This document shows positions 1-50,009 of a stretch of DNA of 50,009 bases, piece after piece. Every line of letters begins with the position of its first letter. Within the stretch, counting starts at the first letter, position 1. Origin of the DNA: Nitrospira sp. (GTDB lineage Bacteria; Nitrospirota; Nitrospiria; Nitrospirales; Nitrospiraceae); the NCBI GenBank assembly GCA_013140455.1, contig JABFSU010000049.1:1-50009 (forward strand). The letters are read 5' to 3'. A program made the translations under genes and the position numbers. The notes beneath the pieces were generated by a model. The model made no database searches and had not been told where the DNA came from. It saw only the letters and a program-made list of their open reading frames with translations.

Positions 1-207
1 CTGCAATTCGATGGACCGGTCGTCTGCGATGTGGACATGCACGAGTATCACACCTATGAGCCGAGAATCTTCGGATGGAAGACACCCATCGAGGATATGT
101 ATCCCTATCTCCCGCGCGATGAGTTCCGCAAGAACATGACGATCGAACCGGCCGAGGGATGGATGAATCCGGAATATCCCGACGTCGTGAAAGCGCAGCA
201 GCCGTGA
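1..207 (+). CDS. C-terminal end of a thiamine-diphosphate-dependent enzyme (partial)
   Basis: An open frame runs in from the window edge and stops at TGA 205-207; 68 residues are visible. The tail contains GPVVCDV and then PRIFGWKTPIEDMYPYLP, which I recognise as typical of the C-terminus of acetolactate-synthase-like ThDP enzymes found in surface-sugar gene clusters. The ThDP-binding core lies outside the window, so substrate and reaction cannot be read. It is 49 bases upstream of the radical SAM gene on the same strand and probably belongs to the same polysaccharide or glycan locus. Family assignment is from tail similarity only. Confidence 0.55.
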   Translation: MQFDGPVVCDVDMHEYHTYEPRIFGWKTPIEDMYPYLPRDEFRKNMTIEPAEGWMNPEYPDVVKAQQP

Positions 208-256
208 GCAGAATGACCGTGATGACTATCCTAGCTGAACCGATACGAGGTGCCCG

Positions 257-1894
257 ATGAAGGTGCTTTTACTCTACCCCTCCTGGACCGGTGCCTATGG
301 GTTATTCGGTCACTTTGCGCGGCGTAATTCAACCTGGCCGCCGCTGAATCTCGCCTTACTAGCCGCGATTGCCGAACAGCACGGTCACGATGTGACGATT
401 ATGGACGGGGAGGCCGAGCAGATTACTCTGGACGCCATGGTCCAGCGTGCCGTGGCGCTGAAGCCGGATGTGATCGGATTCACCGCAACGAGCCCCTTCT
501 TCCACATCAGCAAAGCAGTGGCCGAAGGCATCAAGCGCATTGCGCCTCAGATTCCGATCGTCGTCGGCGGGCCGCATATCACCATCATGAAGGAAGAAGC
601 ATTGCTCCCGGCGTTCGATTACGCCTTTGTCGGCGAAGCCGAAGAATCCTGGCCGAAGTTTTTGAGCCAGCTTGGGCAGGGAAGGGATGTCTTGAACGTC
701 GCCGGGATCATTTTCAGGCGAAACGGCGAACTGGTGTCGACCGGTCAACCGGCAGACATCACCGACCTGGATGCATTGCCGGCGCCGGCCCGGCACCGGC
801 TGGACATGTCACGCTATAAACTCGGTACTTTGCGGGGACGCTTGCCGTTCACCTCTATCCAAACCATGCGCGGCTGTCCGTGGAAGTGCATTTTCTGCGC
901 ATCGGAAGCCTTGAAAACAACCGAGATGCGAGTCCGGTCGCCGCGCTCGGTCGTCAATGAGATGAAGCAGGTCGTCGAACAGTTCGGCACCCGCCACTTC
1001 TACATCGTCGACGATGTCATGACTCTTTGGAAGGAACACATTCTCGAAATTGCCGAGCTTATCACCCAGGAGAAACTGGAGATTACCTTTGAAGGAAGCA
1101 CCAGAGCTAATCTGGTCGAGGATGAAGTCATCGCCAGACTGGTGAAGAGTGGATTGATCCGGCTGTCGTTCGGGTTGGAAACGGTCGATCCGGAAATCCG
1201 CAGGACGATGAAGAAGCAGGTCCCGCTCGAACATTACGTCAAAGCGAATGGCATCTGTAATAAGTACGGAGTCGAAGCGCTGAACTCCGTGATGATCGGA
1301 CTCCCGGGTGAAACCCGGGACACTGTCATGGCGACGTTGACGTTCTTGCGCAACGCGCGGGAAGTCAAACAAGCGAACTTTGCGATTGCCGTTCCCTATC
1401 CGGGCACCGAATTTCATGACCTTGCCGTGAGGGGTGACAAGGGCGTGAAGCTCATGACGAAAGACTTCTCGGAATATCGTCGTTACGGGTCAGCGGTCAC
1501 AACGGTCGGAGACCTCTCGCCCCGCGATCTCATTGACCTGCAGAACGAAGGGTTTGTGAGTATTTACTCGGCCCCGTGGCGCTGGATTCCCATGCTGCAG
1601 AAGCATGGGGTCATCGGCGGGACGCTCATGCTGATTCGCGTCGCGCGGCTGCTTTCCCAAAAGCTGTTCAAACGTTCAGGGAAACAGGTCGGGGAGCAGC
1701 TGGTCAGCCTCGGCGACGGCGGATTCAGCATCGTAGAGGGCCCGGAACTCACGACAGCCGCCGGGTTCTCAGGTTCGACCGGTTCAAGAATCCAAGGTAC
1801 GGCTGCGGTGCCCTTGCTGCAGATTGCCTCACGATCGAGATCGACTCCGGCACCGGCCGGACATTACGGCACACCCGGCAGTCCCAATGGCTAG
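257..1894 (+). CDS. B12-binding-domain radical SAM protein
   Basis: The 545-residue protein has an N-terminal cobalamin-binding-like Rossmann region (about residues 1-135, starting MKVLLLYPSW) and a radical SAM core. The CxxxCxxC cluster motif is at C207, C211 and C214 (RGCPWKCIFC), which would hold a 4Fe-4S cluster that cleaves S-adenosylmethionine. The usual DxHxxG cobalamin ligand motif is not evident: the corresponding segment reads IMDGEAE, so B12 may bind base-off without a His ligand or not at all. The last 60 residues are low complexity. The ATG is preceded by GAGG. Relatives in glycan and hopanoid clusters perform methylations or rearrangements; the substrate here is unknown. Its neighbours are glycosyltransferases, so sugar or lipid modification is an inference. 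Confidence 0.8.
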   Translation: MKVLLLYPSWTGAYGLFGHFARRNSTWPPLNLALLAAIAEQHGHDVTIMDGEAEQITLDAMVQRAVALKPDVIGFTATSPFFHISKAVAEGIKRIAPQIPIVVGGPHITIMKEEALLPAFDYAFVGEAEESWPKFLSQLGQGRDVLNVAGIIFRRNGELVSTGQPADITDLDALPAPARHRLDMSRYKLGTLRGRLPFTSIQTMRGCPWKCIFCASEALKTTEMRVRSPRSVVNEMKQVVEQFGTRHFYIVDDVMTLWKEHILEIAELITQEKLEITFEGSTRANLVEDEVIARLVKSGLIRLSFGLETVDPEIRRTMKKQVPLEHYVKANGICNKYGVEALNSVMIGLPGETRDTVMATLTFLRNAREVKQANFAIAVPYPGTEFHDLAVRGDKGVKLMTKDFSEYRRYGSAVTTVGDLSPRDLIDLQNEGFVSIYSAPWRWIPMLQKHGVIGGTLMLIRVARLLSQKLFKRSGKQVGEQLVSLGDGGFSIVEGPELTTAAGFSGSTGSRIQGTAAVPLLQIASRSRSTPAPAGHYGTPGSPNG

Positions 1895-1927
1895 CAGTGA
1901 CTGAATAATATTGACGGAATAGACATC

Positions 1928-4900
1928 GTGACACGATCACAGCCACACATCCTTCTGATTCAACTCGAATTCCCCAACTGGGCACAGGCTCGTGCCTGGA
2001 CGTACCCAGCCTGTTTCGGAGTCGCTGAAGGCTTGCGCGCCAAGGGCGCCACCTGCACGACGATTCCACTCATGGCCAACGCCTCGTTCTCGACAGAATC
2101 CTGGCTGACCCATGCAAAACAAGCCGTCGCCGGCCGGCAATTCGATCAAGTCTGGGTCTGGCTTGTCCATTCGCCGCTCGACCCCACAGTCCTTGAATGG
2201 ATCACCGGCTTGGCACCCGTTCGCGTAGGCATCGTCATGGAGTCGCTCGTCTATGAAGAGGAGGACTATGCCTGGGCCGGCCATCTCCGAACCAGGCAGG
2301 GTCTCGTAGACAAGCAACTGCGGGCGTTTACGCACGCGCTCCTTCCTGACGAGCGAGACGTGGACAGTCTCGCCTCGCGCATGCCTATTCAGGCTCTATG
2401 GTGGCCCACCATGGTGCCGGCGCGATTCATCACATCCCCTGAACATCCCCCTCTGCACCGGCGCGGTGTGTTTCACGGACAACCCTATGGACCACGCAAG
2501 CAATGGGTGACTCATGCCGCTCTCCAGAATTGCATGAGCTTTGTCGGCCCGGCGTCGCCCCAGACCCGTCCGCAGCAACAGTTTGATCGGTTGCAACAGA
2601 CGATGTCCGAAAGGCTATCCAGTCATCTCCCCATTACGCGGGGACAGATGTCGGAGTATGCCGACACGTTGAAGCTTATCCGCGAAACCGAATTCACGCA
2701 GTGGATGACCCAGCTTCCTCAGTGGGCAGCCATTGTCAATTTACCGAGTCTGGCAAAGTTTTTCGGCGGACGCGTCTATGAGGGGATGGCAGCAGGGCGC
2801 CCTGTGCTGTCCTACGCCGTCCCGCATCACCCGCTGAATAACGCCCTGTTTACCGAAGGAAAAGAAATCTTATTCTTTTCTCCTGATAGTCCGGATTCCC
2901 TCAGAGACCTGCTGGACCGGGTTATCCACGATGACACATTCGCAGGCGCCATTGCACGGAAGGCACAACGAAAACTCCTGGCTCACCACACCAGTGAGCA
3001 CCGGATGGCTCAGACCCTAAGCTGGATTGAGACGGGGCAACAGCCGGACTATGGCATCGGATCCTCATCCGGAATGGGCGTCGCCCGTTTCAAAAGAGCT
3101 GCCATGGGAGAATCCATTTCCCCATCGGATATGGCCTTTGAGCCACTCAGCGGAGAGGCGCGTTCTTCTTCCTCCACACCATCAACAACTGTCTTCGTAT
3201 TGACTGTAGACGATCCGGCCTTTCAATCATGCATGGATGCACTCGACAAACAGGAAGGCCATCCATGCAAGGTGGATATTATCCGCAATGTGAGTCCCTT
3301 CAGCGCCGCCGCCCAGGAAATGATGACGCGCTGTACAACCCCATACTTCATTCAAGTCGATGAAGACATGGTCCTGCATCCCGATGCGGTCAGCCGAATG
3401 GAACGCCAGATCGCTCAAGCGCCTTCTGAAGTCGGCATGATCTGTTTTCATCTGTATGACGAAGACCGGGAATGCCCGATCCAAGGCGTCAAGATCTACC
3501 GGACCGAGTTATTGAGGCGGGTGTCTTTCCAGGATCTCAAGGCCAGCGAAATGAACCTGCTGGATCAGATGGGGGAGCAGGGGATTCGCTGGGTCCTGCA
3601 TCCCGACATCCTTGGGCGTCACGGCACCACGTACACGCCCGAGAGCATCTACCGGCGCTATAAGACCATGTATGAGAAAGATATCCGACAGTGGAATCTT
3701 CTGACGTCGGACATTCATAAGAAAGCGCACAAGTTTCGTGAGACCGGCGACATGTTGCAATTATTTGCACTGCTCGGAGCAGCGCATGGAATCATCGATG
3801 CCCCGAGAGTCCCAGACCGGGAGAAAGACGCACGCGCGTACAACTTAAAAGAGCTGGAGATCTTCGGGCGACTCTTCAAGAATACCCCGCCGATATCCCA
3901 AACGTATGATCCCAGCCTCACTGCAGCCCCGCTGCACAATCCACCGATTCCTTTCGAGCAAGTCCGGTGGACTCGTGCATCGGTGCCCTCCCAGCCCTCT
4001 GTCGCAACGCAGGCCGCTCGACAGCAGAAACAACCTCAAGCCGACAGACCACCGCAGCGGTCCAATTCGCCACGCCATGTGCTGATCGTGACGCCATACT
4101 TTTGGCCGTCGGTCGGTGGCGTCGAAACGGTAGCAGAAGATCTGGGAGCGGGTTTGATTGCCGCAGGACTCCCTGTGGCGGTCGCCTGTTATGAACAGAG
4201 CAACCGAACGATGGATCGCCATCGGGGCATCGACATCATCCAGCTTGCTCCCCCGGAGCAGATGACCAACGGCGTCCCGACCGCAGCATTGCAAGTGAAA
4301 CAGCTGGTCGCTTCAAACCGCTACGACGCCTGCATTCTGCTGGGCTCACCCGTAAATAGAATCTTCTATGCCCTCCTCGAGCTGCAGGACTTGAAGGACC
4401 GACGCATTCTGTTCCAACCCACCATCAATCAGGAAGGTTACGACTTTATCCAACAACGACCGGTCGTAGCCTCTCTTTTAAAAAGATTGCTGGAACAAAC
4501 GACGGCCATCATCGCGCTCGGACCTGAGACGCTCGATGCCCATTTCTGTCGGGAAGCGGGGATTTCCGCCACAATCATTCCGAACGGCACAACCACATTG
4601 ACGCCGTCTTTCGATTTTAGACAGCAGTACCAGATCGAAAACGATCGATTCCTCATCGTGCATGTGGCCAATCTGTATCGAATCAAAAACCATCTTGGCC
4701 TGCTCAACTCGCTGGAACAATTGCCGCCACGAGCGATGCTGGTCGTCGTGGGCCATCCAACACACGAAACCGACTACGTTGCAGAAGTACAACGCGCCCT
4801 CTCGACTCGACCGGACGTGCTCTATATTCCCGGGCTCGATCGAGAGGGGGTTGCGGCAGCGCTTCAGGCGGCAGACCTCGTGGTTTTGGCATCTGATGCA

Positions 4901-7900
4901 GAAGTGTCGCCGCTGTGCCTCTTGGAAGCCATGAGCCTGCAACGGCCTTGGCTGGCCACTTCCGGCTGCGGCACGGCCAAGGAGCAGGCGGGGGGCCTGA
5001 TCCTTCCTCTGCAAGAGTTTCGAAAAGCCGTCGAGGTATTGATGGCCCGTCCGGATTATCGCGCACAGTTGGCGCAGTCCGGCTACGACCATTGGACCAG
5101 CTGCTTCCAGTGGGAATCCGTTCTGGCCGGATGGGTAGAGCTGATCAGAAACGGATGCCTGACCACATCCTTCGAAACTCCAGACGCGATTGCCCGTACA
5201 CGCGACGACCTGCGGACCCGCTTCCGTTCGCTCATGGCCGCCGGATCGACACCGCCGCCACAGAGCAGCACGAACCATCCAACTTCCTCACGACCAAGTA
5301 CACAGTGGGGCAGTTCTTCTGTCACATCACTCCCCATGCACATCCGTGCCACACCAGCACAAGAGGACCGAATGGATCAGGATCAGTTTTATGTCAACAT
5401 GTTCGTCAAGAGCCAGGCATGGTCAACACCCGAACCCAATCAGGACGAAGCCGCTCGGTGGTCGAAGATCGCCGGCTTCATGGAATACATCCTCCGTCGG
5501 TTCAAGACGGCTCAACCTGATGGCACCCTCCGCATACTTGAGGTCGGCTGCGGACGAGGATGGCTGAGCAATCTGGCATCGCAATACGGGACCGTTGAGG
5601 GTGTTGAGCCGGTGGCGGGAGTCATCGATCACGCCCGCAAGATGTTTCCCCACATTCGCTTCGAGGCCGGCACGGCCGAGACCGTCCTCAAACGGACGGA
5701 CTTTGCTCCGTATGATGTCGTGCTCTGCTCCGAGGTGATTGAACATGTGCCGGATCCGCAGAAACGGGCGTTCCTGGACGAACTCAAACAACTGCTGACC
5801 CCGGAGGGGTATGTCATCCTCACTACCCCCAGGGGGGAAATGTGGGAACGATGGAAGACGATCTCGCCCCCTTGTCAGCCGGTCGAGGATTGGATTACCG
5901 AACAGCACCTCGAGCAACATTTTATAGCCCAGGGTCTGACTCCGTTGGGGCTGGAACGGATCTACGTCGAGATCCCGAACCTTCGCTACATTCCAGCCCC
6001 CACCCCGCATGATTTGAAGACGATGAATCTGCTGCCGATCTACCAGGTCTGGGTGGCGCAGCGGGCGGCGGAAGACTCTCAGGTACAGCGCCAGGCGGTG
6101 AATCGCACGCCCAAGGTCAGCGTCATCATCCCGACGTACAATCGGCCTGATCGCCTCCGGACTGCGCTGGCCAGTGTCCTTGCTCAGGAGTACAGAGACT
6201 TCCAGATTATCGTAGTCAATGACGGCGCCACGCCGGTCGAACCGGTCATTGCCGCATTCAATCATGACGGACGCATCACCCTGATCAACCATGATCGAAA
6301 CAGAGGACTGGCGGCCTCACGCAACACCGGCCTCCGCCACGCCACCGGGACGTATGTGTGCTACCTCGACGACGACGATCGGTTCCTTCCAGATCATCTC
6401 CGCACGCTGGTCACTCAGTTAGAGACCGGTGATTGCAAAATAGCCTATACCGATGCCTGGCGCGTCCACGAACAGATCGTCGGCGAGACGAGCTCGGAAA
6501 TTGGTCGCGACCGGCCCTATGCGGACGAGTTTAATCCCCACCAGCTCCTCATCGGCAATTACATTCCCGTCCTCTGTGTCATGCATGCGCGGGCGTGCCT
6601 GGATGAGGTCGGCTGCTTCGACGAAAGTCTCTTTGTCCATGAGGATTGGGATCTCTGGATCCGTATGGCGACCCGCTATCCCTTCACTCATATCCCCAAG
6701 ACCACCGCCGAATTCACGTGGCGGATCGACGGCTCCTCGATGACCAGCCAGTCTCGTGAAGCCTTTCTGAGAACGACGGAGATTATCTATCGCAAGTATG
6801 CTCCCTATGCAGCCAAATACCCCACCGTGTTCGAAGGACAGCAGAATCGGCTCCGGGACTTGAAGCGTACCCAAGCTCATAAACGCTTTACCTGTTCCAT
6901 CATTATCCCTGCGTGGAACAAGGTCGAACTGACCCAGCAATGTCTCGTCGCCCTCGGTCCGGCGACGGAGGATGTCTCTTTTGAACTGATCGTCGTCGAC
7001 AATCACTCAACCGACGCCACGCCTGAATTCCTCGCATCGCTGGGAGGGGACGTCAGGATTATTACGAACGACGAGAATCTCGGTTTTGCCAAAGCCTGTA
7101 ACCAGGGAGCGGCCGTCGCCACGGGTGAGTATCTCGTCTTTCTCAATAACGATACGATTCCGCTCAAAGGATGGCTGAGCGCGCTGGTCGATGAAGTGAA
7201 GACCAATCCCGACGTCACCGTCGTCGGCAGCAAACTGCTGTATCAGGACGGCACAACACAGCATGCCGGCGTGGCGATCGACCGTAATAACCTCACGCCC
7301 TACCATATCTACAATGGCTTCGCGGCCGATCATCCGGCCGTCAATAAACGGCGGGAACTGAACGCCGTGACCGCCGCCTGTCTTCTGATCCGACGCCCGG
7401 TCTTTGCGGAACTCGGCGGGTTCGATGAAGGTTTCCTCAACGGTTTTGAAGATGTCGATCTCTGCCTGAGAGTACGGGAGAAGCAGGGCCGCATTGTCTA
7501 CCAGCCTCGCAGCATCTTGTATCATCTGGAAAGTCAAACACCAGGCCGCAAGCAACACGACCAGGCAAACGCGCACCGCTTACAACAGCGTTGGGGACAC
7601 TGTTGGTGGCTCGTCGATGACGACAGCATTTACGCAGGGGATGGCTATAAAGCCGTGGGAGTGGATGAGAACGGCCTCACATCGTATCAGCTCCATCTGA
7701 TCGACAGCACTGAAGAGCAAGAGGCCTGGGAACTCGTTGCGACCATGCAACGGGCGGCGCATGACCACGACTTGGCCACGGTTGAAGCCGCCTTGCGGCG
7801 GCATGCGGAGTGGCCGGCCGACGCATCCATTTTGCAATGGGCGGCATCCGTGGCGAAGGCCATGAAACTGCCAAGCGTTGCCGAGGAGTATCGACGCCGG

Positions 7901-8506
7901 GTTGAAAGCCTCAATGATCCGGCATTTCGCGAGCTGGAGGAGATTCGTGCCGCGCTCACCGCCGGTCAACTCCCGATGGCGTCAACCCGCGTTGATGCAT
8001 TGCTCAAACAGTATCCCACCCATGCGGAGGCGCTGCTCCTCCGGGCTATTCTCCATATGCAGCGGGAACAATATCGCGAAGCTGAAATCTCCTTTACCAC
8101 AGCGCTCAATCAGGGAGCCCATCGCAAGAAATGCCTCATGGGAATTGGCATGGCGTCGATGGGCCGTGCCTATCCGCAAGGGGCCTGGCAGACCTTCCTA
8201 CGGGTTCTGGCGGAAAACCCCGACGACGCCGATGTGATTCATTGGCTGCTGCGGGCAGGGACCGCACAAAACCGCTGGCGCGAGTTAAGTGTCCAGCTTC
8301 ACAACTTTCTCGCGCGGAACCCCAGTGATTTGTCGGTCCGATTCGCCTACGCCGGAGTCTTACTACGGGCAGATCAGGTGGATGCCTCGCGTCAGGAATA
8401 CGATCAGCTGCGCGCGTTGGCTCCCACGTATGAAGGATTGGTTGAACTCGGGCAGGCCATTGCCGCCAAAGAAAGTGTGTTGGCGATGAATGTGTCCAAC
8501 GCCTAG
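1928..8506 (+). CDS. Giant multidomain glycosyltransferase/methyltransferase (2192 aa)
   Basis: One uninterrupted frame with a GTG start encodes several enzymes in series. Residues about 1-370 resemble CgeB-type glycosyltransferases (GGRVYEGMAAGRPVL near 280). About 420-620 is a GT2-like fold with VDEDM near 476. About 715-1065 is a GT4 enzyme (PYFWPSVGGVE). About 1200-1330 is a class I SAM methyltransferase (LEVGCGRGW near 1205). About 1397-1600 is a GT2 domain with YLDDDD near 1480. About 1656-1890 is a second full GT2 with FLNNDT near 1739. The tail from about 1935 is helical and TPR-like. It would transfer several sugars, and methylate, on one scaffold in the cytoplasm. The stop is 6 bases before a GT9 gene. 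The acceptor is unknown; proximity to flagellin makes flagellin or surface polysaccharide plausible. An assembly-made fusion is unlikely because the frame is unbroken and domain borders fall in linkers. Confidence 0.85.
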   Translation: MTRSQPHILLIQLEFPNWAQARAWTYPACFGVAEGLRAKGATCTTIPLMANASFSTESWLTHAKQAVAGRQFDQVWVWLVHSPLDPTVLEWITGLAPVRVGIVMESLVYEEEDYAWAGHLRTRQGLVDKQLRAFTHALLPDERDVDSLASRMPIQALWWPTMVPARFITSPEHPPLHRRGVFHGQPYGPRKQWVTHAALQNCMSFVGPASPQTRPQQQFDRLQQTMSERLSSHLPITRGQMSEYADTLKLIRETEFTQWMTQLPQWAAIVNLPSLAKFFGGRVYEGMAAGRPVLSYAVPHHPLNNALFTEGKEILFFSPDSPDSLRDLLDRVIHDDTFAGAIARKAQRKLLAHHTSEHRMAQTLSWIETGQQPDYGIGSSSGMGVARFKRAAMGESISPSDMAFEPLSGEARSSSSTPSTTVFVLTVDDPAFQSCMDALDKQEGHPCKVDIIRNVSPFSAAAQEMMTRCTTPYFIQVDEDMVLHPDAVSRMERQIAQAPSEVGMICFHLYDEDRECPIQGVKIYRTELLRRVSFQDLKASEMNLLDQMGEQGIRWVLHPDILGRHGTTYTPESIYRRYKTMYEKDIRQWNLLTSDIHKKAHKFRETGDMLQLFALLGAAHGIIDAPRVPDREKDARAYNLKELEIFGRLFKNTPPISQTYDPSLTAAPLHNPPIPFEQVRWTRASVPSQPSVATQAARQQKQPQADRPPQRSNSPRHVLIVTPYFWPSVGGVETVAEDLGAGLIAAGLPVAVACYEQSNRTMDRHRGIDIIQLAPPEQMTNGVPTAALQVKQLVASNRYDACILLGSPVNRIFYALLELQDLKDRRILFQPTINQEGYDFIQQRPVVASLLKRLLEQTTAIIALGPETLDAHFCREAGISATIIPNGTTTLTPSFDFRQQYQIENDRFLIVHVANLYRIKNHLGLLNSLEQLPPRAMLVVVGHPTHETDYVAEVQRALSTRPDVLYIPGLDREGVAAALQAADLVVLASDAEVSPLCLLEAMSLQRPWLATSGCGTAKEQAGGLILPLQEFRKAVEVLMARPDYRAQLAQSGYDHWTSCFQWESVLAGWVELIRNGCLTTSFETPDAIARTRDDLRTRFRSLMAAGSTPPPQSSTNHPTSSRPSTQWGSSSVTSLPMHIRATPAQEDRMDQDQFYVNMFVKSQAWSTPEPNQDEAARWSKIAGFMEYILRRFKTAQPDGTLRILEVGCGRGWLSNLASQYGTVEGVEPVAGVIDHARKMFPHIRFEAGTAETVLKRTDFAPYDVVLCSEVIEHVPDPQKRAFLDELKQLLTPEGYVILTTPRGEMWERWKTISPPCQPVEDWITEQHLEQHFIAQGLTPLGLERIYVEIPNLRYIPAPTPHDLKTMNLLPIYQVWVAQRAAEDSQVQRQAVNRTPKVSVIIPTYNRPDRLRTALASVLAQEYRDFQIIVVNDGATPVEPVIAAFNHDGRITLINHDRNRGLAASRNTGLRHATGTYVCYLDDDDRFLPDHLRTLVTQLETGDCKIAYTDAWRVHEQIVGETSSEIGRDRPYADEFNPHQLLIGNYIPVLCVMHARACLDEVGCFDESLFVHEDWDLWIRMATRYPFTHIPKTTAEFTWRIDGSSMTSQSREAFLRTTEIIYRKYAPYAAKYPTVFEGQQNRLRDLKRTQAHKRFTCSIIIPAWNKVELTQQCLVALGPATEDVSFELIVVDNHSTDATPEFLASLGGDVRIITNDENLGFAKACNQGAAVATGEYLVFLNNDTIPLKGWLSALVDEVKTNPDVTVVGSKLLYQDGTTQHAGVAIDRNNLTPYHIYNGFAADHPAVNKRRELNAVTAACLLIRRPVFAELGGFDEGFLNGFEDVDLCLRVREKQGRIVYQPRSILYHLESQTPGRKQHDQANAHRLQQRWGHCWWLVDDDSIYAGDGYKAVGVDENGLTSYQLHLIDSTEEQEAWELVATMQRAAHDHDLATVEAALRRHAEWPADASILQWAASVAKAMKLPSVAEEYRRRVESLNDPAFRELEEIRAALTAGQLPMASTRVDALLKQYPTHAEALLLRAILHMQREQYREAEISFTTALNQGAHRKKCLMGIGMASMGRAYPQGAWQTFLRVLAENPDDADVIHWLLRAGTAQNRWRELSVQLHNFLARNPSDLSVRFAYAGVLLRADQVDASRQEYDQLRALAPTYEGLVELGQAIAAKESVLAMNVSNA

Positions 8507-8512
8507 GAGATC

Positions 8513-9688
8513 ATGGCCAGAACGCTTGTCATTCAACTGGCGAGACTCGGCGATCTCGTGCAAACGATGCCGATGATTACCGCCTTGCGGAAGCAGTGTC
8601 CTCGCGACACCATTGATCTCCTCTGTCCGGAGCCGCTTCGGGACCTTGGAACGCTGATTCCCGGACTCGATCGAGTAATCGGATGGGACGGATCCAGATG
8701 GCATCGCTGGGCGGCGCGTGCCACACAGGGGATTCAGCCGGACCAGCGGGAGGAGATCGAACAGGAGCTCGGCGCCCTCTGTCCCCACATCTACGATCGG
8801 GCATTTGTTCTCAATCAGCACACTCGGGCCATTGTTGCCGGTACGCTGCTGGCAAAAGAGTGTGTCGGACCGCTCGCTCAGGGACCGTTGAGTGAGCAGT
8901 TGACTCCCTGGGCCGCCTATGTCCGGGAGATTGCGCGGACCCGCCGATCAAATCGGATTCATTTATCGGATGCGTTTTGCGGCATGTGCGGCCTCTTCCC
9001 TCCGGGAACGCCTCCACGCTGTTTGACGCCACTTGCGTCTCCCTCGCGCAATCTGGAACAAATCGGGCGAGGCGGCGGGCCATGGATTGGGATCATTGTC
9101 GGAGCAGGGGATCCGGTTCGACTTGTCCCGGTTGACGTCTGGCGTACATGGATTGTGCGGTTTCTGAGTATCCTCCCCAGAGGACGTGTCGTCTTGATCG
9201 GTCACGGAACGGAATGTGACCGCGCGCGGGACATCCAGCAGACGCTGCCGCCTTCGATTCTAGGACGCATCTGGGACATGACCGGACAGACGACTATTCA
9301 TGAGCTGGCACACACGTTCACCCGTTGTCATCACGTCATCGGCTCAGATACCGGGCCCTTGCACCTGGCCGCCGCGGTCGGCACGCCGACCCTTGGGTGG
9401 TATTTCGCACGAGCCCGTGTGCACGAGACCGGCCCCTATGGCTCAGGTCACCGCATTTGGCAGGCCCAGAGTGACGATGGTGGAGTCGCCGTCCCGACCA
9501 CGTGGCCCATCGAGCCTTCTTTAGATGTGCTGTTGAACGAGTCCCCTCGAACACAGACCCAATGGTCACAATGGACTAGCCACACCGATGAATGGGGCAC
9601 GTACTACAGCGAATCCGGGCAATCCTCGGCACCGCCCCGGGAACGTGAAGCCCTATGGCATGAGCTGTCACACGCCATACCGGTATGA
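8513..9688 (+). CDS. GT9 family (heptosyltransferase-like) glycosyltransferase
   Basis: The 391-residue protein starts with the GT9 N-terminal signature (LVIQLARLGDLVQTMP) and carries the C-terminal donor-site motif GSDTGPLHLAAAVGTPT near residues 280-297, followed by HETGPYGSGH. It would transfer an ADP-heptose-type or related sugar. The start lies 6 bases after the giant transferase stop, with an AGGAG that overlaps that stop, so the two are probably co-translated. GT9 enzymes act on LPS core, but some modify proteins; its place in a cluster ending at flagellin leaves both open. Confidence 0.85.
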   Translation: MARTLVIQLARLGDLVQTMPMITALRKQCPRDTIDLLCPEPLRDLGTLIPGLDRVIGWDGSRWHRWAARATQGIQPDQREEIEQELGALCPHIYDRAFVLNQHTRAIVAGTLLAKECVGPLAQGPLSEQLTPWAAYVREIARTRRSNRIHLSDAFCGMCGLFPPGTPPRCLTPLASPSRNLEQIGRGGGPWIGIIVGAGDPVRLVPVDVWRTWIVRFLSILPRGRVVLIGHGTECDRARDIQQTLPPSILGRIWDMTGQTTIHELAHTFTRCHHVIGSDTGPLHLAAAVGTPTLGWYFARARVHETGPYGSGHRIWQAQSDDGGVAVPTTWPIEPSLDVLLNESPRTQTQWSQWTSHTDEWGTYYSESGQSSAPPREREALWHELSHAIPV

Positions 9689-9695
9689 GGAGCGT

Positions 9696-11513
9696 ATGAA
9701 TTTTCTACAGACACATCTCGACGGCATTCGAAAGACCTTCCCGGACCTGGTTTCTGCAGTGACAGAAAGCGCCGGGGGAGTGCTCACCGTCGCACCGTCC
9801 CGAGAGGGCAGCCCGTCTGCCACGCAAGACGGACAATGGATTCATAGTGCCTACGACCCGAGAAAGGAAGCCCAGTCATGGGCTGCCCTGCAAGCGAAGG
9901 AATGGCACGCCGGAGAACTGGGCGTGGTACTTGGTGTGGGACTGCTCTACCACGTCGAGGCCTTAGTCGCAACGAAACCTGTTGGGGCGCGACTGGCCGT
10001 CGTGATTGTTGACATCACAGCTTTTAAGGATGCCCTGGCCGTGCGCCCTTTGGGCCCCTGGTTTAACGCGATTGAATGGATTTGGGGGAGTTCCGATGAA
10101 ATGGCGACGCAACTCGCATCCAAATCGGCCCCGCTACGTTTCTTCACCTATGCCCCAGCGGCGCGCCCCTATGCGGCACAGCACCAGGCTCTCGATGTGG
10201 AACTGCGCCGGCTCCTGGCGACACGGCTACATGGACGTCTGCATGTGGCCGTCGTAGGGCCGATCTATGGCGGCTCATTGCCAATCACGAAGTACGTCGT
10301 GCGGGCCCTTGAATCCCTTGGTCATCGGGTGAGTTGGGTGGACCACAGTATTCATCATGCCAGCTATGAGCGCTTCAATACGTTCCGCGATCCCCGCCAT
10401 CGGCTCTCGATGCAAAGCCGGTTTGCCGATGTCCTCAGTATGGGAACGCTGACGGAGCTTTCGGAGGATCCTCCGGATCTCGTCCTGGCCATGGCCCAAG
10501 CCCCCATGTCACTCGGCGCCCTGGAGCATCTGCGACGGAAGAAATTCATGACGGCCATGTGGTTCGTCGAAAACTATCGGCATTTGACGTACTGGCAGCA
10601 ACTCGCTCCCGGATACGATTATTGGTTCACCATCCAACAGAAAGACTGTCACGATGCCCTCCGGCGGGCCGGCGCGCCTCATGTCAGCTACCTGCCCATG
10701 GCCGCAGATCCGTCCGTGCATCGTCCTCTGGACCTGGCGATGAGCGAACAACTGGAATTCGGATCGGATCTGTCCTTTGTCGGTGCCGGATACGCCAATC
10801 GACGAGCGGTGCTCCCTCGTTGGATCAGCAAGGACTGGACATTCAAGGTGTGGGGGAATGAATGGGAAGGCGCCGATGCCGTGGCGCCTGTCTTACAGCG
10901 CAATGGTGCGCGGATCGACACCGATACGTGCCTCAAAGTGTTTAACGCCACCGCGATCAATTTGAATCTCCACTCGAATACCGGTGAGGGATTGGACCCG
11001 GCGGCAGATTTCGTCAATCCGCGTACGTTTGAACTGGCCGCGGCCGGGGCCTTCCAACTTGTCGATCAACGGGCACTCCTTCCCGAGTGCTTTACCGAAG
11101 ACGAGATCGTCAGCTTTGAAGGAACCGATGAAGTGCCTTCCCTGATCAGAACCTGGCTTCGAGATCCGGTCGGTCGCCGGACCATCGCCGATGCGGCCCG
11201 CCAGCGGGTCTTGCGGCAGCATACGTACGAACATCGCATGAAGGACCTTCTGGCCGAATTGGGCATGCGGGAACCGGATCGGTTGGGTTCGATCCTGCGA
11301 GGAGAACGGACTGCGGAGGTTCTCGCCGCACAGACGACCACGCCGCCTGAACTCGCCCCGATGTTGCGGCAATTCGCGCCCGATCAGCGGGTCGAGCTCA
11401 AGGATCTGGCAGCACAGATTCGCGCCCGCGGGCCCCGCACAGAACTCAGCCGTGAAGATCTGCTCATTCTCATGCTGGAAAGTTATCGGACTGAAACCAG
11501 GGACTTGGTATGA
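9696..11513 (+). CDS. CgeB-like glycosyltransferase
   Basis: This 605-residue protein resembles the CgeB/DUF3880 glycosyltransferase family. It has a GPIYGGSLPITKYVVRAL nucleotide-sugar-fold segment in the middle, a FVENYRH segment, and a C-terminal DFVNPRTFELAAAGAFQLVD donor-site region. I chose ATG 9696 because GAGGAG, overlapping the previous stop, lies just upstream. An in-frame start at 9588 would overlap the GT9 gene by about 100 bases and add a non-conserved arginine/proline-rich leader. The stop overlaps the next ATG by four bases (ATGA). Acceptor and donor are unknown. Confidence 0.8.
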   Translation: MNFLQTHLDGIRKTFPDLVSAVTESAGGVLTVAPSREGSPSATQDGQWIHSAYDPRKEAQSWAALQAKEWHAGELGVVLGVGLLYHVEALVATKPVGARLAVVIVDITAFKDALAVRPLGPWFNAIEWIWGSSDEMATQLASKSAPLRFFTYAPAARPYAAQHQALDVELRRLLATRLHGRLHVAVVGPIYGGSLPITKYVVRALESLGHRVSWVDHSIHHASYERFNTFRDPRHRLSMQSRFADVLSMGTLTELSEDPPDLVLAMAQAPMSLGALEHLRRKKFMTAMWFVENYRHLTYWQQLAPGYDYWFTIQQKDCHDALRRAGAPHVSYLPMAADPSVHRPLDLAMSEQLEFGSDLSFVGAGYANRRAVLPRWISKDWTFKVWGNEWEGADAVAPVLQRNGARIDTDTCLKVFNATAINLNLHSNTGEGLDPAADFVNPRTFELAAAGAFQLVDQRALLPECFTEDEIVSFEGTDEVPSLIRTWLRDPVGRRTIADAARQRVLRQHTYEHRMKDLLAELGMREPDRLGSILRGERTAEVLAAQTTTPPELAPMLRQFAPDQRVELKDLAAQIRARGPRTELSREDLLILMLESYRTETRDLV

Positions 11514-13186
11514 ACCGCCAGGTACTGATCCTGAATATCACGCGGATGGGCGATCTGGTCCAAATGGGGACCTTGCTGTCCCGGCTGCAAGAAGAATGGC
11601 CTGGGGTGGCGGTCGATGTGATCGTGGATCGCCGGTTTGCCGCCGTCGCGTCCCTGCTGCCCGGGATCCGGGACATTATCACCTACGACTTCCATGCCCT
11701 GATTGATGACAGCCGCGCGGCCGCCAAGAGTGTCACCTCGCTCTATGCAGACCTCGCCACCTGGGCTCGCCCATTGGTTGAGAGACGCTACAATCGCATC
11801 ATCAACCTCACCTTCAATCGTCCGAGCGCGCTATTGGCTTCGTACATCGGCGCACCGGATATTCGCGGCGCCCGATGCGCCTGGGACGGGGAGAGCGTCA
11901 TTGAGAATCCCTGGATGGCGTATTTTACCGACATGCATCATTTCCGCGCCTTGAATCGATTCAATCTGGTCGATGTCTATGCCTTGGGAGGAAGCGGACC
12001 GGGAACCTACGCGCCATTGTCGGTGCACGTGACGACCGCGGCGCGCGAATGGGCACAACGCTTTCTCACCGCTGCGCCGGAGACAGCAAAAGAGTGGATT
12101 GCCGTGCAAGCCGGGGCAAGCGACGTGATGAAGGCTTGGCGGCCTGAGCATTTCGGTCGCACACTGGCGCACCTGAGCACCAGATGGAAGGGCGGAATCG
12201 TCCTCATTGGAACACCGGCCGAACAAGACACGATCGCACAGGTCGTACGAATCTATCGGGAGGCCGGAGGATGCAATCCCGTCCTCAATGCGGCTGGACA
12301 GACGACGCTGGAACAGTTGGTGGGTTTGCTCGCGGAATGTCGTCTCCTCTTAACCAACGACACCGGTCCGATGCATTTGGCCGTCGGTGTGCAGGTGCCT
12401 GTGATTGATCTTTCCGTCGGGCACGTGGATTTCCGAGAGACCGGTCCCTATGGATCGGGACATTGGGTCGTGCAGCCGGAGCTTGAATGTGCCCCCTGCG
12501 GATTCGACCAGGTGTGCGCCCATCAAAGCTGTAAGGATCGTCTTCCAGTAACCATGGTGGCGGATTTGCTCTTGCATGTGCTGGCCAAGGGGGAATGCCC
12601 CCCGGCCGCGCCCGGCTATCGGCTCTATCGCTCGTCCGTCGACGAAGATCAGTTGGGCAGCTATTGCGCGGTAGGAACCGAAGAGTCCTCAGACCTCGAC
12701 TGGTATGGCCGGTACTGGAGACGTTACTGGTATGAAACCCTGACCCACATCACCAGCCGTATCCCGGCAGACTCGGCGCTGCCTCACAATGCCGTTGCAG
12801 CGGCACACCACCTGGCAGGCATGATGCCGGACATAGACCGGCTCTGCCGTCAAGCCGATGCCATTGTGCAGGCTGCCAGACAAGTTGCGCAATCGCCCGG
12901 TTCGTTGCAGGCTCTTCAACGGGAACAAACTGCGTTGCGTGAACGTGTCGTACACCTGGGGATGGCCCATATCGCCAGTTCCCCGGTGACGACCTCGTTC
13001 GTGCGCTCCATTCACCATGATCATGTCAGGGGACTTGATCGTATGGCCCGGCATCATGCCTTGGCATATCGGCAATGGAGGAGGCATCTCACAGAGATCT
13101 ATCGACACCTGACTCAGAGTCCCTCGAAGTCCACATTGCGGCGATTGGCTATGTTCACTGATTCTTCAGTCGCCCATTCAGGATAG
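11510..13186 (+). CDS. GT9 family glycosyltransferase with C-terminal extension
   Basis: The 558-residue protein opens with the GT9 signature (LILNITRMGDLVQMG) and has LTNDTGPMHLAVGVQVPV near residues 281-298, then a cysteine-rich loop (CAPCGFDQVCAHQSC) seen in several GT9 proteins. Beyond about residue 370 there is an extra helical region of about 190 residues with no domain I can name; it may bind the acceptor. The start overlaps the previous stop (ATGA), indicating translational coupling. Two stops in tandem (13184-13189) end the gene. It is the last glycosyltransferase before the flagellar filament genes. Confidence 0.82.
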   Translation: MNRQVLILNITRMGDLVQMGTLLSRLQEEWPGVAVDVIVDRRFAAVASLLPGIRDIITYDFHALIDDSRAAAKSVTSLYADLATWARPLVERRYNRIINLTFNRPSALLASYIGAPDIRGARCAWDGESVIENPWMAYFTDMHHFRALNRFNLVDVYALGGSGPGTYAPLSVHVTTAAREWAQRFLTAAPETAKEWIAVQAGASDVMKAWRPEHFGRTLAHLSTRWKGGIVLIGTPAEQDTIAQVVRIYREAGGCNPVLNAAGQTTLEQLVGLLAECRLLLTNDTGPMHLAVGVQVPVIDLSVGHVDFRETGPYGSGHWVVQPELECAPCGFDQVCAHQSCKDRLPVTMVADLLLHVLAKGECPPAAPGYRLYRSSVDEDQLGSYCAVGTEESSDLDWYGRYWRRYWYETLTHITSRIPADSALPHNAVAAAHHLAGMMPDIDRLCRQADAIVQAARQVAQSPGSLQALQREQTALRERVVHLGMAHIASSPVTTSFVRSIHHDHVRGLDRMARHHALAYRQWRRHLTEIYRHLTQSPSKSTLRRLAMFTDSSVAHSG

Positions 13187-13207
13187 TAGCCGGATGACTC
13201 CGGCCTA
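13187..13207 (+). terminator. Short stem-loop after the glycosyltransferase cluster
   Basis: GCCGGA at 13189-13194 and TCCGGC at 13199-13204 form a perfect six-pair stem with a four-base loop just behind the double stop. There is no T-run, so it is a weak terminator or an mRNA-end or attenuation structure at best. Confidence 0.3.
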
Positions 13208-13236
13208 TCCCGCGCAGTCAAGAAGGAGAGAACGTT

Positions 13237-13755
13237 ATGCATGTCATGCTTGATCAAGACCAGTGGGAAGTCGTCAATGGACTCAGTCTTGGCGACGTGT
13301 TGGCAGATATCAGTGAGAAAGCGCATGCCCGCTCACGCCTGATCACGTCCTTGACCGTGGATCAGCGTGCCATTACGGATCGCGATTTGGATTCGGCCTT
13401 CTTAGGTGAGCCAATCGCGCGGTTTACTCACCTCCAAGCCATTTCTCAAACCATGGAAGAGGTGATGCGCGGTGCCGCGCCGACGATTCAGCATTACGCT
13501 GATCTCCTCCGCAATGAAGCACAGGAACTCGCCTCGCATATCCGCATGGGAGACGAACGGCTTACATCATTGGATGCATGGCTCGGCAAACTCGCCGACT
13601 ATCTCGAGCTGGTGGAATCCAAGCCGGCGAAGCCGCATCCCGATCGTGCCATGACTCCCTGGGTGCAGGCCTTACTGGATGCACGTGCTCAACGAGATCT
13701 CATTCGCATGGCCGATCTCCTTGAATATGAACTCGCACCCAGGTTGGAGTCCTAA
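13237..13755 (+). CDS. Unknown protein between glycosyltransferases and flagellin
   Basis: The gene has a strong AAGGAG ribosome site and encodes 172 mostly helical residues with no signal peptide or membrane segment. I cannot name the family. The C-terminal stretch, RMADLLEYELAPRLES, resembles tails of small uncharacterised proteins in flagellin-proximal loci of other bacteria (from memory, not checked). Lying 50 bases behind the GT9 gene and before the sigma-28-like flagellin promoter, it is likely co-transcribed with the glycosylation genes. A role in flagellin modification or export is only inferred from position. Confidence 0.65.
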   Translation: MHVMLDQDQWEVVNGLSLGDVLADISEKAHARSRLITSLTVDQRAITDRDLDSAFLGEPIARFTHLQAISQTMEEVMRGAAPTIQHYADLLRNEAQELASHIRMGDERLTSLDAWLGKLADYLELVESKPAKPHPDRAMTPWVQALLDARAQRDLIRMADLLEYELAPRLES

Positions 13756-13825
13756 AATGACCGACGTGTTCATTACATTCGGTTTCTGTCGACGGGTGTT
13801 GTTCACCGCAGTTGATTCGAGCCTC

Positions 13826-13852
13826 TCAAGTCTTAGGGGCATCCTCCGATAA
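13826..13852 (+). promoter_or_regulatory. Candidate sigma-28 (FliA) promoter of flagellin
   Basis: TCAAGTCT at 13826-13833, an 11-base spacer, and TCCGATAA at 13845-13852 match the enterobacterial sigma-28 pattern TAAAGTTT-N11-GCCGATAA at 6/8 and 7/8 positions. The predicted start near 13859 gives an untranslated leader of about 94 bases before the flagellin ATG. Flagellin is a classic FliA target. Confidence 0.65.
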
Positions 13853-13888
13853 GGGATGCAACAGCTCTCTAGGCGTAGAGGGTTAAGA

Positions 13889-13912
13889 CGCTTCTGCACG
13901 GACGCGGAAGCG
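13889..13912 (+). other. Stem-loop in the flagellin 5' leader
   Basis: CGCTTC (13889-13894) pairs with GAAGCG (13907-13912) around a 12-base loop, within the predicted leader and 30 bases before the AAGGAGGA ribosome site. Flagellin leaders often carry stabilising structures or RNA-regulator sites; no specific regulator can be assigned here. Confidence 0.35.
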
Positions 13913-13952
13913 AGGGACGTACAGCACAGCAGTCGGCAAGGAGGAAGCATCC

Positions 13953-14780
13953 ATGGCATTAATTATCAACAACAACCCGGCATCAATTTCTGCCCAGCGG
14001 AATTTGTCGGTCAGCACCAGCCAATTGGGACGCTCGGTCGAGCGTCTCTCATCCGGCCTTCGGATCACGCGAGCCGCGGACGATGCCGCCGGCCTCGGAC
14101 TGTCCGAATCCTTGCGGGCGCAGATCCGCAGCATCAACCAATCTGTCCGGAACTCCTCGGACGGTATCAGCTTGACGCAGATCGCCGACGGCGCCGCCTC
14201 GACCATCGGCAACCTTCTGTCTCGGCTCCGGGAATTGTCCTCTCAGTCGGCCAGCGGTACGGTCGGCAACACGGAACGGTCCTACATCGATCAGGAATTT
14301 GTGGCGTTGCGGTCGGAAATCGATCGTATCGCGCAGGTCACCGAATTCAACGGTCAGGCCCTGACCAGCGGCAGCACCATCAGCTTCTCGATCGCCATCG
14401 GGTTCAGAAGCGGATCAGGCAACTCGCTCAGCCTCGATCTCAATGACATCACCACCTCGTCATTGGGAATCAGCTCCGTGAACGTGTCCACGTCAGCGAA
14501 TGCGAGTAGCGCGTTGGCCAACATTGACAGCGCCATCAGCGCTGTAGCCACCGCCCGAGCGGAATATGGTTCGATCCAGAACCGCTTCGAGGCAACTATT
14601 GCGAATCTGCAGGTGACGAGCGAAAACCTCACCGCTGCAGAGTCACGCATCCGCGATGCGGATATCGCCCATGAAACGTCGGTATTCACCAAGAACCAGA
14701 TTTTGGTGCAAACCGGCATCTCGGTTTTGGCACAGGCCAACAACCTCCCGCAACAAGCCTTGGCCTTGCTGCAGAGGTAG
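13953..14780 (+). CDS. fliC: Flagellin, filament subunit
   Basis: The 275-residue protein has both conserved flagellin ends: N-terminal D0/D1 (MALIINNNPASISAQRNL, then LSSGLRITRAADDAAGL) and C-terminal D1/D0 ending NNLPQQALALLQR. Between about residues 140 and 190 there is only a short serine/threonine-rich bridge, so the variable D2/D3 domains are absent and the subunit is a minimal flagellin. The Ser/Thr-rich bridge offers O-glycosylation sites. The ribosome site AAGGAGGA is strong, as expected for an abundant protein. It is secreted through the flagellar export channel without a signal peptide. It is preceded by a sigma-28-like promoter and followed by a strong hairpin. It is the only flagellin in the window. 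Confidence 0.96.
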   Translation: MALIINNNPASISAQRNLSVSTSQLGRSVERLSSGLRITRAADDAAGLGLSESLRAQIRSINQSVRNSSDGISLTQIADGAASTIGNLLSRLRELSSQSASGTVGNTERSYIDQEFVALRSEIDRIAQVTEFNGQALTSGSTISFSIAIGFRSGSGNSLSLDLNDITTSSLGISSVNVSTSANASSALANIDSAISAVATARAEYGSIQNRFEATIANLQVTSENLTAAESRIRDADIAHETSVFTKNQILVQTGISVLAQANNLPQQALALLQR

Positions 14781-14788
14781 TAATCGGC

Positions 14789-14821
14789 GGGGGCGGCCGT
14801 TCCTCATGAGCGGCCGCCCCC
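14789..14821 (+). terminator. Strong GC hairpin after flagellin
   Basis: GGGGGCGGCCG (14789-14799) pairs perfectly with CGGCCGCCCCC (14811-14821) around an 11-base loop, 9 bases after the flagellin stop. No T-run follows, so it may act as a partial terminator or a 3'-end stabiliser that sets the flagellin transcript apart from flaG-fliD-fliS. Confidence 0.65.
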
Positions 14822-14846
14822 ACCCTAGGTTCACACGGAGGCTGCC

Positions 14847-15209
14847 ATGATTACATCAGTAACCGGCAAAGCAGATCTCCTGACCACACCCGCCCGCGGG
14901 GGTGAACCGGATCATGCAGCGGCCAAACAGCCGACTGCCGCACGGACGCAATCTGATACCGACAACACAGCAACCGCCCCGATCGATCGGACAATCCTCG
15001 AACAGGCGGTCGCGAAGGTCAGTGAAGATATCCAGGCACATGATACGAATCTGAAGTTTGAAATCGATGAGTCGACCGATCGGGTGATCGTCAAAGTCAT
15101 CGAAAAAGATTCAGGAGAAGTCATCCGCCAGTTCCCGCCGAAAGAAGTGCTCGAACTGGCGAAATTCTTCAACAGCTCAAAGGGCATCCTGCTCAAGGAG
15201 CAGGCCTGA
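14847..15209 (+). CDS. flaG: FlaG family flagellar protein
   Basis: The 120-residue protein has a disordered N-terminal half rich in Thr, Ala and Gln, and a FlaG-type C-terminal domain (LKFEIDESTDRVIVKVI, then SGEVIRQFPPKEVLELA). FlaG proteins are small, usually lie between flagellin and fliD as here, and influence filament length. A GGAGG ribosome site precedes the ATG. The gene is 20 bases upstream of fliD. Confidence 0.9.
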   Translation: MITSVTGKADLLTTPARGGEPDHAAAKQPTAARTQSDTDNTATAPIDRTILEQAVAKVSEDIQAHDTNLKFEIDESTDRVIVKVIEKDSGEVIRQFPPKEVLELAKFFNSSKGILLKEQA

Positions 15210-15229
15210 GCCTGTGAGGGACACGAGAC

Positions 15230-16627
15230 ATGGCGACGATCAGTTTCGGCGGGTTGGGAAACGGACTTGATTTCGGTCAAGTGGTGGAGCAACTGGTTAA
15301 GGTTGCACGCCTCCCGGTTGACAGCCTGACCCAGAAAAAGGGCGCCCTTAGCTCAAAGTCGACCGATTACGCGACGCTGAGCACAAAATTGATCGGCCTC
15401 CAGAGTGCCGCGGATAAGCTGCGGCTCTCAACTTCGTTTGACCGGACGACGACGAGCGTGTCCGATACCAGTGCGTTGAGCGCCGTCGGCTCCTCCACTG
15501 CCACATCGGGCACGTACTCGCTCAAGATCACCCAACTCGCGCAGTCCAATCAAATCACGAACAAAGCCGCCAAAACCGTCGCCACGACGACGACCGATAT
15601 CGTCGGAGGGGCGTCCGGTACCTTTACATTCAAAGTCGGCAGCGGAGCCGATCAAACGATTTCATTGGGCGAAACGGCGACTCTGGAAGACCTCAAGAGC
15701 GCCATCAACGATCTCGGTGCCGGTGCTACGGCGTCGATCATTAATACCGGGACGGAGACCACCCCGGCCTATCGGCTCGTACTTACTTCGACGACCACGG
15801 GTGCGTCAAACTCCATCACCATTGTCACAGACAATACTACATTGGACTTTTTGAACAGCAGCGGGACCGGCGGCATCGATACGCTGCAAGCAGCCCAAGA
15901 TGCCATTGCCATTGTCGGAGACCCTGCGCTGAACCCCGTCACTGTGACACGAAGCACCAATGCCATCTCCGACGCCATTGCGGGCGTCACCCTCACGCTG
16001 CTGGAGACAACCGGAACGTCAACCGTTCAAGTCAATGTGAGCCGTGATGTGACCGCCGTGAAGGACAATATCAAAGGACTGGCGACCGCCTATAACGAAG
16101 TCCTGAAGTATATCAACGAGCGGACGACGTACGATGTGGTCACAAAAAAGGGCGGCAACTTTTTTGGAGAACCCACCGTTCGCGGAGTCATCTCCCAAAT
16201 TCGTACGGCGCTGTCTTCGTCTATTGCCGGTGCAGGCTCTCTCAATACCGTCGGAGCACTGGGATTCAAGACGGATCGAGAGGGGACCATCACCGTCGAT
16301 GAAGCAAAGCTGGATACCGCCTTGAGTGCAAGTTACAGCAATGTCCGGACCTTGTTTGTCAATCAGACCGGGAGCGCCGGGATCGCCCAGTTGCTCAATA
16401 CGGCAGTGGACTCGTTGACCAATGTCGCATCCGGTCAAATGACGTTGAGAAAAAACGGACTCGCCAAGCAAATTACCAGTCTGTCCGCAGACATTCTGAG
16501 AAAAGAAGATGCCGTCACGAAATATGAAGATCGGCTCAAGGCACAATATGCGGCACTGGACGGGCTTCTGAGACGCCTCCAGAGCCAAAGCAGTTCGCTG
16601 CAATCCAATTCTTCCAGTGGGAACTGA
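15230..16627 (+). CDS. fliD: Flagellar filament cap protein FliD (hook-associated protein 2)
   Basis: The 465-residue protein has the FliD N-terminal domain (ISFGGLGNGLDFGQVVEQLV, residues 4-100) and a C-terminal FliD domain with a coiled-coil end (residues about 390-465, ending in a Gln/Ser-rich tail). The middle is a Thr/Ser-rich beta region. It caps the growing filament and assists flagellin folding outside the cell. The length is normal for the family. It is followed 31 bases later by fliS. Confidence 0.94.
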   Translation: MATISFGGLGNGLDFGQVVEQLVKVARLPVDSLTQKKGALSSKSTDYATLSTKLIGLQSAADKLRLSTSFDRTTTSVSDTSALSAVGSSTATSGTYSLKITQLAQSNQITNKAAKTVATTTTDIVGGASGTFTFKVGSGADQTISLGETATLEDLKSAINDLGAGATASIINTGTETTPAYRLVLTSTTTGASNSITIVTDNTTLDFLNSSGTGGIDTLQAAQDAIAIVGDPALNPVTVTRSTNAISDAIAGVTLTLLETTGTSTVQVNVSRDVTAVKDNIKGLATAYNEVLKYINERTTYDVVTKKGGNFFGEPTVRGVISQIRTALSSSIAGAGSLNTVGALGFKTDREGTITVDEAKLDTALSASYSNVRTLFVNQTGSAGIAQLLNTAVDSLTNVASGQMTLRKNGLAKQITSLSADILRKEDAVTKYEDRLKAQYAALDGLLRRLQSQSSSLQSNSSSGN

Positions 16628-16658
16628 GTTCATCACGCAGTAGGGGATACACATACCA

Positions 16659-17054
16659 ATGGTCGCACAATACGCCCAGCAATATCAGCAAACGCAGATC
16701 CTCACTTCTTCTCGGGTGCAGATCGTGGTCTTACTCTATGATGCCGCCATTCAATCCATTGAATTGACGCGACGCGCCATTGAAACCAACAACTTGCCGG
16801 ATAAAGCACGATTCATAGGCCGGGCTATCTCAATCGTTGGGGAACTCGACAGCGTGTTGGATTATGAGCAGGGAGGAGACATTGCAAAGTCGCTACACCG
16901 CCTCTACGACTATATGCTGAGCGAGCTCGTTGAAGCCAATGCCAAACATATGAGCGCTCGGCTCGATGGGCCCGCGCGATGTCTCACCACTCTGCGGGAG
17001 GCCTGGAGAGAAGTCGCGGCACAACAGCAAGCCCCATTGGCATTGGCCCGTTAA
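16659..17054 (+). CDS. fliS: Flagellin export chaperone FliS
   Basis: The 131-residue helical protein begins with a FliS-type Tyr/Gln stretch (YAQQYQQTQILTSS) and continues with VVLLYDAAIQSIELTRRAI and LRRLYDYML-like (HRLYDYMLSELVEAN) motifs characteristic of FliS. It binds the flagellin C-terminus in the cytoplasm and prevents early polymerisation. GGGGA lies upstream at slightly long spacing. Four bases after its stop starts the FliT-like gene. Confidence 0.93.
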   Translation: MVAQYAQQYQQTQILTSSRVQIVVLLYDAAIQSIELTRRAIETNNLPDKARFIGRAISIVGELDSVLDYEQGGDIAKSLHRLYDYMLSELVEANAKHMSARLDGPARCLTTLREAWREVAAQQQAPLALAR

Positions 17055-17058
17055 TCAC

Positions 17059-17385
17059 ATGGAATCAGTCTCCGACAAGGATCTTCATACGATCAGGGCT
17101 GTCACCGAGGCGGCGAGGATGGCAGCAGCCCGAGGAGAATGGAATCTGGTGGATCAGTACTATCAACTGCGAGAGGACCTCATCTCTCGGGAAGTCCTCT
17201 CCCCCGGGAATCTGGCATATGTACTGACCGTTGATCGCACGATTGCAGAACAGATCACAGTAGCCCAGGCAGGCTTGACCTCACTGCTTGATGAAGCCGC
17301 CAAGACTCGCCAACGACTACAGGGACTGCGCCGATGGAATGGCGCATCGTCCTCGGACTCAGGGACGATTGAGCGACACCTCTAA
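17059..17385 (+). CDS. FliT-like flagellar chaperone (tentative)
   Basis: ATG 17059, four bases after fliS, gives a 108-residue, all-helical protein (MESVSDKDLH start; WNLVDQYYQLREDLISREVL core). An in-frame start at 16966 would lie inside fliS and is rejected. Position directly behind fliS, size, helical make-up and the Leu/Gln-rich C-terminus fit FliT, the chaperone for FliD, but the family is too diverged for a firm call by eye. The next gene starts 23 bases downstream. Confidence 0.6.
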   Translation: MESVSDKDLHTIRAVTEAARMAAARGEWNLVDQYYQLREDLISREVLSPGNLAYVLTVDRTIAEQITVAQAGLTSLLDEAAKTRQRLQGLRRWNGASSSDSGTIERHL

Positions 17386-17408
17386 CCAATCGAGCCCGGG
17401 AGACTCAC

Positions 17409-17609
17409 ATGGGAATCGCAGTCCATCAGATACATAACCTCGTCCGGACGTATCAGCGAGCGCTGCAGCCAACCTCATCGGATACGTCTCCCGCGCTAGA
17501 CAACCGCCACGCCGACCGCGTCTCTGTATCAGCGGAAGCCCGTGAACTGCATGAGCAAGTCACCGCACGTCCAGAACATGACCGCAACAGCACAAAGAGG
17601 TCCAGGTGA
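17409..17609 (+). CDS. Small flagellar-locus protein resembling the FlgM N-terminal half
   Basis: The 66-residue protein has an N-terminal helix (IHNLVRTYQRALQ) and DRVSVSAEARELHEQ, a pattern like the DKIEISSQAKEM segment in the disordered N-terminal half of FlgM anti-sigma-28 proteins and in other small flagellar-operon proteins. It ends before the C-terminal helices that in FlgM grip sigma-28, so it cannot be called FlgM. GGGAG precedes the ATG. The stop overlaps the GTG start of the cyclase gene (GTGA), so the two are coupled. The role is unknown. Confidence 0.6.
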   Translation: MGIAVHQIHNLVRTYQRALQPTSSDTSPALDNRHADRVSVSAEARELHEQVTARPEHDRNSTKRSR

Positions 17610-19135
17610 GCGCACAACCGCACGACGATCTTTCGCGTATTCTTCTCGTCGGAACCCAGGCTTTCCATCGGGATATGCGCTGGATTCAACTCGCGCGACA
17701 TGGCTTTGCATTCGTGCCCGTCGCAAAACGACACTGCACACTCGACACTGATAGCACCACAGATATCCAGGCCATCATCTATCAGGCGGGCGCCAGAACC
17801 ACGGACACGCTGGCTTTTCTCCAAACCGTCGCAAATCGACAGAGTGATCTGTGCATCATTCTCGTCGGACAGAACCAGAAGCCAGACACGGTCGCACAGT
17901 TTCTCCGCAAGGGCGCCTTCGACTATGTAAACTGGCCCTGTTCCCTGACACGCCTGACCGATTCTCTGATCAGCGGACTCAACAACCGCCAGACGTTTTT
18001 GGAAGTCCGCAACCTCTCCGGAGATCTGGCCACCGCTAATCAGTCCCTCGCCCATGAGCGAGATACGCTCAAGCAATTCAATCAACGCTTGGCCGGCCTC
18101 AATCAGTTGACTCAGGCGCTGGCCAGATCACTGAAACCTGAAGATGTCGTTCAAGCCCTCTTCACCGGTGTTCCCTCACTCATCGGGGCCGAACTCATTG
18201 GCTTAGTTCGCACAAATCCTGAGCATGTCTGGACCTGGTCGAAAGGCGGCAACCAGGAACGGGAACACACCCTCAAAACACAACTCCTCGGACGACTCGG
18301 ACGATCGCCCCAGCGCGTCACATCAGGCGCAACCACGCTGCGCCTTGTCGGCTCACGTCCCATACCGCTGATGAGAAGTGAAGACGCAATACCCGCGCAC
18401 CCACAACAAGAAGCACATGCGATGCACGATATTCCGTTGGCGATCGGACCTCACGCCATTGGGGTCCTACACGTTCAACGAGATGAGTCTCAGCCCTTCA
18501 CAGAAGATGAACAGCAGTTGCTGGCGACCATCGGCACATCGCTGTCACTCACGTTACGGAATGCCGATGCCCATCAGGATCTCCAAGACATGGCATTGCG
18601 GGACCCTCTGACCGGCGTCTTCAACCGCCGCGCCCTCGATGAACCGCTCATGCGTGAATTGAAAGCTGGCCTCCGCTACGGGGCACCTGCCTGCCTGATG
18701 ATCTTGGACCTCGACTATTTTAAAACCGTGAACGACCGCTTGGGACACACGGCCGGCGATCTCGTCTTGAGAGAGCTGGCATCGTTGATGACGGACACCG
18801 TGCGCGACGTCGATACGGTCGGGCGTTATGGGGGAGAAGAGTTTGCCATCATCCTGCCGCATACCTCAGTCGAGCAGGCCAGACCCCTAGCCGAACGCCT
18901 ACGCAACTTGATTGAGACCCATGCGTTTAACGTCGAGGATGGTACGGTTCGACTGACGGCCAGCATCGGGATTGCCGAAGTGTGCAATCCGGCCATTGCC
19001 TCGGTTGAGGATTGGGTGAACGCAGCAGATACGGCGCTCTACGACGCGAAGGCGCAGGGGCGTAATCGCGTGGTCGTCCACGCACCAACTCCGCTCGCTC
19101 CGGTTCAGGCTGCCCGGCTCTGCGTCGCAGCCTAG
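17606..19135 (+). CDS. Diguanylate cyclase with receiver-like, GAF-like and GGDEF domains
   Basis: The 509-residue protein has a GTG start coupled to the preceding gene. Residues about 10-125 look like a receiver fold, but the acidic pocket and phospho-acceptor Asp are missing (RILLVGTQAF at the first strand, IILVGQ at a later strand), so it is a pseudo-receiver. A coiled coil follows near 135-165, then a GAF-like region about 170-320. The GGDEF domain covers about 332-500 with DPLTGVFNRRALDE and a GGEEF active site at 409-413. An RxxD inhibitory site (RDVD, 400-403) lies the canonical five residues upstream, so product inhibition is expected. It makes c-di-GMP from GTP in the cytoplasm. The PilZ gene next door is a likely reader. 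Confidence 0.9.
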   Translation: MSAQPHDDLSRILLVGTQAFHRDMRWIQLARHGFAFVPVAKRHCTLDTDSTTDIQAIIYQAGARTTDTLAFLQTVANRQSDLCIILVGQNQKPDTVAQFLRKGAFDYVNWPCSLTRLTDSLISGLNNRQTFLEVRNLSGDLATANQSLAHERDTLKQFNQRLAGLNQLTQALARSLKPEDVVQALFTGVPSLIGAELIGLVRTNPEHVWTWSKGGNQEREHTLKTQLLGRLGRSPQRVTSGATTLRLVGSRPIPLMRSEDAIPAHPQQEAHAMHDIPLAIGPHAIGVLHVQRDESQPFTEDEQQLLATIGTSLSLTLRNADAHQDLQDMALRDPLTGVFNRRALDEPLMRELKAGLRYGAPACLMILDLDYFKTVNDRLGHTAGDLVLRELASLMTDTVRDVDTVGRYGGEEFAIILPHTSVEQARPLAERLRNLIETHAFNVEDGTVRLTASIGIAEVCNPAIASVEDWVNAADTALYDAKAQGRNRVVVHAPTPLAPVQAARLCVAA

Positions 19136-19162
19136 GATGTGCAAGAAAGAGTCAGGCCCACG

Positions 19163-19762
19163 ATGAATCACGCCCAGTCGCTCCAAGAATCGTCCCTCGC
19201 CGTCGATGAACGCCGGGAGTGGATCCGTGTCGACGATCACCTCTTGATGGAGTGTCGCCTCACGAGCGAATCGGCCGACACCCCCCAGCCAGGCACGCCT
19301 CCGCTGACCGATGAGATGATTGCCGCTGCCGTCGGCAAGCCGACCGCCGATCTGCTCGCACGCACAGGCGATACGCTGGCGACGTCGCCTTTCCTCCCTT
19401 GGATCATGAAAGTGGATTGGCTGATGGAGGTGCTGCTGCGGGGCATGGCGCACATTCAGCCCGATAGTATCGCCATCGCGCGACTGACCGAGGTGAATAT
19501 CAGCGGGGGAGGGATCAGTTTTGTCTCGCCGCGCCCGTTCCAACCATCGGACCTGTTGACACTGAAGCTGATTCTTCCGCCCTTCACTCCCGTCAACACG
19601 ACCGCCAAGGTCATTCGCACCTCGCCGCTGACCGGGGCGCCCGGCTACCTCATTGCTACGCAATACGTCGACCTGTCTCCGGATCATCAAGAAGACATCA
19701 TCCGCCACATCATTCAGACACAAGCCGAACGGCTTCGGGCCAGACGGAATACCGGAAGCTAA
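19163..19762 (+). CDS. PilZ domain protein, putative c-di-GMP receptor
   Basis: The protein (199 residues from ATG 19163; a GTG at 19139 would add eight residues but has no usable ribosome site) shows both c-di-GMP-binding signatures: RREWIR at 17-22 (RxxxR) and NISGGG from N112 (D/NxSxxG). About 90 residues separate them, far more than in a minimal PilZ fold, so an extra helical insertion (about residues 40-100) sits between. That fits PilZ-like proteins of flagellar loci that carry a helical module. It directly follows the cyclase gene and probably couples c-di-GMP to flagellar behaviour. Its target is not visible. Confidence 0.8.
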   Translation: MNHAQSLQESSLAVDERREWIRVDDHLLMECRLTSESADTPQPGTPPLTDEMIAAAVGKPTADLLARTGDTLATSPFLPWIMKVDWLMEVLLRGMAHIQPDSIAIARLTEVNISGGGISFVSPRPFQPSDLLTLKLILPPFTPVNTTAKVIRTSPLTGAPGYLIATQYVDLSPDHQEDIIRHIIQTQAERLRARRNTGS

Positions 19763-19838
19763 ACGAAGGCCATCCGCCAGCCGTCGTTCCTGCCTGCCCT
19801 CAGCATTCCCACACGAGAAAAGTATTGCGAGTTATGGA

Positions 19839-20738
19839 TTACGCGGCTTTCGCTGGAGAACCGGCAATCCGTTGTAGAAGAGTGTCGGCAATGTGCCCAA
19901 GCGCCACCGCGGCGGGAGCCGTCGGCTCCAGCTCGGTCACCGGCAGATAACTGCGTACAGCCCGTTCCATGGCAGGGTCGTCTGGAATTTCCCCCAGGAG
20001 AGTCAAGTCACCGCCGACATACTCCTTTAAGAGCTTCCGAAGCTGCAAGACATTGACACGCGAGCGGCCGGCGACGCGATTGAGGATCAGGGCCGGTTGA
20101 AACGTGCGCAGTGACGTCTCGGCAATCCCTCGTCCCGCTTCATCCGTCTTTCCTGCCACATCCAACACCTCTTCGACGCTACTGAAATCGCGGTCCGACA
20201 ACGCCTCAGCCATCGCGTCACGAGCAAGAAACGAGGATAACACGCGGCGGATCGCCGCCAACTTGATGAAGCGATAGAGGTCCAAGACCGAGGTGGGGTC
20301 AGGCGTCGCTACGGCGACATGATAATCAGCCATGAGAAAGAAATCGAGAGCATGGTAGCTGGTCCCGGCGCCGATATCCGCGACAATGATGTCGGTATCC
20401 AGCTCCTGAAAGTTCCGGATAAGTCGCTTTTTCTTCGAATAGGGCATGTTAGCCGTGGCCAACGTGTCGCCGGTGCCCGGAATAATGCGCAGATTCTTGT
20501 GTACGGATAACGGCTGGGCAACCTCCGACAGCGTCGCCACGCGGCGATTGAGAAAATCGGTCAACGTGAGCGGAGGATTCAATAGGCCGAAGAGAATGTG
20601 ACTATCCGCCCCGCCCACATCGAGGTCGGCCAACACCACGCGTTGTCCGTGCTTGGCCAATAAGAGCGCGAGGTTCGCCGACACCACACTCTTACCGACT
20701 CCTCCCTTTCCCGACGCGATCGAGATGATCGTGGCCAT
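19839..20738 (-). CDS. FlhG/MinD-like P-loop ATPase
   Basis: The 299-residue protein (start at the ATG complementary to 20736-20738, with AGGAA upstream on its strand) begins MATIISIASGKGGVGKS, the deviant Walker A of MinD/ParA/FlhG ATPases. It continues with VVLADLDVGGADSH (Walker A') and DIIVADIGAGTSYHALDF (Walker B region). An in-frame start 105 bases further up would add a non-conserved leader. These ATPases dimerise on membranes or nucleoid and place cell-envelope machines; FlhG sets flagellar number. Here it lies between filament and chemotaxis genes, so a role in flagellar or chemoreceptor-array placement is inferred. It is divergent from an HTH gene and convergent with the PilZ gene. 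Confidence 0.85.
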   Translation of the reverse strand: MATIISIASGKGGVGKSVVSANLALLLAKHGQRVVLADLDVGGADSHILFGLLNPPLTLTDFLNRRVATLSEVAQPLSVHKNLRIIPGTGDTLATANMPYSKKKRLIRNFQELDTDIIVADIGAGTSYHALDFFLMADYHVAVATPDPTSVLDLYRFIKLAAIRRVLSSFLARDAMAEALSDRDFSSVEEVLDVAGKTDEAGRGIAETSLRTFQPALILNRVAGRSRVNVLQLRKLLKEYVGGDLTLLGEIPDDPAMERAVRSYLPVTELEPTAPAAVALGHIADTLLQRIAGSPAKAA

Positions 20739-20779
20739 TGTGCAAAGTTCCTGATGGTTGGCGGTGGATATCGAGTACT

Positions 20780-20807
20780 TCATCGGCCGAAGCACCACCA
20801 AACCTAA
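20780..20807 (-). promoter_or_regulatory. Candidate sigma-28 promoter for the FlhG-like ATPase
   Basis: Read on the minus strand: TTAGGTTT (20807-20800), a 12-base spacer, GCCGATGA (20787-20780). This matches TAAAGTTT at 6/8 and GCCGATAA at 7/8. The start would fall near 20773, giving a leader of about 35 bases that contains the ribosome site. Confidence 0.5.
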
Positions 20808-20890
20808 GCCTCGCCCGCTCGCGCATTGCACTGCATGCTCCAATCGATAACACCGAAAGACCCGCTGTGCTATTCGGCACTAGCACCCCC

Positions 20891-20918
20891 TCAAGTTTTC
20901 TATCGAGCACGCCGATAA
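20891..20918 (+). promoter_or_regulatory. Candidate sigma-28 promoter for the HTH gene and cheR operon
   Basis: TCAAGTTT (20891-20898), a 12-base spacer and a perfect GCCGATAA (20911-20918). Transcription would begin near 20925, only about 4 bases before ATG 20929 and about 16 before ATG 20941, implying a leaderless or near-leaderless message for the HTH gene. Confidence 0.55.
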
Positions 20919-20928
20919 CCCACTCACT

Positions 20929-21150
20929 ATGAATAATCCTATGACCGCATCAATCGTGACACAGGCAAACACAACGGATGGCGAGATCTTGACGGTCCAG
21001 GAAGTGGCACGCTTTCTTCGTGTGCCCAAGTCCACCGTCTACAAACTCGCACGTGTCGGCGAATTGCCGGCCTCGAAGATCGGGAAGCACTGGCGCTTCC
21101 TGCGACGCGACATCCATGACTGGATGCATAGTCGATCACAAGCCGCGTAA
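20929..21150 (+). CDS. Excisionase-family (MerR-like) HTH DNA-binding protein
   Basis: The 73-residue protein consists almost only of a winged-helix domain: ILTVQEVARFLRVPKSTVYK for the HTH, then KIGKHWRFLRRDIHDWM for the wing and tail. This is the HTH_17/excisionase pattern. It binds DNA as a small regulator or architectural protein; no integrase is nearby, so excision is not implied. No clear ribosome site precedes ATG 20929; ATG 20941 is an alternative. It is divergent from the FlhG-like ATPase and lies upstream of cheR, so it could regulate either. Confidence 0.8.
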   Translation: MNNPMTASIVTQANTTDGEILTVQEVARFLRVPKSTVYKLARVGELPASKIGKHWRFLRRDIHDWMHSRSQAA

Positions 21151-21237
21151 CGCAGTTCGCGGCGAAGACCGGCTGAGAACAACCTCCGACGGTTGGGGTG
21201 CGCCCCTTAGCGGGGAATACCACGACCAACGTGCAAC

Positions 21238-21251
21238 ACCCGTACGCGGGT
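21238..21251 (+). other. Small hairpin abutting the cheR ribosome site
   Basis: ACCCG (21238-21242) pairs with CGGGT (21247-21251) around TACG, directly before AAGGGAG, the cheR ribosome site. It could modulate cheR translation; chance cannot be excluded at this length. Confidence 0.25.
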
Positions 21252-21262
21252 AAGGGAGCCTC

Positions 21263-22126
21263 ATGGGCAGTCCCGTCACAAAAGCAGAAGTAGAACAGAG
21301 CAAGCGAGGCATGGATGCCGAGACATTCAAACTGCTGCGTGAATTTATCTACGAGCAGACGGGGATCACCTTTCAGGAGAATCAGAAATATCTCCTGGAA
21401 AGCCGCCTCGCCTCGCGTCTCAAGGAACACAAACTCACGACCTATGCCGACTACGTCAACTATCTCCGCTTCGATACCTATCGCGACCGTGAGCTTGTCT
21501 CGCTGTATGGCCTGATCACGACGAACGAGACCTATTTCTATCGGGATCAACCACAGCTCGACTCCTTCATCAAGACCGTCATTCCGGCTGTCATGGAGGC
21601 GAACAAAGCGTCGCGCCAGATACGGATCTGGAGCGCCGCCTGCTCATCGGGAGATGAGCCCTACACCCTGGCCCTCATGCTGTCGGACTACGCGCCGCTG
21701 GTGAACTGGAACATTGAAATCCTGGCCACAGACATCAGTGAACCGATCCTGAAGTTGGCCAAGGCCGGCGTCTACACCGCCCATGCTTTGCGCCATGTTC
21801 CACCTCACCTCAAGACCAGACATTTCAATGCTCAGGGGGAGAACTTTGCCATTTCCTCAATGATCAAAAGCCGAGTCAAGTTTATGAACCTGAACCTCTA
21901 CGACCGTCCACGCCTCAAGCTGGTGCGAGGCATTGACATCGTCTTTTGCCGGAACTGTCTGATCTATTTCGACGAGAAAGCGAAACATCAAATTGCGACC
22001 GATCTCGCAGGGGCGTTAAAGCCCAACGGCTATCTCATCATCGGCTTCTCGGAGTCTCTGACGAAAATGAGTGATGTATTCCGGTCGCAACACGTCGGCC
22101 GATCGGTCGTGTACCAGAAACTGTAA
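21263..22126 (+). CDS. cheR: Chemotaxis protein methyltransferase CheR (copy 1)
   Basis: The 287-residue protein has the CheR N-terminal helical domain (FIYEQTGITFQENQKYLLESRL, here LREFIYEQTGITF onward, about residues 22-75) and a SAM-binding domain with RIWSAACSSGDEPYTLAL (about 115-132), DIVFCRNCLIYFDE and LIIGFSESL. It methylates receptor glutamates to reset sensitivity. The ATG follows AAGGGAG. It is the first gene of cluster 1, 18 bases before cheY. A second CheR lies at 38953. Confidence 0.93.
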   Translation: MGSPVTKAEVEQSKRGMDAETFKLLREFIYEQTGITFQENQKYLLESRLASRLKEHKLTTYADYVNYLRFDTYRDRELVSLYGLITTNETYFYRDQPQLDSFIKTVIPAVMEANKASRQIRIWSAACSSGDEPYTLALMLSDYAPLVNWNIEILATDISEPILKLAKAGVYTAHALRHVPPHLKTRHFNAQGENFAISSMIKSRVKFMNLNLYDRPRLKLVRGIDIVFCRNCLIYFDEKAKHQIATDLAGALKPNGYLIIGFSESLTKMSDVFRSQHVGRSVVYQKL

Positions 22127-22144
22127 GACACAAGAGGAGGACCC

Positions 22145-22528
22145 ATGCCAGCAGATCTCAACATGAAGATTCTCGTCGTCGATGACATGTCGACCATGCG
22201 TCGCATCGTCAAAAACATTCTCAAGCAACTCGGCTTTTCCAATATGGAAGAGGCCGAAAACGGGCAGGAGGCGCTCCAGAAGTTACGGGCCGAGCCATTC
22301 GGCTTTGTCGTGTCGGATTGGAACATGCCGGTGATGCCGGGCATCGAAATGCTGCGCGCGATTCGGGCGGACGAAAAGCTGAAGCATATCCCGGTCCTCA
22401 TGGTGACGGCCGAAGCGCAGAAAGAGAATCTCATCGAAGCCATCCAGGCGGGAGTCAACAACTACGTCGTCAAGCCGTTCACCGCTGAAACGATGCAAGA
22501 GAAGATCAATAAGATCTTCAATAAATAG
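22145..22528 (+). CDS. cheY: Chemotaxis response regulator CheY (copy 1)
   Basis: A stand-alone receiver of 127 residues with D13/D14 in the acidic pocket, phospho-acceptor D58 ([10 protein letters not shown]), T88 and K110 (VVKPF), all expected for CheY. Y107 (NNYVVKP) corresponds to the output-switch aromatic residue. It binds the flagellar motor switch when phosphorylated by CheA. The gene has a GAGGAGG ribosome site and is followed 14 bases later by cheZ, a natural pairing. Confidence 0.93.
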
Positions 22529-22542
22529 GAAGGACGGTTCCC

Positions 22543-23187
22543 ATGATCATTCGCGATCAGGTGAAACTCGGCAATGCGAAGAACTCTGACGACGACGAGC
22601 AAGGCCCGTCCGACACACAGCTCTACGATAAACTCGGCGAGCTCACACGGTTTATCGATAAGACCATTAAGACCATTTCGCAATTTGCCGACCCCATGAG
22701 CGCGACGTCCGAGCAATTGCCCGCGGCCACGACACACTTGCGGGATCTCCGCAAGCTCACCGAAGACAGCTCACACAAGGTAATGCAGCTCGTCGAAACC
22801 ATCGAAGCCAATCGGAAGATGGTCAATCTGCAGTTCGATGCCCTCATCAATGGCCTGGCCAGTTCCAGTCCCGAGGCCACGGCGGCGAAGCTCGCCGCGA
22901 TTCGTAAATCTCTCGACAAGGATGGTCCCGCTTTGATGGACATCATTACCGCGATGTCCTTTCAAGATCTGGTGGCTCAGCGGGTCAATAAACTCGTCAC
23001 GATCATGGATGAAGTGCAGCACAAGCTGCTCGAACTGGTCGTCATTTTCGGCCCCTTCACTAAGGGCGCCGGCAAGGCAGAGGCCAGCAAAGCATCAGAG
23101 ATGCTGAAACAACTGGAAGCCTCGAAAAGTACATCCATGAATCAGGATGTAGCCGACGAGATTTTAAAACAGTTTGGATTTAACTGA
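22543..23187 (+). CDS. cheZ: CheY-phosphate phosphatase CheZ
   Basis: The 214-residue helical protein carries the CheZ catalytic signature MSFQDLVAQRV with D142 and Q146, which align with E. coli D143 and Q147, and ends with NQDVADEILKQFGFN, like the CheY-binding C-terminal helix of CheZ. The long central helices (LRDLRKLTEDSSHKVMQLV) fit the CheZ four-helix bundle. It removes phosphate from CheY. It directly follows cheY. Confidence 0.88.
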   Translation: MIIRDQVKLGNAKNSDDDEQGPSDTQLYDKLGELTRFIDKTIKTISQFADPMSATSEQLPAATTHLRDLRKLTEDSSHKVMQLVETIEANRKMVNLQFDALINGLASSSPEATAAKLAAIRKSLDKDGPALMDIITAMSFQDLVAQRVNKLVTIMDEVQHKLLELVVIFGPFTKGAGKAEASKASEMLKQLEASKSTSMNQDVADEILKQFGFN

Positions 23188-23193
23188 TCGAAT

Positions 23194-23290
23194 GATGGGT
23201 GAACGGTGATGGGTGATGAGTCGAGATCCGGTTCCGAAAAGATAGAACCTTGCGGCATACTGATCTCTGATCACACTTCACGCATCACGG
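23194..23290 (+). repeat. Inverted arrays of 7-base repeats upstream of cheA
   Basis: Four consecutive heptamers of the form GAWSRGT (GATGGGT, GAACGGT, GATGGGT, GATGAGT; 23194-23221) are followed, after about 50 bases, by reverse-oriented units ACTTCAC and GCATCAC around 23275-23288. A similar element precedes motB, and a related one lies inside the second cheA. The region otherwise holds only the cheA ribosome site (CGGAGG). Confidence 0.6.
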
Positions 23291-23311
23291 CAGTTCACAT
23301 CGGAGGGTGCT

Positions 23312-25189
23312 ATGGACGATGAAACACAGGAAATACTCAACGACTTTCTGACCGAAACGACGGAAATGATCGACGGCCTCGATCAGAAGTTCGTCGAGCT
23401 GGAAACTCAACCGGACAACAAGGACTTGTTGAACGAGATCTTCCGCGCGATGCACAGCATGAAGGGCTCGGCCGGTTTCCTGGGTTTCACCCATCTCGTC
23501 GATATTACCCACCGGGCTGAAAGCATTCTGAATAAACTTCGCCAAGGAGAAATGGCGGTTGTCCCTGAAATCATTACGGTGATCCTTGAGACCGTCGACA
23601 CCGTCAAGGTGATCATGGCGGAGATTCGCACCTCCGGGACCGATGTCAAAATTCCCGTTGAAACCATGTCGCAGAAACTGGACGACATTCTCGCCGGGAA
23701 AGTCAGTCAACCCGCAGCCGCGGCGAGCGCCCCTGCGGCACCGATCGTGGCCGGGGCACCGGAACTCGTGAAGGCCGCCGCGCCGCCACCTCCTCAATTG
23801 GGGGAAATCCTCGTCAATGAGGGGCTCGCGACCAAGGAACAAGTCTTCGATGCGCTCACGGCCCAATCCAAACAGCCGGAGCCGAAGCAAGCCTTGGGAG
23901 AATTGCTGGTTGCAGCCAAAGCCATTTCAGAAAAAGCGCTCGATCAGGCGCTTCAGAAGCAAGAAAAGGCCCCTAAGGGGGAAGAAGACGCGACCATCCG
24001 GGTCGAAACCCGTCGTCTCGATTCCGTGATGAATCTCGTCGGCGAATTGGTCCTTGGCCGAAATCGCCTGATCAAAATAGGCGGACTACTGGAACAAACC
24101 CATGAGTCAGACCCGCAAGTCCGTGCGCTGAGTGAAACGCTCACCCAGCTCAATCTCGTGACGACGGATTTGCAGTTGGCCGTGATGAAGACACGCATGT
24201 TGCCCATCAAGAAAGTGATGGCCAAATTGCCGCGAATGGTCCGTGATCTGTCCCAGAAACTCGGCAAACAAGTGCGCCTCGAAACCCACGGAGAAGAAAC
24301 CGAACTCGACAAGTCCGTGGCCGATGAAATCGGCGATCCGTTGGTCCACCTTGTGCGGAATGCCATCGATCACGGCATCGAAATGCCGACCGAGCGCCAT
24401 GCCGCCAGAAAGCCCAGTGAGGGAGTCCTGCGTATTGCTGCAAGCCAGGAAGGCAACAGCATCGTGATCCGCATCCAGGACGACGGCAAAGGGATCGCGC
24501 TCAGCAAGATTAAAGCCAAAGCATTATCCAAAGGGCTCATCAGCGAGGCCGAGCTGGCGACCATGGAGCCGCGGGAAGTCGTCAACTTGGTCTTCCTGCC
24601 GGGATTCAGCACGGCGGAGAAAGTGACGGATGTCTCCGGTCGCGGCGTCGGCATGGATGTCGTCCGAACCAACATCCGCAAGATGAACGGAACCGTCGAA
24701 ATCGAGTCCGAAGAAGGCAAGGGGAGCCTCATCACGATCAAGCTGCCTCTGACCATCGCCATTATTCAAGCCCTGATGGTGGAAGTCGAACGGGCGACGT
24801 TTGCCATTCCCCTCAGTTCCGTCATTGAAGCCGTCCGGATTTCCAAGGACGAAATCAAAACCATCAACGGCCGGGAAGTCTTACATCTGCGGGATCGCGT
24901 GCTGCCGCTGCTCCGGCTGGCCAAAGAATTTGAAATTCCTGCCGACCGCGAACGCGACCGTTTCTATGTGGTCGTCGCTGCACTCGGCGACCGGCGGATC
25001 GGCGTGGTGGTCGATGAATTGCGGTCGCAGGAAGAAGTCGTCATCAAGTCCATTTGGGAGTATTTGGACAGCATCAAGGGCATTTCCGGCGCCACGATTA
25101 CCGGCGAAGGAAAGGTTGTGCTCATCCTGGATATTTCAGAGCTCGTTGAAAACGCCCAAGCCTGGCATGCCTCCGCCATGGTGGCCTAG
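23312..25189 (+). CDS. cheA: Chemotaxis histidine kinase CheA (copy 1) with tandem MshEN-like motifs
   Basis: The 625-residue protein has an Hpt domain (residues 1-110, phospho-acceptor H48 in AMHSMKGSAG), no recognisable P2 domain, and instead two 24-residue motifs at 162-185 and 194-217 (QLGEILVNEG..., ALGELLVAAK...) that follow the MshEN c-di-GMP-binding pattern apart from the lead Arg and, in the second copy, the Gly. The dimerisation helices start near 230 (RLDSVMNLVGELV). The ATPase follows, with LVHLVRNAIDHG near 346 and DDGKGI near 390, and a CheW-like domain fills about 488-625. It autophosphorylates and passes phosphate to CheY/CheB. CGGAGG precedes the ATG. Without P2, CheY must dock elsewhere. 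Confidence 0.94.
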   Translation: MDDETQEILNDFLTETTEMIDGLDQKFVELETQPDNKDLLNEIFRAMHSMKGSAGFLGFTHLVDITHRAESILNKLRQGEMAVVPEIITVILETVDTVKVIMAEIRTSGTDVKIPVETMSQKLDDILAGKVSQPAAAASAPAAPIVAGAPELVKAAAPPPPQLGEILVNEGLATKEQVFDALTAQSKQPEPKQALGELLVAAKAISEKALDQALQKQEKAPKGEEDATIRVETRRLDSVMNLVGELVLGRNRLIKIGGLLEQTHESDPQVRALSETLTQLNLVTTDLQLAVMKTRMLPIKKVMAKLPRMVRDLSQKLGKQVRLETHGEETELDKSVADEIGDPLVHLVRNAIDHGIEMPTERHAARKPSEGVLRIAASQEGNSIVIRIQDDGKGIALSKIKAKALSKGLISEAELATMEPREVVNLVFLPGFSTAEKVTDVSGRGVGMDVVRTNIRKMNGTVEIESEEGKGSLITIKLPLTIAIIQALMVEVERATFAIPLSSVIEAVRISKDEIKTINGREVLHLRDRVLPLLRLAKEFEIPADRERDRFYVVVAALGDRRIGVVVDELRSQEEVVIKSIWEYLDSIKGISGATITGEGKVVLILDISELVENAQAWHASAMVA

Positions 25190-25222
25190 GGAAAAGGGTA
25201 CGGGTCGCAAAGGAGTTCGCTG

Positions 25223-26176
25223 ATGTCTACGCTGATTAATGAAATCGATGCGCGCACGAGATTGGCCGGGGCCAATCAGATGGAACTGCTCTTATTCCAT
25301 CTGGGCACCGGAGAAGTTTTCGGGATCAACGTGTTCAAAGTCCGTGAGGTCATGAAATTACCGCCCTTGACCAGGGTTCCAGAAGCCGACTCTCGCGTTC
25401 TAGGCATGGCCAATATTCGGGGGACCATGGTACCGGTGATTGCGCTGAGACGCGCCCTTGGGTTGGGCGAGCAAGATGTGGATCTCACGAAACCTGAGTG
25501 CAAGGAAAACGGAATTCTGATCATCACCGAATACAACGCGAGCTTGCAGGCCTTCCACGTGGCGGCAGTCGACCGCATCATCCGGACCTCCTGGTCCAAA
25601 ATCAAAACACCACCTGCCCTCGTCCGTGAAAATAACAAGGGCGCCGTCACTGCCGTCACGATGCTTGACGATAGCCGCATGGTATTGATCCTCGACGTCG
25701 AGAAAGTATTGAGTGATATCTGCCCTCGCCCGGACGAGGAGGTCTACGCCGGCCTTACTGAGTTGCCTCAGCTGAAGACGAAGTGTGTCCTTTTTGCCGA
25801 TGATTCTTCTGTCGCCAGGACACAGATCAGAAAAGCGCTCGAAAAGTTAGGCGTTGCCTACATTCAAACGACAACCGGAAAAGAAGCCTGGGACTACCTT
25901 ACCGAACTGGCAGAGGAGGCGGTGAAGCAGGGACTACCACAAGTCAATCGGATTCAACTCATCCTCAGCGATATTGAAATGCCGGATATGGACGGCTTTA
26001 CCTTGACCAAGCAGATCCGTTCAGACCCGAGACTGGCCCATCTTCCGGTCGTTCTCCACTCCTCACTGACGGGAAGTTGCAACCAAGAAAAGGGCGCGCA
26101 GGTCGGGGCGACGGATTATGTGACTAAGTTCGACCCGAAAGAGTTTGCTAGCAAGTTGACGCGCTACATTCTGTAG
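25223..26176 (+). CDS. cheV: CheV: CheW-receiver coupling protein
   Basis: The 317-residue protein has a CheW domain (about 15-165; FGINVFKVREVMKLPPLTRV) and a C-terminal receiver (about 190-317) with phospho-acceptor D250 in LSDIEMPDMDGF and a Lys near the end (YVTKFDP). CheV links receptors to CheA, and phosphorylation of its receiver tunes coupling. AAAGGAG precedes the ATG. It lies between cheA and cheB in cluster 1. Confidence 0.92.
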   Translation: MSTLINEIDARTRLAGANQMELLLFHLGTGEVFGINVFKVREVMKLPPLTRVPEADSRVLGMANIRGTMVPVIALRRALGLGEQDVDLTKPECKENGILIITEYNASLQAFHVAAVDRIIRTSWSKIKTPPALVRENNKGAVTAVTMLDDSRMVLILDVEKVLSDICPRPDEEVYAGLTELPQLKTKCVLFADDSSVARTQIRKALEKLGVAYIQTTTGKEAWDYLTELAEEAVKQGLPQVNRIQLILSDIEMPDMDGFTLTKQIRSDPRLAHLPVVLHSSLTGSCNQEKGAQVGATDYVTKFDPKEFASKLTRYIL

Positions 26177-26227
26177 CCGGCGTAAGTGTGCAGCCACGTG
26201 GTGAGTGAGAAAAGGACGCAACCCGTC

Positions 26228-27298
26228 ATGCCAAAAGCAATCCAAGTGTTGGTCGTCGACGACTCGACCTTCATGCGCAAGAGTCTCTCGACGATGCTGA
26301 CCAGTGATCCCCGCATCGCAGTCGCCGGCATGGCGCGAAACGGTGAGGAAGCCATTCAACAGGTCAAAGCGCTGAAGCCGGATGTCGTCACGATGGATGT
26401 CGAGATGCCCGGTATGAACGGCATCGAAGCGGTCCGGCGCATCATGGCGGAATACCCAGTGCCGATCGTCATGGTGAGTTCGCTCACCACTGAAGGGGCC
26501 AGCGATACGCTTCAAGCCTTGGAATTCGGCGCAGTCGATTACGTGCCCAAACAGCTTGACGGTGTGGCCACGAACATCGTCGAGATTGAGCGAGAACTGA
26601 TTGCCAAGATCGTCGCCGCCAGCCAAGCCGCCGGGAAGTTAGCCATCCGGCGAAGCAGCGGCCCGATGTCCCCGATCGTGAAGCCATCCGGTGGCGCCTT
26701 GTCCGCTCATTCCGTGAGTATCACGCGCGGCAATCGCATCGTGGCCATCGGCTGCTCGACCGGCGGCCCCCAGGCCCTGATGGAAGTGTTGCCCCATTTT
26801 CCCGCGGATTTTCCGGCGGCGATCGTCATCGTCCAACACATGCCCAAGACCTTTACCAAACCGTTTGCCGATCGTATGAATCAAATTTGCCCTCTGGAAG
26901 TCAAAGAGGCGGTGGATGGAGAGGAAGTGCGGGCCGGAGTCGTGCTGATCGCACCGGGCGGCCAGCAGTTTCGCGTCAAGAAAAAGAACATCACCACGAA
27001 TATTGTCTCGCTCAGTCCGAACTACGAGAAACATCTCCACGCACCGGCCGCTGACATCATGTTGCAATCGGTGGCGGCACTGTACGGAGAGCGTGGCATC
27101 GGCATCATTCTCACCGGCATGGGCCATGACGGGCTTGAAGGGATGAAGGCCCTCAAGGCTTCGAAAGGCCGAACGATCGCGCAGGATGAAAAGACCTGCA
27201 TCGTCTATGGCATGCCGAAAGCGGTCGTGGAAGCGGGCTGTGCGGATAAAGTCGTGCCGTTGCCGCACATCGTCGGCGAAGTGTTGAACATGGTCTAA
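26228..27298 (+). CDS. cheB: Chemotaxis methylesterase CheB (copy 1)
   Basis: The 356-residue protein has a receiver (1-120; phospho-acceptor D57 in TMDVEMPGMNG) and a methylesterase domain with the catalytic triad visible as Ser in IGCSTGGPQ, His in VIVQHMPKTFT and Asp in LTGMGHDG. It demethylates or deamidates receptors when phosphorylated by CheA. I chose ATG 26228 with AAAGGA upstream; a GTG 42 bases earlier would add a non-conserved leader. The 3' end is echoed twice in the following intergenic region. Confidence 0.94.
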   Translation: MPKAIQVLVVDDSTFMRKSLSTMLTSDPRIAVAGMARNGEEAIQQVKALKPDVVTMDVEMPGMNGIEAVRRIMAEYPVPIVMVSSLTTEGASDTLQALEFGAVDYVPKQLDGVATNIVEIERELIAKIVAASQAAGKLAIRRSSGPMSPIVKPSGGALSAHSVSITRGNRIVAIGCSTGGPQALMEVLPHFPADFPAAIVIVQHMPKTFTKPFADRMNQICPLEVKEAVDGEEVRAGVVLIAPGGQQFRVKKKNITTNIVSLSPNYEKHLHAPAADIMLQSVAALYGERGIGIILTGMGHDGLEGMKALKASKGRTIAQDEKTCIVYGMPKAVVEAGCADKVVPLPHIVGEVLNMV

Positions 27299-27454
27299 AT
27301 GAGAGAGGACCTATCGAGCCCTGCCGAGCAGGCCTGGTTCGATTCCTCCCTCCTCCGGCGAGGTGTTGACTATGGCCTAGCAGTACAGAATCACGCGAAG
27401 GATACCGATAAGGTAGTGACCACTCCTACCTCGTCGGCGAGGTGTTGAACATGG
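27271..27454 (+). repeat. Three imperfect copies of the cheB 3' end
   Basis: CGTCGGCGAAGTGTTGAACA at 27271-27290 (end of cheB) recurs at 27354-27375 (4 differences over 23 bases) and at 27432-27454 (1 difference over 23). Each later copy would encode GEVL(N/T)M and reach a stop soon after. The intergenic space 27299-27532 therefore seems to hold decayed tails of cheB-like genes. It also holds a small CCTGC/GCAGG hairpin near 27321 and the candidate promoter at 27384. Confidence 0.65.
27384..27411 (+). promoter_or_regulatory. Candidate sigma-28 promoter for the haem-motif chemoreceptor
   Basis: TACAGAAT (27384-27391), a 12-base spacer and ACCGATAA (27404-27411). The -10 matches 7/8; the -35 is weaker but resembles the candidate at 38412 (TAAAGAAT). 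The leader would be about 115 bases and includes the third cheB-tail copy. Confidence 0.4.
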
Positions 27455-27532
27455 GGTACGGCATGAGACGAGCGAAAAGGTAATGACAGGGCACGCACTC
27501 ATTTCATTCACAAGCAGCAGGTAGGAGGATCT

Positions 27533-29218
27533 ATGAACCAGTTGATGAAGAACATGAACATTGGGCCGAAATTCGTCACCGCCATCAGTCTCGTGGCTGT
27601 GGCTATAATGGCAGGCGGATATGTCATTCTCAGCCATCAGGCTGATGCCAATCTGGACGAACTGTTGACCCAGCGCCTCAAGCAGATCGAGGCGGTGGTG
27701 CAGACGTCCCGGGCCTACATCGCAACCAACTACGTCGCGAAAATCAAGAAGAGCAAAGCCGGTAGCGAGATTATCACATCGAAAGACCATGCCAATAATC
27801 CCGATGCCATTCCGTTCCCTGCCACAGCCGCACGGGAAATCGGCGAAGAGTTGATGAAGAACGGTACCATGAACTTCCGGTACATCTCGCAGAGCCCTCT
27901 CAATTCCAGCAATCTCCCCAAGGATGGTTTTGAAACGGAGGCACTAAAAGCCCTCGCGTCCGGAGCGGACAGCTACAGCCGCCGCGAGGACATGAACGGC
28001 ACTCTGACGTTCCGTCGGGCTGTGGCAGACAAAGCCTCGTCGGCTGCCTGCATCGGTTGTCATAGCGACAAGCAGGTGGGGGATACGCTTGGGGCTCTGG
28101 TCATCAACAGCCGGATGTCCATTGCGAAGGAAAACTCAGACAAGTCCTTGATGAATACCGTTGGTCTAATGGCTGGAATGGTCTTGCTGATCGTTCTGCT
28201 GACCTACGCACTGCTCCGTGCCATGGTGTTGAAGCCAATCCATGAGATGGCAACAATCTCGAAAGACATCGCCCAAGGAGAAGGCGATTTGACGAAACGG
28301 GTGCCGGTCCACGGCAGTGACGAAATCGCCACCCTCGGAGGCTATTTCAATCAGTTCATTGAAAAGCTGCAAGGCATGATCGGCAAAGTGGCCCACGTGA
28401 CCGACAAAGTCGCCTCAGCCTCAGTAGAACTCTCGGCAACCGCCGAGGAAATCTCCAAAGGCACCGATACGCTGACGTCCCGCGCCTCACAGACCGCCGC
28501 AGCGGTCGAAGAGATGAACGCGACGGTCAGCCAGGTCGCGCAGAACTCCGGCAAAGCCGCCACCCTCGCTCAGGAGACGGTGAAGACCGCCAAAGACGGC
28601 GGGTCAGTGGTCTCCGACACGATCTCGGGGATGCAACAGCTCTCCGACGCCGTGTCCAGCTCGGCGACAATCATTGCAGAACTCGGCAAATCGTCCGATC
28701 AGATCGGCGAAATCGTCCGGGTCATCGAAGACATCGCGGATCAGACCAACTTGCTGGCCTTGAACGCCGCCATCGAAGCGGCCCGCGCCGGTGAACAGGG
28801 ACGGGGATTCGCGGTGGTCGCCGACGAAGTCAGAAAGCTGGCCGAACGGACGACGAAGGCCACGAAGGAAATCGGCGACATGATCCGCCAGATCCAACAG
28901 GATACCCGTGGCGCCGTCGAGTCGATGCAGCAGGGAACCGTCAAGGTCACCAGCGGCGTGGACCTCGTGAACCGGACCGGCGAAGCGCTCTCCCGCATCG
29001 TCGAGATGGTCTCCGAGAGCGCCGACATGATCCGGCAGATCGCCGTGGCTTCCGAAGAACAATCGGTCGCGACACAACAAATCGCGAACGATATCGAAAA
29101 TGTCGCGAAGGTCACGAAAGAATCGGCCTCCGGCGCCAACGAGTCGGCGAAAGCCAGCCACGACCTGAGCCAGTTGGCGACCGAACTGCAGGGCATTGTC
29201 GGATCCTTCAAGCTCTAG
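27533..29218 (+). CDS. Methyl-accepting chemotaxis protein with periplasmic c-haem motif (DUF3365-like sensor)
   Basis: The 561-residue receptor has a membrane segment at about 14-34, a periplasmic sensor at 35-205, a second membrane segment at about 210-232, a HAMP region to about 285 and the cytoplasmic signalling hairpin with its tip near 403-440 ([15 protein letters not shown]). In the sensor, C173, C176 and H177 (ACIGCHSD) form a CxxCH c-type haem site, and the surrounding sequence ([14 protein letters not shown], then [18 protein letters not shown]) resembles the Tll0287-like/DUF3365 fold. Haem-bearing chemoreceptors are known in Geobacter. It would sense redox state, oxygen, NO or a similar ligand. 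No C-terminal CheR-tethering pentapeptide is present. The ribosome site is TAGGAGGA. Confidence 0.92.
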
Positions 29219-29243
29219 GCGTGAGCCAGGAAAGGGGACACCG

Positions 29244-29771
29244 ATGATTGTCGAGGAGAAAATACCGGGCCTGGTTCAACAAGGAGCCGGGCCCAGCGGG
29301 ACAGGCAAGGGCGGAGATGACCTGGTGCAATTCGTGACATGCCGGATTGCCCAGGAAGAATTCGCGCTCGACGTGCTCAGTGTGCAGGAAATCAACCGCA
29401 TGGTCGAAGTCACGCGCGTTCCCAAAGCGCCGTACTTCGTCGAAGGGGTCATCAACCTCCGCGGGCGGATCATCCCGGTGCTGGATCTCCGCCGGCGGTT
29501 CGGGCTCTCGGCCGTTGAACGGACGGATAACTCCCGCATCATGGTGGTGCTGGTCCGTCAGCGAATGGTCGGCCTGATTGTCGATGAAGTAGTGGAAGTC
29601 CTGCGGCTACCCAAAGTGATGATCGAACCGCCCCCCTCCGTCGGCAATTCAGCCGGCGCAGAGTTCACCCAGGGGGTTGGGCGGATCGATGATCGGCTGC
29701 TGATCGTCTTGGACCTGAACCGGCTGCTGCTGCCGAGCGAGCAGGCGGCCATGGAGGCGGCCACGCACTAG
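29244..29771 (+). CDS. cheW: Chemotaxis coupling protein CheW (copy 1)
   Basis: The 175-residue protein has a single CheW domain after a flexible N-terminus of about 30 residues; FALDVLSVQEINRMVEVTRV and VEGVINLRGRIIPVLDLRRR are diagnostic. It joins receptors to CheA in arrays. ATG 29244 follows AAAGGGGA; earlier in-frame codons lie inside the receptor gene. It is two bases from a convergent small gene. Confidence 0.93.
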   Translation: MIVEEKIPGLVQQGAGPSGTGKGGDDLVQFVTCRIAQEEFALDVLSVQEINRMVEVTRVPKAPYFVEGVINLRGRIIPVLDLRRRFGLSAVERTDNSRIMVVLVRQRMVGLIVDEVVEVLRLPKVMIEPPPSVGNSAGAEFTQGVGRIDDRLLIVLDLNRLLLPSEQAAMEAATH

Positions 29772-29773
29772 GG

Positions 29774-30010
29774 CTATGCGAGGGGGCCGCTCTGAGGATT
29801 CTCCGGAGGGCGCTGACGATGCGTTTCAAGCACCCGTTCAAGCAAAGTCAGGGAATCTGTCAGCAGATCCGACGCGCAATGCATCGTGGTCTGGAACTGT
29901 TGCATCGCCTCCGCCCACTTGCCTTCCTTCTGAAGGGCCTGAAACCGGCGATGCTGTTCCTCCAGAATGGCTTGCTTGGCATCGAGCATCAAACTATCCG
30001 ACGAGTCCAT
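29774..30010 (-). CDS. Small helical protein, unknown
   Basis: The 78-residue protein has AAGGAG seven bases before its ATG on the minus strand, which supports real translation. The sequence is fully helical and Gln/Leu-rich (AKQAILEEQHRRFQALQKEG, then LLTDSLTLLERVLETHRQ), like small flagellar chaperones (FliT/FlgN-like) or coiled-coil adaptors, but I cannot assign a family. It points against the chemotaxis and motor genes and is convergent with cheW, with two bases between stops. The upstream gap (30011-30142) is shared with motA. Confidence 0.55.
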   Translation of the reverse strand: MDSSDSLMLDAKQAILEEQHRRFQALQKEGKWAEAMQQFQTTMHCASDLLTDSLTLLERVLETHRQRPPENPQSGPLA

Positions 30011-30142
30011 GCGCTGGCTCCTTCTGTTGGGTAGCGCACCGTAGCAGAGGCCGAATTCAAGGTGCAATAGTTCAAAAGTAGGCTTGACTCATCACATGAT
30101 AGATATCGCTCATGCTCTTGTATTGTAAGGAAAGATTGACTC

Positions 30143-30913
30143 GTGGATATAGCGACAATACTCGGAATCGTACTCTCGATCGGATCGATCATCGGTGGGC
30201 AGGCGCTGGAAGGCGGCCACCTCAGCTCCATCATGCAGCTGACGGCCTTCATCATCGTAGCCGGAGGCACGATCGGCGCCTGTTGCGTGCAAAATCCATT
30301 GTCGGTCGTGATCAAGTCCATCGGATCGTTGGGCATGGTCTTCGGCAACACCCCCATCGATACGAAGGGGACGATCAAGTTGATTCTCGATCTGGCCACG
30401 GTGTCGCGCAAACAGGGATTACTGGCACTGGAAGGGAAACTCAAAGACATCAAGGATCCCTTTTTCAAGAAGGGCGTCCAGCTCATCGTGGACGGAACCG
30501 ATCCGAAAGCCGTGCACGAAATTCTTGAAATCGAAGTTGAACACCATGAAGAAGCCGGCCTGAAGGCCGCCAAAGTGTGGGAGGCCGCCGGCGGGTATGC
30601 CCCGACGGTGGGCATCTTGGGCGCGGTATTGGGGCTGATTCACGTGATGGAAAATCTGGCGGACCCCTCCAAGCTGGGCGGCGGCATCGCGGTGGCCTTC
30701 GTGGCCACGGTGTACGGCGTCGGCCTCGCCAACCTCTTCTTTCTGCCCTTCGCGAACAAAATCAAGATGAAACTGAAAGAAGAGTCCGGTGCGCGCAACA
30801 TCATTATTATGGGGCTGGTCGGCCTGGCCCAAGGCGAGAATCCCCGGCTGCTTCAGGAAAAGCTGGAAAGCTTCCTGCCCCACGAAGAACGTTCGAAGGA
30901 GGCGAAGAAGTGA
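30143..30913 (+). CDS. motA: Flagellar motor stator protein MotA
   Basis: The 256-residue protein starts at GTG (with TAAGGAAAG upstream) and has four membrane segments: two near the N-terminus (LGIVLSIGSIIGG and FIIVAGGTIGACCV) and two near 150-205 (PTVGILGAVLGLIHVM and AFVATVYGVGLANLFFLPF). The APTVGILGAVLGL segment holds the Pro equivalent to E. coli P173. The charged cytoplasmic loop (KKGVQLIVDGTD) contacts the rotor. With MotB it forms the proton or ion channel driving rotation. MotB follows after a repeat-bearing gap of 96 bases. Confidence 0.93.
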   Translation: MDIATILGIVLSIGSIIGGQALEGGHLSSIMQLTAFIIVAGGTIGACCVQNPLSVVIKSIGSLGMVFGNTPIDTKGTIKLILDLATVSRKQGLLALEGKLKDIKDPFFKKGVQLIVDGTDPKAVHEILEIEVEHHEEAGLKAAKVWEAAGGYAPTVGILGAVLGLIHVMENLADPSKLGGGIAVAFVATVYGVGLANLFFLPFANKIKMKLKEESGARNIIIMGLVGLAQGENPRLLQEKLESFLPHEERSKEAKK

Positions 30914-30921
30914 TCGTTGGT

Positions 30922-31000
30922 CGTGAAGCGTCTCTCGTATCTCGCGTAACGTCCAACCAGGACTGAGACCATCGCTTCACGTTTCACGCTTCACGCTTCA
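30922..31000 (+). repeat. Heptamer repeat element between motA and motB
   Basis: Four tandem heptamers CGYTTCA (30973-31000) end 9 bases before the motB ATG. CGTGAAGCG at 30922-30930 is the exact reverse complement of CGCTTCACG at 30973-30981, so the element can fold with a 42-base loop. No ribosome site is visible between it and motB. Confidence 0.65.
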
Positions 31001-31009
31001 CACCTGTAA

Positions 31010-31828
31010 ATGGCAAAACACAAACACGAAGAGCACGAAAACCATGAACGCTGGCTGGTGTCCTACGCCGACTTCATCACCTTGCTGTTCGCCTTCTTTG
31101 TCGTGATGTACTCGGTCTCCTCCGTCAATGAAGGGAAATATCGCACGGTCAGCGATTCAATCAGGGCCGCCTTACACCCCATCGCCACACCTCCGGCCTC
31201 AGCGCTGGCCTTTACCCTTGGACATCAACGGCCCACGCTCATGTCGCAAAACCTTCCTGGTCAAAAAGAAGTCGCGATCAGGAAGATGCGCGAGCTGGTC
31301 AAAAACATGAAGCAGAATTCGGAGTTCGACTTCATGCAGCTTCAGGAAAAGCTGAACGGCGACATCGTCATTACCATTCCGGATCAAGTCCTTTTTAATA
31401 GTGGAGAAGCAGCCGTGCGCCCGGAAGCCTTGCCGTTTCTACAAGGACTCTCCCAAGCCATGATCGAGCTGAACCGGCATGTGCGCGTCGAAGGCCATAC
31501 GGATAATGTCCCGATTCACACCGCGCTGTTTCCATCGAACTGGGAATTGTCCGCTACCCGCGCCGTGATCGTCGTCCGGGTCTTATCGGAACTCTACTCC
31601 GTGCCGACAGAGCACCTGGCAGCGCTCGGCTATGCCGACTCCAGGCCACTGGTCGAAAATCTCACCCTCGAACAGCGCGCCAAAAACCGCCGGGTTGAAG
31701 TGGTGATTCTGGAACATGCGCCGGTCCGACCGGAGCAACAAGACAATGCATTCCCCTCCGCGCCATCGGATGACATACCGGCAGAACTTCAGTCCTCAGG
31801 GTCAACCAGCACCCCCTCGACGAATTAA
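31010..31828 (+). CDS. motB: Flagellar motor stator protein MotB
   Basis: The 272-residue protein has a single N-terminal membrane helix with the essential ion-binding Asp at D21 (SYADFITLLFAFFVVMYSV) and a C-terminal OmpA/MotB peptidoglycan-binding domain (about 120-250; VRVEGHTDNVPI, then NWELSATRA). The short His/Glu-rich N-terminus is cytoplasmic. It anchors the stator to the cell wall. No Shine-Dalgarno sequence precedes the ATG because a heptamer repeat occupies that position; the protein start is nevertheless clear from homology. Confidence 0.94.
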   Translation: MAKHKHEEHENHERWLVSYADFITLLFAFFVVMYSVSSVNEGKYRTVSDSIRAALHPIATPPASALAFTLGHQRPTLMSQNLPGQKEVAIRKMRELVKNMKQNSEFDFMQLQEKLNGDIVITIPDQVLFNSGEAAVRPEALPFLQGLSQAMIELNRHVRVEGHTDNVPIHTALFPSNWELSATRAVIVVRVLSELYSVPTEHLAALGYADSRPLVENLTLEQRAKNRRVEVVILEHAPVRPEQQDNAFPSAPSDDIPAELQSSGSTSTPSTN

Positions 31829-31852
31829 TCGCAGATATTCTTCACGACGGGC

Positions 31853-31880
31853 TCAAGATCGCGCACACCTGCGCCGATAG
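31853..31880 (+). promoter_or_regulatory. Candidate sigma-28 promoter for the STAS/MCP-like operon
   Basis: TCAAGATC (31853-31860), a 12-base spacer, GCCGATAG (31873-31880). The -10 matches 7/8. The leader to ATG 31941 would be about 54 bases and contains the CAGGAG ribosome site. Confidence 0.5.
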
Positions 31881-31940
31881 GGGAATGCTTCGACGCATAG
31901 TAAGGTATACGGACATTTTGGATTCACGACAGGAGACTCG

Positions 31941-32210
31941 ATGACAGGCCCTATGCATCTGGCCCCCAGCGGCGATCTGACGATATTTGAAATCTGCGAC
32001 TTCAAAGCCCAACTGCAGACCGGCTTGAAACAAGATCAAGGCATCACCGTCGATCTTGGAGAAACAGGAACCGTGGATGCGTCGGCGCTCCAGCTTCTCA
32101 TTGCAGCCTGCCGCCACGAGTCAGTACAACTGATCAATGTGCCGGCTCGCGTCGCAGAACGTTTCGCTCAGATGGGGTGGACGCGACCGAAAGGACAAGG
32201 GCTCACGTGA
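31941..32210 (+). CDS. STAS domain protein (anti-sigma-antagonist-like)
   Basis: The 89-residue protein is a compact STAS domain; [13 protein letters not shown] around S48 corresponds to the phospho-acceptor loop of SpoIIAA-like proteins. The rest is shorter and more diverged than the two later STAS proteins. CAGGAG precedes the ATG, and the stop overlaps the next ATG (TGATG), so it is coupled to the MCP-like gene, which suggests the two proteins act together. Confidence 0.8.
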
Positions 32211-33307
32211 TGTGGAATGACGTCTTGCTCGTTGCAATTGGCATTCTCTGTGGCGCGCTGGGGATGGCCGGGTACTGCCGGCGCCGCCTGGCCATCCGGA
32301 TCACGGAAGAAGCGGCGCGCCTCGAAGCGATTCAGGCCACAACCAGTACGCATTACCAATCCTCCATCTGTGCCACGCTGGCGCCGCTCGTGCCGATCAT
32401 GAACGGCCAGTTGCAGGGTGTGATCGCGCAGACCGAACAGGCGATCCTGAACTTGGGCCAACGCTTTCAAGAGATCGCCCATCGGGCCAAGAAACAGGCC
32501 AACGAATCCGCCGCTCTTTGCTCAAGCGGAGACGAGGACGATGTGGACGTCGTCGGAGAAACCTCCAAGATGCTGGAACAATTTGTCAGGGATGTGTCGC
32601 AATCCGCGACCATCGCCATGAGTGTATCCACGACCATGGACAAGATGGATTCCAGCACGAAGGCCATCAGCGGTATTCTCGGCGAGATCACCTTTATTGC
32701 CGACCAAACCCGTTTGCTGGCTCTGAATGCCGCCATCGAAGCGGCGCGAGCCGGCGAACATGGCCGGGGATTTGCTGTAGTGGCGGACGAAGTCACGAAA
32801 CTGGCGAACCGTTCAGGGCAAGCCGCGATCAATATTAAGAAACTCGTCATGGATGTGCAGCGAGAAAGCCACCAGGCGATGACCGAGGTGGCGGAGCTCG
32901 CGTCCGTCGATCTCACCAAAACCTTGGCCTCCAAAGATAAGCTCGATCACATGACAAAGACCCTCACGGAAAAGAATGACGCCCTACGCTCGAATGTCGG
33001 TAACACGCAGCTCAGCGCCGAACGGTTAGGCCAGGATATCGCCGCCATCGTCATGGCCCTGCAGTTCCAGGACATCGCCAGACAAAAGATTGAACATGTG
33101 ATCGAGCCATTAAAAGTCCTGCAGGAAGATCTCTTGGCAGCCACACGCGGAGTCGCGCCCGAGTCGTTCAACGGGACGACGGAGTACGTGCACAAGCTAC
33201 AGCACAGCTACACAATGCGGGAAGAACGGCAGGTGCACTCCACAAACTTGGGCACAGATCACGGCGCCGCCCAGCAGGCGGCTCATGAAGATATCGTGTT
33301 GTTCTAG
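32210..33307 (+). CDS. MCP-like signalling protein with CheZ-like C-terminal motif
   Basis: The 365-residue protein has one N-terminal membrane helix ([17 protein letters not shown]) and no periplasmic sensor. An MCP signalling tip follows at about 161-205 ([20 protein letters not shown]). Further on, [15 protein letters not shown] (about 283-297) places D288 and Q292 with the same spacing as the catalytic Asp and Gln of CheZ. ATG 32210 overlaps the STAS stop; a start at 32177 would overlap more. It may join arrays without sensing an outside ligand and perhaps affect CheY-phosphate. Whether the CheZ-like motif is catalytic is not known. Confidence 0.82.
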
Positions 33308-33322
33308 GCAGTCATACGCAGG

Positions 33323-33356
33323 GATACCGAATCGCACAGATACCGATAACGCCACA
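33323..33356 (+). repeat. Direct repeat GATACCGA with sigma-28-like -10 upstream of cheY copy 2
   Basis: GATACCGAATCGC and GATACCGATAACGC occur 17 bases apart. The second contains ACCGATAA (33342-33349), a good sigma-28 -10, but no matching -35 is found at 11-13 bases. It could be an operator or a weak promoter within the gap 33308-33372. Confidence 0.35.
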
Positions 33357-33372
33357 CCGGGTGGAGGATGAC

Positions 33373-33744
33373 ATGGGAAAGACAGTGTTGATCGTAGACG
33401 ACTCATCGACTATGCGGCAAATGGTCGCCTATACCTTGAAAGGGGCGGGGTATGAGATCGTCGAGGCCGGCAATGGCAAAGAAGCCGTCAGCAAGTTGAA
33501 CGGCGGCGCCAAACCCGCCCTGGTCGTCACCGATCTCAATATGCCTGAGATGGACGGCATTACCCTCATCCAAGAGATTCGGAAGATGCCGGCCTTCAAG
33601 TTCACGCCGATCTTGATGCTGACCACCGAGTCGGCCGATGACAAGAAGAAAGCGGGACAGGCCGCCGGCGCAACCGGCTGGATCGTCAAACCCTTCAATC
33701 CCGAACAGATGCTCAAAGTCGTCCAAAAGGTATTGCCCGGTTGA
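33373..33744 (+). CDS. cheY: CheY-like response regulator (copy 2)
   Basis: A stand-alone receiver of 123 residues: D9/D10 acidic pocket, phospho-acceptor D54 (VTDLNMPEMDG), a Thr in LMLTTES and Lys in WIVKPF. ATG 33373 follows GGAGGATGAC. It immediately precedes the second cheA and is its likely substrate. Trp replaces the usual Tyr/Phe near the conserved Lys (GWIVKP). Motor switch versus phosphate sink cannot be told from sequence. Confidence 0.92.
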   Translation: MGKTVLIVDDSSTMRQMVAYTLKGAGYEIVEAGNGKEAVSKLNGGAKPALVVTDLNMPEMDGITLIQEIRKMPAFKFTPILMLTTESADDKKKAGQAAGATGWIVKPFNPEQMLKVVQKVLPG

Positions 33745-33765
33745 GAACGCACTGAGGATACGCGA

Positions 33766-35958
33766 ATGGCCACCGATCTTTCCCAATTTCAAGACGCCTT
33801 CTTTGAAGAGTCGTCGGAACACCTCACCACAATCGAGGACGGATTGCTGCAACTCGAACAACGTCCGGACGATCTCGACCTCCTGAATCGAATCTTCCGG
33901 GCCGCCCATTCCATCAAAGGGAATAGCGGCATGTTCGGCTTCACCGCCGTCGGCCAGTTTACCCATAAGATGGAAACGCTCCTGGATCAACTGCGGAACG
34001 GCAAATTTTTCGTCACCCCTGAGATCACCGACATCCTCTTGCGATCGACCGACCAGCTCAAGATTCTCATCGAAGCCGCCAGAGGAGGAGCGGCGCCCGA
34101 GACGGATCTCTTGCTTCAACTTGAACGAGAACTCGCCGCCGCAGCCGAAGGCGGAGAGGTTCCGGAGAGTGCGTCTTCCACACCCTCCCAAACATCGCCC
34201 GCTGCACCGGCCGCAGCTTCCACCACGCCAAGCCTTCATCGCTTTCGTATCACATGGGCCGCTCCTGCCTGGTTATTTCAACGAGGGCTCGATCCGGTTC
34301 GCATGATCGGCGAACTCGAAGACCTCGGCACGATCGTCTTGCGCCGGCTGGATACCAGCCGGTTTCCCGAATTCGAATCCCTGGACCCTGAGTCCTGCTA
34401 TCTGACCTGGACGCTGGAACTCGAGACATCCAAAGAGCAGGCAGTTGTGGAAGGCGTCTTTGATTTTGTTCGGGATGGAGGAGAACTGACCATTGAAGAA
34501 TGTGACCAGGGACGCGTCACGCGTAACGAGCCAGATTCTTCTTCAGTCACCCGTCACCAGTTACCTGTCACGTCTGAAGGCTGCGAACCTAAACCTTTGG
34601 GCGAGATCCTCGTCGAAAGCGGCGTAGTCTCACGCGAAACACTGGATAACGCGCTGTCTCAACAGAAGCGGCTCGGCGAAATTCTGGTCGAGCAACATGT
34701 GGCGACGCCCCAACAGATTTCCCAGGCGTTGCAGAAACAGGGCGACACCGCCACCCAGGCGAAGAAAGGCGGCGATGCTGCTTCGATTCGTGTGGATACC
34801 GGCAAGATCGACAAGCTAATCAATCTGGTCGGGGAACTGGTCATCACCCAATCGATGTTGAGCTCGCTCGGCACCCGTTTCGACATGAGCCAGCTGCCCA
34901 TCCTCGTCGAGCGCGTCGCCCAGTTGGAACGGAATACCCGGGAAATCCAAGAGCGGGTCATGGGCATCCGCATGCTTCCCATCGGCAGCACCTTCAGCCG
35001 CTTTCCAAGGCTGGTACGCGATCTGTCCGGCAAAGCCGGGAAGAAAATCCAGCTCTTGCTTTCGGGCGAAGAGACCGAACTCGATAAAACCGTCATCGAA
35101 TCGATCGGCGATCCGCTCACGCACCTGGTTCGGAACTCCGCCGACCATGGGTTGGAGCCGCCGGAAGAACGCCTCGCAGCCGGCAAGCCGGAACTGGGCA
35201 CGATCCGCATGAACGCTTTTCATGAAGGCGGCAGCATCTGCATCACAGTCGAAGATGACGGACGGGGGCTGAACCGGGATAAGATTTTGGCCAAGGCCCT
35301 CAAGCAAGGCCTGATCGCAAACGGAGAAAAGCTCTCCGACGATCAAATCAACGGATTAATCTTCCGACCGGGCTTTTCCACCGCCGACAAGATCACCGAT
35401 GTCTCAGGCCGCGGCGTCGGCATGGATGTGGTGAAAAAGAATATCGAAGCGCTCGGTGGAACCGTGAGTATCAAGACGGCGCTGGGCAACGGCACGACGT
35501 TTACCCTGAAGCTCCCGCTGACCCTGGCGATCATCGAAGGGATGACCGTGCGGGTCGGACGGGAAAGCTACATTATCCCGCTGGTCTCTATTCTGGAATC
35601 GATTCAACCGACAGCTTCGTCCGTCAAGACCATCACCGGAAAAGGGGAAGTGGTAGAAGTGCGCGGCTCGTACCATCCGATCGTGCGCCTCTCCGAAGCC
35701 TTTTCCATCGAGGCAGATTGCCAGGATCCGACCAAGGCGATCCTCGTGATGCTGGAAACCGAGCAGGAGCGCGTGGCGGTCATGGTGGATGAGCTGCTGG
35801 GACAACAGCAGGTGGTCATCAAGAGCCTTGAGAAGAACTTCCGAAAAGTCGAAGGCATCGCCGGTGCGACGATTCTCGGCGACGGAACGGTCAGCTTCAT
35901 TCTCGATGTGCGGGGCTTAATCGAACTCAGCCGTCACGGACTCTCCGTCGCGGCCTAA
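33766..35958 (+). CDS. cheA: Chemotaxis histidine kinase CheA (copy 2) with tandem MshEN-like motifs
   Basis: The 730-residue protein has an Hpt domain with H48 (RAAHSIKGNSG), an extra alpha/beta domain at about 157-245 (LHRFRITWAAPAWLFQRG) typical of deltaproteobacterial CheA proteins, and a linker at 250-269 encoded by heptamer repeats. Two 24-residue MshEN-like motifs follow at 277-300 and 302-325 (PLGEILVESGVV..., RLGEILVEQHVA...). Dimerisation helices start near 342 (KIDKLINLVGELV). The ATPase has LTHLVRNSADHG near 451 and DDGRGL near 498, and a CheW-like domain covers about 590-730. The first motif matches the MshEN pattern except for its leading Arg. The kinase serves cluster 2. Confidence 0.94.
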   Translation: MATDLSQFQDAFFEESSEHLTTIEDGLLQLEQRPDDLDLLNRIFRAAHSIKGNSGMFGFTAVGQFTHKMETLLDQLRNGKFFVTPEITDILLRSTDQLKILIEAARGGAAPETDLLLQLERELAAAAEGGEVPESASSTPSQTSPAAPAAASTTPSLHRFRITWAAPAWLFQRGLDPVRMIGELEDLGTIVLRRLDTSRFPEFESLDPESCYLTWTLELETSKEQAVVEGVFDFVRDGGELTIEECDQGRVTRNEPDSSSVTRHQLPVTSEGCEPKPLGEILVESGVVSRETLDNALSQQKRLGEILVEQHVATPQQISQALQKQGDTATQAKKGGDAASIRVDTGKIDKLINLVGELVITQSMLSSLGTRFDMSQLPILVERVAQLERNTREIQERVMGIRMLPIGSTFSRFPRLVRDLSGKAGKKIQLLLSGEETELDKTVIESIGDPLTHLVRNSADHGLEPPEERLAAGKPELGTIRMNAFHEGGSICITVEDDGRGLNRDKILAKALKQGLIANGEKLSDDQINGLIFRPGFSTADKITDVSGRGVGMDVVKKNIEALGGTVSIKTALGNGTTFTLKLPLTLAIIEGMTVRVGRESYIIPLVSILESIQPTASSVKTITGKGEVVEVRGSYHPIVRLSEAFSIEADCQDPTKAILVMLETEQERVAVMVDELLGQQQVVIKSLEKNFRKVEGIAGATILGDGTVSFILDVRGLIELSRHGLSVAA
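34514..34572 (+). repeat. Heptamer repeats inside the cheA copy 2 coding sequence
   Basis: GCGTCAC and GCGTAAC (34514-34527), then four tandem heptamers AGTCACC, CGTCACC, AGTTACC, TGTCACG (34545-34572) run through the linker before the MshEN-like motifs without breaking the frame, encoding VTR...SVTRHQLPVT. They look like the intergenic heptamer elements at 23194 and 30973. Confidence 0.6.
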
Positions 35959-35980
35959 CAGACGAGTGAAGGAGGACAGT

Positions 35981-36511
35981 ATGGCAGCAGGCACGACACA
36001 GGCGTCCGCCACTCTCAGCGCTGAGGCGACGGCCGGCCTCGGCCTCTCGACCGACGGGAATCAGTTTTTGAGTTTCACCCTGGGAGACGAACACTACGGC
36101 GTCGATATCCTGCGCGTCCAGGAGATCAAAGGATACACCGCCGTCACCCGCATTCCCAACACGCCCGGCTTCATCAAGGGCGTGCTGAACCTGCGCGGCA
36201 CCATCGTGCCCATCGTCAATCTCCGCAGCAAGTTCGGGATGCCGGAAGTCGAGCCGACTATGTTCACCGTCATCGTCGTCGTCGTCGTGCGCGATCGCAT
36301 CATGGGGGTGATCGTCGATGCCGTGTCCGACGTCCTCGATATCGCGGCCAAAGACATTCAGCCACCGCCGCAGTTCGGTACGAACGTCGATGTCAGCTTT
36401 CTCAGCGGCATCGGCAAATGCGGAGACAAGCTGGTCTCATTGCTCAATATCGACCAGGTCCTCACCGCCGACGAGACAGAAGCCATCCACGCACTCGACA
36501 AGGCAGCCTAA
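35981..36511 (+). CDS. cheW: Chemotaxis coupling protein CheW (copy 2)
   Basis: The 176-residue protein has one CheW domain (YGVDILRVQEIKGYTAVTRI, then FIKGVLNLRGTIVPIVNLR) after a short Ala/Thr-rich N-terminus. ATG 35981 has GAAGGAGGA upstream; an in-frame GTG at 35966 would overlap the ribosome site. It lies between cheA copy 2 and a chemoreceptor, so it probably builds the cluster 2 array. Confidence 0.93.
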   Translation: MAAGTTQASATLSAEATAGLGLSTDGNQFLSFTLGDEHYGVDILRVQEIKGYTAVTRIPNTPGFIKGVLNLRGTIVPIVNLRSKFGMPEVEPTMFTVIVVVVVRDRIMGVIVDAVSDVLDIAAKDIQPPPQFGTNVDVSFLSGIGKCGDKLVSLLNIDQVLTADETEAIHALDKAA

Positions 36512-36558
36512 CGCATTCGCGCGGCACCGTTCGCAACCACCATCGAAAGGACGTCATC

Positions 36559-38319
36559 ATGTTCAGCTGGTTCAACAATATGAAAGTGGGCAGTAAGTTA
36601 ATGCTGGGCTTTGCCGCCATGGGGCTAATCATGGCCTTTGTCGGCTACATGGGCGTCACCAATATGGGGACGATCACCCAGTCCACCGACAATATCTACA
36701 ACGTGCAGCTCAAGCCTCTCATGACCCTGACCAAAGTGCGCGGTCTGGTGTACCAGATGCGCTCCCAAACCATTACGGCGTTGCTGACCGCCAATGCGGC
36801 CGACCGCGAGGATTCGCTGGCCAAAGTCAAGGAGCTGAACAAGCTCGTCGACGAAAATCGTGAGAGTTTTGCGAAAACGATCAAGGCCGAGCTCGTCCAG
36901 AAGGCCTATGATGATTTCGCCAAGGTCTATGATGACTATCGTGCCTATCGGGATAACACCGTGTTCCGTCTGTTGCAGGCAGGTGATCACACAGGCGCCC
37001 TGGCCGCCATGAAGGGCGATGGAGCCGCGAAATTTAAAGCCTCCATCGATGCGATTAACAACCTGGTCGACATCAAAGTTAAAATTGCTCAAGGGAAATA
37101 TGAAGACGCCCAAGCGATCTATGCCAACTCAAAGATGCTGTTGACGGGCATCATCATCGGCGGCATCGCCCTCGGCCTGTTCCTCGGATGGATCATTGCC
37201 CGCATGGTCGCCAATCCGCTTCGTCAGGTCGGCGAAGTGGCCTTATGTGCCGCAGAGGGCAATCTGACCCGGCGTGTCGCCTGTGACACCAAAGATGAAA
37301 TCGGCGCCATGGCGCAAGCCTTCAACGACATGATGGAACGCTTGACCGCAGTCGTAACCACAGTCCGGCACGCCACCGACAGCGTGGGATCGGCCTCGGA
37401 GCAGATCACGAAGGGGAACGAAGATCTGGCACAACGCACCAGCGAGCAAGCCAGCGCCCTGGAGGAAACCTCGGCCTCGATGGAAGAATTGACCTCGACG
37501 GTCAAGCAGAATGCCGACAACGCGAAACAGGCCAACCAACTGGCCATCGCTGCCCGCGATATTGCGGACAAGGGCGGGGCCATCACCACACGCGCGGTCG
37601 ATGCCATGGGCGAGATCAACAAGAGCAGCAAGAAGATTGCCGACATTATTACCGTCATCGACGAAATCGCCTTCCAGACTAATCTCCTCGCCCTCAATGC
37701 CGCCGTCGAAGCGGCCCGGGCCGGCGAACACGGCCGCGGCTTCGCGGTGGTGGCGGCGGAAGTGCGAAATCTGGCTCAGCGGTCGGCGACAGCAGCGAAG
37801 GAGATCAAGGGGCTCATCAATGAATCAATCCAGCGCGTGACGGATGGCAGCGAACTGGTCAATCAGTCCGGCAAGACACTGGATGAGATCGTCAGCTCTG
37901 TGAAGCGTGTCACCGATATTATCGCCGAAATCACCGCCGCCTCACAGGAACAAGCCAGCGGGATCGATCAAGTGAATAAGGCCATCATGCAGATGGATGA
38001 AACCACCCAGCAGAACGCTGCCCTCGTCGAAGAAACCACCTCTGCCAGCCAATCCATGAAGGAACAGGCCAAGGATTTAACCAAAGAAATGGGTTTCTTC
38101 ACCGTATCCGAGCATGGCAGCACAGCCACGCCCCGGCCGAGTGCGGTCCGTCGGCCGGCAGCGCCGGCGACCAACGGCCTGTTGAAGCGACTCACCAAAT
38201 CATCCAGCGCCAAACCGGCTGAGAAAACGGAATACGCCCCGAGCCACGAGCCAGTCGGCGTCGCCAACGGCAATGGCAAGGATCGCCGTCAGTCGCACGA
38301 CGACTTCGAAGAGTTCTAG
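36559..38319 (+). CDS. Methyl-accepting chemotaxis protein with four-helix-bundle sensor and C-terminal FEEF
   Basis: The 586-residue receptor has membrane segments at about 12-32 and 195-215 flanking a helical periplasmic domain of the 4HB_MCP type (SKLMLGFAAMGLIMAFVGY, then LTKVRGLVYQMRSQTITAL). HAMP and the signalling domain follow, with the tip near 368-410 ([15 protein letters not shown]). It ends DDFEEF, matching the aromatic-x-x-aromatic CheR/CheB tethering pentapeptide at the end of a flexible Pro/Ala-rich linker. I chose ATG 36559 with GAAAGGA upstream; an upstream in-frame start would lie inside cheW. The ligand is unknown. Confidence 0.92.
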   Translation: MFSWFNNMKVGSKLMLGFAAMGLIMAFVGYMGVTNMGTITQSTDNIYNVQLKPLMTLTKVRGLVYQMRSQTITALLTANAADREDSLAKVKELNKLVDENRESFAKTIKAELVQKAYDDFAKVYDDYRAYRDNTVFRLLQAGDHTGALAAMKGDGAAKFKASIDAINNLVDIKVKIAQGKYEDAQAIYANSKMLLTGIIIGGIALGLFLGWIIARMVANPLRQVGEVALCAAEGNLTRRVACDTKDEIGAMAQAFNDMMERLTAVVTTVRHATDSVGSASEQITKGNEDLAQRTSEQASALEETSASMEELTSTVKQNADNAKQANQLAIAARDIADKGGAITTRAVDAMGEINKSSKKIADIITVIDEIAFQTNLLALNAAVEAARAGEHGRGFAVVAAEVRNLAQRSATAAKEIKGLINESIQRVTDGSELVNQSGKTLDEIVSSVKRVTDIIAEITAASQEQASGIDQVNKAIMQMDETTQQNAALVEETTSASQSMKEQAKDLTKEMGFFTVSEHGSTATPRPSAVRRPAAPATNGLLKRLTKSSSAKPAEKTEYAPSHEPVGVANGNGKDRRQSHDDFEEF

Positions 38320-38330
38320 ACGGTGCCTCA

Positions 38331-38359
38331 GCGGGGTGGGCACAAATTGCCCACCCCGC
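38331..38359 (+). terminator. Strong terminator hairpin after the chemoreceptor
   Basis: GCGGGGTGGGCA (38331-38342) pairs perfectly with TGCCCACCCCGC (38348-38359) around CAAAT, 11 bases after the stop. A pyrimidine-rich, moderately T-rich stretch follows. It probably ends the cheY-cheA-cheW-mcp transcript. Confidence 0.75.
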
Positions 38360-38411
38360 GCACGCCTGCTTCTTATGTTCTGCTTGTTTCTCGCCCACGT
38401 CATTCCAACCC

Positions 38412-38439
38412 TAAAGAATCGATACGAACCGACCGATAC
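38412..38439 (+). promoter_or_regulatory. Candidate sigma-28 promoter for DUF420-cheR-cheD-cheB
   Basis: TAAAGAAT (38412-38419), a 12-base spacer, ACCGATAC (38432-38439): 6/8 matches in each half. It lies just behind the terminator at 38331 and 48 bases before the DUF420 start, as expected for a new transcription unit. Confidence 0.4.
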
Positions 38440-38486
38440 ACAGACGGGTGCGTGTGCGCTCGTTCACGATGAACTGAGGAAGTCCT

Positions 38487-38948
38487 ATGGACCTCAAATC
38501 AATCCTTTGGTATGCCGTGTTGACCAGCATCACCGGCGCCTATTTTGTCGCGTTAGCCGGCGTGCGTTCCGCCAAAGTGCACGACGTTCCGCATCACGCT
38601 CGACGAATGATTATTGCCTGTACTGTGATCGGGATCTGGCTGATCGCGTACGTGCTCAAGCAAGCGCTCTTCGGGCGGGAGCGGTTCGGCGGGACCCCTC
38701 AGCAGTACTGGACGGTGTATCTCCCCGTATTTGCCACACACATGCTGTTCGCTCTGACCACCATCGGGCTGGGAGGCTACAACCTCTATATGGGATTGCA
38801 TCGCCTGCGCTATGGCAGCGTCGGAGCCATGGCTGCAGGCATGGCCACACATCGAAGACTCGGACACCTGCTCATGTGGACCTTCTCCGGCACGATCGGG
38901 ACTGCCTATTTGGTCTATATGATGATTTTCGTCTGGTACAAGGGATAA
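38487..38948 (+). CDS. DUF420-like membrane protein
   Basis: The 153-residue protein has about four membrane segments (LWYAVLTSITGAYFVAL, MIIACTVIGIWLIAYVL, YLPVFATHMLFALTTIGL, LLMWTFSGTIGTAYLVYM) and conserved His residues in PHHARR, ATHM and ATHRRLGHL, as in DUF420 proteins often found near respiratory oxidases. A GAGGAAG ribosome site is present. It lies five bases upstream of cheR copy 2 inside a chemotaxis operon, an unusual location. A link between respiration or a metal/haem factor and taxis is conceivable but unproven. Confidence 0.75.
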   Translation: MDLKSILWYAVLTSITGAYFVALAGVRSAKVHDVPHHARRMIIACTVIGIWLIAYVLKQALFGRERFGGTPQQYWTVYLPVFATHMLFALTTIGLGGYNLYMGLHRLRYGSVGAMAAGMATHRRLGHLLMWTFSGTIGTAYLVYMMIFVWYKG

Positions 38949-38952
38949 TCCT

Positions 38953-39771
38953 ATGGATTACCCGATCACCAAACAGGAATACGACCGGATCCGCACGCTG
39001 CTGTATCAAGAAAGCGGGATTTCGCTGGGGGAGAATAAGCAATCCCTCGTCGTCTCACGCCTGTCCAAACGATTGCGCGAGTTGGAGATCGACAGTTTCG
39101 CGGCCTACTACGATCAGGTAACGCAGGACGACAGCGGCGGCGAGTTTACCCGCATGCTGGATCTGCTCTCAACCAACAAAACCGATTTCTTTCGTGAGCC
39201 CAAACACTTCGACTATCTCAGAGAACAGATCCTGCCGACGTTGGAGCGCGAGAAACGCATTCGGATCTGGTCCTCAGCCTGTTCAACCGGCGAAGAGCCT
39301 TACACCATCGCCATCACCTTGCACGAGCACGTCAAGAATCCGGCGTCATGGGAGATGGACATTCTCGCCTCGGACATCTCGACACGAGTCCTGGCCCATG
39401 CTGCCGCAGGATTGTATGGCGAGGACCGGATCACGACCGTTTCGCCGGACATCGCACGGCGTCACTTCCTGAAAGGCCGTGGCAAGAGCGCGGGATTGGT
39501 GAAAGTGAAACCGCATCTTTCGAAGCTCATCAAGTTCCGCCGGCTCAATCTGATGAGCGACACATTCCCCATCAAGTCGCCGTTGGATCTGATTTTTTGC
39601 CGCAATGTGATGATCTATTTCGACCGCCCGACACAAGAACGGCTCATCGCCAAGTTTCATCGCTACCTGAAACCCGGCGGTCACCTGTTCATCGGACATT
39701 CCGAGAGTCTCCAGTGGATCAAGCATGACTTTACGACGATCGCCCCGACGATCTATCGAAAGGACCTTTAA
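38953..39771 (+). CDS. cheR: Chemotaxis protein methyltransferase CheR (copy 2)
   Basis: The 272-residue protein has a CheR N-terminal domain (LLYQESGISLGENKQSLVVS) and a SAM domain with RIWSSACSTGEEPYTIAI, DLIFCRNVMIYFD and LFIGHSESL. It methylates receptors. It stands immediately before cheD and cheB, giving cluster 2 its own adaptation set. The FEEF tail of the nearby receptor may recruit it. Confidence 0.93.
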   Translation: MDYPITKQEYDRIRTLLYQESGISLGENKQSLVVSRLSKRLRELEIDSFAAYYDQVTQDDSGGEFTRMLDLLSTNKTDFFREPKHFDYLREQILPTLEREKRIRIWSSACSTGEEPYTIAITLHEHVKNPASWEMDILASDISTRVLAHAAAGLYGEDRITTVSPDIARRHFLKGRGKSAGLVKVKPHLSKLIKFRRLNLMSDTFPIKSPLDLIFCRNVMIYFDRPTQERLIAKFHRYLKPGGHLFIGHSESLQWIKHDFTTIAPTIYRKDL

Positions 39772-39776
39772 CCTGA

Positions 39777-40400
39777 ATGTCCGCGGTCGACACCGAACAC
39801 TTCCGTCATATCCGCCGCATGACGGATCGGCGCTTTCCGCATGAGATCGCCTCGATCCTCCCAGGAGAGTTCTTTGTGAGCGGCGAACCGATGGTGGTCT
39901 ATACCGTGCTGGGATCCTGCATCTCGGCCTGCATTCGCGATCCGCTCGCCGGCGTGGGAGGGATGAATCATTTCATGCTTCCGGTGCCCAGAGAACACCA
40001 GTCCGGCGACGCCTGGGGAGGGGAGTCCACCCGTTATGGTTCGTTTGCCATGGAACAGTTGATCAACGGGATTCTCTCCCGCGGCGGGGCGAGACAGCGG
40101 CTGGAGATCAAGCTCTTCGGCGCCGGAAAAATCTATGAGGGGAATATCGACGTCGGCGCCCGCAACTCCGAATGGGTCCTTCGTTATCTCCACGATGAAG
40201 GCCTTCCCGTCGCCAAGCGTGATCTGGGAGATGTCTTTCCACGTAAGATCTACTACTTCACCCATTCAGGACGTGTGCTCATGAAAAAAATTACACGGAT
40301 CAAAAACCAGACGATCGTTGCACGAGAATCCGATTACGAATACCGGCTGTATAAGGAACGGAACGAACCCGAGCAGCAGAGCGATGTCACATTGTTCTGA
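39777..40400 (+). CDS. cheD: Chemoreceptor glutamine deamidase CheD
   Basis: The 207-residue protein has the CheD catalytic Cys in LGSCISACIRD and the catalytic His in GGMNHFMLP; KLFGAGKI and LPVAKRDLGD are also typical. It deamidates receptor glutamines and can interact with CheC-type phosphatases, though none is seen here. It has a 30-residue N-terminal extension with acidic and basic residues. It starts five bases after the cheR stop and is followed nine bases later by cheB. Confidence 0.92.
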   Translation: MSAVDTEHFRHIRRMTDRRFPHEIASILPGEFFVSGEPMVVYTVLGSCISACIRDPLAGVGGMNHFMLPVPREHQSGDAWGGESTRYGSFAMEQLINGILSRGGARQRLEIKLFGAGKIYEGNIDVGARNSEWVLRYLHDEGLPVAKRDLGDVFPRKIYYFTHSGRVLMKKITRIKNQTIVARESDYEYRLYKERNEPEQQSDVTLF

Positions 40401-40409
40401 GAGGCACTC

Positions 40410-41465
40410 ATGGCCAAGATACGCGTCCTGAACGTCGATGATTCCGCGCTCATGCGCCAAGTCCTCGCCCAGCTGCTGTCCAAAGATCCTGGGATCGAGG
40501 TGGTCGGTTCGGCCCCGGATCCTTATATTGCACGCGAAAAGATCAAAGCATTGAATCCCGACGTGATTACCCTCGACGTGGAGATGCCCAAGATGGACGG
40601 GCTCACCTTCTTAGAGAAATTGATGCGGGGCCGACCCATGCCGGTCGTGATGGTCAGCTCCCTGACAGAGGCCGGGTGCCAGACAACCCTGCGCGCGCTG
40701 GAGCTCGGCGCGGTCGACTACATCACCAAGCCCAAGATCGATCTTCGCGACGGCATGGAAGGGATTGCCGACGATTTAATTGAGAAAGTGAAAGCCGCCG
40801 CCAGCGCCAAGATACGCGGGGCCGCGAACGGGGCCGGTCACGCGCAACCGCGGCAGGCGATTCCGCTCTCCTCGGCCATGATCAAAACAACCGATATCAT
40901 TATTGCCATCGGCTCCTCAACCGGCGGAACGGAAGCCGTCAAAGAAGTCCTGGAAGTGCTCCCCCCCAATACCCCTCCCATTCTGATCACGCAGCACATG
41001 CCTGAACATTTCACCAAGACATGGGCCGACCGGATGAACCAGATTTGCCGGATCTCGGTCAAAGAAGCGCAGGATGGGGATAGCGTACTCCCCGGCCATG
41101 CCCTGATTGCCCCGGGCAGTTATCACATGACGCTGGTGCGTAACGGCGCCCGCTATTCCGTGCGGATCAATCAAGACCCGCCGGTCAATCGGCACCGGCC
41201 TTCCGTGGATGTGATGTTCGATTCCGTCGCGCGGTATGCCGGCGGCAACGCCGTCGGTGTCATCCTGACCGGAATGGGCGGGGACGGCGCTAAGGGCATG
41301 CTGGCGATGAAACTGGCCGGCGCCCATACCATCGCGCAGGATGAAGCGAGTTGTGTCGTCTTCGGAATGCCCAAGGAAGCCATCAAGTTAGGCGGTGTGG
41401 ATAAAATCCTCCCTCTGGGAGACATCGCCGGTGCTGTGCTAACTCATGTGTCTCATCATTCTTAA
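40410..41465 (+). CDS. cheB: Chemotaxis methylesterase CheB (copy 2)
   Basis: The 351-residue protein has a receiver with phospho-acceptor D56 ([11 protein letters not shown]) and a methylesterase domain with catalytic Ser in [11 protein letters not shown], His in [11 protein letters not shown] and Asp in [11 protein letters not shown]. It is clearly diverged from copy 1. The gene follows cheD by nine bases and is followed 16 bases later by a STAS gene with GGAGG. Confidence 0.94.
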
Positions 41466-41481
41466 CCTGTGGAGGCTCCTC

Positions 41482-41814
41482 ATGCAGATCGCGCATCGTT
41501 CCTATCGTACGGCCGATGTCATCGACATCACCGGGCAGTTTAATTTCGGAACCCGGAAAGAGTTCTCTGCCGCAATCGAAAAGATCAAAACCAGTCCGCA
41601 TGTCATTCTGAATTTCAAGGGTGTGACCTTCGTCGACAGTGCAGCCATCGGGCTGCTCGCGCTGGCCGCGCAACAATTCAAGAGCGCCAACCGGACATTG
41701 TCGCTGGTCGGCGCTCAAGGAACCGTGAAGCAGGTGCTGAACCTGGCGCATATCGAACAAATGATTCCGACTTTTGCGAGTGAAGATGCAGCGTTGAGCA
41801 AAGCAGCCGCCTGA
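41482..41814 (+). CDS. STAS domain anti-sigma factor antagonist (first of pair)
   Basis: The 110-residue protein is a STAS domain with VIDITGQFNFGT at the start and GVTFVDSAAIGLLALAAQQ around S53. The phospho-acceptor loop has Ser followed by Ala where many antagonists have Ser-Ser or Ser-Thr, so regulation by phosphorylation may differ from its neighbour. ATG 41482 follows GGAGG; an upstream in-frame start overlaps cheB. It probably binds the HATPase protein encoded at 43778. Confidence 0.9.
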   Translation: MQIAHRSYRTADVIDITGQFNFGTRKEFSAAIEKIKTSPHVILNFKGVTFVDSAAIGLLALAAQQFKSANRTLSLVGAQGTVKQVLNLAHIEQMIPTFASEDAALSKAAA

Positions 41815-41867
41815 GCGTAGAAACCTATTCTTGCGCGCAGACACATCAGACTGAAAGGACAACCACC

Positions 41868-42212
41868 ATGCAGATTAAAGAACGACCGATCCCCAACGCC
41901 GTGATCCTCGACCTGAACGGAGATTTGACCTACGCCCATCGTGACGTGTTCAAAGCCGCCGTTGAAACGTTGCGCCAAAAAGGCTGCCGCCATGTCATTT
42001 TGAATATGGCCGATGTCCGGTTTGTCGATAGCTCAGGCCTGGGCCTGCTGGCGCTGGTCTCCCAGAATTTCAAGCTCAACCAGGGCAAAGTCAGCATGCT
42101 CAGACCGCAAAGTTATGTGCGGGAAATTCTGGGACTGGCCAATATCCCGAAGTTGATTCCGGTATTCGACAACGAACAGGATGCGGTGAACGGGAAAGCC
42201 CAAGCCGCGTAG
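41868..42212 (+). CDS. STAS domain anti-sigma factor antagonist (second of pair)
   Basis: The 114-residue STAS protein has VILDLNGDLTYAHRD and VRFVDSSGLGLLALVSQN; the DSSGLG loop with S55/S56 is the canonical phospho-acceptor site of SpoIIAA/RsbV-type antagonists. AAAGGAC precedes the ATG. Paired with the STAS gene before it and with the phosphatase and kinase after it, it is the probable switching partner of this module. Confidence 0.92.
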   Translation: MQIKERPIPNAVILDLNGDLTYAHRDVFKAAVETLRQKGCRHVILNMADVRFVDSSGLGLLALVSQNFKLNQGKVSMLRPQSYVREILGLANIPKLIPVFDNEQDAVNGKAQAA

Positions 42213-42225
42213 CGATTGAGATACC

Positions 42226-43425
42226 ATGAATTCTGATACTCTTTCGAAACCCGCTCTGTCCTCGGCTGTCGCCACGGTGCTCCTGGTGGATGACGAGCCG
42301 GTCAGCCGTTTGAGTATGGCCGCCCGCCTGAAACGGATGGGACTTCGCGTCCTCGAAGCCGGCAATGGAAAGGAGGGGCTCGCCATCCTGCGGCGTGAAC
42401 GTCCGGATCTGACGATCCTAGACTGGGTCATGCCTGAAATGGACGGGCCCACCGTCTGCGAGCAGGTCCGGCAAGACCCCGACATCCTGTCCAGTCAGCT
42501 CATCTTGATGACCTCCCACGACCAACCGGAACAAATCGCCGAGGGTTTGGCGCGGGGGGCCGACGATTTTCTGAGCAAAGCCGCCAGCAAGCAGGAGGTG
42601 CTCGCCCGTGTGCAATCCGGTCTTCGGGCCGCCTCGCTGGTCCGCAGCATTGAAAGCACGCGGGATGAGCTCCGCGCCAAGCAAGGTGAATTGGAAGGCG
42701 AACTCAAATCGGCCGCCGACTACATCCAATCCTTGCTTCCCGTGGCCGGTGAGATCACCCGGGACATCCGCATGTCCTGGAGCTATCGCCCCTCTCAGGC
42801 GCTCGGCGGAGATCTGTTCAATGTGTCGCACTGGGACGATCAGTCGGTCTACTTCTATATCCTGGACGCCTCCGGGCATGGCGTGGCGCCCGCCTTGCGC
42901 GCTGCGTCGCTCTCGACGTTTCTCCGTGCCGACAATCTTCGGCACTACATGAATTCCAGCGATCCGGCTCGCATGATGACGGAAGCCAACCGGCAATATC
43001 CACTGACTGAAGACGGCAGCTACTTCACCCTCTGGATCGGATCTTTCGATCGACGCACCCGCCAGCTGCGCTATACCACGGCCGGTCACGGCGGTGCGCT
43101 CCTCCAGCGGCAGAACGGGACAGTCGAATGGCTGACGCATACCCAGCTTCCCCTGGGTTTTGAAGCGGACACCACGTACGAGATCACGACCGTCCTGATT
43201 GCCGATGGCGATCGCGTCCTGCTCATGAGCGACGGAATCTACGAAGCGCCTGCGCCTACAGGAGAACTCTGGGGAACCACGCGTTTGGAGACCACCTTTA
43301 TGGCCCATCGGTCCGCACCACTCGGGGAGGCGCTGCCGGCGCTCATGGCGGAAGCCGAACGCTGGCATGGGGCTCCGGTCTTTCCCGACGATGCGGCGTT
43401 GCTGGGATTGGAGTTCCGACTATGA
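42226..43425 (+). CDS. Receiver-PP2C (SpoIIE/RsbU-like) phosphatase
   Basis: The 399-residue protein has an N-terminal receiver (about 17-140; phospho-acceptor D66 in ILDWVMPEMDG), a coiled-coil linker about 145-175, and a SpoIIE/PP2C phosphatase domain about 185-399. Metal-binding Asp motifs are visible as ALGGDLFNVSH, ILDASGHGVAPAL, LLMSDGIYEA and the terminal FPDDAALLGL. The Lys after the receiver's last strand is followed by Ala rather than Pro (LSKAAS). Such enzymes dephosphorylate STAS antagonists when their receiver is phosphorylated. It starts 13 bases after the STAS gene and overlaps the Hpt gene (ATGA). Confidence 0.92.
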   Translation: MNSDTLSKPALSSAVATVLLVDDEPVSRLSMAARLKRMGLRVLEAGNGKEGLAILRRERPDLTILDWVMPEMDGPTVCEQVRQDPDILSSQLILMTSHDQPEQIAEGLARGADDFLSKAASKQEVLARVQSGLRAASLVRSIESTRDELRAKQGELEGELKSAADYIQSLLPVAGEITRDIRMSWSYRPSQALGGDLFNVSHWDDQSVYFYILDASGHGVAPALRAASLSTFLRADNLRHYMNSSDPARMMTEANRQYPLTEDGSYFTLWIGSFDRRTRQLRYTTAGHGGALLQRQNGTVEWLTHTQLPLGFEADTTYEITTVLIADGDRVLLMSDGIYEAPAPTGELWGTTRLETTFMAHRSAPLGEALPALMAEAERWHGAPVFPDDAALLGLEFRL

Positions 43426-43781
43426 GCACCGACGTCGTGTTTAATCTTGCCGAAGCGCTCACACGGGTCGATGAGGACGAAGAGCTGTTTCACACGCTGG
43501 CTGAATTGTTCGTCGAGCAGGCGCCCTTGGACATGGCCGCCACCCAGGCCGCGCTCGATGCCGGGGATGCCGAGGCCCTGGCTCGCGCCGCGCACCGGAT
43601 GAAAGGCGCCATTTTGCAATTTTCAGCTCCCCGTGTATTCGAGGCGACCAAAGAGCTGGAAGCCCTCGGAAAAGCCGGCACCTTGGACCGCGCCGCAACG
43701 GTGTGCGCCCAAGTCGATCGGGAACTTCAACAACTCATTGCGGCGCTGCGCGCATACGTAGCGAACGGATCTGCATCATGA
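43422..43781 (+). CDS. Histidine phosphotransfer (Hpt) protein
   Basis: The 119-residue all-helical Hpt domain has its phospho-acceptor at H58 (RAAHRMKGAILQF). It would carry phosphate between a kinase and the receivers of its two neighbours. The start overlaps the phosphatase stop and its stop overlaps the next start (ATGA at both ends), so the three proteins are made together. No dedicated hybrid kinase is in the window; CheA is a possible donor. Confidence 0.9.
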   Translation: MSTDVVFNLAEALTRVDEDEELFHTLAELFVEQAPLDMAATQAALDAGDAEALARAAHRMKGAILQFSAPRVFEATKELEALGKAGTLDRAATVCAQVDRELQQLIAALRAYVANGSAS

Positions 43782-44677
43782 ATACTCCCATTTCATCCTG
43801 CACTGTCCTGGTGGTCGATCCCTGTCGAGATACACAAGCGCAGATTTTAGAACACCTGCAAGACCGCGGATTCTCCGTGATCACGGCGTCCGACCCAAGC
43901 ACGGCGCTCGCGACCATCGAGCTCACGGCCCCGGATATCGTGTTGACCGATTCCTTCCTCCCGGAAGGCTCCGGTCTGACCTTGACCAAGACGCTTCGAG
44001 CCAGACATGTGCCATGCCCGGTCATTGTGATGGCCGCCCATCAGTCTGAACAGGCGGTGATCCACGCGCTGCGCGCCGGGGCCGTGGATTTCTTGCAGAA
44101 GCCGATCGGCGTGGAAGAGCTGGCGCATGCGCTGCAACGCGCGCGCTATCTGCTCCCGGCCGATATGACGGATACACCGGGCCTCGTACGTTCCGACTAC
44201 GAACTGACCGTCGATTCAGACCCGCGGCATATCCCCGGCATTGTCTCCTGGCTGATCAGAGCCACGGCCGGTGCATTGTCCGATACGACTCAGCTCCATC
44301 TCCGCGGCACGCTTCAAGAGTTGCTGCTCAATGCCGTCGAGCACGGCAATCTGGAGATCTCCTACCAGACCAAACAACAGGCGATCGATCAGAACCGCTT
44401 GAGCCAACTGGTGCAGGATCGCCTGGCTCAGCCGCGCCTGGCCCAACGCACCGTCACAATCCATGTGCGTTGTGACCGTCAGGCAGGATTGTTGGAGTAT
44501 CGAATTGCCGATCAGGGAAAAGGATTTCAATGGAAAACCTTGCTGCATCGCTCCAGCACACCCTGCAACGCTGAAGATGCCAGCGGACGGGGGATTTTCC
44601 TGGCCCGGTCGTTCTTTCCCAATCTCCGCTACAACGATCACGGGAACGAAGTGACGGTCCAGATTCCTATTCATTAG
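43778..44677 (+). CDS. Receiver-HATPase (RsbW-like) anti-sigma kinase
   Basis: The 299-residue protein has a receiver (about 9-125; D14 in the pocket, phospho-acceptor D58 in VLTDSFLPEGSG, K108) and a GHKL ATPase of the anti-sigma-factor serine-kinase type (about 160-299), with LQELLLNAVEHG as N-box, IADQGKGFQW as G1 and SGRGIFLARSFF as G2. It has no dimerisation His domain. Such proteins bind and phosphorylate STAS partners and may also bind a sigma factor. ATG 43778 overlaps the Hpt stop; an earlier in-frame start lies within the Hpt gene. Confidence 0.9.
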   Translation: MNTPISSCTVLVVDPCRDTQAQILEHLQDRGFSVITASDPSTALATIELTAPDIVLTDSFLPEGSGLTLTKTLRARHVPCPVIVMAAHQSEQAVIHALRAGAVDFLQKPIGVEELAHALQRARYLLPADMTDTPGLVRSDYELTVDSDPRHIPGIVSWLIRATAGALSDTTQLHLRGTLQELLLNAVEHGNLEISYQTKQQAIDQNRLSQLVQDRLAQPRLAQRTVTIHVRCDRQAGLLEYRIADQGKGFQWKTLLHRSSTPCNAEDASGRGIFLARSFFPNLRYNDHGNEVTVQIPIH

Positions 44678-44703
44678 CATCGACATCCGTCCGTCTGACG
44701 GGC

Positions 44704-44733
44704 TTGACGCCACCCCCTCAGAGGTTCTATCTT
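44704..44733 (+). promoter_or_regulatory. Candidate sigma-70 promoter for the lipoprotein gene
   Basis: TTGACG (44704-44709), an 18-base spacer and TATCTT (44728-44733) lie 35 bases before the ATG. The -35 matches 5/6 and the -10 matches 4/6 of the consensus. Confidence 0.4.
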
Positions 44734-44767
44734 CCGGCATCATCTGTCTGCCACCGGGAGGATTTGC

Positions 44768-45004
44768 ATGACCAGTCGGCTCATTTTTTCATCGTTCTTG
44801 CTCTCAGGACTCCTCACCGGTTGCGGGGGCAGTAATTGGGTCCACCCAAATAAACCCTCGTCTGAATTTACGAACGAATATAACCGCTGTCAGAACCTCG
44901 TGCTCCGCGACCCGAAGCTTCAACAGGGGAGCCAGCTGCTGATCCTTAACGCCACCGAACGCTGTCTTCAGCGTGAGGGATGGCGCATCGTAGAAAGCGA
45001 ATAG
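44768..45004 (+). CDS. Small predicted lipoprotein
   Basis: The 78-residue protein has a type II signal peptide: basic start, hydrophobic IFSSFLLSGLL, and lipobox LLTGC with the lipid-carrying Cys at 19, then GGS. The mature part is about 60 polar residues with two further Cys (NRCQNLVL and ATERCLQREGWRIV) that could form a disulphide. GGGAGG precedes the ATG. No family is recognised. It follows the signalling module but has its own candidate promoter. Confidence 0.75.
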   Translation: MTSRLIFSSFLLSGLLTGCGGSNWVHPNKPSSEFTNEYNRCQNLVLRDPKLQQGSQLLILNATERCLQREGWRIVESE

Positions 45005-45103
45005 CCTCTCATTTCACGCGTCCTGATAGGCTCGACCGGTCAGCCGTTCTGCTGATACCTCTGTCTACGTTCCACAATCCCTGCGAAGTTGTTTGCATCC
45101 TGC

Positions 45104-45123
45104 GAGTTAACCAAGAGTTAACC
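45104..45123 (+). promoter_or_regulatory. Pho-box-like direct repeat
   Basis: GAGTTAACC occurs at 45104-45112 and again at 45115-45123, an 11-base period with a two-base gap (or GTTAACC separated by four bases). PhoB/PhoP operators have this 7+4 geometry; the repeat differs from the enterobacterial CTGTCAT but resembles GTTCACC/TTAACA types from other phyla. It lies about 300 bases upstream of the CBS gene, in the gap 45005-45207, near pst-phoU and a psiE homologue. Confidence 0.45.
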
Positions 45124-45154
45124 CACCGGTGATCCCGCTGGAATAACCGGGCGG

Positions 45155-45183
45155 TACAGTTTGCCCATACAAGGAGCCGATAG
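45155..45183 (+). promoter_or_regulatory. Possible sigma-28-like promoter with long spacer
   Basis: TACAGTTT (45155-45162) and GCCGATAG (45176-45183) each match the sigma-28 halves at 7/8, but the spacer is 13 bases instead of the 11-12 seen elsewhere in the window. The start would be near 45190, 18 bases before ATG 45208. Confidence 0.3.
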
Positions 45184-45207
45184 CAGAGGCTCCAGAAAAG
45201 GCGAACC

Positions 45208-45435
45208 ATGACACAGGATGCCGCGCTCTTCATCGGATTACTCTCCCTCAGCCTCGCCGTGCCTCTCGCGTATGCCGGCCATACACTGCTCGCTCTGCGG
45301 GGAAAGACCTGCATCCCACTGCTTCGCACACGCGATGCGGCCGGCATCTCCCATCTCGTCATCCGAGCAATCCCATCGCTCTCTCAATCACCTGTTCAAA
45401 GGAGGTTCCTATGGTCACAGTCAGTCACGTCATGA
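45208..45435 (+). CDS. Small membrane protein candidate overlapping the CBS gene
   Basis: ATG 45208 has AAGG at good spacing. The 75-residue product begins with a hydrophobic helix (LFIGLLSLSLAVPLAYAGH) followed by a basic tail. Its last 25 bases overlap the start of the CBS-domain gene in another frame, and the tail composition is not protein-like in a conserved way. It may be a real single-pass microprotein or only a translated leader. Confidence 0.35.
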   Translation: MTQDAALFIGLLSLSLAVPLAYAGHTLLALRGKTCIPLLRTRDAAGISHLVIRAIPSLSQSPVQRRFLWSQSVTS

Positions 45436-45794
45436 CCCCTCGTGTCGTCCACATCGAAGCGGGCACCTCGGCGATCGAAGCCGCGAAACTCATGACCAGG
45501 CACAAGATCGGCAGCGTCTTCGTCAAGCAGGACAACCACTTCATCGGCATCGTCACCGAGCCGGACATCGTCCGGAAGGTGGTCGGAGCGGAACGCGTGC
45601 CCTACTACATTCCGGTCGAAGAGATCATGAGCAGTCCCATCGTCGGGATCGATGAAGAGCGGCCTATTACGGAAGCCGCCGACCTCATGGAACTCCACGG
45701 AACCCGCCATCTGGCGGTGTTCAAGAGCGGCGCCATCGTCGGGATTCTTTCCGTCCGGGATTTGCTCCATCCGGTCTCCATCGACGAGTTTTAA
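45411..45794 (+). CDS. CBS-domain pair protein
   Basis: The 127-residue protein consists of two CBS motifs (TVSHVMTPRVVHIEAGTS, then VEEIMSSPIVGIDEERPI), the Bateman module that binds adenine nucleotides and regulates partners. AAGGAGG is perfectly placed before the ATG. No effector domain is attached, so it acts on a partner, possibly the membrane proteins encoded just downstream. It sits in a run of short genes between the signalling module and pst. Confidence 0.9.
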   Translation: MVTVSHVMTPRVVHIEAGTSAIEAAKLMTRHKIGSVFVKQDNHFIGIVTEPDIVRKVVGAERVPYYIPVEEIMSSPIVGIDEERPITEAADLMELHGTRHLAVFKSGAIVGILSVRDLLHPVSIDEF

Positions 45795-45831
45795 GGAAGA
45801 AGATGCACACCATGAACGGGAGAACGCATTG

Positions 45832-45963
45832 ATGCTGTCGCAAGTAATCGGGGAGGCCCTGACCGTCGGCTTCCAGGGCCTGGTGGTCCTGGGGCTATTC
45901 CTCTTCCTGCAATCGCTCTGGCGCGATCTGGCAGTCCTCTTTTCTGGAAAGGAGAGTCTATGA
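45832..45963 (+). CDS. Single-pass membrane microprotein (43 aa)
   Basis: The 43-residue product has one membrane helix (FQGLVVLGLFLFLQSLW) and a short charged C-terminus. Its stop overlaps the start of the psiE-like gene (ATGA), a strong sign of real coupled translation. A nine-codon frame from ATG 45803, with AAGGAAG upstream, ends in TGA overlapping this ATG (TGATG), so translation may be handed down through a leader peptide. It probably associates with the PsiE-like protein. Confidence 0.55.
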   Translation: MLSQVIGEALTVGFQGLVVLGLFLFLQSLWRDLAVLFSGKESL

Positions 45964-46481
45964 TCGGAAGCCTGGCATCAACTGAGACACGTCTCCGCCT
46001 ACCCCGGCTCTGGCAGATTTTCGCGTCACCGGATCTGACTCTGCTCTGGGAAAAAGGAACGCAGGCCGTCCTAAGCCTGCTCATTGTCACGATCCTGGTC
46101 GGACTGGCGGGCGGGGTCATCAAGACCTTTATCGGCCTGCGGCTGCTCTTGACCGCCGACATCGATCTCGGCCTGCGTCACCTCATCGTCAACACGCTCA
46201 TGTTGCTCGCGGTGGTGGAAGTACTGAAAACCACGCTGGCGTATTTTTCTGAAGGCCGCGTGCGCGTCACCTTTATCGTCGACACCGTCCTCGTGGTGAT
46301 GTTGACGGAAGTGATTTCCCAATGGTTCACCGGCGGAGACTGGCAGAAGCTGGCCATCCTGGCGGTGATCCTCATGACACTGGGATTCATCCGGGTGCTG
46401 GCCGTCCGGTTCAGCCCGGCGCAACCGACACAGTCCGCACCATCACAAACCATGGCGCCGATATTTTCATCATCACTCTAG
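45960..46481 (+). CDS. PsiE-like (phosphate-starvation-inducible) membrane protein
   Basis: The 173-residue protein has four membrane segments (AVLSLLIVTILVGLAGGVI, LIVNTLMLLAVVEVL, VTFIVDTVLVVMLTEVI and LAILAVILMTLGFIRVL) with the loop LAYFSEGRVRVTFIVDT seen in the PsiE family. E. coli psiE is induced by phosphate starvation through PhoB; the molecular function is unknown. It is coupled to the preceding microprotein, and the pst-phoU genes are close by on the other strand. Confidence 0.82.
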   Translation: MIGSLASTETRLRLPRLWQIFASPDLTLLWEKGTQAVLSLLIVTILVGLAGGVIKTFIGLRLLLTADIDLGLRHLIVNTLMLLAVVEVLKTTLAYFSEGRVRVTFIVDTVLVVMLTEVISQWFTGGDWQKLAILAVILMTLGFIRVLAVRFSPAQPTQSAPSQTMAPIFSSSL

Positions 46482-46490
46482 GAGGATCCT

Positions 46491-46739
46491 ATGTCTATTC
46501 ATGCACTCCTCGACGCACCATCTCTCGGCCGGATAGAGACCGGCTCACTCGAATCCATCATTCTCGGCCACCTCGAAGAACAGTCCGTAATCGGGCTGGA
46601 TGCACTCGTCATTCTTCTGCCTGACTACAGCTGGAACCAAATCTTCCATGCCGTCGACCGCTTGGCCCGCTGTGGGGGAATCACGTTGCGCCGGCACCGC
46701 TCCGAGTACACGCTCTTCTCCGCACACTACGTCGCTTAG
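46491..46739 (+). CDS. Small protein with winged-helix-like region, unknown
   Basis: The 82-residue protein follows a strong TAGGAGGA ribosome site nine bases after psiE. The centre (ALVILLPDYSWNQIFHAVDR, then GGITLRRHRSEYTL) reads like a helix-turn-helix plus wing, similar to small DNA-binding or adaptor folds. No family is assigned. As the last gene of the CBS-psiE group it may regulate it or bind its proteins. Confidence 0.7.
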   Translation: MSIHALLDAPSLGRIETGSLESIILGHLEEQSVIGLDALVILLPDYSWNQIFHAVDRLARCGGITLRRHRSEYTLFSAHYVA

Positions 46740-46799
46740 CCGACCATTCCTTCGCGTTTCTCCATACCCCTCTGAACACTATGAGAACCGGCAAGAATG

Positions 46800-46813
46800 G
46801 GGGGACCTCCCCC
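46800..46813. terminator. Hairpin between convergent genes
   Basis: GGGGG (46800-46804) and CCCCC (46809-46813) flank ACCT, followed by TT. It lies in the 109-base gap between the last plus-strand gene and phoU and could serve as a weak terminator for either direction. Confidence 0.35.
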
Positions 46814-46848
46814 TTGTGCCTATGCGTCCGAGGCGGTCCGTCTCGATG

Positions 46849-47526
46849 CTATAGAGTGGGGGAGGTGGCAGGCGGGGTCATATGGCGCACGATCTTGCCT
46901 TCCACCATATAGATGACCAATTCGCCGATATTGGTGGCGTGATCCGCAATCCGTTCGATGTATTTCCCGATAAAGGTGAGGCGAATGGCCCGGGTAATGG
47001 TGGCGGGGTTTTCGATCATGAACGAGACGAGTTCACGAAAGAGCTGATGGGTCAGATTGTCGACAAAGTCATCGTCGGCACAGACTTTTCGAGCCAGGGC
47101 CGCATCCTGCCTGACAAAAGCATCCAGCGTTTCATGCACCATCTTCATCGTCCAGGCGGCCATGCGCGGAAGATCAATGTAGGGTTTCAGCTGGGGTTCT
47201 TCATTCAACTCGATGACCCGCTCGCAGATATTTTCAGCCAGATCGCTCATCCGTTCAAGCTCTGTGGAAATCTTCATCGCCGTCGTGACAAACCGTAGGT
47301 CTTTTGCCGCCGGCGCCTGCAAGGCCAACAGACGAATGCAGGTTTCGTCGATCTCCACATCGAAGCGATTGACCAGCATATCCCGCTCGATGACTTCTCC
47401 CGCCAGCACGGCATCGCGTTCGATCATGGCCGTAATTGCGCGATCAATCTGCTCTTCGACCAATGCCCCCATCTGGAGCAAGCGATCTTTCAAGTCACTG
47501 AACTCTTGATCGATATGTCGTTGCAT
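46849..47526 (-). CDS. phoU: Phosphate transport regulator PhoU
   Basis: The 225-residue protein consists of two PhoU three-helix repeats (FSDLKDRLLQMGALVEEQID near the start; ATITRAIRLTFIGKYIERIADHATNI near the end, with the conserved RIADHA metal motif). It restrains phosphate uptake through PstSCAB and signals to the PhoR-type kinase. I chose the ATG complementary to 47524-47526, with CGGAG upstream; an earlier in-frame start would translate through the repeat element between pstB and phoU. Confidence 0.93.
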   Translation of the reverse strand: MQRHIDQEFSDLKDRLLQMGALVEEQIDRAITAMIERDAVLAGEVIERDMLVNRFDVEIDETCIRLLALQAPAAKDLRFVTTAMKISTELERMSDLAENICERVIELNEEPQLKPYIDLPRMAAWTMKMVHETLDAFVRQDAALARKVCADDDFVDNLTHQLFRELVSFMIENPATITRAIRLTFIGKYIERIADHATNIGELVIYMVEGKIVRHMTPPATSPTL

Positions 47527-47546
47527 GGTGCGAACTCCGATTATTC

Positions 47547-47671
47547 TCCTTCGCCGAATTCCCCGTAGCTTGGCTACGGGGATGAAGGCAGGGAGAACCC
47601 TCCGTAGCCTTGGCGAAGGAGGGTAGTGGCTTCTGAGAATTTCGCAAGATACCCCGCAGCAAGCTGCGGGG
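47547..47671. repeat. Palindromic repeat element between pstB and phoU
   Basis: Several nested palindromes fill the gap: CCCCGTAGC/GCTACGGGG (47561-47581), CCCTCC/GGAGGG (47598-47623), and CCCCGCAGC/GCTGCGGGG (47652-47671). TCCTTCGCC (47547-47555) is also the reverse complement of GGCGAAGGA (47612-47620). In one reading frame it spells SFAKATEG, a hallmark of a widespread bacterial intergenic repeat. It may attenuate or stabilise the pst-phoU transcript. Confidence 0.7.
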
Positions 47672-47678
47672 AGCTTCA

Positions 47679-48464
47679 TTACCCGAACCGACCGGTGACA
47701 TAATCTTCCGTCAATTTGACAGACGGGTTGGTAAACATCTTCTCAGTGCGATTGAATTCCACCAACCGCCCCTCATACATGAAGGCCGTGTGGTCCGAGA
47801 CTCGCGCCGCCTGCTGCATATTGTGCGTCACGATGACGATCGCAACTTTCTGCTTCAGTTCCGTGACCAGCTCTTCAATGCGGGAGGTGGCCGTCGGATC
47901 GAGCGCCGAGGTCGGCTCATCGAACAAGAGGAGTTCCGGACTGGTCGCCAGAGCCCGGGCAATACACAAACGCTGCTGTTGCCCGCCTGAGAGATTCATC
48001 GCGGATGCCTGGAGCCGGTCTTTGACTTCTCCCCATAAGGCCGCTTCTTGCAACGCCCGCTCGACCACCATGTCTAGATCGGCTTTCGATGATACGCCTC
48101 TGATGCGCATCCCATACGCCACATTTTCATAGATGGACTTGGGGAACGGGTTGGGCTTTTGAAACACCATCCCGATGCGCATCCGCACCTCGATCGGATC
48201 CACCTCAGGCCCGACGATATTGACCCGATCCGGATACAGGATGACTTCCCCTTCGTAGCGATTTCCTGGATACAAGTCATGCATGCGATTGAAACAACGC
48301 AAATAGGTGGTTTTCCCGCAACCAGACGGACCGATCAGCGCTGTCACACAGCGGTCATAGACCGGGAGGGACAAGCCATGGAGCGCCTGCGCCTGGCCAT
48401 AAAAGAAATTGAGCCCCTGTGACTCCGCTTTTAATACCGTTTGCGACACATCCAAGGCCTTCAT
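47679..48464 (-). CDS. pstB: Phosphate ABC transporter ATP-binding protein PstB
   Basis: The 261-residue ATPase has Walker [10 protein letters not shown], the Q-loop in [13 protein letters not shown] signature LSGGQQQRL, Walker [13 protein letters not shown] and the switch His in [20 protein letters not shown] and [16 protein letters not shown] are PstB-specific. The ATG is complementary to 48462-48464, four bases after the pstA stop; an earlier in-frame start overlaps pstA. It powers phosphate import through PstC and PstA. Confidence 0.96.
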
Positions 48465-48468
48465 GGCA

Positions 48469-49413
48469 TCACCAGTGGATCCGTTTTCTGAAACGCGCCC
48501 GAATGACGATCGCCGCCGCATTCATCGCCAGGCTCATGGCCAATAAGATCAGACCGGCCGCCGCCGCATTCACGTGAAACTCTTCTTGCGGTCGGGACAC
48601 CCAATTGAACATTTGGATCGGCATCACCGTAAAGGGATCGAACAACCACTCGAACGAAACAAACGGGAACTCTCCCTGCCATGGCGGATGGGGGAGGAAG
48701 GCGATGAACGACAGGGCCCCGACGGTGATCAGGGGGGCCGTCTCACCGACGGCGCGCGAGAGGGCCAGGATCATCCCTGTCAGAATGCCGCCCATCGAAT
48801 AGGGCAGGACATGATCCCGCACGGTCTGCCACTTGGTGGCGCCGAGCGCATAGGCCGCTTCGCGCACGGCCGGAGGCACGGCTCGAATCGCCTCACGAGT
48901 CGCAATGATGACCATCGGAAGAATCAACATGCCCAGGGTCAGCCCGGCCGTCAGGAAGCTTTGTCCCAGATGCAGCTCATAGACCAGCAGCCCAAGGGCC
49001 ATAAGCCCGTAGACTATCGACGGCACGCCGGCCAGATTGGCGATGTTGATTTCAATCACCTCGGTCAACCAGCTTTTCGCGGCATATTCTTCCAGATAAA
49101 TGGCGGCTCCGATGCCCAATGGAACGGCCGCCAGCGCCGTGACCAACATGACCAGGAGGGTGCCGATCCAGGCGGTCAGAATGCCGGCTTGCGCCGGAAA
49201 CCGCGACGGGAAGGACGTGAGGAATTGCCAGGACAAACGGCCGGCTCCATCAGCCGCGAGTTGCCCCACCAGGGCGAACAAAACGAGCAGGGCGACGCCC
49301 ATCACGAACAGTCCTTCGAAGGCAAAGAAGCGATCGAGGCCCTTGCGCCGCATGATGCGACGTTGCAAGGCGGTGGACTTAATATACTTGGCGATACCGT
49401 TTTTTAAGCGCAT
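48469..49413 (-). CDS. pstA: Phosphate ABC transporter permease PstA
   Basis: The product (314 residues from the ATG complementary to 49411-49413) has about six membrane segments and the permease EAA-like loop ([20 protein letters not shown]). Other possible starts are a TTG nine bases upstream and an ATG at 49353; none has a strong ribosome site. The chosen start overlaps pstC by 35 bases. With PstC it forms the inner-membrane phosphate channel. Confidence 0.93.
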
Positions 49414-50009
49414 GGCCTGCAATGTTAAACAAGAGGGTGATCAATAGAAGCATGAGCCCCGTGGCAAAGATCGTCTGATAGCCCACGCTTCCGTGCGGCA
49501 GGTCGCCCAAGCTGACCTGAACAATATACGCGGTCATCGTCGCCGCCGGTTCCAACGGATTCAGAGTCAGCGTCGGTTGCATGCCCGCGGCAATGGCCAC
49601 CACCATCGTTTCTCCGATGGCCCGGGAGACGCCCAACACATAGGCGGCCGTGATGCCGGACAAGGCCGAGGGGAAGACGACGCGCAGCGCCGTTTGCATG
49701 CGGGTAGCGCCCAAGGCAAAGGCGCCTTCGCGCAGATAGACTGGAACCGCTCGCATGGCATCCTCGCTCACGGAGCTGACATAGGGAACAATCATGAAGC
49801 CGATGACGAGCCCGGCGCTCAGCATGTTGAAGCCGGGAAGGTCAGGCCAGATCTTTTGCAAGGCGGGCGTCACGAACAACAACGCAAAGTATCCGTACAC
49901 GACGGTCGGCACGGCGCTGAGCAACTCCAGCACCGGCTTCACGAATTCCCGCACCGAACGCGAGGCATATTCGCTCAAATAGATGGCGATCAGGCTTCCC
50001 GTAGGAATG
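49379..50009 (-). CDS. pstC: Phosphate ABC transporter permease PstC (partial, 5' end outside window)
   Basis: About 209 C-terminal residues are visible, running off the window edge without a start. They contain [20 protein letters not shown], the EAA-like loop [19 protein letters not shown] and further membrane segments, all typical of PstC. The frame continues upstream of residue SEYASRSV as [11 protein letters not shown], so an apparent internal start there is not real. It overlaps pstA at its 3' end. The phosphate-binding protein gene pstS would be expected further upstream, outside the window. Confidence 0.93.

Follow-up and report, generated by a model that had tools for sequence, protein, structure and literature searches.

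We analyzed a 50,009-nt stretch of Nitrospira sp. DNA (contig JABFSU010000049.1), hereafter called the window. A block of five genes on the forward strand begins 16 bp after the end of cheB, the last of three open reading frames that a preliminary description of the sequence had named cheR-cheD-cheB (38953–41465, forward strand). The order of the block is STAS1, STAS2, Rec-PP2C, Hpt and KIN. STAS1 (41482–41814) encodes 110 aa with a Pfam STAS match of 3.7e-16 and the loop VDSAAIG, and STAS2 (41868–42212; 114 aa; Pfam STAS 2.5e-18), the core antagonist, carries the loop VDSSGLG. The phosphatase gene (42226–43425; 399 aa; Pfam Response_reg 1.1e-25, SpoIIE 4.2e-37) combines a receiver with a complete DD-D-T-K site (42277–42612) and a PP2C/SpoIIE catalytic domain (PF07228; 42835–43416). 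It is followed by a stand-alone Hpt protein (43422–43781; 119 aa; AHRMKG; Pfam Hpt 8.3e-13) and by KIN (43778–44677; 299 aa), a Rec-HATPase_c_2 protein according to Pfam that is, by homology, a putative serine kinase or anti-sigma-like protein. KIN consists of a receiver (43805–44134) and a HATPase_c_2 domain (44216–44662) with an intact N box (LNAVEHGNL), G1 (DQGKGF) and G2 (GRG). Two ATGA overlaps join the last three genes. The coordinates, the domains, the overlaps and the difference between the STAS loops (DSAAIG versus DSSGLG) all agree with the preliminary description, and motifs and homology support its reading of the block as a partner-switching module with phosphorelay input that is kept beside chemotaxis genes.

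Two further features of the window are relevant here. A third STAS gene, STAS0 (31941–32210, forward strand; Pfam STAS_2 1.5e-8; loop VDASAL), precedes MCP-CheY-CheA2 in a CheS-like context and has Ala at the acceptor position, and Pfam assigns GGDEF and PilZ genes to 17606–19762 (forward strand). Between 40300 and 45100, promoter-like sites did not exceed those of shuffled sequence; terminator-like sites were slightly more frequent than in the shuffles, with none just 3′ of KIN. An Rfam scan of 30000–50009 gave no structured RNA match.

To describe the distribution of the module in the order, gene order was assigned by single-sequence phmmer, since iterated home-made profiles for HATPase and CheA failed to converge. 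PP2C was found in 124 of 130 KIN-positive genomes, and the two genes lie at most 2.5 kb apart in 46 of the 47 sampled genomes that carry both on one contig, so the block order is far from chance. The conserved core of the block is four genes; STAS1 is variable and missing from many relatives. The module adjoins chemotaxis and motor (MotAB) genes across the order, and the loci of relatives, searched with three window proteins, show cheR-cheD-cheB in the same order. KIN and PP2C each co-occur with flagellar-type CheA, which is missing in 19/130 KIN-positive genomes, while CheD is missing in 41.

The two receivers of the block differ in their active sites. A pseudo-receiver is defined by the loss of at least one of five conserved active-site residues (PMC12632262), and the KIN receiver of the window falls under this definition, as it reads D-P-D-A-K instead of D-D-D-T-K: the acceptor Asp is kept, the second acid is absent (VDPC versus VDD) and so is the Thr (VMAAH). 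Both receivers had been described as having an intact phospho-Asp, and the residue is indeed present in both, but the KIN site around it is not intact. Among 67 distinct KIN orthologs of the order, 59 have a pseudo-receiver and 8 a canonical one, and on the side of the tree with a stand-alone Hpt the KIN receiver is degenerate throughout (59/59). The losses affect the Mg-binding acid, the Thr or the Lys, and once the acceptor Asp, and they are lineage-specific, with the second acid changed to Pro or Ser together with Thr to Ala or Gly in one lineage, and the first acid to Ala together with Lys to Gln in another. All five site residues are lost at locus L154, and the acceptor Asp is replaced by Glu at L019. 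Almost every member of the genus still has the acceptor Asp and the Lys, with both kept in g1 and g14, which could point to a residual role. In contrast to the KIN receiver, the PP2C receiver is canonical in all 63 orthologs with the positions covered and is never degraded. The N-box Asn of KIN is kept in 67/67 orthologs and its ATPase motifs are kept throughout. Since the KIN receiver is without residues needed for phosphorylation, the kinase arm would lie outside relay control, and the two arms of the switch probably do not share one input, contrary to what had been proposed.

The nearest solved structure of KIN is LvrC of Leptospira (9qih), both by sequence (1.3e-22) and by fold. A literature search found no paper on 'SenB', and the fold search identified 9qih as LvrC. 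In the LvrA-LvrB-LvrC system, LvrC receives phosphate from the histidine kinase LvrB, and its receiver, joined to a Bergerat/HATPase_c_2 domain as in KIN, is canonical, unlike the DPDAK site of KIN; the available part of that report describes no PP2C, Hpt or STAS partner for LvrC (PMC13269768). The receiver is also canonical in 43 of 50 members of the wider KIN family. Together with the 8 canonical KIN receivers on the other side of the tree, these comparisons indicate that the canonical state is probably ancestral. In 7 of the 8 canonical cases, for example at L157 and L160, an operon hybrid kinase ending in Hpt replaces the stand-alone Hpt. This pairing forms a single branch of the tree, and the match therefore counts as one evolutionary event. 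At L154, an operon hybrid kinase coexists with a decayed KIN receiver.

Next, we consider the Hpt and its candidate phosphate donors. The nearest PDB entry is HptB of P. aeruginosa (7c1i, 2.4e-8; sequence similarity only). The window Hpt matches the C-terminal Hpt of hybrid kinases in the same slot of relatives with 79 to 41 bits, and CheA P1 domains with 2–5 bits. Judged by these scores, it is related by descent to the terminal Hpt domain of the operon hybrid kinases and not to CheA P1. A hybrid kinase lies inside the module at L154, L156, L157, L159 and L160, so that a dedicated kinase of the sort that the preliminary description had set against its own model exists in relatives, within the operon, but not in the block of this genome, where candidates lie elsewhere, including hybrid kinases at C37:25265, C87:29570, C37:55092 and C17:18122. 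The genome of the window encodes 11 hybrid kinases without Hpt, and the block Hpt is its only small Hpt gene without an adjoining kinase. Within this genome, the operon hybrid kinases match best to tandem-receiver hybrid kinases that lack an Hpt, in a comparison that is biased because some Hpt-bearing kinases are incomplete at stretch ends.

All metal-binding Asp residues of the PP2C domain are kept. The nearest structure of Rec-PP2C is RssB of Pseudomonas aeruginosa (3eq2), which shares the Rec-PP2C architecture, and the best NCBIfam match is likewise RssB (NF045505); at 118.3 bits, far under the equivalog cut-off of 700, the phosphatase is not a member of that family. A fused receiver-PP2C-kinase protein is encoded elsewhere in the same genome (C37:9847-11589). 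The PDB relatives of STAS2 are SpoIIAA and TM1081. Only one of the two STAS proteins had been thought to be a classical switch, and yet a Ser aligned to SpoIIAA Ser58 is present in 21/21 STAS1 and 58/58 STAS2 orthologs, which rejects STAS1 as a non-phosphorylatable STAS.

The closest known counterpart is the HptB-HsbR-HsbA(-HsbD) system of P. aeruginosa, which shares with the block, as read from the Nitrospira sequence, an HptB-like Hpt, a receiver-PP2C, a HATPase serine kinase and a STAS antagonist. In P. aeruginosa, HptB feeds the receiver-PP2C, and several hybrid kinases act as donors (PMC6482189, PMC5085249). The hsbA-hsbR-hptB genes adjoin cheR-cheW, flgM, a PilZ gene and the diguanylate cyclase gene hsbD (PMC5085249); both clusters have a diguanylate cyclase, PilZ and genes for flagella and chemotaxis nearby. 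The Nitrospira block has the HptB-like stand-alone Hpt and the canonical phosphatase receiver of this type, but not its one-polypeptide fusion: HsbR is a single chain that unites PP2C and kinase with just one receiver, whereas Nitrospira has two proteins with two receivers. It also differs in the decayed receiver of the kinase and in the two STAS proteins that are sometimes present. CrsR-CrsA of Shewanella oneidensis, likewise a receiver-PP2C-HATPase with a STAS antagonist (PMC6482189), is one fused protein and acts in RpoS control.

By analogy with Pseudomonas, we consider it probable that the block is a split version of HptB-HsbR-HsbA, in which the relay reaches the phosphatase alone and the opposing kinase works independently of its receiver. 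The phosphate would come from orphan hybrid histidine kinases encoded at other loci and would pass via the stand-alone Hpt to the intact Rec-PP2C receiver, altering phosphatase activity as in HsbR. To judge from the intact motifs, the phosphatase would dephosphorylate STAS2 at its acceptor Ser, as well as STAS1 in genomes that have it, and the HATPase kinase would oppose it by phosphorylating the same Ser. Instead of answering to the relay, the kinase arm may run constitutively or be governed by ATP or by binding partners. The phosphorylation state of the STAS proteins would then set flagellar motility or the choice between sessile and motile life. It is probable that the ancestral operon included its own hybrid kinase, with this Hpt at the C terminus, and that both enzymes had a working receiver. 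More tentatively, and at somewhat less than even chances, the switch may have been rewired stepwise across the order: the operon hybrid kinase was lost, its Hpt remained and came to serve other kinases as a hub, and the KIN receiver decayed in the same lineage, leaving only the phosphatase under command and the kinase as a fixed threshold.

The preliminary description had instead suggested a single phosphorelay input, possibly from CheA or the chemoreceptor array, that would control both enzymes through the Hpt. The position beside che genes, conserved across the order, the co-occurrence of both enzymes with flagellar-type CheA and the near-universal retention of the acceptor Asp among KIN receivers fit this proposal. 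It is nevertheless very improbable, given the KIN pseudo-receiver, the dissimilarity of the Hpt to CheA P1 domains, the hybrid kinase kept in the Hpt slot of relatives and the KIN-positive genomes without flagellar-type CheA or CheD. Moreover, receivers can be phosphorylated directly by the CheA P1 domain, so an extra Hpt would not be needed for CheA input. The genomes without flagellar-type CheA and the kinship of the Hpt together reject CheA as an obligate donor, although cross-talk from CheA may still occur, and the block is present without the second che set (CheA2, CheR, CheD, CheB) at L149, L150, L154 and L167.

These four loci also count against another reading, in which the STAS proteins modulate CheA2 in the manner of CheS or regulate the motor locally, tuned by the enzymes inside the chemotaxis array. 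So do L170-L172 and L175, where flagellar-type CheA is missing and the block adjoins MotAB. Rhizobial CheS, a STAS-only protein from a che operon, binds CheA, and in the available part of the review no phosphatase/kinase (PP2C/HATPase) pair is described for it (PMC12654446). Even with the module beside che and MotAB genes and STAS0 before CheY-CheA2, we find this reading improbable. A different possibility is that the KIN receiver still shares the signal through binding or non-canonical chemistry, with the Hpt or the PP2C receiver docking on it or the Hpt phosphorylating it weakly. The predicted model gives the domain a confident fold and most orthologs keep it, with Asp and Lys retained as described above, and pseudo-receivers can work via dimerisation or ligand binding (PMC12632262). 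However, the site losses differ by lineage and are complete at L154, a receiver-less HATPase_c_2 gene adjoins the module in a complete genome (L178), and KIN is lost in another (L177) with PP2C and Hpt kept, which makes such a role rather unlikely.

In textbook partner switches a phosphatase opposes a kinase, and it is usually unclear how a signal divides between the two. Since this order has versions of the module with two intact receivers and with one, as well as a hybrid kinase that was its probable donor, orthologs can be used to test the question. For Nitrospira, an environmentally important nitrifier, the module offers a concrete candidate pathway by which sensing could be coupled to motility or sessile life. 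Candidate output routes are KIN as an anti-sigma factor, FlgM, or the neighbouring diguanylate cyclase/PilZ pair. FlgM is encoded in this genome (at C51), which also gives 13 sigma-region-2 matches. By analogy, the GGDEF/PilZ pair is a possible output of the module; these genes are found upstream of the module also in genomes without flagellar-type CheA.

The window corresponds to contig C53 of a 3.79 Mb genome, and the gene block lies downstream of cheR-cheD-cheB. It comprises STAS1 (41482-41814), STAS2 (41868-42212), a receiver-PP2C phosphatase (42226-43425), an Hpt protein (43422-43781) and an anti-sigma-like receiver-HATPase kinase, here KIN (43778-44677). Every domain of the five proteins was confirmed by Pfam, and ATGA overlaps are found at the PP2C-Hpt and Hpt-KIN junctions. 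Coordinates, overlaps and domains thus agree with the gene order and the coupling of the last three genes proposed in the preliminary description. Both STAS proteins keep their acceptor Ser and Hpt keeps its histidine; the phosphatase has intact catalytic motifs, and in the HATPase the N, G1 and G2 boxes are likewise preserved.

The same gene order was found, wherever the contig allows, at loci of 29 Nitrospira contigs and of others in the order, in most cases with cheB upstream. Among 236 genomes of the order, KIN was detected in 130, PP2C in 150 and CheD in 121. KIN and PP2C co-occur in 124 genomes; of 47 sampled genomes in which one contig carries both, 46 have them at most 2.5 kb apart. 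STAS1 is outside the core module, since it is absent at many loci (e.g. L015, L017, L021 and L025), where STAS2 directly follows cheB. KIN is gone from one locus that retains PP2C and Hpt (L177, genome G028), another (L178 9162-9842, G056) has a HATPase_c_2 gene lacking a receiver, placed between STAS and MotB, and Rec-PP2C is present in a second, adjacent copy in two genomes (G153:C339, G167:C33). Locus L023, on a contig labelled uncultured Nitrosospira, carries the Nitrospira module, and in the KIN tree it branches from within Nitrospira; the contig appears to be mislabelled.

A receiver site consists of five conserved residues, and loss of any one yields a pseudo-receiver (PMC12632262). In the PP2C receiver, all five residues were present in each of the 63 distinct orthologs with these positions covered. 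The KIN receiver of the window, however, reads D-P-D-A-K, having lost the Thr and the second acid, which is a direct metal binder. Across the order it is degenerate in 59 of 67 distinct sequences and canonical in 8, while the N-box Asn of the KIN ATPase is retained in all 67. This imbalance speaks against the earlier proposal that one input sets both arms of the switch. In the genus Nitrospira and in group g14, Pro or Ser replaces the second acid, mostly with Thr changed to Ala or Gly as well; in g17 the first acid is replaced by Ala and Lys by Gln; in g6 (L154) all five residues are lost, and at L019 Asp is replaced by Glu. The receiver is still well folded in an AlphaFold2 model of KIN (mean pLDDT of the protein 84.5). 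Because KIN-type receivers are canonical in 43 of 50 more distant relatives and also in LvrC, the nearest solved structure to KIN, the canonical form is probably ancestral. In a maximum-likelihood tree a single branch (support 100/99) separates canonical from degenerate receivers, so the change counts as a single main transition, after which decay went on. In the alphaproteobacterial Kiloniella (L065, L073, L085), next to a che operon CheR-CheD-CheB-MCP-STAS-PP2C, a convergent Rec-HATPase gene encodes a receiver reading EPDTK, with Pro likewise at the second acid, apparently an independent case. Rec-HATPase receivers of Sumerlaeia/Sumerlaeota (L051, L067) read DPDIK, again with Pro at this position.

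In the relatives with canonical KIN, the gene before KIN encodes a hybrid histidine kinase of about 1000-1500 aa with Hpt as its last domain. Hpt-ended kinases occupy this slot at L156, L157, L159 and L160, those at L158, L168 and L183 were recognised by motif, and at L184 the slot is cut by the contig end. An apparent intermediate is seen at L154, where the hybrid kinase gene precedes a free-standing Hpt gene, with KIN coming next. The window Hpt scored 79 to 41 bits against the Hpt ends of the slot kinases, 17 bits against the Hpt encoded on C73 in the window's genome and 2 to 5 bits against CheA P1 domains; the solved structure closest to it is P. aeruginosa HptB. This kinship would fit either a hybrid kinase shedding its Hpt or a free Hpt fused onto a kinase. 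At L160, a DUF3391-HD (HD-GYP-like) protein (12466-13845), likely a c-di-GMP phosphodiesterase, has its gene within the module, flanked by STAS and the hybrid kinase; a gene of about the same length occupies this spot at L159.

Family searches assigned 16 hybrid kinases with C-terminal receivers in the window's genome, not counting the C75 CheA; for 11 of these, neither an in-frame Hpt nor one within 6 kb was present. Of the three small stand-alone Hpt genes, only the one in the window has no hybrid kinase beside it. When the operon hybrid kinases were compared with this genome, their best matches were four Hpt-less, tandem-receiver kinases, a ranking to be read as indicative only, some Hpt-bearing kinases being truncated in the comparison. 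Such Hpt-less kinases and a lone Hpt are reminiscent of HptB, which gathers signals from several hybrid kinases (PMC6482189). An apparently membrane-bound PAS-containing protein of the same genome (L095, G000:C137:12427-12774) has a KIN-like HATPase at its C-terminal end (NGVEHGNLNLSYAEK) and is encoded near an Hpt-bearing hybrid kinase.

CheA had been considered as a possible donor. Its flagellar type is present in 111 of 130 KIN-positive genomes (odds ratio 7.9; the genomes are related, and the p-value is not independent evidence), and this association is real. The other 19 genomes lack it, weak PF02895 matches (1e-9 to 1e-11) being taken as pilus-type CheA by inference; G038, G051, G077, G079, G118, G122, G126, G143 and G165 among them are near-complete. 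Together with the low P1 scores, these genomes argue against CheA as a needed donor. Motor and c-di-GMP genes are the steadier neighbours. The module directly follows MotAB and DUF420 at L149, L150 and L167, where the second che set is absent, and stands behind MotAB at L154, again without this set, and, in genomes without flagellar-type CheA, at L170-L172 and L175. In the two of these looked at further, L172 and L175, GGDEF and PilZ genes lie upstream, joined at L175 by FliD and FliS. A third STAS protein of the window (31941-32210), encoded ahead of MCP-CheY-CheA2, carries Ala where the acceptor residue would be (VDASAL); its place is similar to that of CheS in rhizobial che operons.

The observed gene order, the pattern of kept and lost motifs, the hybrid kinases that share the Hpt slot and the Hpt kinship lead us to propose the following switch. 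Hybrid kinases would pass phosphate to Hpt, which would phosphorylate the PP2C receiver; PP2C would dephosphorylate the STAS proteins, KIN would phosphorylate them free of relay control, and their state may set motility or a sessile state. HsbR offers a parallel: there the relay flips one chain between kinase and phosphatase, whereas in Nitrospira the two are split, with one receiver each. Unphosphorylated HsbA leads to release of FliA via FlgM, and the phosphorylated form, HsbA-P, binds the cyclase HsbD; a FlgM gene is present in the window's genome. The P. aeruginosa Hsb cluster also adjoins cheR-cheW, flgM and a PilZ gene. Parts and logic of the module are already known. As far as the open-access literature shows, new are the split itself, the family-wide decay of the receiver on the kinase and the coincidence of this decay with loss of the operon hybrid kinase. 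The window's genome encodes a second partner switch (L111, G000:C37:9611-11589), in which a STAS gene (loop DSTGLG) precedes the gene for a fused receiver-PP2C-HATPase chain laid out like HsbR/CrsR; a receiver gene lies upstream. Another STAS protein (L115 1279-2315; G000:C73, about 9780-10815) has FIDQRG instead of the usual acceptor loop and adjoins a sigma-70 family (ECF-like) gene and a sigma-54-activator-like gene.
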